DNA from: Proteromonas lacertae
Lineage: Eukaryota; Sar; Bigyra; Opalinata; Proteromonadidae
DNA: 64,000 nucleotides
Direction of reading: 5' to 3'
Assembly (NCBI GenBank): GCA_002245135.1
Contig: NGBS01000300.1
Location: forward strand, 1 to 64,000
Position 1 is the first letter of the stretch; every line of letters starts with the position of its first letter. Made by a program: the position numbers and the translations under genes. Positions 1 to 64,000 of this stretch are shown here, one piece after another. The notes beneath the pieces were generated by a model. The model saw nothing but the letters and a program-made list of their open reading frames with translations. It had not been told where the DNA came from and searched no databases.

Positions 1-288
1 AGTAGCAGAAGTCGTCGAAATAGAAGTGAGTATAATTAGTGTTTTTTTTAATATTCTTTTTATATAGTTCAAGGAGTAGAAGCAGAAGCAGCAGAAGCAG
101 AAGTAGAAGTAAAGGGAAAGAGAAAGAAGTCGCAGTAGAAGTCACACTAGAAGTCATAGTAGAAGTAGAAGTCATAGTAGAGATAGATATAGAAATAGAA
201 ACAATTATAACAATGATAGAAACCGTAGAAACAATTATGGAGGACAATATGGAGGTGGTGCTCAACCAGTGAGAAATAACATTAGAAG

Positions 289-329
<41 letters not shown>

Positions 330-1574
330 GAAGAGTATAAATATATAGAAGATATTAATAATAATAATATAAATAGAATAACAATAATAATAATAACCCA
401 CAATCTTCATCAGTAGCAAATACAAATACAAATACACCTGCCGCTAATGCTCCACCAATAGCCAATACAATAACAATTACACATTTACTACCACAACATT
501 TAGAAGTTGCTAAAATTGCATCTTATTTCAAGAAATTTGGTAAAGTTTTAGATGTTAGTCTAAATCATGAAGAAAAGAAAGCAAAAGTGATATTTAGTAG
601 CAGTGATGAAGCTGAAAGAGCGTTTAAAAGTCCTGTTGCTGTGTTTAACAATCGTTTTATAAAGATTATATATGAAAATAGAGATGGCAACAAAATAGAT
701 TCAGAAATGTTGAAAGAAGAGAATGATAAAAAAGCAATGCAAGCTCAGCTTGATATATTAACAAAAACGGATGAATTAAAGAAGAAAAAGAGATCCTTTA
801 TATTGAATGCATGTGAGAAATTAAAAACTGCTAATGAATTAGCTAAGAATGATGCATCCACAAATATTGATGCACTTTTTCTATTAAGAAAACAGATTTA
901 TATTATTATTGAATCAATTATTAGCTGGTCTTTCTAGTGTTAAAGCTCAAGGTAAATCTGATGATTTAATTAGAAAAGAGTTGGAAGGAAAAAATACAGC
1001 TGAAATAGTGGAAGAAAATTCGAAAATATTATCAGAAATTGATGATAATGTTGATGAATGCTTAAATCAGTATATTTATTATATATATATTATTAAATAA
1101 TAGAAAACCAAATGAAAAGGTTATAAAGTCTATTCACTCTTATACTAAAATACACGCACCAGCAACAGGATCAGCAACAAACACTCCTGTAAAGTATATT
1201 CAGTTATATATATATATATATATATATGAAATAGAACAGAATTTAAGAAGAATAAACCAGCTCCACTACAGAAAACTACTTTAGATCTTCGACCAAAAAA
1301 CAATAAAAATTATTAATATGCCTCCAGAGTTATTCACAGAAGAAGCAATTAGAAAAACACTTCTTCAAAAAGTGGACCAATTTCTGCAATTTGCTTTGGG
1401 AATAACTATTCTGCATTAGTGAAATTCCAAAAGAGAAAATTTGGTGAAAAAGCGATGAAATTTGCGAAACTTTACAATAATGACCAAGTATTAAAGATGG
1501 AATGGTTTGATACACGTTCCACTACATCTACCTTTGATGGTAAAATAAGTGAAGCTATATATCAGCAAGATTAA
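1..1574 (+). CDS. RBM26: RBM26/RBM27-like RNA-binding protein, 5' end outside window
   Basis: The 5' end lies before the window. Visible order: an Arg/Ser-rich stretch, a poly-Asn tract, an RRM (about 470-690, with IFSSSDEAERAFKSP and NNRFIKIIYEN), a helical middle, and a second degenerate RRM at the C-terminus (INMPPELFTEEAI to NNYSALVKFQKRKFGEKA). The phrase TTLDLRP before the second RRM and the NNRFIKI motif are typical of RBM26/27, the nuclear proteins linked to poly(A) RNA and the exosome. Introns read from the sequence: 26-67, 335-376, 1070-1103, 1194-1234. The frame breaks at four places (about 109-128, 887-909, 1295 and 1375), each explained by one base gained or lost, mostly in A-runs. 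I treat them as sequence errors because both sides stay conserved. A decaying pseudogene is the alternative. Confidence 0.7.
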
Positions 1575-1686
1575 TTTTTTAATTTTACTTTTTTTATCAA
1601 TTGTGTGTTTTAAAACATCATGTGAACCAATAAAATACTTTTTTTAATAAACAAAAATTATTTTAATAGTAAATATATATATAAAT

Positions 1687-4483
1687 CTAATATATCCCAA
1701 CTTTAAACTCAGGTCTGAATGGAGATGCATGTTCTTTACCAGCAGTTAAGAAATCAACAGTCTTCTTTCTATATAACACAGATGATTCATTCAAATTCTT
1801 ATTCGAAGTTTTTCTTCTCCTAGTAACAGCAGATTTTGAAAGATTTGATGGAGTAGCACTTTCAGGAGATGTAGCAACTCTAACTGGATGTTTTCTACCT
1901 TCATTATCATATTGGAATGAAATATGTTGTTTTTTAAACTATAAATAATATATATACATATATTAATAAATATATACTCTTTTATTAACAACATCTCTAG
2001 TATCATCAACATCATTTCCATCAGAATCATTGTCTTTAATATTTGCTTCATTATTCTCAACAATTTCTTCATCAGATTCTTCATAAATTGGTTTTTCTAA
2101 TGCTGGTAATTCTTTACTAAGAGGTAATTTGTGATGTTTCTTTCTTTCTTCATTTGCTATGTTAATTGGTTCATATTCACTTTCACTTGCCTTTTGTTGA
2201 ACTAATTTTGGTAAAGTTGGTTCACATATAATAGGCTATAAATAATAATAATAATTATTATTATTATAAATAAATATACAGGAAATACCCAACCTTGAAT
2301 ATCATATGGATTTGGTAACTATTAAAATTATATATAAAATGGAAATAAAAAATACATTAAATTTAAGTTTTGGATCACAAGCATCTTTAGGTAATTTCAC
2401 TCTAATTGGAACTCTTGGTTTCTTCTTCTCTAAGTTATACCAACATAAAGTATCTAAAATAGGATATAAATCAGCATAATCTCTCTTTCCAGTAATAAAT
2501 GGATGATCATAAGCTTCCTCAGCTGTCATTCTTTCAAATGGTGAAACGACTATTAATTTTTTAATGAAATCTTTTGCTTCTTTTGAAACGTTAAACCATG
2601 ATTGAGATCTAAATTCAAACTGTCCTTCACTAACTCATCAAATGTTTCAAATGGACTTTCTCCACTTAATAATATATAAGTTACTACACCAACACTCCAC
2701 ATATCCACTGGAGCTCCAATTGAATGTTTTTTTAAGAATATTTCTGGTGGATAGCAATCTACAGATTCATATCTATGATCTAAGCCATCATATATATAAT
2801 CTAAACTTCCAAAATCACTCAATTTCACTGATGATAAGTTATTATATGTATCTATTAATATATTGGAAGGCTTGATATTCATATGTGGCTTGAAATTTAA
2901 ATGTAAAAACATTAAAGGTTCTAAAACAGATCTAATTATACATCTTGCTTCAAATTCTGTATATTCATCTTGATCAGCTAAACATTCTAATATTTCACCA
3001 CCTTGACATAAATCATATACAATATAATAATAATTCAATTCTTCACATAATTCATAGATTTGTAATATATTATAATGTTTCATTCTCATTTGTAATTTGA
3101 CTCTCATTTTGAAATCATCTAAGTTCTTTATATCTGATTTTAATATTTGTTTTATAGCAACCATCGCACCATCTGAGTTACGTTTTCCTTCATATACTTG
3201 TCCTTGTCTTCCTTTACCAATTAATCGAATAAACTCATATTTATCTGTCATTTCTTTTTCTTCAATTGCTCTATTAATAATAAAATACTATTTATTATAT
3301 ACTTTTTAGTTAATTTTGGATCATGAATAACAACTTTTGCTGTATTCAAAGCATTAGTCCATTTCTTTCTCTTTTGATTCAATTCTTTCAATTGTTCAAA
3401 GTTATAAGTTAATGGGACAGTACTTCTTTCGTTGGTAATAAATGGATGACTTAATGCTTCTTCTGAAGATATTCTTTCCTTTGGATTGACTACTAAACAT
3501 TTCCTCACAAAATCCAATGCTTCATTTGATACATGAAACCAAGTGTCAGTTGGATAGAGAATATTGCCAATTACAATTCTTTTAAATATGCCAATCTATG
3601 AAAAACAATAAGAATTGATAAACAAATTAAAAAAAAAAATAATAATGAAGGTATATATACTCTAGTACCATCAAATGTATCAAATGGACTATTACCAGTT
3701 AATAATATATAAGCAATTACACCCAAAGACCACATATCACTAATCTGAGTATTAACATGATCAACAATCACTTCAGGTGCTATAAACTCCTGTGAACCTG
3801 ATAAACTAGATAAACCATCATCTAATGACTTAGCATAACCAAAATCTGATATTTTTACAGATGTATCGTCATTGATATCTTTTATTAATATATTTTCCAG
3901 TTTTAAATCTCTATGTGGAATACCTCGTTTATGACAGTAATCTAATGCTTCTAATAGACTGTGAATAACTGATTTACCGTCTGCTTCACTGAAATATTTT
4001 CTGTTTACTATTCTATCCATTAATTCTCCTCCAGCCATATATTCTGAGACAATGTAAAATCTTTTCTCATCTTCGTAATATGCTAATGTATCTACAATAT
4101 GTGGATGATGAATCTAATGAATATAAATAACCATAATTTATACTGCTAGTGATAATTCCACATCATGTCTGAATAAATCGATATCTGTAACCACAGTCTT
4201 TTCTATTATTTTTATTGCTACTTCATCACCTATGTTTCATATCACAAAATACAAATAATACCCATAATCTTCTCAGTTCCATGTACAACACATCCTAATG
4301 GTCCTCTGCCTATCACCTTACCTATTTTATATTTCTGATGAAATTCTGATAGATCTTCATTCTCTGGTATCACTTTTTGAGGTTCTTCAACAGGCTCCTC
4401 TATATTTTCCTCTCTAAAAATGTATATTATATTTATTAATACAATGGAGGGTATTCCTCCTCTTGGGATTGCCTAGCTCCCAT
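1687..4483 (-). CDS. Tandem protein kinase: active CAMK-like domain followed by a pseudokinase
   Basis: Starts at the ATG at 4483, followed by an acidic leader and eight short introns (first one 4414-4442). Domain 1 has a GRGPLG loop, VAIKII lysine, HRDLKLEN catalytic loop, DFG and the WSLGVIAYILLTG helix, so it should be a working Ser/Thr kinase of CAMK type. Domain 2 (starting near 3251) has GKGRQGQ, VAIKQI and DFG, but its catalytic loop reads HMNIKPSN, so the proton-acceptor Asp is Asn. A basic/acidic tail follows with no known domain. One apparent base is missing near 2640 in domain 2 (after ETFDE), which shifts the frame; conserved SPFERMTAEEA sequence resumes beyond it. The two domains look like an internal duplication. 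Substrate and pathway are unknown. Confidence 0.8.
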
Positions 4484-4588
4484 AATACTTCAATGAACGT
4501 ATTTGAGTAAATCTGAAACGAATACTTTTTTATTTTCAAAACAAAAAAAACTAATTATATCACTAATTGCAGTTACTTGAAAAGTAAT

Positions 4589-6161
4589 TTAATTATTTCT
4601 AGTTGGAGCTACAGTTGTTGGACGTACTGTAGTTGGAGCAACTGTAGTTGGCTTTACATCACTTGAACTTCCTGATGAACTTCCTGTTGGTGCAACTACA
4701 GTTGGAGTAGCAGTTGTGGGTTTAACATCACTTGATGATGATGATGATGATGATGAACTACCATTTGGTGGAACTGTTGTTGGTCTTACTTCACTAGATG
4801 ATGATGAAGAAGAAGAGGATGATGATGATGAACTACCTGAACCATTGCTACTGTAGCTATTACCATTATTATTATTATAACCATTACCATTGTTATTCAT
4901 ACTGTTATGGTTATAACCATTGCCATTGCCATTACCATTATTGCCATTCATATTTCCATTATTATTATTATTATTATTATTATTATAACCATTACCATTC
5001 ATATTGTTATTACCATGATTATTACTATTTCCATTGTTATTCATATTGTTATGGTTATAACCATTGCCATTGCCATTAGCATTACCATGATTATTCATGT
5101 TGTTATTATTATATCCATTGTTATTCATATTTCCATTACCATCGCCATTCATATTATTTCCATTACCATTATTCATGTTATTATTATTATTATTATTGTG
5201 ATTGTTATATCCATTACCATTATTACCATTATTATTGTTATTCATATTATTACCATTCATATTGCCATTTCCATTTCCATGATTGTTTATATTGTTGTCA
5301 TTATTATTATTATTATTGTGATTATATCCATTACCATTACCATTATTACTGTTCATATTGTTATTGTTATATCCATTACCATTATTCATGTTATTATTAT
5401 TATTGTTATTATAACCATTACCATTCATATTATCATTATTATTATAAGTTCTCTCAGGTGCTGGACAATCTTTAACTTGATATGATATTGGATTAGCTTC
5501 AGTCTTTAATGATTCTGTTACTGTCAAAGTTGAATTATCATTTCCATAGTTATATTTGCCAAATAAATGATTCTTAAATACTTTAATTGTCATTCTTCTA
5601 CAATTTGGCATTACGTCTATATCTGTATCTACAGTAGCTTCAATAGATGATGATGGACAGTATTTTGACTTCATTTCGTTGAATTTTGTTACTCCATCTT
5701 GGGTTTTTGGTGATACTACACTTCTAATAAGATACATAGCATAAGGTGAGCCTGAGTCAAATGATTTCTTTCTGTATCTTACTAAATATGTATTGTTAAC
5801 ATGAAGAATTGATGATCCACTGCAATCATTGCTGCTGTAGAAATCAATTTGTGTGTAAGCTATTACTCTATTAAATACGGTTGAATTTTTCTTTCCGTCT
5901 ATTAGCATTTAGAGAGATCTGATATACCTTCGCAAATTGGTGTTGTTTGACTTCCGCAAATAGGTCTAACTGTTTGTGGGATTGGAAGCATATTTTCAAC
6001 TTCAGCAGGACTCATATTAGCCATCTTCTTAGTTCTTGAGACAATAGATTTGGTGTGGTGACGAACAGGTTCATCTAAAAAGTTCAAAATAAAAAGTTCA
6101 TACCTCCTGTTTCACATAAAACAACAGCAAATAAAGCAACAAGAAGGAAAAACCACTTCAT
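4589..6161 (-). CDS. Secreted Asn/Gly-rich mucin-like protein
   Basis: Begins with a clear signal peptide (MKWFFLLVALFAVVLC), then a GTATGAAC...TTTTTAG intron near 6087-6115. A Cys-containing ectodomain of about 170 residues follows (several paired Cys, for example DFYSSNDC and MPNCRRM). After that comes a long NGNGYNNN tract with interspersed Met, a poly-Ser block, and repeats of PTTVAPT, a typical substrate for O-glycosylation. No membrane segment or hydrophobic tail ends the protein, so it is predicted to be fully secreted. The frame breaks at about 5915, between EGISDLSK and LIDGKK; one missing A in an AAA run would restore it. The N/G tract is low complexity, so its length may vary between strains. 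Function not recognised; a surface-coat or matrix role is inference. Confidence 0.72.
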
Positions 6162-6674
6162 TTAAAAAATTACTTTTAAAGAGTTTCTATTGGTTAGTTT
6201 ATAATCCTATTTGTGAATGATATGGGATGATTATCATTTTTGAGATTCGATTTTCTTGATTTTTACCTCGTTTTCATCCTGTTACTAAATATAATAACCA
6301 AATACAGTAATTGCTTTTTATGTGATGAATATTATTTTAGTAATGTAATATACAAAAATAATCTTATTGTAAAAATCATAAATAAAACTCAATATACGCT
6401 TCTAATAAAAAAATGATTTATGAAACTGTGTTTAATTAGATGCAACTCATAATAATTGTGATTCATAAAAATAAAAGACTTTGAAATGACGGTGAAAAGT
6501 GAATGATGTTGTGTTTAAATGAACTTTTTAATTCTTTGGTTATTCGAAATGTTTTGTTAAACCATTTTCAGAAAATTATTTTTTTTAATTACTCAGCTTT
6601 CGTTCATCTAATAACCATAATCTTATCATAAATAGTAATTTGTGAGTATTATTATTGAACTTTATTGAAATAGT
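6162..6674. other. Intergenic region, no gene seen
   Basis: AT-rich sequence between the secreted protein gene and a pseudogene. No open frame with recognisable coding content, and no copy of the TCAAGC promoter element. Confidence 0.6.
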
Positions 6675-7648
6675 ATGTCAATCTTTGATTAATTCATAAA
6701 TGATGTGTTGTCCTTAATATTACCAAATGGTAGTGAAGTATTTTTAATCAAATTATATTTATAGATAAAACAGAGAATAGAAAAGAGTGTTAGTGAAAAA
6801 GATATAGTTGTACAACATCAAAACGACATTAGAATGTTGATAGTGAAAAATGAAGATAGAATAAGTTTAAAAGAATCGAGAAAAGATGTTGAAATTATCT
6901 TGAAAGAAAGAAAAGAAATGTTATTCAATAATGATTATTTGATAAACACTCCACCATTTAATAATAATAAATTACCATTGTGAAGAAGGAAGAGAATGTG
7001 ATTTAGATAATATAATTTTTAATTGTTTAACTGATAGAGATGATGAAGAAAGAATCAGAATCTATTCAAATTGTATTTGTTATTGTGAAGAAGGTATTAA
7101 TTATTTTTTCAATATATTAAATCTAATAAATCCAACAATACTTCAATTTTGTATAATTCTAATCATTTAAATATTCCATACCAATATCATATTCTATTCG
7201 GATCATTTTTTAGTGAGTTATCAAACCTTCAAGAATTGTATTTATGAAATTGAAATTTGTAAATCTTTCATGTATATGCTATTCTATTCTATATAGTTTT
7301 GTGATAGTTAATCCACTTGGTATAGATATGGAAATGAGATAGGAGATGTAGTAACGAAAATACTTGCAATAGAAATGGGATTATCTTCAATTGGATTGAA
7401 ATATTTATTGGATGTGGTTTTACTGTTTGAATAGATATTGGAATGAATGAAAAAGGATTAAAATCGTTTATAAAATGATTGAGAGACTATCCACCATTAA
7501 AAGAAATATATCTTTCAGGAAATGAATTAAATGAAAGTGGATTGAGTTTAATGAAAGAAAACATAGAGATTTTTTATAGTCTAGAAAAGTAATTAGATCA
7601 GAAGAAAAGCAAGAAAAATCAAAAGAGTTTTTCAATATTCTATAACTA
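6675..7648 (+). pseudogene. Decayed copy of the pseudokinase-LRR gene, kinase domain deleted
   Basis: This stretch matches the gene at 8622-11885 piece by piece. The first exon and its 27-nt intron are kept (TTACCAAATGGTAGTGAA then GTATTTTTAATC), followed by IKQRIEKSVSEKDIVV. At NDIRM the sequence jumps directly to LIVKNEDRISLKES, which in the intact gene lies about 610 bases further on, so nearly the whole kinase domain is gone. The junction has short shared sequence (AGAATG(T/C)TGA). Later blocks match the CEEGINYFFNIL segment and fragments of the LRR exons. A TAA at codon 6, a frame break after LPL and scattered stops show it no longer codes. It is best read as a tandem duplicate that lost function. 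Confidence 0.85.
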
Positions 7649-7736
7649 ATTATTTGATAAATAAGTTTTATTATGTTGAAAAAACAATGCTTATTAAGTA
7701 ATTCACTTTTTTATCATCAAACTAGTTTGATGAGAG

Positions 7737-7746
7737 TCAAGCTTTT
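7737..7746 (+). promoter_or_regulatory. TCAAGCTTTT core promoter element
   Basis: Exact TCAAGCTTTT followed by a T-rich stretch and the ATG at 7776. The same decamer precedes several other genes in this window at a similar distance. Confidence 0.55.
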
Positions 7747-7775
7747 GTAAGTGATTTGTTTTTTTCTTCATAAAA

Positions 7776-8383
7776 ATGAGTTTAATCGGCAAAAGAAAAC
7801 ATCAAACGAGCTTAGAAACAGAGAATGCACTAGTTAATTTTCATAGTTTGTTGATTTTATTTCACAATATTTAGGCTCATTACTCGAACTCTTTAATTAT
7901 GTATATATAAATGTAATTTGTGTTAGATAATTCCTGTATCTAGACTGATAGATAGATTTAGTTCAGAAGAATTTGATCTGTATTGTTGTTAAGTAACTTC
8001 CTTAGCTGTCGTAGTTCCAAACGAAATAAATGCATATATACTGACGAGGACAAGTATAGAATCTATTTAAATTAGTAGAATAATCAATACAAATGTTTTA
8101 GGTAAACTGAGTAGAAATGAGGATGAACAAGCTGAAGAAGAAGGGTATATTCTAAGATATGATGGTATATAGTGATACAGATGATGAGACGATGGAATAT
8201 GGAATAGAAAGAAGTGAAGAAGTGATAAAAAAGTTCAAAGAGCTTTATAATAATGTATTAAATAATGAAGAAGAAGATAGACTAATGCGTATTTTCAAAC
8301 GTCGAAAGATCTACAGTTCTCTAGATGATGATGATGAAGAAGAAGAAGAAGAAGAAGAAGATACTGAGATTTTTAAAGATTGA
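7776..8383 (+). CDS. Small acidic protein of unknown function, six exons
   Basis: Not recognised. The model starts at the ATG at 7776 (MSLIGKRKHQ), 30 nt after a TCAAGCTTTT element. It joins six exons across introns 7846-7874, 7901-7926, 7980-8005, 8054-8075 and 8145-8172, which are 22-29 nt long and keep one frame throughout. The product is about 165 residues: a basic start, a hydrophobic/helical part (SLLELFNYIIPVSRLIDRF), a helical middle (ERSEEVIKKFKELYNN), and an Asp/Glu tail of 15 acidic residues ending in DTEIFKD. The acidic tail and KRRK patch would fit a nuclear or chromatin-associated protein, but that is only inference. The exon chain is supported by frame and splice sites, not by homology. 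Confidence 0.6.
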
Positions 8384-8621
8384 TCTCAACTGTCAATCCT
8401 AATATATAGATATATATCCATTAATTTCTTTATTATTTAATAATATTTATAATTGAGTGAATAAATGTAAGAATGTAAAGATTTTCAAATAATCAATGAC
8501 TTAACTAATTCAAATCGACTATCTGTTTTGATGTTTATTGTGAATTCTTTCACATATGTTTTCTGTGTGTAAAACAGAAAAAAGTGAAATAAAACGCATC
8601 TAATTTTATATAGAAATTATT

Positions 8622-11600
8622 ATGTTGAATTCTGTCATAGATAATATACTATCCTCAATATTACCATCTGATAGTGAAGTATTTTTAATCAATTTATATG
8701 TATAGGTAAAACAGAGAATAAAAAAGAGTGTTAGTGAAATAGATGTAGTTGTAGAATATCAAAACGACATTAGAATGCTGAAAATCATAAATATTGATGG
8801 GATAAAAGAAAAAAAGATGTTAAAATTCTCAGAAATTCACTCATTTTTATTAGAATGTTGTTTATCCTTTAATCACCCTTATAAAGTGTGTCAGATGAAT
8901 AAGCATGTTGAATGTATGATATTGAAAAGAGGTTTTTATTCCAAAGATTTAAAAGAGATGATTCAAATGAAATCTATGTCAAACAATGATATTAGTTTTG
9001 TGATTTGTTCAATATGTGATATTTTAATGATATTAAGTGAGTATAACATAATGATAAACAATTTGAAGGGTAGTAATTTAGTATATGAAGATAATTACGT
9101 TATAAAGTTATGCGATTTATGTTTGAATGAATTGAGAAAAGAAGAAGAAATGAGAGTATATGATGTGTGTTTTAAAAGTCCAGAAGAGTTGAATGGATTA
9201 GAATGTGATGATGTAAGTGTGATTTGGTCAATTGGTTGTATATTATATGAAATGATTTGTAAAAAATTACCATTTAATGAAGATGATAATATCAATAAAA
9301 CAAAAGAGAATATCTTGAGATGTAAATACAATTTAGATGTGAAATGTGATGATGAAATGAAAGAGATGATAGAAAGAATGTTGATAGTGAAAAATGAAAA
9401 TAGATTAAGTTTGAAAGAATTGAGAAAAGAGGTGAAAAAAATGAGTGAAATATTGAGAGATGAGAATAATTATAAAATATTAAGTGAAAGAAAAGTAGTA
9501 TCATATAAAAATGATATAGAAATTCTTCTATTTTTACCAAAAGAATATTATATCAAAAGTATTGAATGGAATAATATTCAAGATGAATTGATTAAATCCT
9601 ATAATTACAAATTAAAGGAGAAGATACTGTCACTACTATTAATGATGAAATTATACAGAGATGATTATTCAATAATAAATAGAATAAAATTTCAAATGCA
9701 TCATAAATGTAAAAAAGGTAAAGAATGTTATTTAGATAAAATGATATTTAATATTGAAATGGATGGAGATGATAAAGAAAGAATCAGAATCTGTTCAGAT
9801 AGTATTTGTATGTGTGAAGAAGGTATTAATTATTTTTTCAATATATTAAAACTAATAAATCCAACAAAACTTCAATTTTGTATAATACTAATCATTTTTA
9901 CTTATTTAGCATGGATTAATACACCAATACAATGTCAGCCATTATTTGGATCATTATTTAATCAATTATACAATCTGCAGGAATTATATTTATCACTTTG
10001 TTATCTTTCATATCATTTCATAGGATCATTTGTTAAATCAATTCCATTTATGAAATTGAAATATGTAATTATGAGTTGTATTTAATTATTTTATGAATAA
10101 ATTATACTGAAATAGGTAATCCTATTGGTGCTAAAGGATTCAAGCTATTACTTCCATGTTTAAATTTATTAATCAATAAAGAAAATCAGATGAACCTACT
10201 GGGAATGAATTTAGATGATGAGTCGATGATATTATTATCAAAAGAATTATATAAATATCCAAATCTTGAGAGAATATATATATATTTTAATTGCTCTATT
10301 CATTCAAAAGGATTAAAGGCATTATTTTCCAAATTTCCTCTTTCAAATGTATGTTTTAATTTATATGGCTGTAAAGAATTACTGATTGATAAAGACATTC
10401 AAGATATTATTAGATACAATAAGTATTTAAAGCTTAGTATTTCAGAGATTGATGATGAATTTTTCAAATCCTTTATTTCTTTAAGATCAAATGAAATTAA
10501 AGAAATAAAAAGATTAGATTTGAGTTGTATTATTTTAGTATTTCTGTGCTTTAGATAATAAACTAACATATAAAGGCTTTAGAATATTGATTGACAATTT
10601 ATCGTCATTTTTAAACCTTGAAGAAGTTGATGTGTATGGAAATAAGATAGGAGATAAAGGAATGAGAATATTATCTTCACATTTACATTTATTAATAGAT
10701 AAGAATAATATAATAAACTGTTCAAGTATAGTAAACTATTATTTTAATAATAAATAGAGATGGGATTATCTTCAGTTGGATTAAATCACTTATTAGATGG
10801 CTTAAAGAATGTTCATAAAAAGATCATATTGGATATTAGTAATAACAATATAGATTCAATTGGAATAGAGTGTTTGATGAATTATGTGAAAGAAAATGAT
10901 GAAATTGATAAGATAATCATTCATGGTATATTTACTTGTTAATTATTATCTATTAAATAGATAATCGAATTGATAATACTGGATTTATATTCTTAATAAA
11001 CAGTTTAGATATGTTAATAGATGATAATGAAATGAATTTGTGTAATATATTAATAGATGATGATAGTGTGATATTTTTAGCAGATAAGATAGATTCTGTT
11101 AAAGATTGTAAAACCATAAATCTAAAAGGAAATAATATCAGAATGGAAGGATTAAAATCAATTTGTTCAAAATCATTAGAGAAAAGAGAATATCCATTTA
11201 TAGAAATGAAAAATTCTTTATGGACAAATGAAGAAATGAAGTATTATTTTGATTATTGTATTGGAAAGAAAAGAAGATGTTATGACAGTGATATTGATTT
11301 TTCTAATTTAAATTTGAATGATTCTCACGTTGCATTTATAAAACGGATGGATTTTTATAATATTGATTTATCTAATAATAAAATTACTTCAAACGGATTA
11401 AAAGAATTAACAGATTCTTTACCAAAAATTGGATATGAGCATATTTCAATATGTAATAATCCAATTGGAGATGAAGGAATAGAGATAATATGTGAAAATT
11501 TAGATTTATTTATTTATAGTAATTTTTCATTAAATCTTTCTAGTATTTTAATTTAATCTAATCGATTTTTCTTATTTGAATAGATGTTGGAATGAATAAA

Positions 11601-11885
11601 AAAGTATTGAAACTGTTAATAGAAAGATTAGAATCATATTCCCCAATATCTATGATAAATTTATCAGGAAATGTCTTAGATGAAGATGAATTAGAAATGA
11701 TGAAAGATAATAGCAAAGTATTTGAATTTTTAAATGAATTATCAATAACATTAAAAGAGAATATAGATAAATCAGAATTGAAATCATTTTTAGATACATT
11801 CTCAACAATTGCAACAATCAAAATGGATGGAATATCAGAAGAAGAAAAGAAAGAATTATCAAAAGAATTCTTCAATATTAAATAA
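8622..11885 (+). CDS. Pseudokinase with C-terminal leucine-rich repeats
   Basis: First exon 8622-8678 (MLNSVIDNILSSILPSD), a 27-nt intron 8679-8705, then a kinase fold. The catalytic loop reads MINNLKGSN where HRDLKxxN is expected and DFG is DLC, so catalysis is not expected. The alpha-F region WSIGCILYEMICKKLPF and the ILRC.Y phrase are shared with the pseudokinase genes at 36373-37791 and 58202-60229. A Cys-containing linker (HHKCKKGKECYLD) follows, then NLRC/RNH1-like LRRs (NPIGAKGF, NKIGDKGMRIL, NNNIDSIGIECL, NKITSNGLKEL, NPIGDEGIEII). Introns within the LRR region fall at the same codon of the repeat in phase 1, just before or at the Asn. No signal peptide or membrane span. A cytosolic scaffold or sensor role is inference. 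Confidence 0.78.
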
Positions 11886-11968
11886 TTATATTGTTGCTAT
11901 TTGAAGTGTTTTTGTTTTTCAAATACCAATCAAACAAAAAATTAATTAAACATAATTTTAATCAGTTT

Positions 11969-13700
11969 TTATACTTTTGGACCATAAGAACTGTAATCTG
12001 GAAGACCAGGAACTTGGAATTTCTTGAAGTTCTTAATGAACTTTTGGGCTAAATCAATTCTTGCCTTATCATAAGCAGCTTTATCAGACCAAGCTTCTCT
12101 TGGATTTAATACTTTTGATGGAATATTTCCAACAGTTACTGGGATTTCCATATTGAATACATCAAAGTTAGTCCATTTACATTTATCACAGCTTCCATCT
12201 AAGATAGCATCAATACAACCACGAGTTGTCTTAATATCCATTCTGTTACCAGTTCCATAAGCTCCACCAACCCATCCAGTGTTGACTAAGTAAGCTTTAG
12301 TATGATGTTTAGCTAATTTTTCACCTAATAATTTAGCATAATCAGTTGGATGTAATAACATAAATGCAGCTCCAAAGCATGGTGAGAATGATGGTGTTGG
12401 TTCTTTAATACCTCTTTCAGTACCAGCTACTTTAGCAGTATAACCAGTTAAGAAATGATACATAGCTTGTTCTGGGCTTAATCTAGCAATTGGTGGTAAT
12501 ACACCATAAGCATCACATGTTAAGAAGATCATAGCGGTTGGATGTGGACCTCTGCTTTCTTTATCGAAGTTTGGAATGTGATATAATGGATATGATACTC
12601 TTCCATTTTCAGTTTTGGTTACATTGTAATAATCAACGTTTCCATCTTTATTAATCCATACATTTTCTAATAATGCATCTTGTTTAATAGCACCATAGAT
12701 ATCTGGTTCATTCTTTTGACTTAAATTAATAGTTTTAGCATAACAACCACCTTCAAAGTTAAAGATACCATCATCATCCCATCCATGTTCATCATCACCA
12801 ATTAAATATCTCTTTGGATCAGCAGATAAGGTTGTCTTACCAGTTCCACTTAAACCGAAGAATACAGCTGTATTTCCATCTTTACCTTTGTTTGCACTAC
12901 AATGCATAGATAAGATTCCTTCTTGTGGTAACCAGTAGTTCATTAAACTGAAAATACCTTTCTTCATTTCACCACCATATTGAGCACCAATTACAATAGC
13001 TACTTTCTTTTCTAAGTTGAATCCTACAAAGGCTTCACTGTGTAATCCCATTTCTTTCCATTCATCGTTTACTAAACCTTTACAACAGTTTAAGACGGTG
13101 AAATCTGGTTCAAAGTTTTCGATTTCACTTAATTTTGGACGAACAAACATGTTTGTAACAAAGTGATGTTGCCAAGCATATTCTGTTAAGAAACGAACTT
13201 TCTTGTGTGTTTTTGGGTTAGCACCACAGTAACCATCGAAGACATATACACCTTCTTTACCATTTAAGTACTTTTGTACTTTAGCATAACATCTATCGAA
13301 GATTTGTGGATCTACTGGCTTGTTTGGGGGGGTTGGTGACCACCAGATCTTCTTTTCTGATCTTGGATCTTTAACAATGTATTTATCTTGTGGAGATCTA
13401 CCAGTATATTTACCAGTATCAACTGCAAATGCACCATTACTGGCAAAAACACCTTCATGATTGTTTGATTCATGTTCTCTGATTTCCTCTATAACGCAAT
13501 ATAAAATCATAATATCATACTGTAGGTTAAGTTTCTGTAGACTTTACCGACGTTAACTCCTAATTTGTCTAAACCTAAAGCAGATCCTGAGGTTACAATG
13601 TTTCTAGTTGCAACCAAGTTCATGGAACGGCTAGCAAAAAATTAATACTTGCATTATACCTTATAGCAACACGACCTAATGAGAGTTTTGAAGCAAACAT
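11969..13700 (-). CDS. PCK1: ATP-dependent phosphoenolpyruvate carboxykinase with candidate organelle presequence
   Basis: Catalyses oxaloacetate + ATP to PEP + CO2 + ADP, or the reverse carboxylation in many anaerobic eukaryotes. Visible motifs: GLSGTGKTTLS P-loop, GDDEHGWDDDGIFNFEGGC metal/ATP site, NTGWVGGAYGTGNRM and RSPQDKYIV. These place it in the ATP-type (bacterial/yeast-like) family, full length at about 560 residues. Two introns (revcomp of about 13501-13532 and 13630-13660) join a 5' part that codes MFASKLSLGRVAISRSMN and on to about residue 50, before EEIREHES. This leader has Arg and Ser but no acidic residue in its first 35 positions, so it resembles a mitochondrial or hydrogenosomal targeting sequence. 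The frame is intact throughout, which contrasts with the indels in other genes. Identity is certain; location is inference. Confidence 0.95.
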
Positions 13701-14087
13701 GTGAATTAGAATCTATCGAAGCTTATGGAAGATGCAATTTGATTGGATGGAATGAATAACTGTAATGTGTTTTTTAGATTCTAAATCACGTTTTCAAGAA
13801 TAATAATGGTATAACGAGGAAGAGCACATCAAGATAATAATTTCTATTATATTTTTGGTATGAATATTATTAAATCATACATTTGTGAACAATCATTTGC
13901 GGAACACCTTATTAAAATGAATTTATGGTTGATCTTATTATTTTTGATATGTAATCATAAGAATTATTGTTTATTGAGTAATCTAGTTAGGAAAAAAACA
14001 TGAGAATAAAAAAAATGAAAACTAAAAACGACTCTATTTTTCAAATAATAAAGTTTGGCTTGTTTTTCTAAAAATTTGTTGTACAAA
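13701..14087. other. Intergenic region between divergent genes
   Basis: Shared upstream region of the PEPCK gene (minus) and the C2/zinc-ribbon gene (plus). AT-rich, with no open frame or clear element beyond T-runs near 14060-14080. Confidence 0.5.
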
Positions 14088-15622
14088 ATGCAAAACCGTC
14101 ACAACATTTATATAAAGTGTATATTTTAACTCTATATATTATAGATGAACATATAGCGCTTGATTTTACCAATCCAGGCCATATTGCTCTCTATCCCTTC
14201 ATTAATTTTGAGGTATTTAGCAGTGTATTTAACTCCAATGGGTATAAAGGAGAAGGTGATCATTATGATTTTGATGAAATTTCTTTTGAATCAGATAAGA
14301 CCACGTACGATATATTAACAACTGATATCAACATAGTTTTATTCACTGGAGCATCTAAAAAGTTGGATAACCCATTGGAGATAGGGAGAGTAACAATACC
14401 ATTACTTAACTTTATGGCTGGTCCTCCAAGATTCCAAATCCCTTTAGAAGATGATTATAACATCGAAAACATTGTCTTGTCGTTTGACTGTGCTAGTGAC
14501 AGTAATAATGAACTTGAATTAGAATTCTCTGAATTATCCTGTTATTGTGTAGCAAAATACGAAGATTACACTTTAAAATTATCATCGACTCAAGTAGATA
14601 GCGCTACACCTGAAGTAGTATGTTCCGTAAACGAAGATAGAGATAAATTGTATTGGTTAGATCTACCTCCAATATCATCCTATTACACTCACGATTCTTA
14701 TTTTTCTGAAAAAATAAAGATAGAAATCTTCACAAAAGCAGGAGGATTTACTAATAAGAATCCATTTGGTAGAGGAACTATTGAATTATTACCAATTTTA
14801 TTAGATATTAGAAACTATGGAAAAGTTACATCAACAGCTAGAATTGTATTTAACGATGGAACTGGTAAATCAACTGAGTTTAATTTTACATTGAAAGTAA
14901 AGAATCCAGTATTATTCCAACAATTATATGACGGTTATTATAATGGATATGATGTAGTAGATTCAACTGAAACTTTACCACTTTATGTAATTCCAATTCC
15001 ACCTCATCCTGATGTTAGAATTATATTTGATAATACTCCTGAGAAAGTAACACTGGTGGATAGTGTATATGATATATATAAACAAAGAAAAAACTTTTGG
15101 TTAGAAAAGGAAGATTCTGTTGGAAAATATTATACGAATATTATTGATAATAAGAATTATAGAATCAGAGGAAGTAGTCATTTCTTTAAAGTTACCTATT
15201 GTGGATACAGACCATTAGGTCTGAAATTGAGTTGTAAAACAGGCATATGTGTTGTGGAAGATACTGTTCCTGATTCTATTGCTGATGTATTGGGTTGTTT
15301 TATTCCACAACAAGTGGTTTTGTCTGTAAATGATAATGATACAACAGGTTTAACAATTGAAAAAGTTACTGAATTGGTTAAACAGTATTATACTCAATTA
15401 GAATTGTTAATATTTGATCCTTACTGTATTCCAGCATATGTATAATTTTCTTTCATTCATTTTTTATTTAATAGACATTACTTTATCCTGAAGGTTATAG
15501 CATTGGTAGTTTGAGTAATTTAAAGCAAAAAGTGGATGAAGGATTTATTCTTACTGGTAATACTTACAAGAGAGATGTTAGTCAAATGGAGAACAATGAA
15601 TCAACTACTGAGACAAAAGGTA

Positions 15623-15653
<31 letters not shown>

Positions 15654-16449
15654 GTATTAAATAGTGTTTATCTATCGTTGTCCTGAATGTAATGGATATG
15701 GCCAATTGAATGAAAAAGCTGAAGAAATTGTATGTCCAAGTTGTGAAGAAACATTTGCATGGAATGACGATTATATATTAAGTGATGAAGAAGTCAAGAA
15801 ATTATTTGGACAATCGCCAACTGATAATAATGAAGAGGAGAATAATAATAATAATAATAACAGCGATAATGAAGAAAAACCAAAAGGAAATGCAAGTGAT
15901 AGTGATGATGAAAAGCCAAAGCCAAAACAACAAGATTCTGATGAAGAAGATAATGATAAACCAAAACAACAAAGTGATGATGAAAAACCTGCTTCAGTTG
16001 AAGAAGTACAATTGAAAGAAGATAATAATAGTAACAATAATATTAATGAAAATGAAGAAAAACATAAAAAGCACAAGAAGCATCACAAGAAGGATAAAGG
16101 TGAAAAAACAGAAGAAACTGTAGAAGAAGAAAAACCTAAAGAAAAAGAGGAAGATGAAAAACCAAAAGAAGAACCAAGTAATAATAATAACAATGAAAAT
16201 GAAGAACAACCCAAAAAACATAAGAAACACCATAAGAAAGATAAAGGTGAAAAAGTGGACGAAAAACCTAAAGAGGAAGAAAAACCAAAAGAAAAAGAAG
16301 AAGAAGAAACTGTTCAATTACCTTCATCAGGTAAAGTGAAAGTTAAGTGCCCAGATTGTGGAGAAATTATAGTATTTGATGAAAAGCCAGACTATCTTGA
16401 TTGTAACTGTGGTACTTCAGTTGAAGTTCAAGATAGTATGATAGTATAA
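14088..16449 (+). CDS. C2-like, PDZ-like and zinc-ribbon protein with a charged low-complexity region
   Basis: Start chosen at the ATG at 14088, because intron 14119-14144 then joins MQNRHNIYIK in frame with EHIALDF. Further introns: 15440-15474 and 15620-15664. Predicted order: two beta-rich C2-like domains (GASKKLDNPLEIGRVTIPLL and NKNPFGRGTIELL are the typical strand-loop patterns), a PDZ-like segment (VLGCFIPQQVVLSVND), a zinc ribbon (CPECNGYGQ...VCPSC), a Glu/Lys/Asn tract with two KKHKKHHKKDKGEK repeats, and a second ribbon (CPDCGEIIVF...CNCG). The combination would fit membrane binding plus scaffold functions, but I do not recognise the family. Domain calls rest on pattern only; the gene model is firm. 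Confidence 0.65.
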
Positions 16450-16630
16450 ACATTTTATGCATTATATAATATTATATATATATATTCAAATCTTACATTT
16501 AATTATCATATAAATATTTACACTTGTTGTTTGAGGATAAGCATTATTTAAACAAAAACAGTAATTTAACAAAAAAAGATTCGTTTCTTGAATCAGTTTT
16601 TTTAAAAAGTATTAAAAATAGTGTTATTAA

Positions 16631-17718
16631 ATGGTTGATTTTAACGCTGGAACGGCTATCGGTTATTCTATAATAGTTTTGATAGGAATAGCCATATTAG
16701 TATATTTGATTAACCTATCATTTTACAGTTTATACTATGGACTGTTTATAAAAGTCTTAGAATAGTGACTACATCAACAGAAGTTGTGGTAGAACGGTTT
16801 GGGAAATATTTGAAAACTGTATATTTGTTTTTTATATAATGAGTAGTGTACTGAAGGAATAAACATTATCATACCGTTTGTTGATGAAGTTAGAAAAATC
16901 AGATGGAAGAAGGCTATAGTATTTTTTATTCCTTTATTTATTCCGATAAATAGCCACTTCAAGATGGATCTGTTCGTTATGTATATGAATATAAAGATCA
17001 TGTAGATCTTCGTGAAACAGTTTTAGATTTAAGAAATCAGCCTACCATCACAAGAGATAATGTCTTAATCAATATTCAACCTTTACTTCGTTATAAAGTG
17101 AATAATTCAGCCCGTTTAGCTTATGAAACATCTGATGTTATAAATTCAGTACAAAAAATAGTTCAAACATCCTTAAGAGCTATTGTAGGTGAAATGGGCT
17201 TAGATGATACTTTAGCTTCTCGTGAAGAGATTCAAAAACAAATGATGTCTAAGATTGAAGGTGTTTGTAACAATTGGGGAATTACTGTATTGGGATTAGA
17301 ATTATTGGAAATTTCCACAACTGATGATATTCAAAGATCAATGAATCAAATGATAGTTTCTGAAAGAAAGAGAAGAACAATGAAAGTAAAAGCAGATGGT
17401 AGAGCCGAAGCTATGAAATTAGAAGCAGAAGGTAGATGCACAGCAATTAAGACAAATTCTCAAGGTGAAGCTGAAAGTGAGAAGATTATTGCATTAGCTC
17501 AATCCCAAGCCAAGTTAATGATTGCAGAATCTGAAGCACAATCTGTGAAAATAATGAAAGAAGCATTAAGTGAATATGACGTTAATCCAGCTCAATATTT
17601 GGTAGCTTTGAAGTATTTAGAAGCACTTCAAGAGATTATAATATATGCTAGTGAAACTACTATCTATATGCCAATTGAGACTGATGTTATTGGTGATTTA
17701 AGCACAATTTCTACGTAG
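16631..17718 (+). CDS. SPFH-domain protein of the stomatin/STOML family
   Basis: Starts at the ATG at 16631. The first intron (from GTATATTTGATTAACC to TTTTACAG) lets a hydrophobic N-terminus (SIIVLIGIAILFILWTVY) run into the SPFH fold: TTSTEVVVERFGKYLKT, then EGINIIIPFVDEVRKI, LRETVLDL, TRDNVLINIQPLLRYKV, and GITVLGLELLEIS. The C-terminal helical part has GRAEAMKLEAEGRCTA and SQGEAESEKIIALAQ, typical of stomatin-like protein 2 and its bacterial relatives. Such proteins oligomerise on the inner face of plasma or organelle membranes and organise microdomains. Two more introns follow TTSTEV...KT and KKAI. There is one N-terminal membrane anchor. No anomaly in frame. The exact paralogue (STOML2-like or plain stomatin) is uncertain. 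Confidence 0.88.
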
Positions 17719-17864
17719 TGTTTTATACAATTTAATGAATGGTGTATTAATTATTATTACATACTTTTTATGTAAGTTTCTGTTTATAAATCAAAAAAAA
17801 AATAGCTATTCATAAATTTACATTTATACTTTAAAGTAAATTAAATTAAAATAACACAATATTA

Positions 17865-19166
17865 CTATTTGCTATTTTTATATTCCAAATATGATAGTCT
17901 CTGTAATATTGATTGTATACAAATTTCAATCTTCTCCTCTAAATGATCTCTCAAATGTATCTCTTTATATAGCTGAGATATATTCTCTTCCAGCATTTTA
18001 TTAGTAACATAACTATCAGCTAATTCATTCTCTAATGAATCAATCTTATCTTGAGATAATAGTTGAATTTCATTATTATAATATTCATTATTTTCTAGTT
18101 GTTCTTCCAAATAATAGATGTATTTTTGAGTATTCTTATCAGCCAAATCTGCAAGTTTTTGAATTGATAAAAAGATCCTACTATTATAATCAATAGCCTT
18201 CTTTTCATACAAACTTCTTAATTTTAAATTCTCTTTTCTCAACAATTGTACTTCTGTTTTTAAATCTTTATTCTCAGTCAGTAATTCATTGATATTATAT
18301 CCTTTTAATTTATTCTGTTTTAACATTTCAGTTTCGTGAGTTAAATATACTATCTTTTGATCTAATTTATCAATTGTTTGCTTCTGAGACACTATTACAT
18401 CTTTCAAATAATTCTCAGTTTTATTGTGTAATATATATAATTGATTATATTCCATTTTATCATTATCTTTACTAATATCTTCTCCTTCTTCTTTAATATT
18501 TTGTTGTCTTCTTCTGTCTTTTGTTGGTGAATTATTACCATTTTTCTCTGTTTCTAATTCTTTTGTTTTCATATACAATTGAGAAATAATATTTTCTGCC
18601 ATTTCTAATTTTCTTTCTAATTCTGTTAATTTGGTTGGATTAGGAGGTTCTTCTTGAATTGTTGTATTCTTTGTATTTTGTACAGTTTCTTTGGGAGATG
18701 AAAGTGGAGTTTTATGATGAGAATCTCTGGTTGATGGTCTTGTCGATGAAACAGGAGTAGTAATTGGAGAATCTGATCTGTCTGATTTGTATAATGGAAA
18801 GTTTGATAAGTCAATTTCTTTTTCTTTTGTATTTCGATTTATATCCTCATTGTTATTGACATTTCCATCACTTGAATATTTGTTTACTATTGGTTATATA
18901 ATTGTAATTACAAGGGATTATACATTTAGGAGATGCTTTTACTGAATATGGTGTGTTTAAAGTAGCTTTTTGTTCTATTAAATTGGATTAAAAACAATAC
19001 TCTTTGGAGATATTTGAGTGTTTGTATTTACATTTGGTTTAGTTGGTTGTGCTTTTCTATTATCCATTTTCTTTTTATTCATTATGTCAACAGGTCTTGC
19101 AAGAGTTATTATTTGAGTTGTTCCTGGAACAAATAGTCCAGCAGATACAGAATCGGCTTTTGACAT
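17865..19166 (-). CDS. Coiled-coil protein with disordered N-terminus
   Basis: Not recognised. The start MSKADSVSAGLFVPGT leads through two short introns (GTATTGTTTTTAATCC...AATAG and GTATAATCCC...CAATAG) into a Ser/Thr/Pro-rich disordered segment (SPITTPVSSTRPSTRD, KTPLSSPKET). The last 245 residues are nearly continuous coiled coil with heptad-like hydrophobics (KLDQKIVYLTHETEMLKQNK, RKENLKLRSLYEKK, LENELADSYVTNKMLEENIS) and end in RLSYLEYKNSK. This layout is common in centrosomal, basal-body and flagellar proteins, but nothing specific identifies it. It is transcribed away from the eIF3i gene and shares its 124-bp upstream region, which holds a TCAAGCTTTT element. Confidence 0.7.
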
Positions 19167-19248
19167 TATCTAAGAAGTTTATATATGTCTAAAGGTGATA
19201 AATAGCTATTAAAAGTAAATATCGTTTAAAAAAACAAATTTGATAAAC

Positions 19249-19258
19249 TCAAGCTTTT
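19249..19258 (+). promoter_or_regulatory. TCAAGCTTTT element in a divergent promoter
   Basis: Exact decamer 31 nt before the eIF3i ATG at 19290, inside the 124-bp gap to the coiled-coil gene on the other strand. Its AAGCTT core is palindromic, so it could serve both genes. Confidence 0.55.
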
Positions 19259-19289
19259 CTATTGGCATTTTGCTGCAAAATAAACGAAA

Positions 19290-20393
19290 ATGGTATATAA
19301 TCAATATGAAAATAACTCATTTTTATTTATAGAGACCAATATTAATGAAAGGACATGAAAGATCAATCACATATCTCAAGATGAACAGAGATGGTGATTT
19401 ACTCTTTAGTTGTGGTAAAGATTCTGTATTTTCAGTATGGAGAAGCTCTGATGGTGTTCGTCTTGGAACTTATGAAGGACACAGTGGTAGTATTTGGTGT
19501 GTTGATATTACTCGTATAGAATAATCCATTTTATATAATATATATAATATATATAGACGATAGTAAATATTTATTCACAGCAAGTGCAGATTCTACAGTC
19601 AGAGTATGGGAAACAGAAACAGGTAAATGCATTAAAGTGTTAAATGTTAAAACACCCTGTAGATACTTAGAATTAGACGAAGGTAATAGAAGATTAGCAG
19701 TAGTAAAAGATACATTTGCAGAACAAAGTGCTCAAATATATATATATGAAATTCCTGAAGATAAAACACAAATATCAGATGAACCAACTATTAAAACAGA
19801 TAATAAAAATAAAGCCGTTAAATACTGTAGTTTATCATGGGGATTTTTGAATAAATATTTAGTGACTGGTGGTTCTGATGGTAGTATATATATATACAAT
19901 CCAGAGAATTTGGAATTAATAAAAACCATTCATATTCATGATGATCGTATTAATTATTTATGTTTCAATGCTGAAAAAACTGTATTTTTAACTGCTTCTT
20001 CTGATAATACATCCAAATTAATAGATGGTGAAACATTTGAAATAATTAAAACATATACATCTGATCGTAATGTTAATGCATGTGCTTTTTCTCCAGATTT
20101 AGAAATTATAGCATTAGGAGGAGGTTTAGAAGCTAGAGATGTTACAGTCACTGCAGCTAATGCAGGTAATTTTGAAGTGCATTTTTTCAATATGGTTAAT
20201 CAAAGCGAATTAGGTAAGGTGAAAGGTCATTTTGGTCCAATCAATGCTTTAGTGTTTAATCCTGATGGTAGAAGCTTTATTAGTGGTGCTGAAGATGGAT
20301 ACTATCAGATTACATTTCTTTGATAATGATTATTTCAGTTTAATTCAAAATCATGAAAATGAATTGAGAGAGATTGTGAAAGCTGGTTGTTAG
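19290..20393 (+). CDS. EIF3I: Translation initiation factor eIF3 subunit I (WD40 protein)
   Basis: A WD40 propeller subunit of eIF3, acting in 43S pre-initiation complex assembly. The family hallmark N-terminus is present: [14 protein letters not shown], then [25 protein letters not shown], and [17 protein letters not shown]; near the end [17 protein letters not shown] and SGAEDGY. The first exon is only the start codon ATG at 19290-19292; intron 19293-19332 follows directly, and a second intron spans 19514-19556. Near 20300 one extra base shifts the frame, because [11 protein letters not shown]-like sequence continues in the next frame to the TAG at 20391-20393. Without correcting it, the annotated protein would end early with ITFL. 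I treat this as a sequence error. About 325 residues, the normal family size. Confidence 0.95.
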
Positions 20394-20520
20394 AAATATA
20401 TAATTAAAAATAACAAATAATAATGTATTTTTTTCTGTTAATTATTATTAAATCTATTGAATGTGTATTGTTTTAAGATGAATTGGGAAAAATAATTTAT
20501 ATGTCATTCAGAATTATTCA

Positions 20521-22089
20521 TTACATCTTAATGAGCTTTAATGGTAGTAATTCTTTAGGAATATTGTCAATTTCACCAAAATAAGGTTGAATAATAACAG
20601 CTACTCTTTGTCCAGTATTTATTTTATTCATCAAATGCATCACTTGATCATTTTCTTCAGAATCTAAAAAACCATCATGATAATCCAACTCATTCACATT
20701 CTTTCCTTCTTCTTTACATTCCTCTTCCAACTCAATCTCTTCTTCCTCTTCATTAGAATCAGCTTGCGATAGATCTTCTCCTTCAATATCTTCTTCTCCT
20801 TCTTCATCATCATCTTCGTCAGTTTCTTCAATATCTTCAAATGAATAACCGACATATGGATCACATTTCAATGGACGTCTTGGACCAATTACTTTACTAA
20901 CTCTCTCTTCATCAAAATAACTCATTGTTGGAATTCTATTACCATTTCTTGCTGTTCCAATGATTTGAATTAGTTTATTATTTTTTGAGTGATATACTGA
21001 TTTTTTATTTGTGTTATTTTTTCTTTGCATTTTCATTTTGTTTAGAAAGTGTTTAAACTCTGTTTCTATATCATATTTTTTATTACACAATTCTAAATAT
21101 TTTACTGTTTTTTGATATGCTAAATCTACACTTTTTGAATCATCTTTTACATTAACAACTTCACCTGAATTATTATTATTATTATTATCTTTATTATGAT
21201 TGGTTGAATTATTATTATTATTATTAGTGGATGAAATTTTTACAGTAAAAAATGAAGTGATGGAAGGTAAATTTGATTTTGGCTTTTCTTCTTTTGTTTT
21301 TTCTGATGTTGATGATGATGTTTTTTCATCTTTATCTTTCTTTTCTTTGTCAGCTTTTGCCTTTAATCGCTTTGCTTCTTTTTCTGCTTTTTCCATTGCT
21401 CTTTCCTTCTCTTTTTGTGCTTTATTCTTCTCTTTTATTGATTTTTCTAGTAGTTTGATTCTTCTATTTTTTTCTTTTTCATATTTCTTCTTCGCTCTAT
21501 TCATATCTCTTTCAGCATTTTTCAAAGTTGCATTTGATAGATGTTTCTCTAGTACATATGTGTAAGCTTTTATTGTTCTCATGCACTCCTCCATTAATTG
21601 TCGATATAACTGATCTTCTTCTTTTGTAACGTCTAGTTGGGGTAATTCATTTTTGATTGCTTCTAAATATAAGTTTTCCATTTCTAAACTTGCTGTTTCT
21701 TGTATTACTGGTATTGCTGATGCTGTTGATTTTATAGGAGGAGGAGAAGGAGTTGATGAAGTGGATTTTACTAGAGATGAAGCTGTAGAGGGAAAGAGAG
21801 GTATTGGTATTATATTAGTCTGTGTCTGAGATTGGTCTGTATTTAAATGATTATCAGTTTCTATCACATTATCCGATTTGGCTATAACTTGGACATCTAC
21901 TACATTACTTGGTGATGAAAAAACCTATTACGGTAATATAGAATATATACTTCTTGTTTATCTTCACCTATTTTTATTTTCTTTGATTGATTCTGAGAGT
22001 CGTCATCTTCTAATTTTCTTTTCATAGTCGGCTATAGCAATTAACATTATATTAAATACAGTGGTTGGCTCAGTCTCAATAACTTCCAT
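20521..22089 (-). CDS. CHAF1A: Chromatin assembly factor 1 large subunit (p150/CAC1-like)
   Basis: CAF-1 deposits H3-H4 behind replication forks through binding to PCNA. Visible features: N-terminal basic KRKLEDDDSQ patch, a long KER-type charged helix (NAERDMNRAKKKYEKEKNRR to KAKADKEKKDKDE), a PIP-like box SITSFFT, and the acidic block around DPYVGYSFEDIEETDEDDD, EGEDLSQ and HDGFLDSEE. The last corresponds to the conserved GEDLS and DGFxVPxGYLSEDE region of CHAF1A/CAC1. Two introns near the 5' end join MEVIETEPTT, PTMKRKLEDD and VFSSPSNV in frame. It is shorter than the animal protein, and the poly-Asn insert in the middle is an AT-rich-genome feature. Moderately sure of family; sequence conservation is concentrated in the acidic and KER regions. 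Confidence 0.8.
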
Positions 22090-22202
22090 TAACGATATAT
22101 TAGAATGGCGCGAAATATAAATAGTTTGATAAACTCAAATATTTGAGAAACGGGTATAAATTTTGAAACAAATTTTTGTTTTTCTTCATTTTATTGTTAC
22201 AA

Positions 22203-23596
22203 ATGAAGATTCCAGATGTTGGATTACCTGATGTATAAATTATGTCATTATTATAAATTACAGGAAATGAAAATAAAGGTCGAAGAAACAGCACCTTTAC
22301 TAGATAAGTTCATTTTGCTATTAAGACCTCTAATATGTACTATTTTCTTAACTATGTATATAATATATTTGATAATGCATTTATAGAGTTATTGTAACTG
22401 GAGTTCACTCAGAAACTGGAGATCAGGTGTTTTCACAGAGTTTAGCGTATTTAAACATAGTTATATTATGTGAATAGAGCATATTCAGTGTATAATATAG
22501 ATCCATCCTCCGGAACAGGAACAAAAATCTTATATGCTGTTATAAATGCAGTAGTGATAGTAGCCGTAGTGGCAGTTATGACATTCTTCATAGTTTTATT
22601 ATACTATTACAATTGTATAAAAGTGTTATTTGGAATATTAATATTCGCCACATTCACAGCATTATCCTTTTCATCAGGTGCAGTGTTTGAAATATTCTGT
22701 GAAAGTCGACATCTCGCATGGGATTATATAACATATTTCATTATCTTCTATAATCTAGGTGTAGGTGGGTGTATAGCTATATGGTATCAAAAAGGAATTC
22801 CATCAATAATCGTTCATGCATATTTAGTATGGATCAGTGTAGTAGTTGCTTATATGCTTAGTTTCATAGGTGAATGGACTGTATGGGCTCTATTGTCAGT
22901 ATTAGCAATTTGGGACTTAATCGCTGTCTTAACTCCGTGTGGTCCTTTAAAATGGATGATTAAATTATCACAAAATCGTAGAGGACCACTTCCTGGGCTG
23001 ATATATAGTGTTGGTAATACAGATCAATCTCATTTGCCAGTAAGTAGAGAAACTAGAGAACAAGAGGAATTAGAACGTGCTAGAAAATTAGCTGATGATA
23101 ATCCTGCATTACAAGAAACAGTAGCACTTTTACCTCAAGAAGATCCTTTGGAATATTCTAGACCAAATGTGGTGAAAGAAGAAACAGGTCATGGTGATTC
23201 AACCGAGCCTCAACCTTAGCTGAACAAGCTGCAGCAGGTGTAGGTGGTGATTTTGTGTATGATGATGAAGAAGATGAAGAAGAGCCAATGACAATCAGAG
23301 AAATGATAGAAGATGCAAAGCAAAACCCAGCAGGTGCACAGTTAGGTTTAGGTGATTTTATATTCTACAGTGTGTTAATTGCTAAGGCAAGTACAGTAGG
23401 TGCAATACCTATGATTATGTGTACTGTCTGTGTGTTATCTGGATTAGTAATGACTTTGTCTATATTGTTATATACACATAAACCACTTCCTGCTTTGCCA
23501 TTTTCAATGTTATTTGGTGTTGCTGGTTATTTGTACTCTAGATATTGTATGAATGATGCATTGTTGAATTGGTCATTAAAAGGTTATTTTATATAA
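22203..23596 (+). CDS. PSEN: Presenilin, catalytic aspartyl protease of gamma-secretase
   Basis: Intramembrane aspartyl protease with nine predicted spans. Key sites: the first catalytic Asp in IWDLIAVLTPCGP (family consensus YD, here WD), GLGDFIFYS (GxGD, second Asp) and PALPFSMLFG (PAL motif). Introns at 22233-22263, 22356-22386 and 22427-22460; the last joins TGDQ to LYYVNRAYSV, matching the loop after span 1. The hydrophilic loop between spans 6 and 7 is acidic (DDEEDEEEP). Near 23200 the frame shifts by one base (after HGDS), and one missing A restores NRASTLAEQ. The loop is where endoproteolysis occurs in the family, so the break is in a weakly conserved zone. Partner subunits are not in the window. 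Confidence 0.93.
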
Positions 23597-23715
23597 ATTT
23601 TAATATCTCTTTTTATTATAATTGTAAATTGTTTATTGCCTTTTTAATTTTCCAACAAAAAAAACTTATAATAATATATAAAAACTTATAATTATGTATA
23701 TATAAAATTTAAAAA

Positions 23716-26700
23716 CTAAAAATCATCCCCATGTTTCAAATCAAACAACATATCCATATATTTCCTTCTTTGTACTAATCCTCTATACCAACTCTGTATT
23801 TTAGTTGCATTTTTCTTTTCTTTCTTTTCACGAGGTGTCATTGTGACTAATCCATCAAAAAATGTTTCTTCTCCACTCATTGTTCTACCTCTATTATTTG
23901 AATCATAATTATTACTTTCCATTTCTATTTTATATAATTTAGAAGCTATTGATCTAGTTAAACTATTAGGTGATTCTAAACCACTGAAAAAAGTTTCACC
24001 TCCATTCAATGGTGAACTTGTCCCACTTTTATTACTGTTATTACTACCATTGTATCTTGGTGGTCTTGAATTAGATGATCTTGTAGAATTTGGTGTATCT
24101 TTTCTATTCTCAATTTTATCTTGAACAGTAACATTCATATTTTTATTATTACTGTTTGAATTATTATTGCTATTTCCACTATTACATGTCTCAGAATCAT
24201 TATCTTCTAAATCAGAATAATCTGGTGAAGTGATTGGACTAACATACATTGTCATATTTTTATCTTCTTCTTCTTCACTGATAGAATCAGGACTTAAATT
24301 AAATATATTATCATAAACAGATTTTGTAGTAGATTTATTATTATTTTTTGCATTTGGATGTTGTAGTAAATTAACAATATCATTATTGACATTGGGAGAT
24401 TTCCTGTTCAAAAATGGGAATGGTGAACTATCAGGTTCTGCTGAATCAGATACAGGTGAAGAATCACCACTAATTGGTTTTTTACGTTTATTCAATTTTC
24501 TTGATATAGTTGGTGGAGATTTTAAACTTAATTTAGTTTTTCTCTTACTCTTTCCTTCTTTTGATTTTGTATTATTTCCATCTTCTTCATCTTTATTGAA
24601 TAGTAACTGAGGTGGTGGTAATTCTTCACTTTCTTTTTCTTCTTTCTTATCATTATTACTATTCTCATTACAATCTGGTGCATTTGGAGGAAATACTAAC
24701 ATATTATCATCACTACAGCTTCTTTCCATAAACTCCATTTTTAATTTTGATTTCTGATTTGTTTTGCTTTTACCATTCTTTGGTTCTTCAAATTTCAGTG
24801 AACTAGATCTCTCAAAACCTTTTGAACCTTTTTTACTCAAATCAAATACTTTTTTATTATCATTATTCAATTTCTTTTTAGTTGTAATTGATGATGTTTG
24901 TGGTGATGTCTTTAATGAATTAGGAATTGATTTTTGTTTTTGAGATGATGGTTCTTCTGTAGGAAATGTCACATTTGATAATGAACTTTTACTTGGTTTT
25001 AATGTTTTCTTCAGTGTTGTTTTGGGTGTACATCTAGGTGTAGCATCAGGTGTTTTTAAATCAGGTGTTTCTGTTAATTGAACCAACTGTAATTCGACTT
25101 TTGTATATTTTCTTTCAAGTTTATCATACTTCATTTGCAGTTCTTTTAAGGCTTTTGATTCAGCTAAATATTTATTGTCTGCTGTTAACATTGATGATGA
25201 ACTTTTCGAATTTCCTGATTTCTGGTTTGTTAAAACATCAATCTTTTGTTTATACAATTGTTCTTTATATTTCATACTGTTTACTTTTTGTTCCAATTGT
25301 TTGATTTCTTCATTCAATTTCTCATTTGTTTTCTTTAATTCAAACATCTTTTTATCAATATGTTCTTTATCAGTTTTTGTGTCAGTAAATACTGAATTTT
25401 TCATTTCTATTTGATATTTTAAACTCTTTATTGTTGCATCTGCATTTGATATATCTATCTCTTTAGCTTGAAGTTCTGATTTGGATTTTTTCAGTTCTTC
25501 ATTCATTCTTTTAATTTCACTTTTTAATGAACTTATCTCATCACTTAATTTCTTATTTGTAACATTATTAGCTTCAATTTCAATATATTTCTTAGGAATT
25601 GATAGATCCATTGGAGTTGCTAATGATGCATAATTCAAAGTAGCTATAGTCTCATTACTAGTTACATTCTGAACATGAAACATAATAATTATCTTTGAAT
25701 CATGATTTAAATACTCTTTTAATAATAAAGTAATTTTATTACTTCTATGCGGTACGAATTTTTCATTATTTTTCAATGCTCTTAATACATCTTTTATTGA
25801 TTGTAATGACGATTGGACATATTTATTCTTACTATCACTATTAGCTAAATAAACAAAACATAATTTCCCTGTTACTTTTATACCAACATCTGTAACTCTT
25901 TTGATGGTTATTAATATTATTTTATGGGAATCTTTTGATGTGGATGAAGAAATTATTGTTTTATATGTTGAGATAAAATCAGTAAAATGTTCAATTACTT
26001 TTGATTCATTTCCTGTTATTTGAATATTACTGGAAGATTCAGACACTGTGATTTTAGTATGTTTTGGAGATTGTAAATCATACAAATCATCATTTACCAT
26101 TTCATATATTGACAATGATATTTCAAATGATTTATCTTTACTGCAATTACTTTTATAATTCATCAAGTATTCCATTGTCATTTGAATTATTCCGACATTA
26201 TTATTATTATGATTATCATCACATCCATTTAGTGTACAAGTCTTTCCAGTATCTTTTGAACCGTATAATAGCATACATATCCTATATCCATCAACTACTG
26301 ATGCTAAAACTGGTTCATTAAACTGAAAAACTGATAGTTGAGAATGTGAAGGTGAAAAACAATAGTCAAAATGGTATGGCTTGAGTGATTCTCGATAGTC
26401 TTTAGCTGATACACTTCCTTCATCATATATTTGTATAGGATTAATCTGCGATGAGGTTGATGAAGAAGATGCAGCAGGTATTACTCTAAGTTCACTTATG
26501 ATACATCCTTGATTGTTTTGTAATGTGGATAATAGTTTGGAATATTTAATAAATAAGGTATTATACTTAAGGCTCTGCAAAAGAAGAGAAGATTCAACTG
26601 ATTTGGAAAATGTTTCTAAAGTCTGGGAATATTGTTTTAACATTTCTTGTGTCTTTTTCTTTATAGGAGATAATGGAAGTCCTTTCTCTGGTAGTGACAA

Positions 26701-26841
26701 TTTTCTGTAATCTGTTACTGTTTTAGTATGTGTCATACTTAATTCTTGGTATTTTTCCCATTGGTCTTTCGTCATATTTATTAACTGGTAGTAGTTGTTA
26801 ATTTTATCTTCAGATAAACATTGAGTGTCTGAGTGGTTCAT
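23716..26841 (-). CDS. Divergent kinesin with long C-terminal tail and IQ motif
   Basis: Single exon, 1041 residues. An N-terminal coiled coil (about 1-110) precedes a motor-like domain, as in kinesin-14. The P-loop is present (YGSKDTGKTCTLNG), and the C-terminal motor elements NKITLLLKEYL and ATLNYASLA can be aligned. Switch I (NxxSSR) is not recognisable and switch II DLAGSE reads YLANSD, so ATP hydrolysis is doubtful. After the motor come coiled coils (410-560), a long Ser/Asn-rich disordered region, and near the C-terminus one IQ-like helix (ATKIQSWYRGLVQRRKYMDM) that could bind calmodulin. Possibly a non-motile microtubule-binding kinesin. The frame is open for over 3 kb, which argues against pseudogene decay. 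Confidence 0.8.
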   Translation of the reverse strand: MNHSDTQCLSEDKINNYYQLINMTKDQWEKYQELSMTHTKTVTDYRKLSLPEKGLPLSPIKKKTQEMLKQYSQTLETFSKSVESSLLLQSLKYNTLFIKYSKLLSTLQNNQGCIISELRVIPAASSSSTSSQINPIQIYDEGSVSAKDYRESLKPYHFDYCFSPSHSQLSVFQFNEPVLASVVDGYRICMLLYGSKDTGKTCTLNGCDDNHNNNNVGIIQMTMEYLMNYKSNCSKDKSFEISLSIYEMVNDDLYDLQSPKHTKITVSESSSNIQITGNESKVIEHFTDFISTYKTIISSSTSKDSHKIILITIKRVTDVGIKVTGKLCFVYLANSDSKNKYVQSSLQSIKDVLRALKNNEKFVPHRSNKITLLLKEYLNHDSKIIIMFHVQNVTSNETIATLNYASLATPMDLSIPKKYIEIEANNVTNKKLSDEISSLKSEIKRMNEELKKSKSELQAKEIDISNADATIKSLKYQIEMKNSVFTDTKTDKEHIDKKMFELKKTNEKLNEEIKQLEQKVNSMKYKEQLYKQKIDVLTNQKSGNSKSSSSMLTADNKYLAESKALKELQMKYDKLERKYTKVELQLVQLTETPDLKTPDATPRCTPKTTLKKTLKPSKSSLSNVTFPTEEPSSQKQKSIPNSLKTSPQTSSITTKKKLNNDNKKVFDLSKKGSKGFERSSSLKFEEPKNGKSKTNQKSKLKMEFMERSCSDDNMLVFPPNAPDCNENSNNDKKEEKESEELPPPQLLFNKDEEDGNNTKSKEGKSKRKTKLSLKSPPTISRKLNKRKKPISGDSSPVSDSAEPDSSPFPFLNRKSPNVNNDIVNLLQHPNAKNNNKSTTKSVYDNIFNLSPDSISEEEEDKNMTMYVSPITSPDYSDLEDNDSETCNSGNSNNNSNSNNKNMNVTVQDKIENRKDTPNSTRSSNSRPPRYNGSNNSNKSGTSSPLNGGETFFSGLESPNSLTRSIASKLYKIEMESNNYDSNNRGRTMSGEETFFDGLVTMTPREKKEKKNATKIQSWYRGLVQRRKYMDMLFDLKHGDDF

Positions 26842-27402
26842 TTTTTGTAATCTAACTAAAATAATTGCTAATCAAACGTATAATATTGAATCCGTAGACT
26901 ATTTCAATATGTAGTTACGAAGATATAGAAGTGTTTAAGTCAAATCAAACTTTTTCTTTTAAGTTGATTTTTGTAGTTACTATTGATTTGTTAAGCTAAT
27001 TAACCATTACAAATTAAAATATGAAATATCATCATTCTGCATAAAACATATTAAATAAAACTGTCTGCAAAATGAGCTAATTCGAGTGTGCTTACAGTAT
27101 AGTTTTATGTACTAGTAAATTGACGTTAAATATAAATAAATTAGTGAAAATAAGTATTAATTGCTTTAGGAATTTTTACAATAGTTGTGTGCGAATAAAA
27201 TTGATGGAATTTGATGATATACATAGGCATATTTTATGATAATGATATTTTAAAAGCTAAAAATAAGCAATTTTGGTAATCTAGTGATGAGAAAAATGAT
27301 AAAACTAATATGAAACGAATCTATTTCTATAAAATAAAACAAAGATAATAAAACAAAGAAAACACTTAATAATAATAATAATAACAATAACAACAATACA
27401 GT
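26842..27402. other. Intergenic region, no gene seen
   Basis: About 560 nt upstream of the kinesin gene and downstream of the V-ATPase gene (both minus). No coding content or known element is seen; an (AAT)n/(AAC)n microsatellite lies at 27368-27400. Confidence 0.6.
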
Positions 27403-29340
27403 CTAATCTTCAGCAAGGTTTCTAATTGCAGTTTCTATGTTACTACATAAATCATTCACTTTCTTTTCTAACTCTTCTCTTGGTTGACGAGGTATTTCAA
27501 ACTTCAAAGATGTTAATTGATAAATCAATTGAGTTAATGAGTTTTTGATATGAGCATAAGTTAATTGTTTACCATTTGCAGCACATTCGTTCATAAAGTG
27601 ATCACATGTGTTGTAGAAGTGACAAATAGCTTTCATCATCAATACAGATTTAAATAATGGACAATTATAATCATAATCACTGAAAGCATTTTGTTGTAAG
27701 AAATCTTCTCGAATAATCTTAGCAACTTCCAATATCAACTTTTGTCCTTCAGATAATGCATCTCTTCCTACTAATTGTACAATAGCGGTTAAACTTTCTT
27801 CTTCTTGTAAGATTTCTTTGAATTTAGCTTGCATCTTAGTAAAATCAGTAAACTGTGCATCAAAATATGGTTGTAAATTTCGATCATAATTTGAATAACT
27901 AATCAACCAATTAATTGAAGGGAAATGTTTACGTTGAGCTAATTTCTTATCTAATCCCCAGAATACTTGTACAATACTCAAAGTAGCTCTAGTAACAGGA
28001 TCACTGAAATCACCACCAGGTGGACTAACAGCACCAACCACAGTAACACTACCTTTTCTCTCAGGACTTCCTAATAATGTGCATTTTCCAGCTCTTTCAT
28101 AAAATGCAGCTAATCTAGCAGATAAATAAGCAGGATATCCATTATCAGCTGGCATTTCACCTAATCTTCCAGATATTTCTCTAAGTGCTTCAGCCCATCT
28201 TGATGTACTATCAGCCATCATAGCTACATTCTTACCCATATCTCTGAAATACTCAGCCATTGTTATACCAGTGTAAATGGAAGCTTCTCTTGCTGCTACA
28301 GGCATGTTGGATGTATTAGCAACTAAACAAGTTCTTTGCATAATGCCAATCTCTTTACCATCTTTAGTGATCTTTAATTCAGGGAAATCAGCTAAGACTT
28401 CTGCCATTTCATTACCTCTTTCACCACAACCTACATATATAACACAATCACAGTTTGAATATTTGGATAAAGCTTGAGAAATAACGGTTTTACCACATCC
28501 AAAAGCACCTGGTACGGAACAAGTACCACCCAAAACACTGGGGAATAACGTATCAATGACTCTCTGACCTGTAACTAATGATTCTGTTGCTGCTAATTTC
28601 TCGACTACTGGTCTTGGCTTACGAACAGGCCAGAAATGAGAAAGTGTTAATTTTTTGATTTCTCCTGAAGTTGTATCTTGCACTTCTAACACTGTATCAC
28701 TTAATTTGAATTCTTCATGACCATCAGTATCTCGACCATATACTTTCACTACATTACCTGAGATATGAGGTGGACACATTATCATATGATTGGGCATTAA
28801 CTCATTTTCATAGACTGAACCGAATATATCACCACCAGATATTGGATCTCCTTCTTTGAAGTGTAAGGGAGTATATTGCCACATACGATCACTATTGTTA
28901 TTATAATTTAATATATATACTGATCTAATGCTGGAATATCTGAGCCTCTTGGAATAAAAGGTGATTTTGATTGTTTTGAAATACCTTCTAAAGGTCTTTG
29001 AATACCATCAAAAATATTGGACATTATTCCAGGTCCTAATTCTACAGACAATGGTTGTTTCTTTCTTAATACTGGATCTCCTACTGTAAGACCAGCTAAT
29101 ATATTATAGAAGCAAAAATCTATACCAGTATCTTCGTAGCATTGAATAGAAGCAGTATCACCTTCCAATTTAATAATCTCACCGACCAATTTCTCGTATC
29201 CTACTCTTACTAATTCATACATAGCTGCACCCATCATATGTTCAGCAACAACCACTACGAATGGCATAAATGAAAATATTTATTATACATGGACCAGCGA
29301 CTTTCAATACATATCCAAAATCACTTTCTTTTTGTTCCAT
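27403..29340 (-). CDS. ATP6V1A: V-type proton ATPase catalytic subunit A
   Basis: Nucleotide-hydrolysing subunit of the V1 sector that acidifies endomembrane compartments. It has the Walker A sequence [17 protein letters not shown], the family insertion (non-homologous region, FWPVRKPRP onward), [11 protein letters not shown], and [21 protein letters not shown]. Three introns: one after GYVLKVAGP, one of 30 nt inside [14 protein letters not shown] (its length is a multiple of three, so retention keeps the frame open), and one of 29 nt at LDHDRMW. Start ATG at 29340. About 615 residues, the usual size. Expressed next to, but divergently from, the flagellar GAS8 gene, 139 bp away. No irregularity. 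Confidence 0.97.
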
Positions 29341-29478
29341 TTTAGCAAGATAATTTTTATGGATTCAAGTTTCAATCAAATCTTTTGTTTTTCACACACC
29401 CATTTTATCATTTTTGAATAAATAGGGGTTTTAAAAACTTGAGAAAAGAGTTTGAAATAATCGTTTCTTTTTATAAAA

Positions 29479-30928
29479 ATGCCTGGAAAGAAAGGTAAGA
29501 AGGGTCGAAAGAAGAAGAAGACACCAGAAGAGATACAGAAAGAACTAGAAGAACAACGAAGGGTGCAGCTGATGGTAGTAGCCACAAAATTAGAACATGA
29601 TATAGCTATAGAAGATAGAGATTTTAATGAATTTCAACAACAGAGAGTATGCATTTAGATTATAATTAATATAGGAAAAACTGAACTATTTTTGGATTGT
29701 AGCAAAAAAAGAGTTAGAAGATTATCAAACAATAAAAAGAAATAAAGAAAGAGAATTACAGGATTTAAAAGAAAGAAATGAGGTTGAAATAAAATCATAT
29801 AAAAATAGAGTAAAACATTTGTTGTATGAACAACAGTCTACAGTAACAGAACATTATATAGATTCAGAATTAACATTAAAACAATTACAAGACAAACATA
29901 GAGAAGAAGAAGAACATTTGAAACGAGATATTCACGATTTACAACTTCAATTGAAAGAAATGGAATTAAATCATGAAGATTATTTAAAAACACTTAAACA
30001 AGAACAAGATAGACAAATTACAGAAGCTAGACAAGAAGTAGAGAGAAAATCAAAAGAATATAATCAAAAATATGAAAAAATGGCAAAAGATCTAAGAGAG
30101 CAATTAGAAGCAAGAAGAAAAGAGGATGTATCAAGAATAGAACAAAGAAAAAACAACCATATTGCAGATTTAATGAAATCTCATGAAAAAGCCTTTGCTG
30201 AGATTAAAAACTATTATAATGATATTACACACAATAATTTAGATCTTATAAAGAGCTTAAAAGAAGAAGTAGCTGCTTTGAAGAAGAAAGAAGCTCAAGA
30301 TGAAAAAATGATGTATGAAATCGCTCAAGAGAATAAAAACATGGCAGAACCATTATCTAAAGCATTAGAAGATGTAAAAATATTACGAGCTAAGCTTGAA
30401 CAGTATAATAAAGATAAATTGAAATTAAAAGAGAATCAAGCTTTGTTAGCTAAGAAGGAAGCAATATTAGCAAAGAATGATTGGGAACATGAAGTATTAT
30501 TACAGAGGTATGAGCATTTAAAGAAAGATAAAGATAGATTATTTGATGCTTTCCAAGATGCTATATATGATGTTCATCAGAAGAGTGGATTGAAGAATTT
30601 GCTGTTAGAAAAGAAATTAAATGCTCTAAAGGATGAGCTGATAAAGAAAGAAGCTCAATTGAATGAAGTATTAGTACAAGCATCATTAGATAATAGTGTT
30701 TTTGGCACAATTACTAGAAAATTAGATGATGTTGTGGAAGTAAAAAATCAAATGATTAGGGATCTTCAAGCCGAATTGGAGAGAGTTATTAGGTTACATA
30801 ATCATGCAATTGAAACATATGAAGGAAGATTGCTTGATTATGCCATTCCTGTTGAAGAGTTAGGATTTAGACCTCGTTTAGCTAATTTGCCACAGATTCA
30901 ACTAATTCCTCCTTCACAAACTAAATAA
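29479..30928 (+). CDS. GAS8: Growth arrest-specific 8 / dynein regulatory complex subunit 4
   Basis: Coiled-coil subunit of the nexin-dynein regulatory complex (DRC4, trypanin, PF2), which couples axonemal dyneins in motile cilia. Signature: basic N-terminus MPGKKGKKGRKKKK, then AEIKNYYNDITHNNLDLIKS, KEEVAALKKKEAQDEK, NKNMAEPLSKALEDV and LLQRYEHLKKDKDRLFDAF, all hallmark GAS8 blocks, and a C-terminal PVEELGFRP. One intron, 29647-29674, joins QQQR to EKLNYF; 473 residues result, the normal family length. Its presence is the strongest evidence that the organism builds a motile flagellum. Expression should follow ciliogenesis, but no specific element is visible. Confidence 0.95.
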
Positions 30929-31052
30929 TTTTTATGTAATAAACTTTTTATTATCATTATAATTATTTGTTGGTGTTGTTACTAAACATACAAGAAGAAA
31001 TAAAACAAAAAGCAAAATAAATAACTCAAGCCAAATATTTTATTTATTAAAA

Positions 31053-34000
31053 ATGAGTGATTTTGTAAGATTTGACCATAAAGAGGATAATGTGATAAAG
31101 GTAATTGGAAGCGGTACATATGGTACGGTGGCAAAAGTGAAAAATAGTGGCTATATTTATGCTAGAAAATCAATGATTGTGATGAACAATATAAATGATA
31201 TTATTAATGAATTGGCTATTCTCAAATCACTGAAACATAAGAATATAGTAGCTTATTATGGATATAGCGATGATAAAACAGAAAATAGGTTTTATATTTA
31301 CACTAGATATTACGAGAAAGGTGATTTATTTGATTTGATTGATAATCGTAGTAAAAGTGATTTTCCTGATGATCAGTTGTTAAAATATATGATTGACTTG
31401 GTGAATGGATTGATTTACATTCATCAAAAGAATTTAATCCACAGGGATTTAAAGTCACCAAATATTTTTATAGGAAATGATGATGAATTGGTGATTGGTG
31501 ATTTTGGTTTAACTAATAACTCTAATAATACTGATGATAGAGTTGTTGGAACATTTAAATATATTGCTCCAGAAATATGGGATTCTCATCCTCCAAAATA
31601 TACTACATATACAGATATATATGCATTAGGATGTATTTTCTATGAATTATATACATTGAGATTGTTGCATCAAGGTGAGAATAAAAAAGAAATTAGAGCA
31701 GATATATTAGATGATAATAAAACAATTTGTTATGAGAGAAATGATAAACCACGAATCGAGAGATTAGAAAGTGTAATTAAGAAGATGTTGTCTTATATTG
31801 CTGAGGAGAGAGGATCTTTAGATGAAATTCGAAATGAACTTATTTCAATAAAATCAGAAATTATAACAACATCATCAATAAATCCAACTGACACAAAACT
31901 TACAGCTAATAATAATGAAACTTCCACTTTATCACATTCAAATCAAGATTCAAGTGTATCAACATCTTTACTATCTACTCATAATAATCACTTATCATTA
32001 ATAGTATATAAACATTATAGAATTATTCTATATAGTTGAATTTCTATTTAGAAAATGGAACATTGAAAGAAAAGACATTAAATGAGATAAGTGATATGAC
32101 AACTGAAGAATTTTCATCATATTGGGATGATGATTTATTATTTGTATATATATTAATTGATAATATAATTTTGTAGACATTATTTCCTGAAGTTGATCAA
32201 AAAGAAACTCAATTTACCGAAGAAGACTTAGAGACACTCAAATTAGGAAAAAGAAAATTCCAATCTCAACTACAGAATATAATTAACAATCTAAAGAATA
32301 TGCCAAGCAAGAAATATGAAGAATATGAAGATCGAATTGTAAAATTCTTATCATCAATTGAAAAATCACTTGATTCATCTTCATATGATACAAACACTCA
32401 ATCTTATGATAATACTAGTGGTTCTTGTAATTATAATTCTCTAATTGTATATAAATAATCAAATAATTTGAATAGTTGAATATATATCTACAAAATGGAG
32501 GAATAAAAGGAAAGACATTAAATGAAATAAGTGAAATGAGTATAGAAGAGTTAGACTCATTTTGGGATGATGAATTATTTTGTGTATTTAATAAAATAAT
32601 TGTACATAAATAGTTTTTTTTTCCTTCAATTAATCAAGATAATCCTCCATATACTAAAGATGATGCAAATATACTCGAATCTGAAAAAAGTAAATTTCAT
32701 CCTCAATTACAGAAAATGATTAATTATCTTCTGAATTTACCTAAAGTAAATCAAGAAGAGTATAAAGATAGAATTATAATTTTCTTATCATCAATTGATG
32801 AAACATTTGATCATTTCATGTTATCTATTGTATAAATAATATCTATATTCATTTAGGTGGATTTTTATTTGAATAATGCATGTGTGAAGGGTATAACAAT
32901 AAAAGAATATAGTGAAATGACAGAAATTGAGTTTGTTAGAAAATGGGAAGATTATCTTTTGAATGTATATTTTTATAATCTTTAAATTACTAGTGGTTTT
33001 TCCCTCAAATTGGTCAAGATTATCCAGTTTGTACTTATAAAGACTTAATGAAATTGAATGAAAATATAAAAATAATTCAACCAATTATTTTTAAATTGAT
33101 CTTGTTAGTGATTAATGTATATGGTTTTGGTTATAATACCGAAACAGAAACAATAAATAATAATTGTTCAAAAAATTACACTTTTAATATCATGAAAAGA
33201 GATTTCGTAAGAATAGGCAATTTTTTGATGAAAGTGGCATACAATGATTCTGCTGATTTATTTTGTAAAGTTATGAAAAAAATTAATGAAAAAATCGAAA
33301 TAAATCCTGTATATGTATATAAATTATATTGAATAGATTATGGTAGTAAATTATTTGTCTTCATATAGTGACAATACGACTACAACTACAACTTCACCTG
33401 AAACAATATCTGATAAATATTCTGTTGGATGTGCTTTTGGTATTAGTAATATATATTGTGGTGTATATGAAAATGAAAAATGTGAAATACTTTCACTTGA
33501 TGGTATAAAGAACAATTTGAGGAATATTGTATATTTCAGTCCAAAATCATGTCAAGTATTAGCTGGTGAACAAGCAAGATGCCATATTAATGAATCAAAT
33601 CAATGCATTTATGATTTTAACAGAATAATTGAGTTAGAATATGATAGTAATGAAGTTATTAAAATGAAAGAAAGATTCAATATAATAGATAAAAATAACA
33701 AGCCAATTTTCAAGGTAGAGTATTCAAATAGTATGTATGATTTATCTCCTTCAGATATAATCTCTGAAATACTTGTTTATATCTATAGAAGTTTAAAAAA
33801 ACATTTCAATTCTAAACCAGATGATAAATTCAATGTTGTTGTTGCAGTTCCTTTGTTTTATAGTGAAAGACAAAGAAATGAAGTAAAGCTAATATTTCAA
33901 AAGCAATTTCATAAATCAAATATAACTGTTATTCCTGATTTTTCATCAATAGTTATTGGTTATATCTATAATAACGAAAAACAAGAAGAAATAGCTAAAA

Positions 34001-34603
34001 TGAAAGAAGAAATAGTATTAGTGTATGATTTTGGTGAATCTACATTTAAAGTAAGCTTAGTAAAGGTGAATTATGAAAATAAAATTATAAAATTACTAGA
34101 AAAAGAATGTGATATGGATTTAGGAGGAAAAAATATTGATGAATGTATAATGAACAATTACATTTGCAAATATTTGTGTGTAGATGGTACAGATATAGAT
34201 TCAAACAAAATGAATGAATTAAAAGACGAATGTAAAAAAGTAAAATATTTATTAAGTTCAAAAGAATGTGAATCTGCAGAATTGAACTGTGAATGGTTAA
34301 AATGTAGTGGTATAGATTGTAAATTACAAAGAAATGAATTTGATGAAATGTGTGATGATATTTATGTTAAAACTATGAAATATGTTGATGATATAATTGA
34401 AAAATCACATTTTTCTCAAGAATCTATTTCAACAGTCATTTTAGTGGGAGGTTCAAAGTAAGATTATGAAAATAAGAAATTTGATGAGTGAAAAATTCAT
34501 TCATTCTAAAATCATGTATGATATTGAAAATGATGAATTGAATATAGCAGGGTGTATTGCCTATGGAAATATAACAAATTATAAGTTTATAATTGAAGAA
34601 TAA
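31053..34603 (+). CDS. Protein kinase fused to three novel repeats and an HSP70-type ATPase domain
   Basis: Starts MSDFVRFDHKEDN. The kinase domain has GSGTYGT, an ARKSM lysine, HRDLKSPN, DFG and APEIW, so it is predicted to be active. Short introns (GTATAT to (A)TAG) then carry the frame through three copies of a roughly 100-residue unit starting LNFYL.NG..K.KTLNEIS.M and containing a conserved Trp (SYWDD, SFWDD, RKWED), FFP and FLSSI. The last part is an HSP70 nucleotide-binding domain: VGCAFGISN, VYDFGEST, DMDLGGKNID and VILVGGS. Near 34459 one extra A breaks the frame; KIMKIRNLMS follows and the protein ends at 34603. No stop or start-like gap separates the parts, so one gene is the simplest model; a transcript would prove it. 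Confidence 0.72.
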
Positions 34604-34901
34604 GATTTATAGTCATTGATATTATTATTTTGTTACTATTGCTCCTACAAAAAATGAAACTGATATAAAATAAGAGAAAAACGAGGGGAAAAAAAGAAAA
34701 TAGAGTAAATAACAATTCCATAACTTTTTATTCCATAAGAAAATTTCTAACAAGTATTTATACTGCATTACTGTATAATCTGAATGTAAGTCATGTTTGT
34801 GCGTCAAAAATCGAAAAATAAAAGTCAAACGAATATTCGAGCCTATATTTATCTTGATACTGAAATTTTATGTTAATGATTAATTAGAACAATTTTCATA
34901 A

Positions 34902-36344
34902 ATGCAAATGAATAGAAACACAAAAAGAAGAGAAAATAATAGGTTAATACCATCTCCAATAGGTGAATCAAAAGTATTAGTTAGTACGTTGAATATATCT
35001 AATATTAAACCAAAGAATGTTTTAAATTTCCTTCAAAACATTTATATTATCAACAGGCTAAGGTTGAAGAACATATTACCTTCAACTATCATAGCTCTAT
35101 CTCCAAGGTCTTTATCAATAGAACAAGGAATGTTGAAATCGAATTTATACTTTATAGCCAATAGTAAAAATCCAAATGTTATGTATTTTCAACAGATTTG
35201 TGAAATTCTTCACCGTTTTCATTCTGTGAATTATATTAGTGGTAATTTAAAACCTTCAAATATATTATTCAGTAAATGTGGAGATATTTATATAAGTGAT
35301 TATTTCTTAAATGACATTAGAGAAAAAAGAATTATTAATTATCCAAATATAAGAAAATATTTAAGTCCTGAGCAAATAGAAGGTAAAAAAACAACGTTCT
35401 CTAGTGATATTTGGTCATTGGGAATGATATTGTACTTTATATGTGAAAGAAAAGAATATAACAACATAAGAAATGATAGAATAAAACTAACAAATAGCAG
35501 TTACAAACAATATGAGTATTTAATTAATAGAATGATGAGAATTAATCCATTAGAAAGAATATCACTAGATGAAATATTATTAATAATTAGAAAAAATGAA
35601 TTAAAAGACGATCAATGGATTTGTAACCCTAAGATGTTTGAATTTATAAAAGAGAATGCTTATATATTATATTATGAATATTATCATAGACTTGATTATA
35701 TGTTAAGAACTAAAATTGATTATAGATTGATGGATAATGATAATACTGAATTAAATTTTGAATGGAGTATATATATATATTATTTATTTTATAGATGATA
35801 TTGGAGATGTAGGATGTGAATATTTAAATGATCATATTAGATCATTTACATCAATAACAAATCTAAATTTATGGGCAAATGTAATATCCGATAATGGAGT
35901 ATATTATATTAATTTAACTTATTTTAATAATTTACAGTATGTAAATTTAGGCTGTATATAATATAAATGATTATAATAATAGCGAATAGAATAAGTGATA
36001 TTGGCTTGAATTATATTGTAAATCAATTTAAAATTATTCCAAAATTAATTCAATTAAATATTTGTCGTATAATAAAACAATATTATTTATTATAAATAGA
36101 GAATATGATTAGTGACAATGGCGTTGTTGAATTATCAAATCATTTCACAGATATAACTAGATTAAAAAGATTGGATATAAGTTGTAATTCAATAACTGAA
36201 TATGGAATAATGTATTTATCTCACCATATTACAGTATGTTCAACATTAAACACATTATATATATATGGTAATAAGATAAAGAATTTTGATAAAGTGAAGA
36301 AGAAGATAAAATCAATGCAACCTAATCAACAACTAAAGATTTAA
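34902..36344 (+). CDS. Pseudokinase with C-terminal leucine-rich repeats
   Basis: The N-lobe is short and lacks a recognisable glycine loop. The C-lobe reads SGNLKPSNILF (catalytic Asp replaced by Asn) and ISDYF (DFG lost), then LSPEQIEG and SSDIWSLGMILYF. A helical spacer leads to about four LRRs (NVISDNG, NRISDIGLNYI, NMISDNGVVEL, NSITEYGIMYL, NKIKNFDK). Introns in the LRR region are 27-39 nt; most lie in phase 1 at the position before the conserved Asn, as in the gene at 8622. The start MQMNRNTKRR is the first ATG of the open frame. No membrane segment. Function unknown; likely a protein-interaction scaffold. Confidence 0.72.
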
Positions 36345-36372
36345 ATAATAAATATTTATATTTTTATACTAT

Positions 36373-37791
36373 TTATTTTGGTTGTATTTTAGCATCACTA
36401 GGTGATTTTGTTATTCTTCTTAAAACATAACTAAAAAGAGTTAGTGTTATGGATAAAGATATCTTAATTATATACATTATAGAATATATATTTACAAAAG
36501 TAATTATCATTGATATTGCGGATATTATATACATACATGTCATTATAAAATCAGAAAAACAATTACAGCAACATGAAAAGTATACTAATAATATACAAAA
36601 ATATCCAACTATAGTATTTAAAGCTGATATTAAAAGACCAATAAGATGAATCCATTTCAGCCATGATAGACGTTTATATACTTCTCTATCTGATAATAAA
36701 TATAAAATAACAACAGTTAATGACTGAAAAAAACATAGCATAGATAGAAATTTTGCTACATATGTTAATCTACAGCAACAACATTTTTTATTTGTAATTA
36801 TTTCTTTTTTCTCTTCTTTTCTGTCATTATCTATATTATCTCTTTTATTTCCTCCTTCTTCTAATGTTTGTGGTTGTATGTCACTGTTCTTTCTTTCATC
36901 TTGTACCTCCTCGTTAGAATACACGATTTGATCTATTATCGGGTTTTCATCTACTTGTACAGGTATATATGGTTTATTTATATCTTCTACTTCTACAATA
37001 AATTCACCTATCGATAATCTATTATTAGGTTTAAGTGCTAATAGTTTTTCTAATAATGAATTTAATTGTTCATTATTCTCACAATCTAGTTTAGTATATT
37101 CACATCTTAAGATTTTAAGTTTTATCTCATTTGCTGACTCTCCTTCAAATACTCTCTTTCCACTCAATAAATAGTATATTAAACAACCAATTGACCAAAT
37201 GTCACTCTTTTCTGTCATTTTTTCATTTTTTAACATTTCTGGGCTTAACCAACAAATTTCATTTATTCCTATCTTCATATCTTTAGCTAATATATTACAA
37301 AAATAATCACTTAAATAAAAATCACATTTATCACTCACTAATATATTTGAAGGTTTTAAATTTCCATAAACCAATCCGTTCTCATGAAATACACTAATGC
37401 AATAATAAATAATTGTTAATATGTCTTCTATCCCTGTTTCTTTAAAAAAACTAATTGGATCCATATTTTCTAAATTATCAGATAAGCGTGACAATTTAAT
37501 AAACATATTAATTTTATTTTCTTTGATATCTTCGACTTTACATAGGTGTAGATTCTCATCAACTACAACAAACTCATTTATTATCTTTATACTATTCATA
37601 AATCTGTCTTTATTTTCTTTATTTATTTTATTGATGTTATATATTTTTATTACCTTCATTTTGTTACTTAGATCATCCTTTACTGAAACGCTGGAGCAAT
37701 ATTCTCTACGAGATAGTACTTTGATATACTATGAAATGTGATGTAATATTTATACAGAGTATCCTTCAAGTCTAAATAAACCATTACTCAT
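36373..37791 (-). CDS. Pseudokinase with C-terminal four-span membrane domain
   Basis: Exon 1 codes MSNGLFRLEGYS; a 27-nt intron (37729-37755) leads to YIKVLSRREYC and the N-lobe lysine in MKVIKIYN. The catalytic loop reads YGNLKPSN and the metal-binding motif SDYF, so no catalysis is expected. WSIGCLIYYLLSGKRVFEGE and LRCEYTKLDCENN are almost identical to the gene at 58202-60229. After an acidic linker, a CCCC cluster (possible palmitoylation) begins a membrane domain with four hydrophobic helices (LSMLCFFQSLTVVILYLL, WIHLIGLLISALNTIVGYF and two more). The same membrane domain, without kinase, is found in the next gene. Topology and ligand unknown. Confidence 0.75.
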
Positions 37792-38144
37792 TCTTCCAAC
37801 TTACAGTTAAACGGATATATTTTTATTATATATTTTTATTGAGGGAATAAACTTAGCAGTATATTTTTATTAGAGATAGATATTAACATCTGAACAATCG
37901 CTGCAGCGTAAAACTAAAACACAAGAGATTGGTTTAGATACTACCAATATGAGATATGTGATAAATATAATATCTATTTCTTCTTCCACCCTTTTCTTTC
38001 TTTTCTTAATTGCTTATATCTTTGTATCCAATATATATTTTACAAATATTATGCGTATTATACCGAATCTTCAGATATATTAACTTGATTTAACTACAGT
38101 TAATAGGAATAATGCCTAAGCAAATATGCAGATATGTAATTATC
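37792..38144. other. Intergenic region, no gene seen
   Basis: AT-rich spacer between the pseudokinase-membrane gene and a duplicated promoter block. Nothing recognisable. Confidence 0.5.
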
Positions 38145-38410
38145 ACTATTTCACATTAACTATTACATATAAATATTCATTTGCAGTAAATTAATCACTT
38201 TCGCACACACAATTGAGATTGAAGATAGATTCAGTTATTTTACACAATTATCCTGGTCTATTGTAACAGATTAAACACAGTATAAATATTTTACCAAGAA
38301 AATATAACACTATTCATTCAGTTTAACAAAATGTAAATTATAGTCGTTTCATATATCACATCAAGCTTTTTACTTTTACTTTTTCATTTATTTCATCACA
38401 TACAGTTAAT
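38145..38410 (+). repeat. Orphan copy of the promoter region of the gene at 39835
   Basis: Direct repeat of 39575-39840, offset 1430 bp. By hand count 195 of 220 bases match (about 89%) with no gap up to the shared TCAAGCTTTT (38361-38370). Where the functional copy has ATATGGTTAAT, this copy has ATACAGTTAAT, so the start codon is gone and no open frame follows. It is the relic 5' end of a duplicated gene. Confidence 0.8.
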
Positions 38411-38464
38411 ATATAAAATGTAATATAAAATCAATCAATAATTATTAATAGCGAAGAGGATAAA

Positions 38465-39493
38465 TCAAATTTCATGGTGTATTTTTTCTGGTGAAACTTT
38501 TATCATTCCACACCACAGACATACACAATCTAGTTTCACCTTTGTTTCTTTACATAATATACAACTGAAACAAAACAAAACAACTGATATTAATAGTTTA
38601 TTAATATCTACAACAGAATATGAATTCACAATGACAGAAAATGGTAAAGATGCTATTGAAAAAAACAACATACATACTACTATCATTCTCACATAAGCTA
38701 TCCAATTATCATAACAACGTGACGTACAAACAAATGCAATTGCAGTAAATGCCAAAACTGAATCAACAATTGATATTATTATAGCTGCTAGTTTTACCCA
38801 TTTAAATGATGATGAATCTGCATTTAATTTTTTATTTGTATTGACATATAAAAATATTAGAGCCAATGATTCAATGAAATACAACACTAATACCAATTTT
38901 ATTACATTTGGATATTCAGTAGAATCTCTTTTCGTTATTACAAAACAATATTTCTTATTCTTTTCTATCATTTCTTTGTTATGTAATACTTTTTTCTTTC
39001 TTTCGATGATTTTTGAAACATCTTTCAATGCATCTTTATAATTCTTTTTTATCCAACTACTTGAAAATATCATTACTATATTTTTAACTACACTACTTCC
39101 GCCTATATAAATATGATGATGATTTATAATTACTTCACTTCTACCATTCACTTCAAAAAATTCGTTAGTTGTATTATCTGGTAATATATAATAAGGATAT
39201 TCTACAAATCCATTTGCTTTAGCATAATCAACAGTAATTACATCTCTACAAATATGATATAACTCTTCTTCTTCTTTTATTGTCCATTTTCTCATTTCTT
39301 TGTATTTAGTATATTTTTTCCATTTTGGATATTCCTTTATGAATTTAGAAACAGCACTAAAACAATTCAGGTAGTACATTAACCTATTCCTGCAATAATC
39401 ATCAATTTTTCTAATACTTGGCATATCTTCAACATCAACATAATTTTCTACTGCTACGGAAGTATTTGAGCTATCTAAATCAACTAAAGTCAT
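38465..39493 (-). CDS. Membrane protein with four C-terminal spans
   Basis: Soluble N-terminal part of about 190 residues (MTLVDLDSSN; IGGSSVVKNIVMIFSSSW; KDVSKIIERKKKVL) with no known domain, then four hydrophobic helices (KLVLVLYFIESLALIFLYV, WVKLAAIIISIVDSVLAF, YVRMIVVCMLFFSIASLPF and ISVVLFCFSCILC). The spacing and the KW.(H/K)L...IIS pattern match the membrane domain of the pseudokinase at 36373-37791. The conservative start is the ATG at 39493. A longer model starts at 39570 (MNFYHF) and needs a 44-nt AT-AC intron at 39509-39552; it keeps the frame but is unproven. The gene sits between two copies of a promoter repeat. Confidence 0.65.
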   Translation of the reverse strand: MTLVDLDSSNTSVAVENYVDVEDMPSIRKIDDYCRNRLMYYLNCFSAVSKFIKEYPKWKKYTKYKEMRKWTIKEEEELYHICRDVITVDYAKANGFVEYPYYILPDNTTNEFFEVNGRSEVIINHHHIYIGGSSVVKNIVMIFSSSWIKKNYKDALKDVSKIIERKKKVLHNKEMIEKNKKYCFVITKRDSTEYPNVIKLVLVLYFIESLALIFLYVNTNKKLNADSSSFKWVKLAAIIISIVDSVLAFTAIAFVCTSRCYDNWIAYVRMIVVCMLFFSIASLPFSVIVNSYSVVDINKLLISVVLFCFSCILCKETKVKLDCVCLWCGMIKVSPEKIHHEI

Positions 39494-39574
39494 GAATTTC
39501 ACTCTACTGTAGAATTCTGGTTTGTCAAAAAAATGGGGTATGAAAAAGATATAAAATGATAAAAATTCATTTTT

Positions 39575-39834
39575 TCTATTTCACATTAACTATTACATTT
39601 AAACATTCATTTGTAGTAAATTAATCACTTTCACACACACAATTGAGATTGAAGAAATATTCAGTTATTCTACACAATTATTCTATTCCACAGTAACATA
39701 CTAAACGCAATTTAAATATTCTACCAAGAAAATATAATGCCATTCATTCAGTTAAACAAAATGAAAATTATAGTCGTTTCATATATCAAATCAAGCTTTT
39801 ATCATTTTTCATTTTTTCTTTTATTTCATTAGAT
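39575..39834 (+). repeat. Promoter-containing direct repeat, functional copy
   Basis: Second copy of the 38145-38410 repeat. It holds TCAAGCTTTT at 39791-39800, followed by a T-rich stretch and the intact ATG at 39835. Confidence 0.75.
39791..39800 (+). promoter_or_regulatory. TCAAGCTTTT core promoter element
   Basis: Exact decamer 34 nt before the ATG at 39835; also preserved in the orphan copy at 38361. Confidence 0.5.
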
Positions 39835-40425
39835 ATGGTTAATAAAGAAATAAAAATATACTATAGAGGAAGTATTCATCCATCTAAGTGGTTAGAAATT
39901 AAAAAAATAATAATAGAGGATTGTCCTGAAGAAGTAACAGCTTTGTATTATTCTAGACCAGATAAAGGAAATGATCTATTATCAGTGAATGAAGAACCTA
40001 CATTTTACAGTATTGAGAATAGAAGTATAATAGGAGCAGAGTTAGTACCTCATTTATTTATAGAAAGAATAAAGAATGGTGATTGGTGGGTTGAATTAGA
40101 AGAAGGACATAAATATATTCCTGTTTATCAATATATTCCTAACAAATGGGTATTTATTGCATTTGTTGATATTGCAAGTGATATTGAATATATAAAAGCG
40201 TTGTACTACTCTCAGCCAGACGAAAATGACTTGTTATCTGTGACTGATACTCCATCATTTTATCATATAGAAGGTAATAGTGTAATAGGTTCAGAATCAA
40301 TTTCTCGTTTATTTTTATCTCGAATAAGTAAAGTTGGTTGGTGGGGTGAGTATTCTCCTCCTACATTTAATCAAGAAATATTAGCTAATGCATTACATGC
40401 ACTTTTTCAAGCAAGTAGTAAATGA
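39835..40425 (+). CDS. Protein with two tandem approximately 60-residue repeats
   Basis: Not recognised. A single exon of 196 residues with two copies of a unit: ALYYSRPDKGNDLLSVNEEP ... IGAELVPHLFIERIKNGDWW and ALYYSQPDENDLLSVTDTP ... IGSESISRLFLSRISKVGWW. The spacing and the Trp pair are conserved, which implies a folded domain. The N-terminus (MVNKEIKIYYRGSIHPSKW) resembles a third, degenerate unit. No signal peptide or membrane span. The promoter is a recent duplicate, so the gene may be one of a larger family. Confidence 0.7.
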   Translation: MVNKEIKIYYRGSIHPSKWLEIKKIIIEDCPEEVTALYYSRPDKGNDLLSVNEEPTFYSIENRSIIGAELVPHLFIERIKNGDWWVELEEGHKYIPVYQYIPNKWVFIAFVDIASDIEYIKALYYSQPDENDLLSVTDTPSFYHIEGNSVIGSESISRLFLSRISKVGWWGEYSPPTFNQEILANALHALFQASSK

Positions 40426-40515
40426 TTTTGTTAATTTTGCTAATTTTGTTGAATGAGGTTAATATTTTAAAAAAATATGTTTTAAAAAAATACATAAAGA
40501 CTAATAATATACCTC

Positions 40516-42638
40516 TTATTCAGGTAACATCTTCTTACTCACAATTCTTTTAGTTGGTGGTTTAATATTTGACTTTTTTATATTCTTAAATGCATTTGTA
40601 TAAATATCAATTGTAACTTTATCAACTCCTTTAAATCTCTCTTTATCACTTTTCACTGGTAATTTTGGCGGTCTCCATTTTATCACTTTCTCTTCTTTTT
40701 CTATTGGAATAGGAGCTGGAGGAATTACTTTCTTCTCTCTTTCTTTTATTTTCTCTATATCACTACTATTATTCTTTGGATTATTACTTCTTAATTCTTC
40801 ACTTTTTCTAGTTGATATTTTACTACTAACATTATGATAACTATTACTTCTACCAGTTGTTGTTGATATTAAATTATTATTATTATTATTATTATTGCTA
40901 ATATTAGTTGTTGTTGTTGTTGTTGTTGTTGTAGACTTTATTTCTTTCTTTGGTTTAGTATTACTGGTGTTTGGACAAGTGGATGGTTTCTTTTCATATT
41001 TCTTTGTATATTCAATCAATTTCTCTTCATTTGAAGACATATTCATCTTATAACTAATCGTATGTCTTACACTACTTGCAGCTGTAGATGATGATGATGA
41101 TGATGATGAATCTTCAGTTGAATCTGATTTTGGTTTTAACGAAGGATTCATTTGATACAACATCTTTGGTTTTTCTAATGTATTAGTCGATTTCATACTT
41201 CTAATCAATTTTCTAATAGCAAATTGTTTTTGTCTAATATCATCAATAACTTTCCTCATAAATTCATTCGATACATTATCCTTACACGAATTATTAGCCA
41301 ACTGAATTGAATCTGATAAACTCTCTTGACTGAAAGGAAATATCATTTTATATCCGCCTAATTCTCTTGGTTGATATATCATTTCTGTACCATTCAAATG
41401 ATCTTGTAAATCGAAAACATCACTACATTTAACAAAGTCATTAGGAGTAGCTTGATATAAGTTATTTATCTTTGATGAACTATATCTATAATGTGGATTA
41501 TTCATTGATTCTTCAATATCTCTTTCTACTTTCTTATTATAATCTTTTAAACTGTCTTCAACACCTGTTAATTTTAGTGTATCTGTTATTAATGGGATTT
41601 TTACTCTTTCATCAATGTCACTATCCATTGTGAGAGCTGGAGCACAGTTTACTTCAATTAACCAAGCCTATATATATGTAAATGAAATGAAATAGAAATA
41701 TATATATTATACTTTTAGATTAGAATCTAACATAAAATCAAATCCAAATAATTCAAAATTACTATGCGTTTCATTATTATTATATATTAATATAAGGCAT
41801 GTTAAACATATTAATAATCCTATATCTTCCATAACATATGGATATAAAGTACAATTATTATCTTCAAAATACTCTTTTAAACGTTTTAATTCCCATTTAC
41901 ATTTTGATCCTATCACTTCTTTTTCTGTTTCATAAGTTGGTGAAAATTTATTTAATGAACTATTCGTTAAATGCGAATAGACATTAGTGATATCTCCACT
42001 GTATTTTTGGGTTGAAAATCTTACTAAACCATTATCATATAAATATATCCTAAGAGGTGAAACTGAAGTAACTAGACAATAGATTCTTAAGTCATTTTTA
42101 TATCCACCGATTGTTAAAGGAGGTTCTATATATTTCTGAACAACTGACAGTCTATCGTAATAGAGATTATTAATATCACTTAAAACATAGATTTTCTTTC
42201 CTTGAGCTAGATCGGATGGTTTAACTATCCAAATTGCTCCTTCTTTTTTGTTTTTTGTATAACTCTTGAGGAAGTTCATATAGTCGTTGGGTAATGTGTA
42301 AGATTCTGGAGTGAATAAAAATATTTTACCAAATGCACCAGACATCCTTCTCATATTTTTTAGAAGAAGATCTTTATCACATATGCAATTACTCTTTTGA
42401 AAATGATTCACTTTCTTCAAAGGGTCAGTAATAACATATTTAAAGTCGGATGGATAAAATGAAGCATTTCTCCAGAATAAATGATAGGATTTACTGTCTG
42501 GATCGGCATCTGCATCTATTAACTTCCATCCTATTTTATTACATCTGTATTCATACCTAAATTCGTTGCAGCTATTCTCAAGACATCAGGAACACTACCA
42601 GGTAGTTTTAAATAGACAGTAGAATCAGAATTTGACAT
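40516..42638 (-). CDS. Tubulin tyrosine ligase-like (TTLL) enzyme
   Basis: ATP-grasp ligase that adds Glu or Gly (or Tyr) to tubulin tails. Motifs: WIVKPSDLAQGKKIY (nucleotide-binding lysine), VVQKYIEPPL, GYKNDLRIYCLVTS (substrate/ATP site), YDNGLVRFS, HLTNSSLNK, ELFGFDFMLDSN and, after an intron at about 41629-41673, AWLIEVNCAPAL. The 5' exon (MSNSDSTVYLKLPG) joins WKLIDADADP through a 26-nt intron. A long Ser/Thr/Asn-rich tail (about 300 residues) follows, with a terminal basic segment. The layout (N-terminal YKCN-like part, catalytic core, long tail) is like TTLL polyglutamylases, but the exact subtype cannot be read. Consistent with a flagellated cell. Confidence 0.9.
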
Positions 42639-42670
42639 TTCAGTTTTTCAAAAAATAAGTTTGTCATTCA

Positions 42671-42680
42671 TCAAGCTTTT
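42671..42680 (+). promoter_or_regulatory. TCAAGCTTTT element in a divergent promoter
   Basis: Exact decamer in the 69-bp gap between the TTLL gene (start 42638, minus) and the TTC4 gene (start 42708, plus). Confidence 0.55.
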
Positions 42681-42707
42681 GTCATTTTTTCATTTTTTAG
42701 AAAAACT

Positions 42708-44122
42708 ATGGAAGTACAGCCTGATGAGATAGATGGAATCGATGATATAGACTTTAAGTTATGGGATGAACAAGCGAAAAAAGAATATTTGGATGATTTA
42801 GAAGAAAGTCCAATTTTTCATGACAGTTTGGATGAAGTATTGATTTGAAGAAATATACTTTTGACATAGGAAAATAATCCTGCATTTGAAGCATTAAAAG
42901 CAATCAAATATAACGATATGTCTGATGGTATGATTTATAAATAATATTTATACTATAAAAAATAATAGATGAATTACTTGAACATTTTTGGTATGAAGCA
43001 AACAAGAATGTAAAGAGAGGTAAAGCAGTTCATTTAACAGAAGCTTTAAAACAATATGACAGTGCAATAGATCATGCTATAAAACTTAATAAGACAGACA
43101 TATTGAGTAAACTATATGCAAACAAATCTCAAGTGAATATTCTAAAAGGGAATTATGGAAGAGCAATAGAAGATGCAAAAAATTCTTTAAAATATGATGA
43201 AAAGAATTTAAAATCAATTTGGAGAATTGGTCATTCAAATTTACACTTGAATCGTCCAGAAGAAACAGTAAAATACTGTGATATTGGTTTAGAAATCAGT
43301 GGAGAAAGTGAAGCATTAAAATTATTAAAAAGTGAAGCAAATAAAGCAATAGAAAGAAGATTGAAACTACAAAAAGAAAAAGAAGAAAGAGAGAAATTTC
43401 GAAAAGAACAATTAAAAAAAGTTCATGAATATTATAAAAAAAGAAAATATCTAGTTGGTCCTTCATTATTTGAAGATATGAAACAATATATATCTGATCC
43501 ACAAATCGATGATGATGGTCTATTATATTTCCCTTTCTTATTGTTATATCCTGAATATAGTCAGATTGATTTCATTCAAAAGGTATGTGAAAATGATGAA
43601 TTAATAAAACACCTTGAAGTTGCATTACCTGATAATGATTATCCTTCAGCTCCTTGGGATGTTTGTAATGTTTATCATATTAGTAATATTGAAGTGTTTA
43701 TATTGGAATATTATACAAAACCTTACTCAATGGCTGAACCAGGTGAAAATGAAGAAAAATTGCGTAATCATTATATGAAACAACATTGGGTTAGAATAAA
43801 TCCAAAATGTCAAATAAAAGAAGTATTAGAATATAATAAATACACTATTCCTGGAATTCCAATAATTCATATAATTGCAAAGAAATGTAATTATTATAAA
43901 TCGTTTATTGAAAAGAATAAAGACATATTGGAATATGATAATAAAGAGAAGAAGACTCGATTATTGAAAAGGTGTGGAAATGCAAGTTGTAAAAGAATGG
44001 AAGAATTAAATGAAGAATTTAAGAAATGTAGTAAATGTAAAGAGATGTATTATTGTAGTAGAGATTGTCAAGTGAATGATTGGAAAAATCATAAAAAAAC
44101 ATGTGGTAAAAATAAGAAATAA
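42708..44122 (+). CDS. TTC4: TTC4/CNS1-type HSP90 co-chaperone fused to a MYND zinc finger
   Basis: N-terminal ENNPAFEALKAIKYNDMSDD matches the TTC4/CNS1 signature just before three TPRs (LYANKSQVNILKGNYGRAIE, KSIWRIGHSNLHLNRPEETV). A charged helix follows, then the C-terminal 'wheel' domain (LYFPFLLLYPEYSQIDFI, HLEVAL, PWDVCNVY, EVFILEYY). The last 45 residues form a MYND finger: CGNASC, CSKCKEMYYCSRDCQ, W, HKKTC. Introns of 33 and 41 nt lie after DSLDE and MSDD. TTC4 proteins couple HSP90/HSP70 to translation; a MYND finger would add a protein-binding surface. I know no standard TTC4 with this finger, so the fusion is notable. Confidence 0.87.
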
Positions 44123-44240
44123 TAATTGCTGTTATTTTATTGTGTTTGTATTTATAATAAATTCTATTACATCATTATAATCACTTTCATAATCCTTTTG
44201 TTACTTTCAATAAATCATTATCTATATCTATTATTGTTTG

Positions 44241-44690
44241 TCAATCATGAATTAAGTTTAATATTTCAAGTCTATTATTTCCAATACTATATATTAATGC
44301 TTTTTGATAAGATTCCATTGCTTTATCTAATATTTCCTATTTAGATAAATTAATAGATAATCACAAAATATTGTAATACAAGTCCAAAATAGGATTGTCC
44401 AGTAAACATGTAAATATCATATTTCATATCATTAGTTGCTTCTGACGAATATTTTAATGCTTCCTGTAATGATTCTATTGCTTCTTTATATTTTCTCTAT
44501 TTACATAAACTGTATAGTTAAATTATACAAGATGATAATATGATTGTCCGAGGAATGTGTAATTAACACCTTTTGCTAAATCATTTTCACTATCAGGTGT
44601 TGATTCTAATGCTTCTTTGAAAAATGCTGCTGATTTATTATAATCTTCCTATTAATGATTAGTTATGAATATTTTGTAATAATATTCATA
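44241..44690 (-). pseudogene. 3' fragment of a one-repeat-per-exon TPR gene
   Basis: Three TPR units on the minus strand, each in its own exon: KSAAFFKEALESTPDSENDL...LGQSYYHL, then KEAIESLQEALKYSSEATND...GQSYFGL, then KAMESYQKALIYS and a TGA (revcomp of 44241-44243). Introns of about 32 and 43 nt with GTAT/AATAG ends separate them. The units closely resemble those of the gene at 58202-60229. No start codon, kinase part or promoter is seen upstream, so it is either a truncated copy or the end of a gene whose 5' exons I could not recognise. Confidence 0.65.
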
Positions 44691-45028
44691 AGGGTGAGGG
44701 GATTATTATAATAAAATAATGAAAGGATTAAATGAATTGCTGTAGAAACAATTATATTCCTTGAAATATAAACAGATAATCATAATTATCATAATGATAT
44801 ATAATATCACTTAATATAACAATTATATCAATCAAAATAAACAGAATGTCAATTGAATGTAATTGACCTTTTGACTTTACATAATTCATTTCTTTTTTTT
44901 TTGTCTTCAATTGAATGAATTTAGGTATAAAATTAATACTCTTATATTCTAGGTCAAAGTAATGCTATATCTGTTAGGTATACTAGTTATAAATAGTGAT
45001 AATTTGTAGAAGACAACGAAGGCGTGAT
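44691..45028. other. Intergenic region, possible 5' exon of SNF2 gene
   Basis: No clear gene. An ATG at 44962 could start the SNF2 gene through a 19-nt intron, but this would give a hydrophobic leader, so the ATG at 45029 is preferred. Confidence 0.4.
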
Positions 45029-48000
45029 ATGTTTGAAGATGATGATGATGATGATAGTGTTGTGACACAAGTGATATCAGTAAAAAATCCAGTAAACAAA
45101 AGACGAAAAGTTAACAAGAAATACAGTAGTGCGATAAGTGTGGATGATGATAGTAGTTCTGTGGAAACAGTAGAAGAAAGTCATCCTCGAGAAGACAATA
45201 GTATATTTAAAATCGATGAAATGAATAGAAAAACACTTGATAACATGCTCAATCGATGAAAGTCATCCTGATTATAATATAAAAGATGAAGAACGAGAAG
45301 ATTTAGAAATGAATGGCTTACCACTAGCCAAATGTGAAGATAATGTATTAATCTTAATTTTAGACTGATAGGATAATAAACCATATTATTTACCTCTTTA
45401 CATAACAAAAAAATTAGCAAAACATCAGTATGTTGGTGTAAGATTCTTATGGGATAGAATAATACATGTATAATGTCAATAATATGTAAATAGGATGAAG
45501 GTTGTATCTTAGCCGATTTTATGGGTTTAGGAAAATCCCTTCAAGTAATCGCCACTCTTTGTGCTTATTTCAATTTAAAACATAACGAAGTGAATGAAAC
45601 AGTCACTGTAATAATAGTAGCTCCAGCTGTATGTGTTAGAAATTGGTATAATGAATTCCACATATGGTTGAATAAATATGATTATGATTTATTAAACCCA
45701 ATTATGTTTGATAAGAAAACAGATGAAAATCGATATGATAGAAAAGAGTTCTTAAAGAATTGGAAGGAAAATGGAGGTGTGTTGATAGTAGGGTATATAT
45801 ATATATATATATTATTATTATTATTATTAATATATTTAGATATGAAATGTTAAGAGGAATAATATTAGAGACAGATAAACGAATTCATAACGACAAATAT
45901 ATAGATTGTCGTGATAATTATAAATCAATATATAAATACCTATGTGATCCAGGTCCTGATTTAATAATCTTAGATGAAGGTCATAGAATTAAAGATGATA
46001 CAAAACAATTATCAATGGCATTACAGAAAGTAAAAACACATAAACGTATGATATTAACAGGTTATCCAATTCAGAATCACTTATTTGAATATTACACAAT
46101 GGTTAATTATTGTATGCCTGGTTTATTAGGAAGTAAAGAGGAGTTTAAAAATGTATAGAAATATATTTTGTATTTATGTTTTATATATTAGACATTTGAA
46201 ATACCAATCAATAATGGTTGTTTAAAGGATAGTAGTGATGCAGAATTACGAAATGCTAATAAAAAGACAGTTATATTACGAGCGAAATTAAATAAATATG
46301 TATTACGAAGAGGTGAAGAATATTTATATGATTTAATACCAAACAAACAAGAATGGGTAATTAAATGTAAAATGTCCGACTTTCAAGTATATATAATATA
46401 TATATAAATAAAAATAAATAGAAACAATTATATAAAGCTTTTATTGCATATCGAGAGATGACTGATGGTAGTATTAGTACTGATTTATTACCTGAATCTA
46501 ATACATTATTTGGAAATAATAATAATAATATCACTACAACTCCAATAACAACACCCCGAAGTGATACTAACAGTATTTCATTTACCAATAGAATTATGTC
46601 ATCATCATCAGTTACTTCAACTCCTCAACCACCTCCCAGTAAGAATGAAAATAGAAAGAATTTATTAAAGGCATTTCATATATCACAAATGATAGTCAAT
46701 CATCCTGATATATTATATGTATATATATATATATTTATGGGTTAATTATATATAAATAGAATGCATGTTGTAAAGATATGTATAAACCTGAAGAATTAAT
46801 GGATAAACAGAAAGATAGTAATGAAAATGAAGATAAAGATGATGAAAATGCATGTAAACAGATTCATAATAGTTTAGGATGGGCAAAACAACACTTTGAG
46901 GGTTATGAAGCTGGTGATTATAGGAAATCAATCAAAATGACAGTGTTAATACATATTCTATTATCATCAAAGAGTTTAAATGAAAGAGTGACTGTATTTA
47001 GTCAAAGTATTCCAACTTTAAATTGGATAGAAAACTTCTTAAATAACCACAATCGAAAATATACAGCCAAAAATAAACAAATGAAATATTTACGTATTGA
47101 TGGAAGTACTGATTCTAAAGTAAGAGCTGATAATATTCGTGAGTTTAATGACTTAAAGAATGATATATTAGTAATGCTAGTTAGTACAAAAGCTGGTAGT
47201 GAAGGTATTAATTTGATAGGTGGAAATAGAGTTATATTATTTGATGTATCTTGGAATCCATGTCATGATCATCAAGCTATGTGTCGATCTCATAGATTAG
47301 GTCAAAGAAAGAAAGTGTTCGTTTATCGATTAATATCCTGTGATTCATTAGAAAAGAAGATTTTTGATTTACAATTACATAAAGAAGGAATGAGTAAAAG
47401 AATTATTGATGATAAAGCCATAGAAAGAAGATTAACTAAAGGTGATTTAGAAGATATATTTGATGTAACACATGATAAAGATCCTGTTGTTGAATTAGAT
47501 AAAGTTGATACATTAGATGATAAGATATTAGCAACTATTATTAAAAAATATCCTGATTATATTCAAGCATGTTATCCTCAAGAAACAGTAATGAAACCTG
47601 AAGATAATGAGAAATTAACAGATGAAGAAAGAAAAGAAACAGTGAAAGAATATATAAAGAAAGAAGAAATGATTCAGAAAGAGTTGGAGAATAGAAATAT
47701 TAATGTTACTTGTAGTATATGTGGTAAGGAATTTCCATTATCTGCATTATTTGATGGTATTCATTCAGTTACATGTGAGAAATGTGGTAAACAATTTGAT
47801 TTATCAAAAGAAGATAAGAATAGACTTTTATCTGTATTATTCTATTATATTATATTATATATATAGTTGAGAAAAGATGTATCTGATCGATTAGAACCAA
47901 GACCTGTCATTAGAGGAATGGTTATGAATAATAACAACAGCAATATACCTTATAATATGTATAATAATCCTTCCAATATTGTATCAGTTCAAGTTACATG

Positions 48001-49036
48001 TTTGTGCTGTAGAGAAATCAATAAAATTCAAAACAGTAATGCAAATCAATGTAAACAGATGAGATGTTATAAATGTAATTTTATACTGGGAGTGTTTAAG
48101 AATGGATTTGCTCAACCATTCAATCTTGAACAAATTAAACAGACATTTATATTTTACAATTTCATTGTTGTGATAAATCTAAAGTCTAGTGATCCTAATA
48201 AATCTTCAATTCAAATGCAGATAATTACTAATGGAGGAAGAATCACTAATGATATTGATAAATGTAATTACATCATAACCTATGAATCTGAAGAAAAAAT
48301 TAGATCAAAATATACAACCATTCCAATTACTACAAATTTTGTATTACCTGATTATATATTTGATTGTGTTAAGAGTAAATATCAATTACCTGTTACTGAT
48401 AATTATAAGCCAAAGATGAATAGTTATAGTAATAATTATAGTAGTACTTCATCACTTAGTAATAATGGCAATATGTTAAGATTTAATAATCAAATGTTAA
48501 ATCAACAACAATCATTACAACAACAACAACAGCAACAACAGCAACAACAAATGCAACAACAGAAACAATTAAAATATCAACAACAACAACAATCATATCA
48601 ACAAATACCATCTTATAATAATACTAATAATGGAATGAATATGAATTATCTTCAACAACAACAACAACAACAAAATCAATCAATTCAAATTAAAAATGAT
48701 ATTAAACCAAATTATCCAAATAATAATATTCCAAATATACAATTCCCATCATTGATGAATAATATTAACCCAATACAACCTAAACCACAACCACAAGTAT
48801 ATCAAAAACCAAAGCCAAACCCATTATCCAATAGTTTTATACCTTCTTTGTTAGATACAACAGAATTAATACAACCCACTATTCCTTCAATCCAACCAAT
48901 TCAAACACAAAGTCTTCAACCAAATATTAGTTCTGGATATTCAAGTGATTCAAATTTTGATCCACATCAAGCGTTAGGATTTGATTCATTAGATTTCAAT
49001 GAAGATAGTTTTATACCGAATAATCTTGATTTCTAG
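45029..49036 (+). CDS. SNF2-family DNA translocase (ATRX/RAD54-like) with zinc fingers, BRCT and poly-Gln
   Basis: Nuclear SWI/SNF-type ATPase. Motif I is ADFMGLGKSLQ, motif II DEGH, motif III LTGYPIQN, and the C-lobe has GSEGINLIGGNRVILFD and RSHRLGQRKKVFVYRL. The YYTMVNYCMPGLLGSKEEF and INNGC phrases are typical of the ATRX/ARIP4 branch. Short introns (for example GTATATTTAAAATCG...AATAG after HPREDN) keep one frame. C-terminal of the helicase lie two four-Cys fingers (CSICGKEFP..CEKCGKQF; CLCCREI..MRCYKC), a BRCT-like domain (IITNGGRITNDIDKCNYII, LPDYIFDCVKSKYQLP), and a Gln/Asn-rich tail. ATRX-like helicases with BRCT are unusual. A role in heterochromatin or repair is inference. Confidence 0.83.
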
Positions 49037-49445
49037 TTGTACAATTTTTAAGTGACTATATATATATATTATTTATGTGTTTTTATAATCATCAAAATAA
49101 AACTCCAAAAGATTATTCACTTTTATCAAGAAGAAATTAGTTAAACAAGTTACATTAGTTTGATTCCTATATCAAGCTTTTCTTTTCTTTTTTGATTTTA
49201 CGATTAAATGATGAAAATACTACATTTTTAATATTGATATTCATATTACATTACGCATTCTTCAATATATATTATTTATTGTTTTAGAAACAATCATTGT
49301 AGTAGGTTATGTTAAATTAAGTAATTCAAACATGTTCAACTAAAAAAAAAACATATTGCACAATAGATATATTCAATTATATAAAGGATTTTACAAGTAA
49401 TGCATAACAAATTATACTATTATATATGTTAGTATGAAATCCGTT
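49037..49445. other. Intergenic region with an orphan promoter relic
   Basis: At 49160-49205 it carries TTTGATTCCTATATCAAGCTTTT and a T-rich stretch, nearly identical to the promoter before 51161. The functional ATGACTAATAAAG is here ACGATTAAATGATG, so the start codon is lost. No reading frame follows. Confidence 0.65.
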
Positions 49446-50605
49446 TTACATCTCATTCTCATTATGTAACAAAGAAGAATTTTCTGTATAATGTTTAGTT
49501 TTACTTTTATTCTCTTCATTAAAGCCATCTTCATCTTGTATTTCTTCAGTATCAGGTGGAGGTGGAGGACTAATCATTACAGCACAAGAAGTACCTTCAG
49601 TTTCTCTTGTTTTAATTATAGTAGCAGGAGATAATGGAGATATAATAGGAGATGGAATATCTACACTATCTGGAGATTCAACTGGTAATTCTATGGATTG
49701 TATTTTAACAAAACCTGTTTTTTTCTCTCTCCACTGTAAATAGAATGCACATGGAACAGATATACAGAATATTGTAATTAATAAAGTCAATCCAATATTC
49801 ACAAATGTAGGAAATGGACAATACGTTTCTAACGTGGATAATATAGCTGCAAATGCTGCCCATGCATCTCCACCTAGCATCAGTGGACCTGCAGCTCCAA
49901 GTCCAACATCATCACCGTGAGATATAAACATTGAGACTAATGTAGTTAAGAAAGTGGCAGGAAATTGAGTTACAACAGCTATGTTAATGTTATATTAAAT
50001 ATTATTTATATATTCATACTTGCGACAATTAAATTACCCATTTTTGCAATAATTGCTCCACAACCAATAGTACAGAATGCCAATAATCCACGACAAAAAT
50101 ATGTGAATATAGAAATGTGTTTCTTACCTTTTTTAGAAGGTAATGTGTTCCAACAAAGAATTAAACCCAATGATAAATGAATTACCCATGCTAACAAGCC
50201 ACAAGGAACAATCAAATCTTCTTTATCTCTGATCATAAAGAAAATAATCGTACAACCAAAACATGCAGCTGTCCATACGACAGATGAGAGCACAGCTATT
50301 AAAGTCACTCTCAAATATTTATTCCAATGTTTTGGCATTCTGGGTGGCAAAATCATCCACATTTCAGCGAAAACAAGATCACCGAAGCAAGAGAATGCCA
50401 CTGAAGATATTGAAGCTTTCCAATCAGCAGGGGACTTAGCTGAGGTGATAAGAGCATATGAACCAGGAATAAAAGTAAAAGGTATTGCAGTTATTGTTCC
50501 ACCTATTATACCACCAAATTTTTCTATTAGTATGGTAGCTATAACAGCGAATGTTCCTGCTGCAAGTCCAGAACCAACAGAACTAAGAAGTTGATTAAGA
50601 AACAT
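49446..50605 (-). CDS. Multi-pass membrane protein, family not recognised
   Basis: The ATG at 50605 gives MFLNQLLSSVG. The first exon has about six hydrophobic helices (AAGTFAVIATILI, GGTITAIPFTFIPGSYALI, VTLIAVLSSVVWTAACFG, CGLLAWVIHLSLGLIL and others). A 41-nt intron joins NLIVA to VVTQFPATFLTTLVSMFIS, and two more helices follow (AWAAFAAILSTLET, IGLTLLITIFCISVPCAFYL). A cytosolic acidic/Pro-rich tail of about 110 residues ends the protein. GGIIGGTITAIPFTFIPGS looks like a duplicated half of a transporter fold. I do not recognise the family and give no function. Frame and splice sites are clean. Confidence 0.7.
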
Positions 50606-50927
50606 AAACAAATGTCGATTATGAATAAATTCTAAATTGCAAATAGGGAATAGTATACTTGCCTCAGATCGTGATACGGAAATTTTATTTTTCTTGTTTT
50701 TGTAATTTTTGAGAGTGAATTACGATCTAATATTATCCATTACATGAATAATGAAAAGATCAAGTTTAAATTATACTATACTTACTAAATTATTATAAAA
50801 ATAAGAAGAGTAGTTGTTGTACTTTAGTGAAAGATGATTTATGTATTGAGTCTGTTAATATTAAATTATTAAAGATTTAATAACAAAACCCAACAGATGG
50901 TTGAATTATTTATTTTTAACACTTTTG
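50606..50927. other. Intergenic region, no gene seen
   Basis: Spacer upstream of the membrane protein gene. Nothing recognisable. Confidence 0.5.
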
Positions 50928-51092
50928 TTATGCTAACGAGTCTATTGCAGCATTCACATTCTCTAGTTGTATTTTTCTACTCCATGTATTACTTATTACA
51001 CTATCAATTAAATCTTCCACCGTAGGTCGAATATTATGTTCATTTTCGTTATTCATTAAAGAATGATGTGTTGCTACACGTGCAATACTCAT
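50928..51092 (-). pseudogene. Small ORF or 3' gene fragment on the minus strand
   Basis: An open frame that continues upstream of its first ATG to about 51130 reads QLILLAMSIARVATHHSLM, then IRPTVEDLIDSVISNTWS and ends NVNAAIDSLA. It is amphipathic and protein-like, unlike the surrounding AT-rich spacer. It stops abruptly where the duplicated promoter block begins, so it may be the truncated end of a lost gene. The 54-residue ORF from 51092 is the shortest model. Source family unknown. Confidence 0.4.
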
Positions 51093-51131
51093 AGCTAATA
51101 AAATCAACTGAATAATAGTTTGATTCCTATA

Positions 51132-51141
51132 TCAAGCTTTT
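51132..51141 (+). promoter_or_regulatory. TCAAGCTTTT core promoter element
   Basis: Exact decamer 20 nt before the ATG at 51161, in a block duplicated at 49160-49205. Confidence 0.5.
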
Positions 51142-51160
51142 TTCTTTTAATTTTGATTTT

Positions 51161-53904
51161 ATGACTAATAAAGGAAATAAAAACAATATCAACTGTATAA
51201 TTCACAGCATATAGGTGTAGATAACAAAGTATTGGAATATGCTATTCATCCTACAAACTGTTTTCTCTCAATCTTTGTTTTTTTAATCACAGAATCAATC
51301 TACTATAGTACATTATACAAGACAATTGCAGGAGGAGATAGGTATGTGTTATTATTCTTACATAATATTAGTGGTGAATTAGTTGCTGAGGCTTGTGAAT
51401 TAGGAATTGCTCATCCTCCTGGTTATCCTACTTATGTAATTTTGACTCACTATTTTATGAAATTCTTTCCTTGGGGAAGTCCAGGATGGAAAGCTAATTT
51501 ATTATCTTCAAGTATTATTTTTTTATTTATTATAATGTATAGTATTTGAATCAGGTGCAGTAACTTTGTTTTATTTAAGTTTAGATCTCTGGACAAGTCA
51601 TACTAAGTATTATTTTCCTGTAATTAACTTTACATCTTCATTTCTGTATAAAATATAACAATATAATCATAATTAATAGATTTGCTTTATCACCTGATAT
51701 GTGGATATATGCAAATGGTGCTGAAGTATTTTCACTCAATAATCTGTTTGTTGGTTTAATTGTATACTTGACATTCAGAGTAACTTATTATGGTAGAAAG
51801 AGTGATGTATTATTAGGAGCATTTATGTGTGGATTTGCTTTAACCAATCAACATACAATAGTTTTATATGAAATTCCATTGATTTTATATATTTTATATT
51901 TAATTAGAGAGAATATAACAATCAATTTGTTGTTAGTAATAGCTTTATGTTTTGTAATAGGATTATCACCATATTTATTTTTATATTTTAATTCAATATA
52001 TAATCCTAAGAGTTTTACATGGGGTGATTTATCTACTATCACTGGATTTATTAATCATTTATTAAGAAAAGATTATGGAACTTTTAGACTGTTTTCATCA
52101 TCAGAAGAATCTGAAGGTTGTACGACTAGAACTTTGTTATTAATAAAGAGTTTTATAAAGAAAGTTCATATTAGTGGATTTTGTTTTGGAATGTATTTGT
52201 TGATATTATTTATTTTGCTTAGAATTGGTTTATTGTTTTGTTTTAGAAAGACATTCTCTCCAATGAAATCATTTGAAGATATGGATTATGAAATAAAGAA
52301 GAAAGAAGATAAGAAAACTGAAGAAAAAGAAGAAAATAGTAAGTGGAAAGTGGATAATGGTTCTTTAATAATTGGTAAAGTAATGATCTTCACTTTATTA
52401 TTGTATATTTATTTATATAATATTATATATTCGTAATAATAGTTATGTATTTACCTTCCATTCATTATCAAATATGCCATTGAAACAAACATTACTATAT
52501 GCTGTACATGAAAGGTTTTGGATGCAACCTTACTTCATAATGTATATGTTTACATCAATTGGATTATCAATAATTGCATCATTACCATTAAATATTCAAA
52601 TAATATCATCATTTCCATACTTATATACTGTTTTCTTATTTCTTATAATTGGTTATGGATATGGAGTTAATCAATATTTTAGAGTTATTCATATTACTGA
52701 TATGAGTAATAATAGTTATATAACCAATTATGGAAAAGCACTATTATCTGGTTTACCTGTATATATTATTATTACTATTATATCGAATAGAATAACAGTT
52801 TAGTCCTTGCAACATATGATCATCAATGGACTAGTCTAAGATATTTACAATTATGTGAAAATTATCGAAAAGATTTGACAATTGTTCATGCACCAATGTT
52901 GACTTACACTTGGATAATTAAAGAGAAGAAATATCATAAATTTAATTTTCCAAAAGGTAAAATACACATGACAAATAAGGAAGAAGTTACCTTATATGAT
53001 AATTCCGTATTTAGTTTTTATGATTTTGTAAATGCTAATTATCGAAGATTTAAAGGTGAAATATATATTGGAGGAAGAGTATATATATATATATATATTG
53101 TTATTATAATTGTTGTTTATTTATTATAGCCATCTTATAAAGGTAAAAAATTTGATGAAACATATACATATTTCCCTCATTCAATGATGAAAAAAATAGT
53201 GAAGAAATCAGAATTATTAACTGATCCAAAAGACTATTTTGAGAAAGTAATGTACAATTGGGAGAAATCAGATGGAGTATATAAATGTTGTTATATTTTA
53301 TATTATTAGCCAAAAACGCATATGATAATTCACCCACTAGAGAAGGATTATGATGATTCAACATGGGAATGGGTTACTGTAAGAGATTATTGGGATCAAG
53401 TTGCATTCTTCGCTTCCTGTGTATTAGATGATGCAATTAGTTTAAATGACACAGTTCATATGAATCAAGCAGCAAGAATATTGAACGAATGGTATGATAA
53501 TGAAGTTGAACAATATAAATCATTCAGTTTTTTGAAGAATACTGGATTGGCTTTGATTAATATAGCTAAAGCAAAGGGAAGGACTGGTATTGTTATTATT
53601 ATTATATATATATATGTATTATATAGTTTTTCCACATATGAAAGGATATAGAAAGAATGGATATTTTATTCCACAAAATGGTGTATTAACAACAGAAAAG
53701 TATATAAGTCCAATTGAAGGAAAACAGTATAATAATTATGAATATATTATAATATTTAGTCCATTGCATTTACTTGTATCAAAAGCCATTATGATATGGT
53801 CAGAAGCTGTGTTAAAGCCAGAAGCAAAAGATGATCAAGGATATCAAAACATGTTAACTACAATTAATGTTTTAAAAAAAGCTTTAGGAAAAGATAAACA
53901 ATAA
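51161..53904 (+). CDS. TMEM260: TMEM260-like membrane O-mannosyltransferase
   Basis: Ten short introns; the first is only 20 nt (51195-51214). Joined exons give the family signature GGDSGELVAEACELG followed by IAHPPGYPTYVIL and WKANLLSS, then about ten hydrophobic spans (for example LFVGLIVYLTFRVTYYG, NLLLVIALCFVIGLSPYLFL) and the HSLSNMPL and RFWMQP phrases typical of TMEM260/DUF2723. The C-terminal luminal part has PKTHMIIHPLEKDY and a helical repeat-like region (NDTVHMNQAARILNEWYD). The human protein is an ER O-mannosyltransferase for receptor domains; here substrates are unknown. Immediately downstream lie two more glycosylation genes. The frame is continuous through all introns read. Confidence 0.85.
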
Positions 53905-53964
53905 GAAAAAAAGAATGCACTAATAATAATAATAATAATAATAATATATGTTTTAATTTTCTAT

Positions 53965-54900
53965 TTAAGTTTGTTTGAGTAAAGATTCTAATTCATTACA
54001 TCTTTTTTCTACCTCCTGCAAAACTAAATGAATGGTTGGATCAAATGAACAGATTAATTGACTGTTTAACATACACAAGTTCACTAATTAAAAATATAGA
54101 TGTAGTTCATTAAATGTACCTTTTAAATTCTTCATATCTTCATTAATCTTGTCAAAATACTCATTCCAATATTTTACAAAAACATATCTAAATAATTAAA
54201 TTAATAAAGAAAAAATAACAAACAAGTCTTTTTCAGATTTATCAAATTCCTTGTCTTTTATTAATATATCTTCTTCTTCATAAGAATAGTCAATAGGATC
54301 TGATAGAAAACAACTGCTATTACTCAATTGAATAGATTTTGTTTCTACTGGAGTTTGTGTATATGAAACACATTGTATTTCATTTGCAGTAGAATTAGAT
54401 TGAATATGTGGTCTTGAATCAGATTGTCTAGTTGGAATCTTGGCTATACTTGTAGCTAATGGTCTTGTAGTGTTTTTAACCTCATCAGTTTGCTTATCAA
54501 TTTGCACCACTGGAGGTGACACTTTTATTCCTTTCTTTATGATAGAAAATCCAGCAAATTTTGACTTAAAGATTTCTGGCTTTGATTTAGCTAACTCAGT
54601 TTCATTTGAATTGTTGTTTACATTCTCTTTTGCTGGAGGTTCTGAAGATGCCACATTCTTATTAAACAAAGATGTCTTCTTAAACCCTAAAAAGCTACTA
54701 CTGAACTTAGAAGGCGATTTCTGAACATTTTGAATCTGGTTTTGCCTGTTTTGCAAAGTAAATCCATTTGCAACTGGCTCCTCTTTCTTATTCGCAAAGT
54801 CTGTCAATATAAATACTAAATTATAAAACCTGTAGTTTTGCTGAATCGAAAATTAAACTGGTTTGGTCTATACACATTATATTCAGAGAGAATACTTCAT
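53965..54900 (-). CDS. Uncharacterised protein with basic Phe-rich motifs
   Basis: Not recognised. The start MK is split by an intron (GTATTCTCTCTGAAT...GTATAG) and continues PNQFNFRFSKT, then after another intron TDFANKKEEP. The body is disordered and basic, with the related motifs SSSFLGFKKTSLFNK and SKFAGFSIIKKGIK. An acidic stretch (DYSYEEEDILIKDKEFDKSE) precedes a helical C-terminus reached by two introns (KYWNEYFDKINEDMKNL and QEVEKRCNELESLLKQT). Short Phe-containing basic motifs of this type can bind nucleic acid or other proteins. It shares a 67-bp promoter with the GALNT-like gene, so the two may be co-expressed. Confidence 0.6.
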
Positions 54901-54932
54901 TTGAAATAAAAAGTGATTTGAAAATCAAACAC

Positions 54933-54942
54933 AAAAGCTTGA
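54933..54942 (-). promoter_or_regulatory. TCAAGCTTTT element in a divergent promoter
   Basis: The decamer lies on the minus strand (AAAAGCTTGA on the plus strand), 32 nt before the ATG at 54900 and 25 nt before the plus-strand ATG at 54968. Confidence 0.5.
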
Positions 54943-54967
54943 TAATTTAATTTTGATTTTTCTTCGT

Positions 54968-56252
54968 ATGAAGTGTATTTTTGCTTTGTGCTGTGTATAA
55001 AATAATTGCGTAATGTATATAGACTATTTTCGTTATATTAACATTCGTAATTAATGGATTGATTGGATATACTTATATGCAGAAATTAAGAGGATTATCA
55101 AATGGTCCAAAAGAGTCAGATATAGTTTATCAACCTGTGAATGTTAGTAAAGTTGATCTAGCACATCGTATATCACATTTTGTTATTCTTTTTATTGTGC
55201 AGGTCCAGCATTTATACCAGATAAGTTTTCAATTGTCCTTGTTGATTTTAATGAAACTTTTTTAGCCAAAACAGTTGAATCTATCTTGCTCAACTCTACA
55301 AAAGAATTGTTAGGAGAAATATTAGTCATTGATGATGGTACACCCATACCAGTAAGATATGATCATCCTTTAGTAAGAATAGTAAGAAATGGTATAAATT
55401 AATGAATTACTAAATATATATATAGATGTAAGAACTGGTTTAATTCAAGCTAGGAATCTAGGTGGTAATGAGGCAAGATGTGAGTATATTGCAATAATGG
55501 ATTGCCATATCAAAGTAGCAGAAGGTTGGTTAGAAGAACCATACAAATTAATGAAAGAAGATTATCGAACTATGGTGAATCCAACTGTATTTCAATTAGA
55601 TCCTGTCACTTATAATTTCTATCCATCTACAAAAGGTATTGGTAGTTCTGCAGGTTTTTATTGGTCATTTGTACATAAATGGGGAAGTGGTCGTCCAGGT
55701 ACAATGGAAAGTACAATTACAATGGGACAGTTCTTTGTTACAAAGCGTTGGTGGACTGAAATTGAAGGAATGGATCCTGGTATGGAACAATGGGGTGCGG
55801 AAAATATTGATGTATCGCTTCGAACTTGGTTATGTGGCGGTAGGATAATGTGTGCTAAGACATGCTATGTAGCTCATACATTTAGAAGTAAATTACCTTA
55901 TCATGTGGATAATGACAAAGTATTGAGAAATGCAGTAAGATCAGCTGAAGTTTGGTTAGGTGAAGAGTATATTGATAATTTTTATAAAGCAAGGGGTATT
56001 AAGAGAGGAACTATTAATTATGGTGATATTTCAAGTATTTGTTGAATTTTATTTTTAATTTGGATAGAACAATTGGCATTGAAAGATAAATTGAAGTGTC
56101 ATCCATTTAGTTGGTTTGTTGAAAGGTTTAAAGGTGTTGCACCCTGTTGGAAAGGTATATTGTTTGAATCATATTATTTTGTTATAGAAGATACAAAATG
56201 TGGTTCTTTTACTCCTGTTCAGCCTAGTGATATAATTAAAAGTTACTATTAA
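54968..56252 (+). CDS. Polypeptide GalNAc-transferase-like glycosyltransferase (GT27)
   Basis: Type II membrane protein: MKCIFALCC joins TIFVILTFVINGLIG (signal anchor) through a 28-nt intron. The catalytic domain has FSIVLVDFNETFLAKTVES, VIDDGTP, a MDCHIKV metal site (DxH), GQFFVTKRWW, and GMEQWGAENIDVSLRTWLCGG, which is the Gal/GalNAc-T motif of GT27. A Cys-containing C-terminal segment (LKCHPFSWFVERFKGVAPC, KCGSFTPVQPS) replaces the ricin-type lectin domain found in animal enzymes. Five short introns. Predicted Golgi lumen enzyme that starts mucin-type O-glycans; the PTTVAPT protein at 4589-6161 would be a plausible substrate, though this link is inference. Confidence 0.88.
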
Positions 56253-56453
56253 ATGTTATTTATTTGTTTTTTTAATGTTTATCATTCTGTTGTTTTCATT
56301 ACATTAATACGGCATTATTGTAACGCTATAAAATATAAATTCAATGGCGCAATGTCTGTAATATGTTTTATTTTATTATGGTATTTTTTGGTGCGAAAAT
56401 ATTTCTACAGAAATTCTTTTTGTCATTCCCACCCACAACCACAACTCTCCACA

Positions 56454-57813
56454 ATGAATTTGTTTGGGAAAGTAGTGTTGATAATACTTGATACAATATC
56501 CCATTCTTTGCTTGGAATCATTCAGCTGGTATTTATATCTTCATTACACTGATTTAGAAATCAATAGGCAAAACAGAGAATTATTCATATTCATTCTTTT
56601 CAGTTAATTTTTATAGTGAAGTATGTTTGTTATTTATTATATATTTGTTGTAGTTAGTGAAATTCTTCATTTCGTTAGTTTTCTATCTGTTTTATAAATA
56701 TCAAGGAAAAGTAAATGATGAAAAAGTATCTTGGAAAGATATTTGCTTATGGTCAATACCTGCTCTCTTGTTTGATATAGACGCAAATATGGAGTTTATT
56801 GTTATGAAATATTTAAAATCTGCTGTTGCTGTGTTAGTATTTAGTTCCTTAGAAATCGTGATAGTTGGAGTAGGATCAGTATTAATATTACATCGTCATT
56901 TAAATGGAATTCAATGGGCTTCAATGTTTCTATTATGCATAGGAGTAGCTAATAGTGAATTATCATCTTGTGAAAATTGTCAACATCTAAGTGATTATCC
57001 TTTATTTGGTTCGTTTTTAGCAATATTAAATGCTGTAGCAGCTGCAAGTCAAGGAGTTGCAATAGAAAAGTTAATGAAAAAGACTGAGAATCTGTCCATC
57101 TGGCATCAAGGTATATTTTTATATGGATTTGGTACATTATTCAATTTATTATTCTTAATAATTATGGAAAGATCAAATTCATTAAATGCATTATTCTTTA
57201 AAGGTTATAATATTTGGGCATTTATTTTAATCCTATTGTATATATTATTATTATTATTATTATTATATTAATAGTTATGTAGCATTTGCAATGTTATCAA
57301 ATGTGATAATTAAACATATAAATACAATTGTTAAAACAATAGCTGCTTCTTCCTCATTATTTGTTACTTCCATTCTTTCAGTTTTCTTCTTTGATTTTGA
57401 TATGAAATATCTTTTTTTTTTAAATTACATTATATTATATAATAATTGTTTCTTTAATTATATGTTTTACTATTCCATTTGTTTTATCTCTTCTTACAGT
57501 TTGTATATCAATCTATTTATATCATGCAATGGCTGACACTGAAGAAGCAACTCCCAATTTACCAGTTTCTGCTGTTGATGAAGATGAAGAAAATAATGGA
57601 ATTGAAATGAATAAAAAGAAAATGAAGAAAGTTCGTGAATCTTATTCGAAGATAAATGCAATAGAAAACAGTGATGATGGTGATGATGAAAAAGAAGTTG
57701 ATGTAAATAAAAAGAAGAATGAAAAGAAGAGTGATAAAAAGAAATACAAAGATAAATCAGCGAAAGAAAGTGAAGTAGCGTCCTTAATAAAAGCTGAAGA
57801 AGATACTTCTTAG
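56454..57813 (+). CDS. Nucleotide-sugar transporter (SLC35A-type) with a putative U12-type intron
   Basis: Starts MNLFGKVVLIILDTISHS; ten predicted spans. Family features: AVAVLVFSSLEIVIVGVGSV, LNGIQWASMFLLCIGV, ENLSIWHQGIFLYGFGTLFN, and after an intron YVAFAMLSNVIIKHINTIVK, then NIPFVLSLLTVCISIYLYH. These match Golgi UDP-galactose/CMP-sialate transporters (SLC35A). Joining FDFDM to NIPFVLS needs removal of 57407-57470; this segment begins ATATCTTTTT, ends AC and has TTTCTTTAAT 13 nt before its end, as expected for a minor-spliceosome intron. Without it the frame breaks. The acidic/basic C-terminal tail (DTEEATPNLP to AEEDTS) is cytosolic. Next to the GALNT-like gene, and likely supplies its donor sugar or one like it. 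Confidence 0.82.
57407..57470 (+). other. Putative U12-type AT-AC intron in the sugar-transporter gene
   Basis: 5' end ATATCTTTTT (U12 consensus ATATCCTTT), branch-like TTTCTTTAAT (consensus TTCCTTAAC), 3' end AC. Removal restores the reading frame and conserved protein sequence. Confidence 0.65.
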
Positions 57814-58201
57814 ATAAAATGTATTTTTGTAGTTATTATTATAATTGTTAATCTTATGTAATATATTTGTGTGTGTTAATGGTATGTTATTAATTACACA
57901 TTTTTGGTAATTTACATTCAATTGACATTTTCATTATTTTTGGTTAATGTAGATAATTAATTATATCATTTCATGTGTTAATATGTTGCTTATATCAATT
58001 TATAGATTTTAAATCAATACTTATGTCATTCAGTTGATTTACAAAAAAGAATTAATAATTCAATCTATCCTTAACATTAATCAATATTCCATTTAAATGG
58101 TAATTTAAAAATAACGATACATATATGATTAAATACATATCCAAATAATAAATGAAAATATATCCGTTTTATTCGTTTTTTAATCAAAAGTTCGCTTTTT
58201 A
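57814..58201. other. Intergenic region, no gene seen
   Basis: Between the sugar-transporter gene and a pseudokinase-TPR gene. AT-rich; only a T-rich run before the ATG at 58202 is of note. Confidence 0.5.
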
Positions 58202-60229
58202 ATGGGAAGAGCTCCATCTAAAATTAGAACTTATCCAGTATATATTAATCATTCTGCTGTAGTTGGTACTGAAAGAATTATCGAAAAGAGAGTGTTATGT
58301 AACTTATGCAGTGAATGATAGTATAAGTGATAAAATAAAGATAATAAAGAAATATAATACCAATAAAATATCAAATGAAGATATAGAAAGATATAAGAAT
58401 AGTATAAAAAGAATAAGTGTGTTAAACATCCCTCACTTATGCAAAGTTGAAGAAATAAAAGAAGAAGGTAAAAATATGTCAATTTATCTCAGTAAGTATA
58501 GTAGTAGTTTAGAGAATATCAATCCAGTGATCTTTTTAGCAAATAATGGTATAGAAGATATATTGAAAATAGTTTGTGAGTGTATTAGTGTATTTCATAT
58601 TAATGAATTGGTGTATGGAAATTTAAAACCTTCAAATATCTTAATAAATGAGAAAGTTGAATATTACTTAAGTGATTATTGTTGTTATTTTCTAACAAGA
58701 AATGTAAATATGGGAATAAATGAAATTTCATATTTAAGTCCAGAAATCATTTTAAATGAAGAATTGACAGAAAAGAGTGATATTTGGTCAATTGGTTGTT
58801 TAATATATTACTTATTGAGTGGTAAAAGAGCATTTGAAGGAGAGTCAACAATTGAAATTAAACTGAAAATCTTGAGATGTGAATATGTAAAACTAGATTG
58901 TGAAAACAATGTTGAATTAAATGATTTAATAGAAAAATTTAATTTGTTGATTGAGAAGTTGATAAAGCTAAAATCAGATGATAGATTATCAATAACAGAG
59001 TTAATCAATGAAATTGATAGTATGATTATATTGTTGTTCTTCATTAATTTTAATCAATAGATACTCAATTTAATATTCATCTTTCAGATAGAAATGAAGA
59101 TGAAGAATTTTCAGAAGAACCTCATAATAGTGTATATTATTATAAAGTGGGTAAAACTGAATATTTACTTGTATATTGTTATTCTTTTCATAATTAGGAA
59201 GAGTATAATAATGCAATTGAATCATTTAAAGTAGCATTAAAGTATTTATCAGAAGTAGATGATGAAACAAAATGTAATATTCACAAGTATATTGCAGATT
59301 CATATTATAATCTCGTATTGTTAATAATGATATTGTAAAATAGAAAAAATATAAAAAAGCTATAAAATCGTATAAAAAATCATTGGAATATTTGTCAGAA
59401 GTGGATGATAAAACAATATTTGAGATTTATTTTGGTATTGGAAAATGTTGCTTTGTTCTTGTATAATTAATGAATAATGTACTAATGTAGAAATATTATG
59501 ATGAATCATTAAAATCATTTCAACAGTCGTTGGATTATATTTCAGAAATGGATGACAATACAGTATGTGAGATTCAGTTAGATATTGGAAAGTGTTGTAT
59601 TATTCTTGTATAATTGATTATAGTTAGTGTTTAATTATATAATTAACTAGAAAGAGTATACTGAAGCAATTAAACCACTTCAAGAATCATTGGAATATTC
59701 GTCAGAAGTAAATGATAATATTAAATTTGAAATACATGAATATTTAGGATTATCATATTATTATCTTGTATGAATAACAAAATCATAAATATTATAACAT
59801 ATATTTATATAGAAAAGATACAATGAAGCAATAAAATCATTTCAAGAATCATTAGAATATTCATCAGATATAAATGATGAATCAAAATGTGAAGTGTATA
59901 AATTCATTGGAGAATCTCATTATTGTCTTGTATGATTAATAATTTAGTAACCGAATAGAAATATTACAATTTGGCAGTATTGTCATTAAATAGATCAATA
60001 AAATGTTCATCATCAATAGATAATTTTATAAAATGTGAAATATACAGATTTTTAGGATTGTCTTATTATTTTTTGGTATTATCTTTTAATAATATTTTAT
60101 AATAATTTTATTAAATAGCTTGATAATGATCATGTAATATCTTCCTTACAAGAAGCATTAAAATATGATGATGGGGGAAAAAGGGAAGTAATAAAAGCAT
60201 TATTGGATAAATGTGGTTACATGGAATAA
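58202..60229 (+). CDS. Pseudokinase with seven tandem TPR exons
   Basis: Exon 1 codes MGRAPSKIRTYP; a 25-nt intron joins LVLKELSKRECY. The kinase C-lobe reads YGNLKPSN (Asp to Asn) and SDYC (no DFG), with TEKSDIWSIGCLIYYLLSG nearly identical to the gene at 36373-37791. After an acidic linker come seven TPR-like units of about 39 residues (KKYKKAIKSYKKSLEYLSEV, KEYTEAIKPLQESLEYSSEV, KRYNEAIKSFQESLEYSSD and others). Each unit is one exon, and all introns in this part are phase 0 (27-45 nt). No membrane segment or signal peptide. Likely a soluble protein-binding scaffold; function unknown. TPR fragment at 44241-44690 is a relative. Confidence 0.8.
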
Positions 60230-60397
60230 ATGATGATAAATTGTTGTTTAAAGATAATATTATTACTGATTAATACACATAAATAGTTTTTAAAGTTTTT
60301 TATTCTAAGTTAAAACAAAAATATTTATTTTGTCAAAGCCAATAATTCGAGCCAAAAATTACTTTTCTATTTTATTTTATTATTTAAGTGTATTTGT

Positions 60398-60946
60398 ATG
60401 TCTGTGACGGTTGAAGTGAGAGAAAAACATAAATTTGATAAATCCAGCTTGATTAATGAACATATAAGTTCAAAACCCTCAAATTTTGCCAAGAAACAAC
60501 TAGAAAAGATGGGCTGGAAGGAAGGAGAAGGGCTTGGTAAAGATAAACAGGGTTTGAAAGAGCATATAAGAGTGAACAAAAAGATCAGTAGTGAAGGAGT
60601 ATAAAGTGTATTGTATATGATATTGAATAGATTGGTTATAAAGAAAGTGAAATTGAAAATGATAATGATAAATGGTGGATAAAGATATATAATAAGACAG
60701 TAAGTGATGATAATAGTGATAAAATAAAAGAAATAAGTGGTATATGATGATAATAATATATTTATATTAGATGAAGATTTATTCAAAGCTTGTGGTTGTA
60801 AGAGATTAGGAATGCGAGCAAGAATGGATCAAGAAGGTAAATGGAAAAGGATTGAAGAAGCTGAAAAGAAACTGAAAGGTAAAAATGAAACAAAAGAAGA
60901 AGAATCCAAACCCAAAAAACGAAAAAAACAAACATCATCATCATAA
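60398..60946 (+). CDS. GPATCH4: G-patch protein of the GPATCH4 family
   Basis: G-patch sequence FAKKQLEKMGWKEGEGLGK with the following KQGLKEHIRV, then, after an intron, GYKESEIENDNDKWWIKIYN, matching the WW-F-N region downstream of the G-patch in GPATCH4. A second intron leads to NEDLFKACGCKRLGMRARMD and a basic nuclear tail (KPKKRKKQTSSS). GPATCH4 proteins act in nucleoli/Cajal bodies as G-patch activators of DEAH helicases. The first 20 residues (MSVTVEVREKHKFDKSSL) suit the family start. A TCGAGCC-like motif lies 45 nt upstream (60346-60352), a variant of the TCAAGC promoter element. Confidence 0.82.
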
Positions 60947-61039
60947 CAAAGATGAAAAAGAAAAAAAGAAAGTAAAAAAAGAATAATTTTTCATTTTGAT
61001 TTTAATTTATTAGGTGTTTTTGAATTTGTATTTATGTAA

Positions 61040-62232
61040 TTAGAATTCTCTAAAATCATCATCATCCAATGGTTTATTAGATAATATTTCTTCTATCTAT
61101 TGATGAATTATATATTAATAATTTATACTCTATCCATTATCTCAAAATCTAATTCTTTCATTATCTTCACAGCTTTTATATTCTCTTTTAATTGATTTAC
61201 TTTACTAGCTCCTAATAAAACAACATTTATATTTTCATTCTTTAATATCCAAGCAATTGACAATTGAGCTAAACTACAATCTAATTCATCTGCTATTTCT
61301 TTTAATTTTAAGTTATTCTTCAATATATTATCAATATTTCCATATTTTCCTTTTTCATTCATAATTAATGATTTTAGTTTTGAATATTGACCATTTCAAA
61401 TTTAATCTACTGTCTTTTGGAATATCATTTTGGTTTTTATATTTTCCTGTTAATACACCACTTGCTAATGGAGAATAAGTAACTAAACCCAATTTGTTTG
61501 AATTTATCAGTCTTTTATATTCTTTTTCAACTCTCTAATATATAAATATTATAACATACATATCTATTTAGGCATATTATATTCAGGTTGTTCAACAACT
61601 GGACCTATTAAACCAAGTCTATTGCTTATCTCTTAAACTAACAATTAAAGAAAATACAAACAAATAATTATATTTAAATAAAAAGATATAATTGCTTGTC
61701 TTATATCTTCACTACTCCATTCACTAGTTCCCCAATATAATGCCATTCCTTTATTTATCACATAATCAAATGCTCTGACTGTTTCTTCCATTGGTGTATG
61801 AATATCAGGACGATGAGCATACACAATATCAACATAATCTAATTGCAATCTCTTCAAAGATGATGTTAATCCTTCAATGATATGTTTTCTAGATAATCCA
61901 TAGTTGTTTAAATGTTTATAGTAATTCTCTTTATCTTTTGGTGATCCCCAATATATCTTTGTACTAATTACATAATCATATCTGCTCACGTTCAATCTCT
62001 TCAATACTCTACCCATGATTTCTTCAGCTACTCCATTGTTGTATGTTTCAGCATTATCAAAATAATTAATACCATTTTCAAATGCTGTCTATTGCTTTTT
62101 AAAAAAGTATAAATATACTTTCATTAAGTCATACGCAAGTGATTCATTAACTTGAATTCCAAACGTCACCCAAGCTCCAAATCCTAAACGACTAACTTTC
62201 AACCCAGTATTTCCTAAATAACTGTAAAGCAT
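61040..62232 (-). CDS. Aldo-keto reductase of the Kv-beta type, with a putative U12-type intron
   Basis: NADPH-dependent reductase fold: [34 protein letters not shown] (catalytic Asp/Tyr), [64 protein letters not shown] and [15 protein letters not shown]. These are closest to KCNAB/YghZ-type AKR. To join SEDIRQAI with EISNRLGL the segment 61633-61689 must be removed; it starts ATATCTTTTT and holds TTTCTTTAAT near the end. Two single-base shifts occur: near 61570 (CCTAAATAG, one A too many; NRYRVEKEY follows) and near 61370. Several short GTAT introns. Function: carbonyl reduction; redox-sensing role is inference. Confidence 0.85.
61633..61689 (-). other. Putative U12-type intron in the aldo-keto reductase gene
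   Basis: 5' ATATCTTTTT, branch-like TTTCTTTAAT 12 nt before the predicted 3' end. The frame needed for EISNRLGL puts the 3' end at AA (one base before AG), which is rare, so an adjacent single-base error is possible. Confidence 0.5.
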
Positions 62233-62452
62233 TTTAGGTTTAGTTTCCTAATTACATAATTAAAGTACAAAACAATACAAAAATAGCTGTACAACTCTCT
62301 ACACCACAAAATTCATTGTCTGACGCAAAGACTGAGATGATAAATATCATGTAGAATGAGAAAATCAACATTTTCATTTTCTATTATTTTGAAACGATCA
62401 TATTTTTGAAACAAAAAATACTAAAATCTAAATGAATCGTTAAATATATAAT

Positions 62453-63444
62453 TTAATTACAAAAATATTTCTTATAAAAGTTATTTATCCTGATATCTCT
62501 CTCTTTCATTAGTTGTTTCAGTCTTTTCTCACCTACGGTTGGTAATTTTTTAAATTTTGATTTATTCTCATTAATTCTAACTTTAGCTTTTTTAACTGCT
62601 TTTTTAACAGTAACAGTCTCTTCTGGCATCTCTTTCAATATCTTACTTTCTATTTTGCTCTTGTTTTCATCACTTTTACTAATCTCTTTTATTTCTTTCT
62701 TTTCAATTGGAATTCTACTAAATATTTTGGCTTTTTCATTCAATTCTTTCAAATTCTTTTCTATTTTCTCATTTCTTATTTTATAATCATTCTCGTTATT
62801 ATAGTTTTTACTTTTATTATAATCATTTATTCTTACTTTAGCTAATTCTCTTCCAGCAATGTAATTACCAGAGTTTGCTTCTATTTGGAGAATTTCTTCG
62901 TTTATTTTATGATTTATTAAATTTTCTGTAGGTATAAATTTTGTTTCAGATATTTCAATTGTTTTTTTATTCTTTGATTTTAATTTTGGTTTTGGTATTC
63001 TACTTTCTTTTGACTTTGATTGTATATAGGATGTTTCATTTGGCGAACTTACTAGTTCTTCAATGATTTTCATCATTTCAGAATCAATGTTTGGATTTTT
63101 ATGGTTTATAGTTGAAAAATTATCTTCTTTTGATTTATTTTTATTATTATTATTTTTTGTGGATATATTTGGCTCATTAAATATTATATCATCATAATTT
63201 TCACTTACATCTGGTGGTTTCTATATAAAACGATAATATTAAAATAGAATACATTTATTGTATCTAAATCTTCAATAAGTAATTGATATCGCTTTTGGAC
63301 ATCATCCAAAAAACTATTAATATCATCTGCTGCTGATTCTTTTAATGAGTTTTGCCAATCACTATTATAATTGGTTGAATATCTACTATCAGCGTCATCT
63401 AAATCATTCTCATGTAATAATCTCTGAAATTCTTCGTAGTTCAT
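62453..63444 (-). CDS. Uncharacterised charged protein
   Basis: Not recognised. Exon 1 (MNYEEFQRLLHEND, DINSFLDDVQKRYQLLIEDL) is helical; one 32-nt intron leads to a long Lys/Glu/Asn-rich second exon (KPPDVSENYDDIIF; ISETKFIPTENLINHK; ESKILKEMPEETVTVKKAVK) and a basic end (LPTVGEKRLKQLMKERDIRI). Mostly disordered with short helices. No signal peptide or membrane span. It shares a 71-bp upstream region with the YIPF gene on the other strand. Confidence 0.6.
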
Positions 63445-63515
63445 GCGTAAATGAGTTTTAAAAAATTCAAACTGTCAAACTCTAGGCTTGATTTGAGAAT
63501 TATTTTTTTTTGAAA

Positions 63516-64000
63516 ATGTCTCAATTTGACGAATCTGAATTTGCAGAAATACCCTTTTCTTCTACAGGAGTAGATAAAATCGATGAAACCAATTCCAACT
63601 TAATAGATGGAGATATAGAAGCAGGAGTGCCAATGAATACTCCTAGTCAGCAGGAAAAGCCATCTTGGTTTAGTTTATCAAGATTGACAGGATTAAAAAC
63701 TGTATAATGCAATTTTCTATTAGATTAGTACTTTGATTTCGATACAGTTGAAATCACTGAACGAATTCGTCGAGCAGCATTTCCATTAAAAAGAGAAATG
63801 TCATTTTTTAGATATACTGAAAATAAACCCGATTTGTATGATGTTTATAGATATTTATTCTTTTAGATATGGACCATTCTGGATTGCAGCTACTTTAATC
63901 TTTGCAATTAGTTTATGTTCAAATTTAAATTCATATTTAATAACTTCTGAAAGAAATGCATGGTATTTAAATTATGAAAATTTCTCAGTTTCATGTACAT
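63516..64000 (+). CDS. YIPF1/2-type Golgi membrane protein, 3' end outside window
   Basis: Yip1-family protein involved in ER-Golgi or late Golgi trafficking and Rab binding. After an acidic N-terminus (MSQFDESEFAEIPF) come YFDFDTVEITERIRRAA and NKPDLYGPFWIAATLIFAIS, the hallmark start of the first membrane span in YIPF1/2. Introns: one after LTGLKT (GTATAATGCAATTTTC to TTAG) and one inside NKPDL|YGPFW (GTATGATGTTTATAG to TTTTAG). The window ends inside the membrane domain. The T-rich stretch and a CTAGGCTTGA sequence just upstream may be the promoter element in a variant form. Confidence 0.85.

Follow-up and report, generated by a model that had tools for sequence, protein, structure and literature searches.

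A probable U12-type AT-AC intron in a nucleotide-sugar transporter gene of Proteromonas lacertae, and a possible AT-AC-biased minor spliceosome with altered 5' splice-site reading

The transporter gene and its AT-AC segment

The stretch of Proteromonas lacertae DNA analysed here (64,000 nucleotides, hereafter the window; GC 22–33% in 2-kb steps) belongs to a 50.2-Mb assembly made up of 1,181 contigs and contains a gene for a nucleotide-sugar transporter that is SLC35A-like (PF04142, i.e. Pfam Nuc_sug_transp). Its five modelled exons form one open frame of 398 aa and are separated by four segments, of which three are modelled as GT-AG introns that begin GTAT and end TAG, while the remaining one has AT-AC ends (Table 1).

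Table 1. Features of the transporter gene model in the window
Feature	Position	Strand	Supporting evidence
Exon 1, start ATG (modelled)	56454..56528	+	
GT-AG intron 1, 29 nt (modelled)	56529..56557	+	
Exon 2 (modelled)	56558..56620	+	
GT-AG intron 2, 33 nt (modelled)	56621..56653	+	
Exon 3	56654..57237	+	
GT-AG intron 3, 37 nt (modelled)	57238..57274	+	
Exon 4, ends ...FDFDM AA	57275..57406	+	homology to 6i1r/6oh4
Probable AT-AC (U12-type) intron, 64 nt, phase 2 (AA/T of an Asn codon)	57407..57470	+	gapless join, position in paralogue
Predicted 5' splice site ATATCTTTTT, T at +6	57407..57416	+	
Predicted branch site TTCTTTAAT	57450..57458	+	
Predicted 3' splice site AC	57469..57470	+	
Exon 5, NIPFVLS... 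to stop	57471..57813	+	homology to 6i1r/6oh4

Elsewhere in the window, an ORF at 55398–56045 resembles by eye an exon of a polypeptide GalNAc-transferase, and at 59100–59950, after a kinase-like ORF, similar short coding stretches (NAIESFKVALKYLSE-like, by eye) lie between intron-like stretches of the form GTAT...TAG. An automatic intron finder run over the window returned 13 GT-AG and 15 AT-AC introns against 11 each for the nonsense pairs TG-GA and GA-TG; because it fails to separate GT-AG from nonsense pairs, we claim no window-wide intron consensus.

The segment at 57407–57470 begins ATATC followed by ten T and ends in ATGTTTTAC, with TTTTAC as its last letters. Its 5' end, ATATCTTTTT, fits the RTATCCTT rule with a single C to T, at +6 (PMC2846911, in part), and AT-AC is one of the two end types allowed for U12-type introns, the other being GT-AG. 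Positions 57449–57458 read TTTCTTTAAT, the last A of which lies 13 nt before the final C. The imperfect branch-site candidate TTCTTTAAT shares seven of the nine letters of TTCCTTAAC (rule TTCCTTRAC, with the A ∼10–15 nt from the 3' end) and differs at one letter from the search motif TTYCTTRAY. The letters are thus as the original prediction described them, i.e. AT...AC ends and a branch-like motif 13 nt from the 3' end.

Retention of the segment would shift the frame because its length is 1 mod 3. The upstream frame read into the segment is stop-free as far as 57536, so that stop codons give no argument against retention. Excision yields FDFDM-NIPFVLSLLTVCISIYLY, with no gap at the junction when compared with the solved structures of CMP-sialic acid transporters (6i1r and 6oh4), and the joined protein FFFDFDMNIPFVLSLLTVCISIYLY scores 101.9 (6i1r) and 99.3 (6oh4) bits over the entire match. 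The proposal that removal of the segment rejoins FDFDM with NIPFVLS therefore holds, in that the frame is restored and the join is gapless.

Two further measures were set aside. The pattern ATATCYTTT followed by the branch motif (at most one mismatch) and AC matches once in the window, while Markov shuffles give a mean of 0.27 and at least one match in 25 of 100; a looser motif (two mismatches, any letter at +6) matches five times against a shuffle mean of 3.5. Motif significance within the window was rejected as evidence since chance level is reached in those 25 shuffles, and the codon-usage score of the exon join (−0.29, against a median of −0.31 for 1,362 control segments) is uninformative for the junction. 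With motif and codon usage at chance level, the case is carried by the restored reading frame, by homology spanning the junction and by a paralogue.

Conservation of the intron position

The paralogue (L023, contig C38) has 82 of 169 aligned residues identical to the window transporter, with no gap at the junction. Its coding sequence is interrupted between FTFDM and NLPFICSLFIVCISIYLY by a 57-nt segment (C38:44258-44314, minus strand) in the same codon and the same phase 2, which reads ATATCCTTTA...TTTTCTTAAC...TTTTAC (in full, ATATCCTTTATATATATAAAAGAAATATTTTATTTTCTTAACTTATTATTATTTTAC). Both its 5' site (ATATCCTTT) and its branch motif (TTTTCTTAAC) are near the textbook U12-type form, with the branch A at 17 nt from the 3' end, beyond the usual distance, and the codon score of the join is −0.36. 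The position is therefore conserved as a U12-type intron in the paralogue, in the same phase.

A predicted protein of a related species (P0001; 83% identity across 84% of the query) has the C-terminal end ...FEFDMKYHFLILFI, which is compatible with translation of ATGAA followed by ATATCAYTTY. None of the four related proteins found spans the spliced junction, the three besides P0001 ending before it, and a search for spliced transcripts in the protein collection returned none.

Weighing of other readings

A frame-restoring GT-AG choice, unmentioned in the original prediction although use of GT-AG sites was named there as a refutation, exists at 57448–57499 (GTTTCTTTAA...TCTTCTTACAG). If the major spliceosome removed this intron, the AT-AC look of the segment would be accidental. 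In its favour, the resulting join contains no stop and the 3' end is a pyrimidine-rich CAG. Against it, the three modelled GT-AG introns of this gene all begin GTAT and end TAG. This choice also inserts four residues, replaces the start of a matched helix and lowers the Pfam Nuc_sug_transp score to 98.9 bits, compared to 109.9 bits for the AT-AC join. It is also contradicted by the paralogue, which leaves the protein homology at ATATCCTTT and resumes it after AC, and P0001 could leave it at this point as well; we regard it as very improbable. Major-type AT-AC introns usually begin ATAAG. Excision of 57407–57470 by the major (U2) spliceosome could appeal to the occurrence of AT-AC ends outside U12-type introns (PMC3584512, in part), yet the segment has ATATC where a U2-like 5' site would be expected, it contains the TTCTTTAAT branch site near its 3' end, and U11, U12 and U6atac occur in the genome (see below), so that we give this reading equally little weight.

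It is slightly less probable still that there is no intron at all, and that the segment reflects a sequencing error or real frameshift, a pseudogene or an insert retained in a divergent loop. In favour of this are the ten-T run at 57412–57421 and the upstream frame, which is open to 57536. Altering only the T-run would be insufficient, because in the downstream frame it is followed by a TAA at 57421–57423. Moreover, the GC content of the segment is 9% against 25% and 30% in the flanking exons, the same interruption recurs in the paralogue with P0001 compatible, and apart from this the frame is open throughout the five modelled exons. Taken together, we put the probability that 57407–57470 is a genuine U12-type AT-AC intron of the nucleotide-sugar transporter gene at roughly 0.92.

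We infer that this intron is spliced, and in a U12-dependent manner. Recognition of the ATATC 5' site and the TTCTTTAAT branch site would fall to U11 and U12, after which U6atac would take the place of U11 and lariat splicing would ligate ATGAA to TATTCC. Taken alone, the intron adds just one more example to a class already known.

Minor-spliceosome genes in the genome

Profile searches of the genome contigs with Rfam models found U6atac (81.5 bits, cut-off 33), U12 (56.9 bits, cut-off 53, a margin of only 3.9 bits) and U11 (three matches of 63.4, 63.4 and 61.7 bits, cut-off 39). No match in 14 prokaryote control genomes exceeded the cut-off in these searches, and 8, 3 and 1 of the 14 matched below it for U6atac, U12 and U11, respectively. 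Because the flanks of the three U11 copies are nearly identical, these copies may represent one gene on several contigs. Two minor-spliceosome proteins were also sought, and both of the specific proteins tried (2/2) were found with matches in 0/14 control genomes: SNRNP25 (29.3 bits, cut-off 22.8, model positions 50–85 of 89, on two contigs in near-identical form) and CENATAC (40.5 bits and, within the same 1.5 kb, 30.9 bits; cut-off 25.3, model positions 1–66 and 240–309 of 330).

By contrast, U4atac was not recovered: the genome search with RF00618, in which 48 of the 1,767 candidates from the first look were scored, had none at E ≤ 1, and a hand-made pattern combining the U6atac of this genome with the usual U4atac layout also found none. 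A U4atac gene may have diverged or been overlooked. Rfam models run over the window had 0 matches.

The motif CCCATAAA lies 59–64 nt upstream of the U6atac, U12 and U11 genes (L009, L010, L011, L012, L013) and occurs four times in 128,000 bases (both strands of the window). It is probably a proximal promoter element common to the snRNA genes. In addition, a TATATATA stretch lies near −31 of the U6atac gene, which ends in a T-run, as expected for Pol III.

A genome without minor-spliceosome RNA or protein, which the original prediction had named as a refutation, is not what we find, since U11, U12, U6atac, SNRNP25 and CENATAC are present; of the four snRNAs that it proposed to search for, three were recovered but U4atac was not. 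These genes support the view that the organism has retained a minor spliceosome, which in the motifs tested would serve AT-AC introns. In human cells, CENATAC promotes AT-AN minor introns (PMC8280824, in part).

AT-AC candidates across the genome

We searched the genome with the pattern ATATCYTTT...TTYCTTRAY...AC and its ATATCVTTT counterpart, using backwards patterns as controls. The former gave 77 matches against 28 in the control and the latter 50 against 24, with 13 rows common to both and a chance level of ∼16 for each pattern from word frequencies; the counts of 77 and 50 include unmerged near-identical loci (e.g. C131, C132 and C607; C385, C573 and C798; C254 and C560). Both patterns fix TTT at +7 to +9 as well as the branch motif, and are silent on introns of other form. 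A first, strict AT-AC pattern had given three matches against one in its backwards control, among which L016 is a convincing intron by eye, while L014 and L015 have the appearance of coding DNA. The GT-AG counterpart, GTATCYTTT...AG, had 0 matches in the genome and 21 in the backwards control, a number that overstates chance, as the word-frequency expectation is ∼1.9. Zero against ∼1.9 fits an absence of such introns for this one motif only.

A hand count at distinct 5' starts of both patterns gave T 58, A 31, C 12 and G 4 at +6 (n = 105), compared to about T 10, A 10, C 5 and G 1 expected by chance (word counts × 0.00158). For the ATATCYTTT matches, T occupies +6 at 58 of 70 distinct starts (hand count), the same form as in the window intron. 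Among the matches listed (L016, L019–L073), 35 of 49 distinct candidates join exons in an open frame against 39% of 6,323 control AT-AC segments, and the coding score is positive for 19 of the 49, compared to 16% of controls, with a slight bias in favour of the candidates, which had somewhat more end choices than the control segments. The 35 open-join candidates among the matches listed are 44–71 nt long.

Ten joined candidates were compared with Pfam. In three of the ten, the join falls inside a match over cut-off, namely a mitochondrial carrier (L059, A at +6), where it also lies within PDB alignments, a KH domain (L046, T at +6) and a BTB domain (L065, C at +6). The join lies inside matches below cut-off for Isy1 (L064) and an alpha/beta hydrolase (L055), both with A at +6; the Pfam match begins or stops next to the join for a metallo-beta-lactamase fold (L038, T at +6) and a calcineurin-like phosphatase (L072, A at +6), and the remaining three have no Pfam match at the join.

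Other features of these loci were observed along the way. An AT-AC candidate, ATATCATTTTG...TTTTCTTAATTATTGTAC, lies at G000:C1082:64803-64853, ∼800 bases past the window. The KH-domain gene with its AT-AC candidate is present on C385 as two inverted copies ∼0.5 kb apart, and apparently on C798 too. Near-identical AT-AC matches recur on other contigs (C131, C132 and C607; C573), so that haplotypes or recently duplicated loci may be present in the assembly.

The U6atac change and reading of the 5' splice site

The minor spliceosome is an ancient machinery with an unusually rigid 5' splice site. In the alignment, the Rfam U6atac consensus GUGUUGUaUGAAAGGAGAGAAGG reads GUGUUCGAUGAGCCGAGAGAAGG in this genome. 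Incorvaia and Padgett reportedly described in 1998 the U6atac letters that base-pair with positions +6 to +8 of the 5' site, and three of the changed letters are presumably these. Duplex folding indicates that the U6atac of this genome prefers ATATCTTTTT (−4.0) over ATATCCTTTT (−2.5), while for the consensus U6atac the order is reversed (−4.2 and −6.8, respectively). The class with A at +6 pairs weakly with both U6atac forms (−1.4). The 5' end of U11 is unchanged, and its duplex folding favours C at +6 (C −5.4, T −2.7, A +0.4). U6atac pairing can thus explain T at +6 but not A at +6.

The explanation we favour is that the 5' site beyond ATATC relaxed in this lineage to T or A, not C, at +6, in step with the altered U6atac; we infer that the U6atac change could be the cause. 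These results suggest an AT-AC-biased minor spliceosome with altered reading of the 5' site, and the wider genome pattern may represent a minor spliceosome variant that is new. In its most specific form, i.e. a minor spliceosome serving only AT-AC introns, in which U6atac changed from the conserved GAAAGGAGAG to GAGCCGAGAG, the partners of +6 to +8 were lost and the introns drifted from ATATCCTTT to ATATC(T/A)TTTT, the proposal is tentative, and we would place it a little short of even odds. If true, the lineage would be a natural counterpart of laboratory pairing mutants of U6atac and the 5' site. The system could also show how the rules for splice sites evolve jointly with the snRNAs, and if splicing of AT-AC introns, which is CENATAC-dependent in human cells, can stand alone.

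Comparison with known systems

Among the titles and abstract openings listed in searches of open-licence papers, none describes a minor intron set of AT-AC type only or coevolution of U6atac with the 5' site. In Physarum, transformed minor introns are said to have been described in one paper. The AT-AC U12-type introns of animals and plants resemble the candidates reported here in their AT-AC ends, ATATC start and a T-rich branch motif close to the 3' end, and U11, U12, U6atac and CENATAC are likewise in this genome. By contrast, +6 is mostly T or A among the matches here, whereas 5' sites usually follow RTATCCTT with a single C to T change (PMC2846911, in part). Unlike in most species, where GT-AG is the majority subtype (PMC10639083, in part), the one motif tried returned no GT-AG form.

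Minor introns are scattered among protists in a pan-eukaryotic survey, in which the Amoebozoa Physarum, Protostelium and Pelomyxa schiedti are likewise protists with minor introns kept or expanded, P. schiedti having 90 (PMC10639083, in part). The Pelomyxa assembly comprises 52.4 Mb in 5,337 scaffolds (PMC8887013, in part), compared to 50.2 Mb in 1,181 contigs here. For Blastocystis, all four snRNAs have been reported (PMC5608401, in part), and the minor introns of Blastocystis ST1 are, as here, short and rich in AT-AC (77%, 196/253; PMC10639083, in part). The mean length of the ST1 minor introns is just under 42 bp, whereas the open-join candidates found here are longer, at 44–71 nt.
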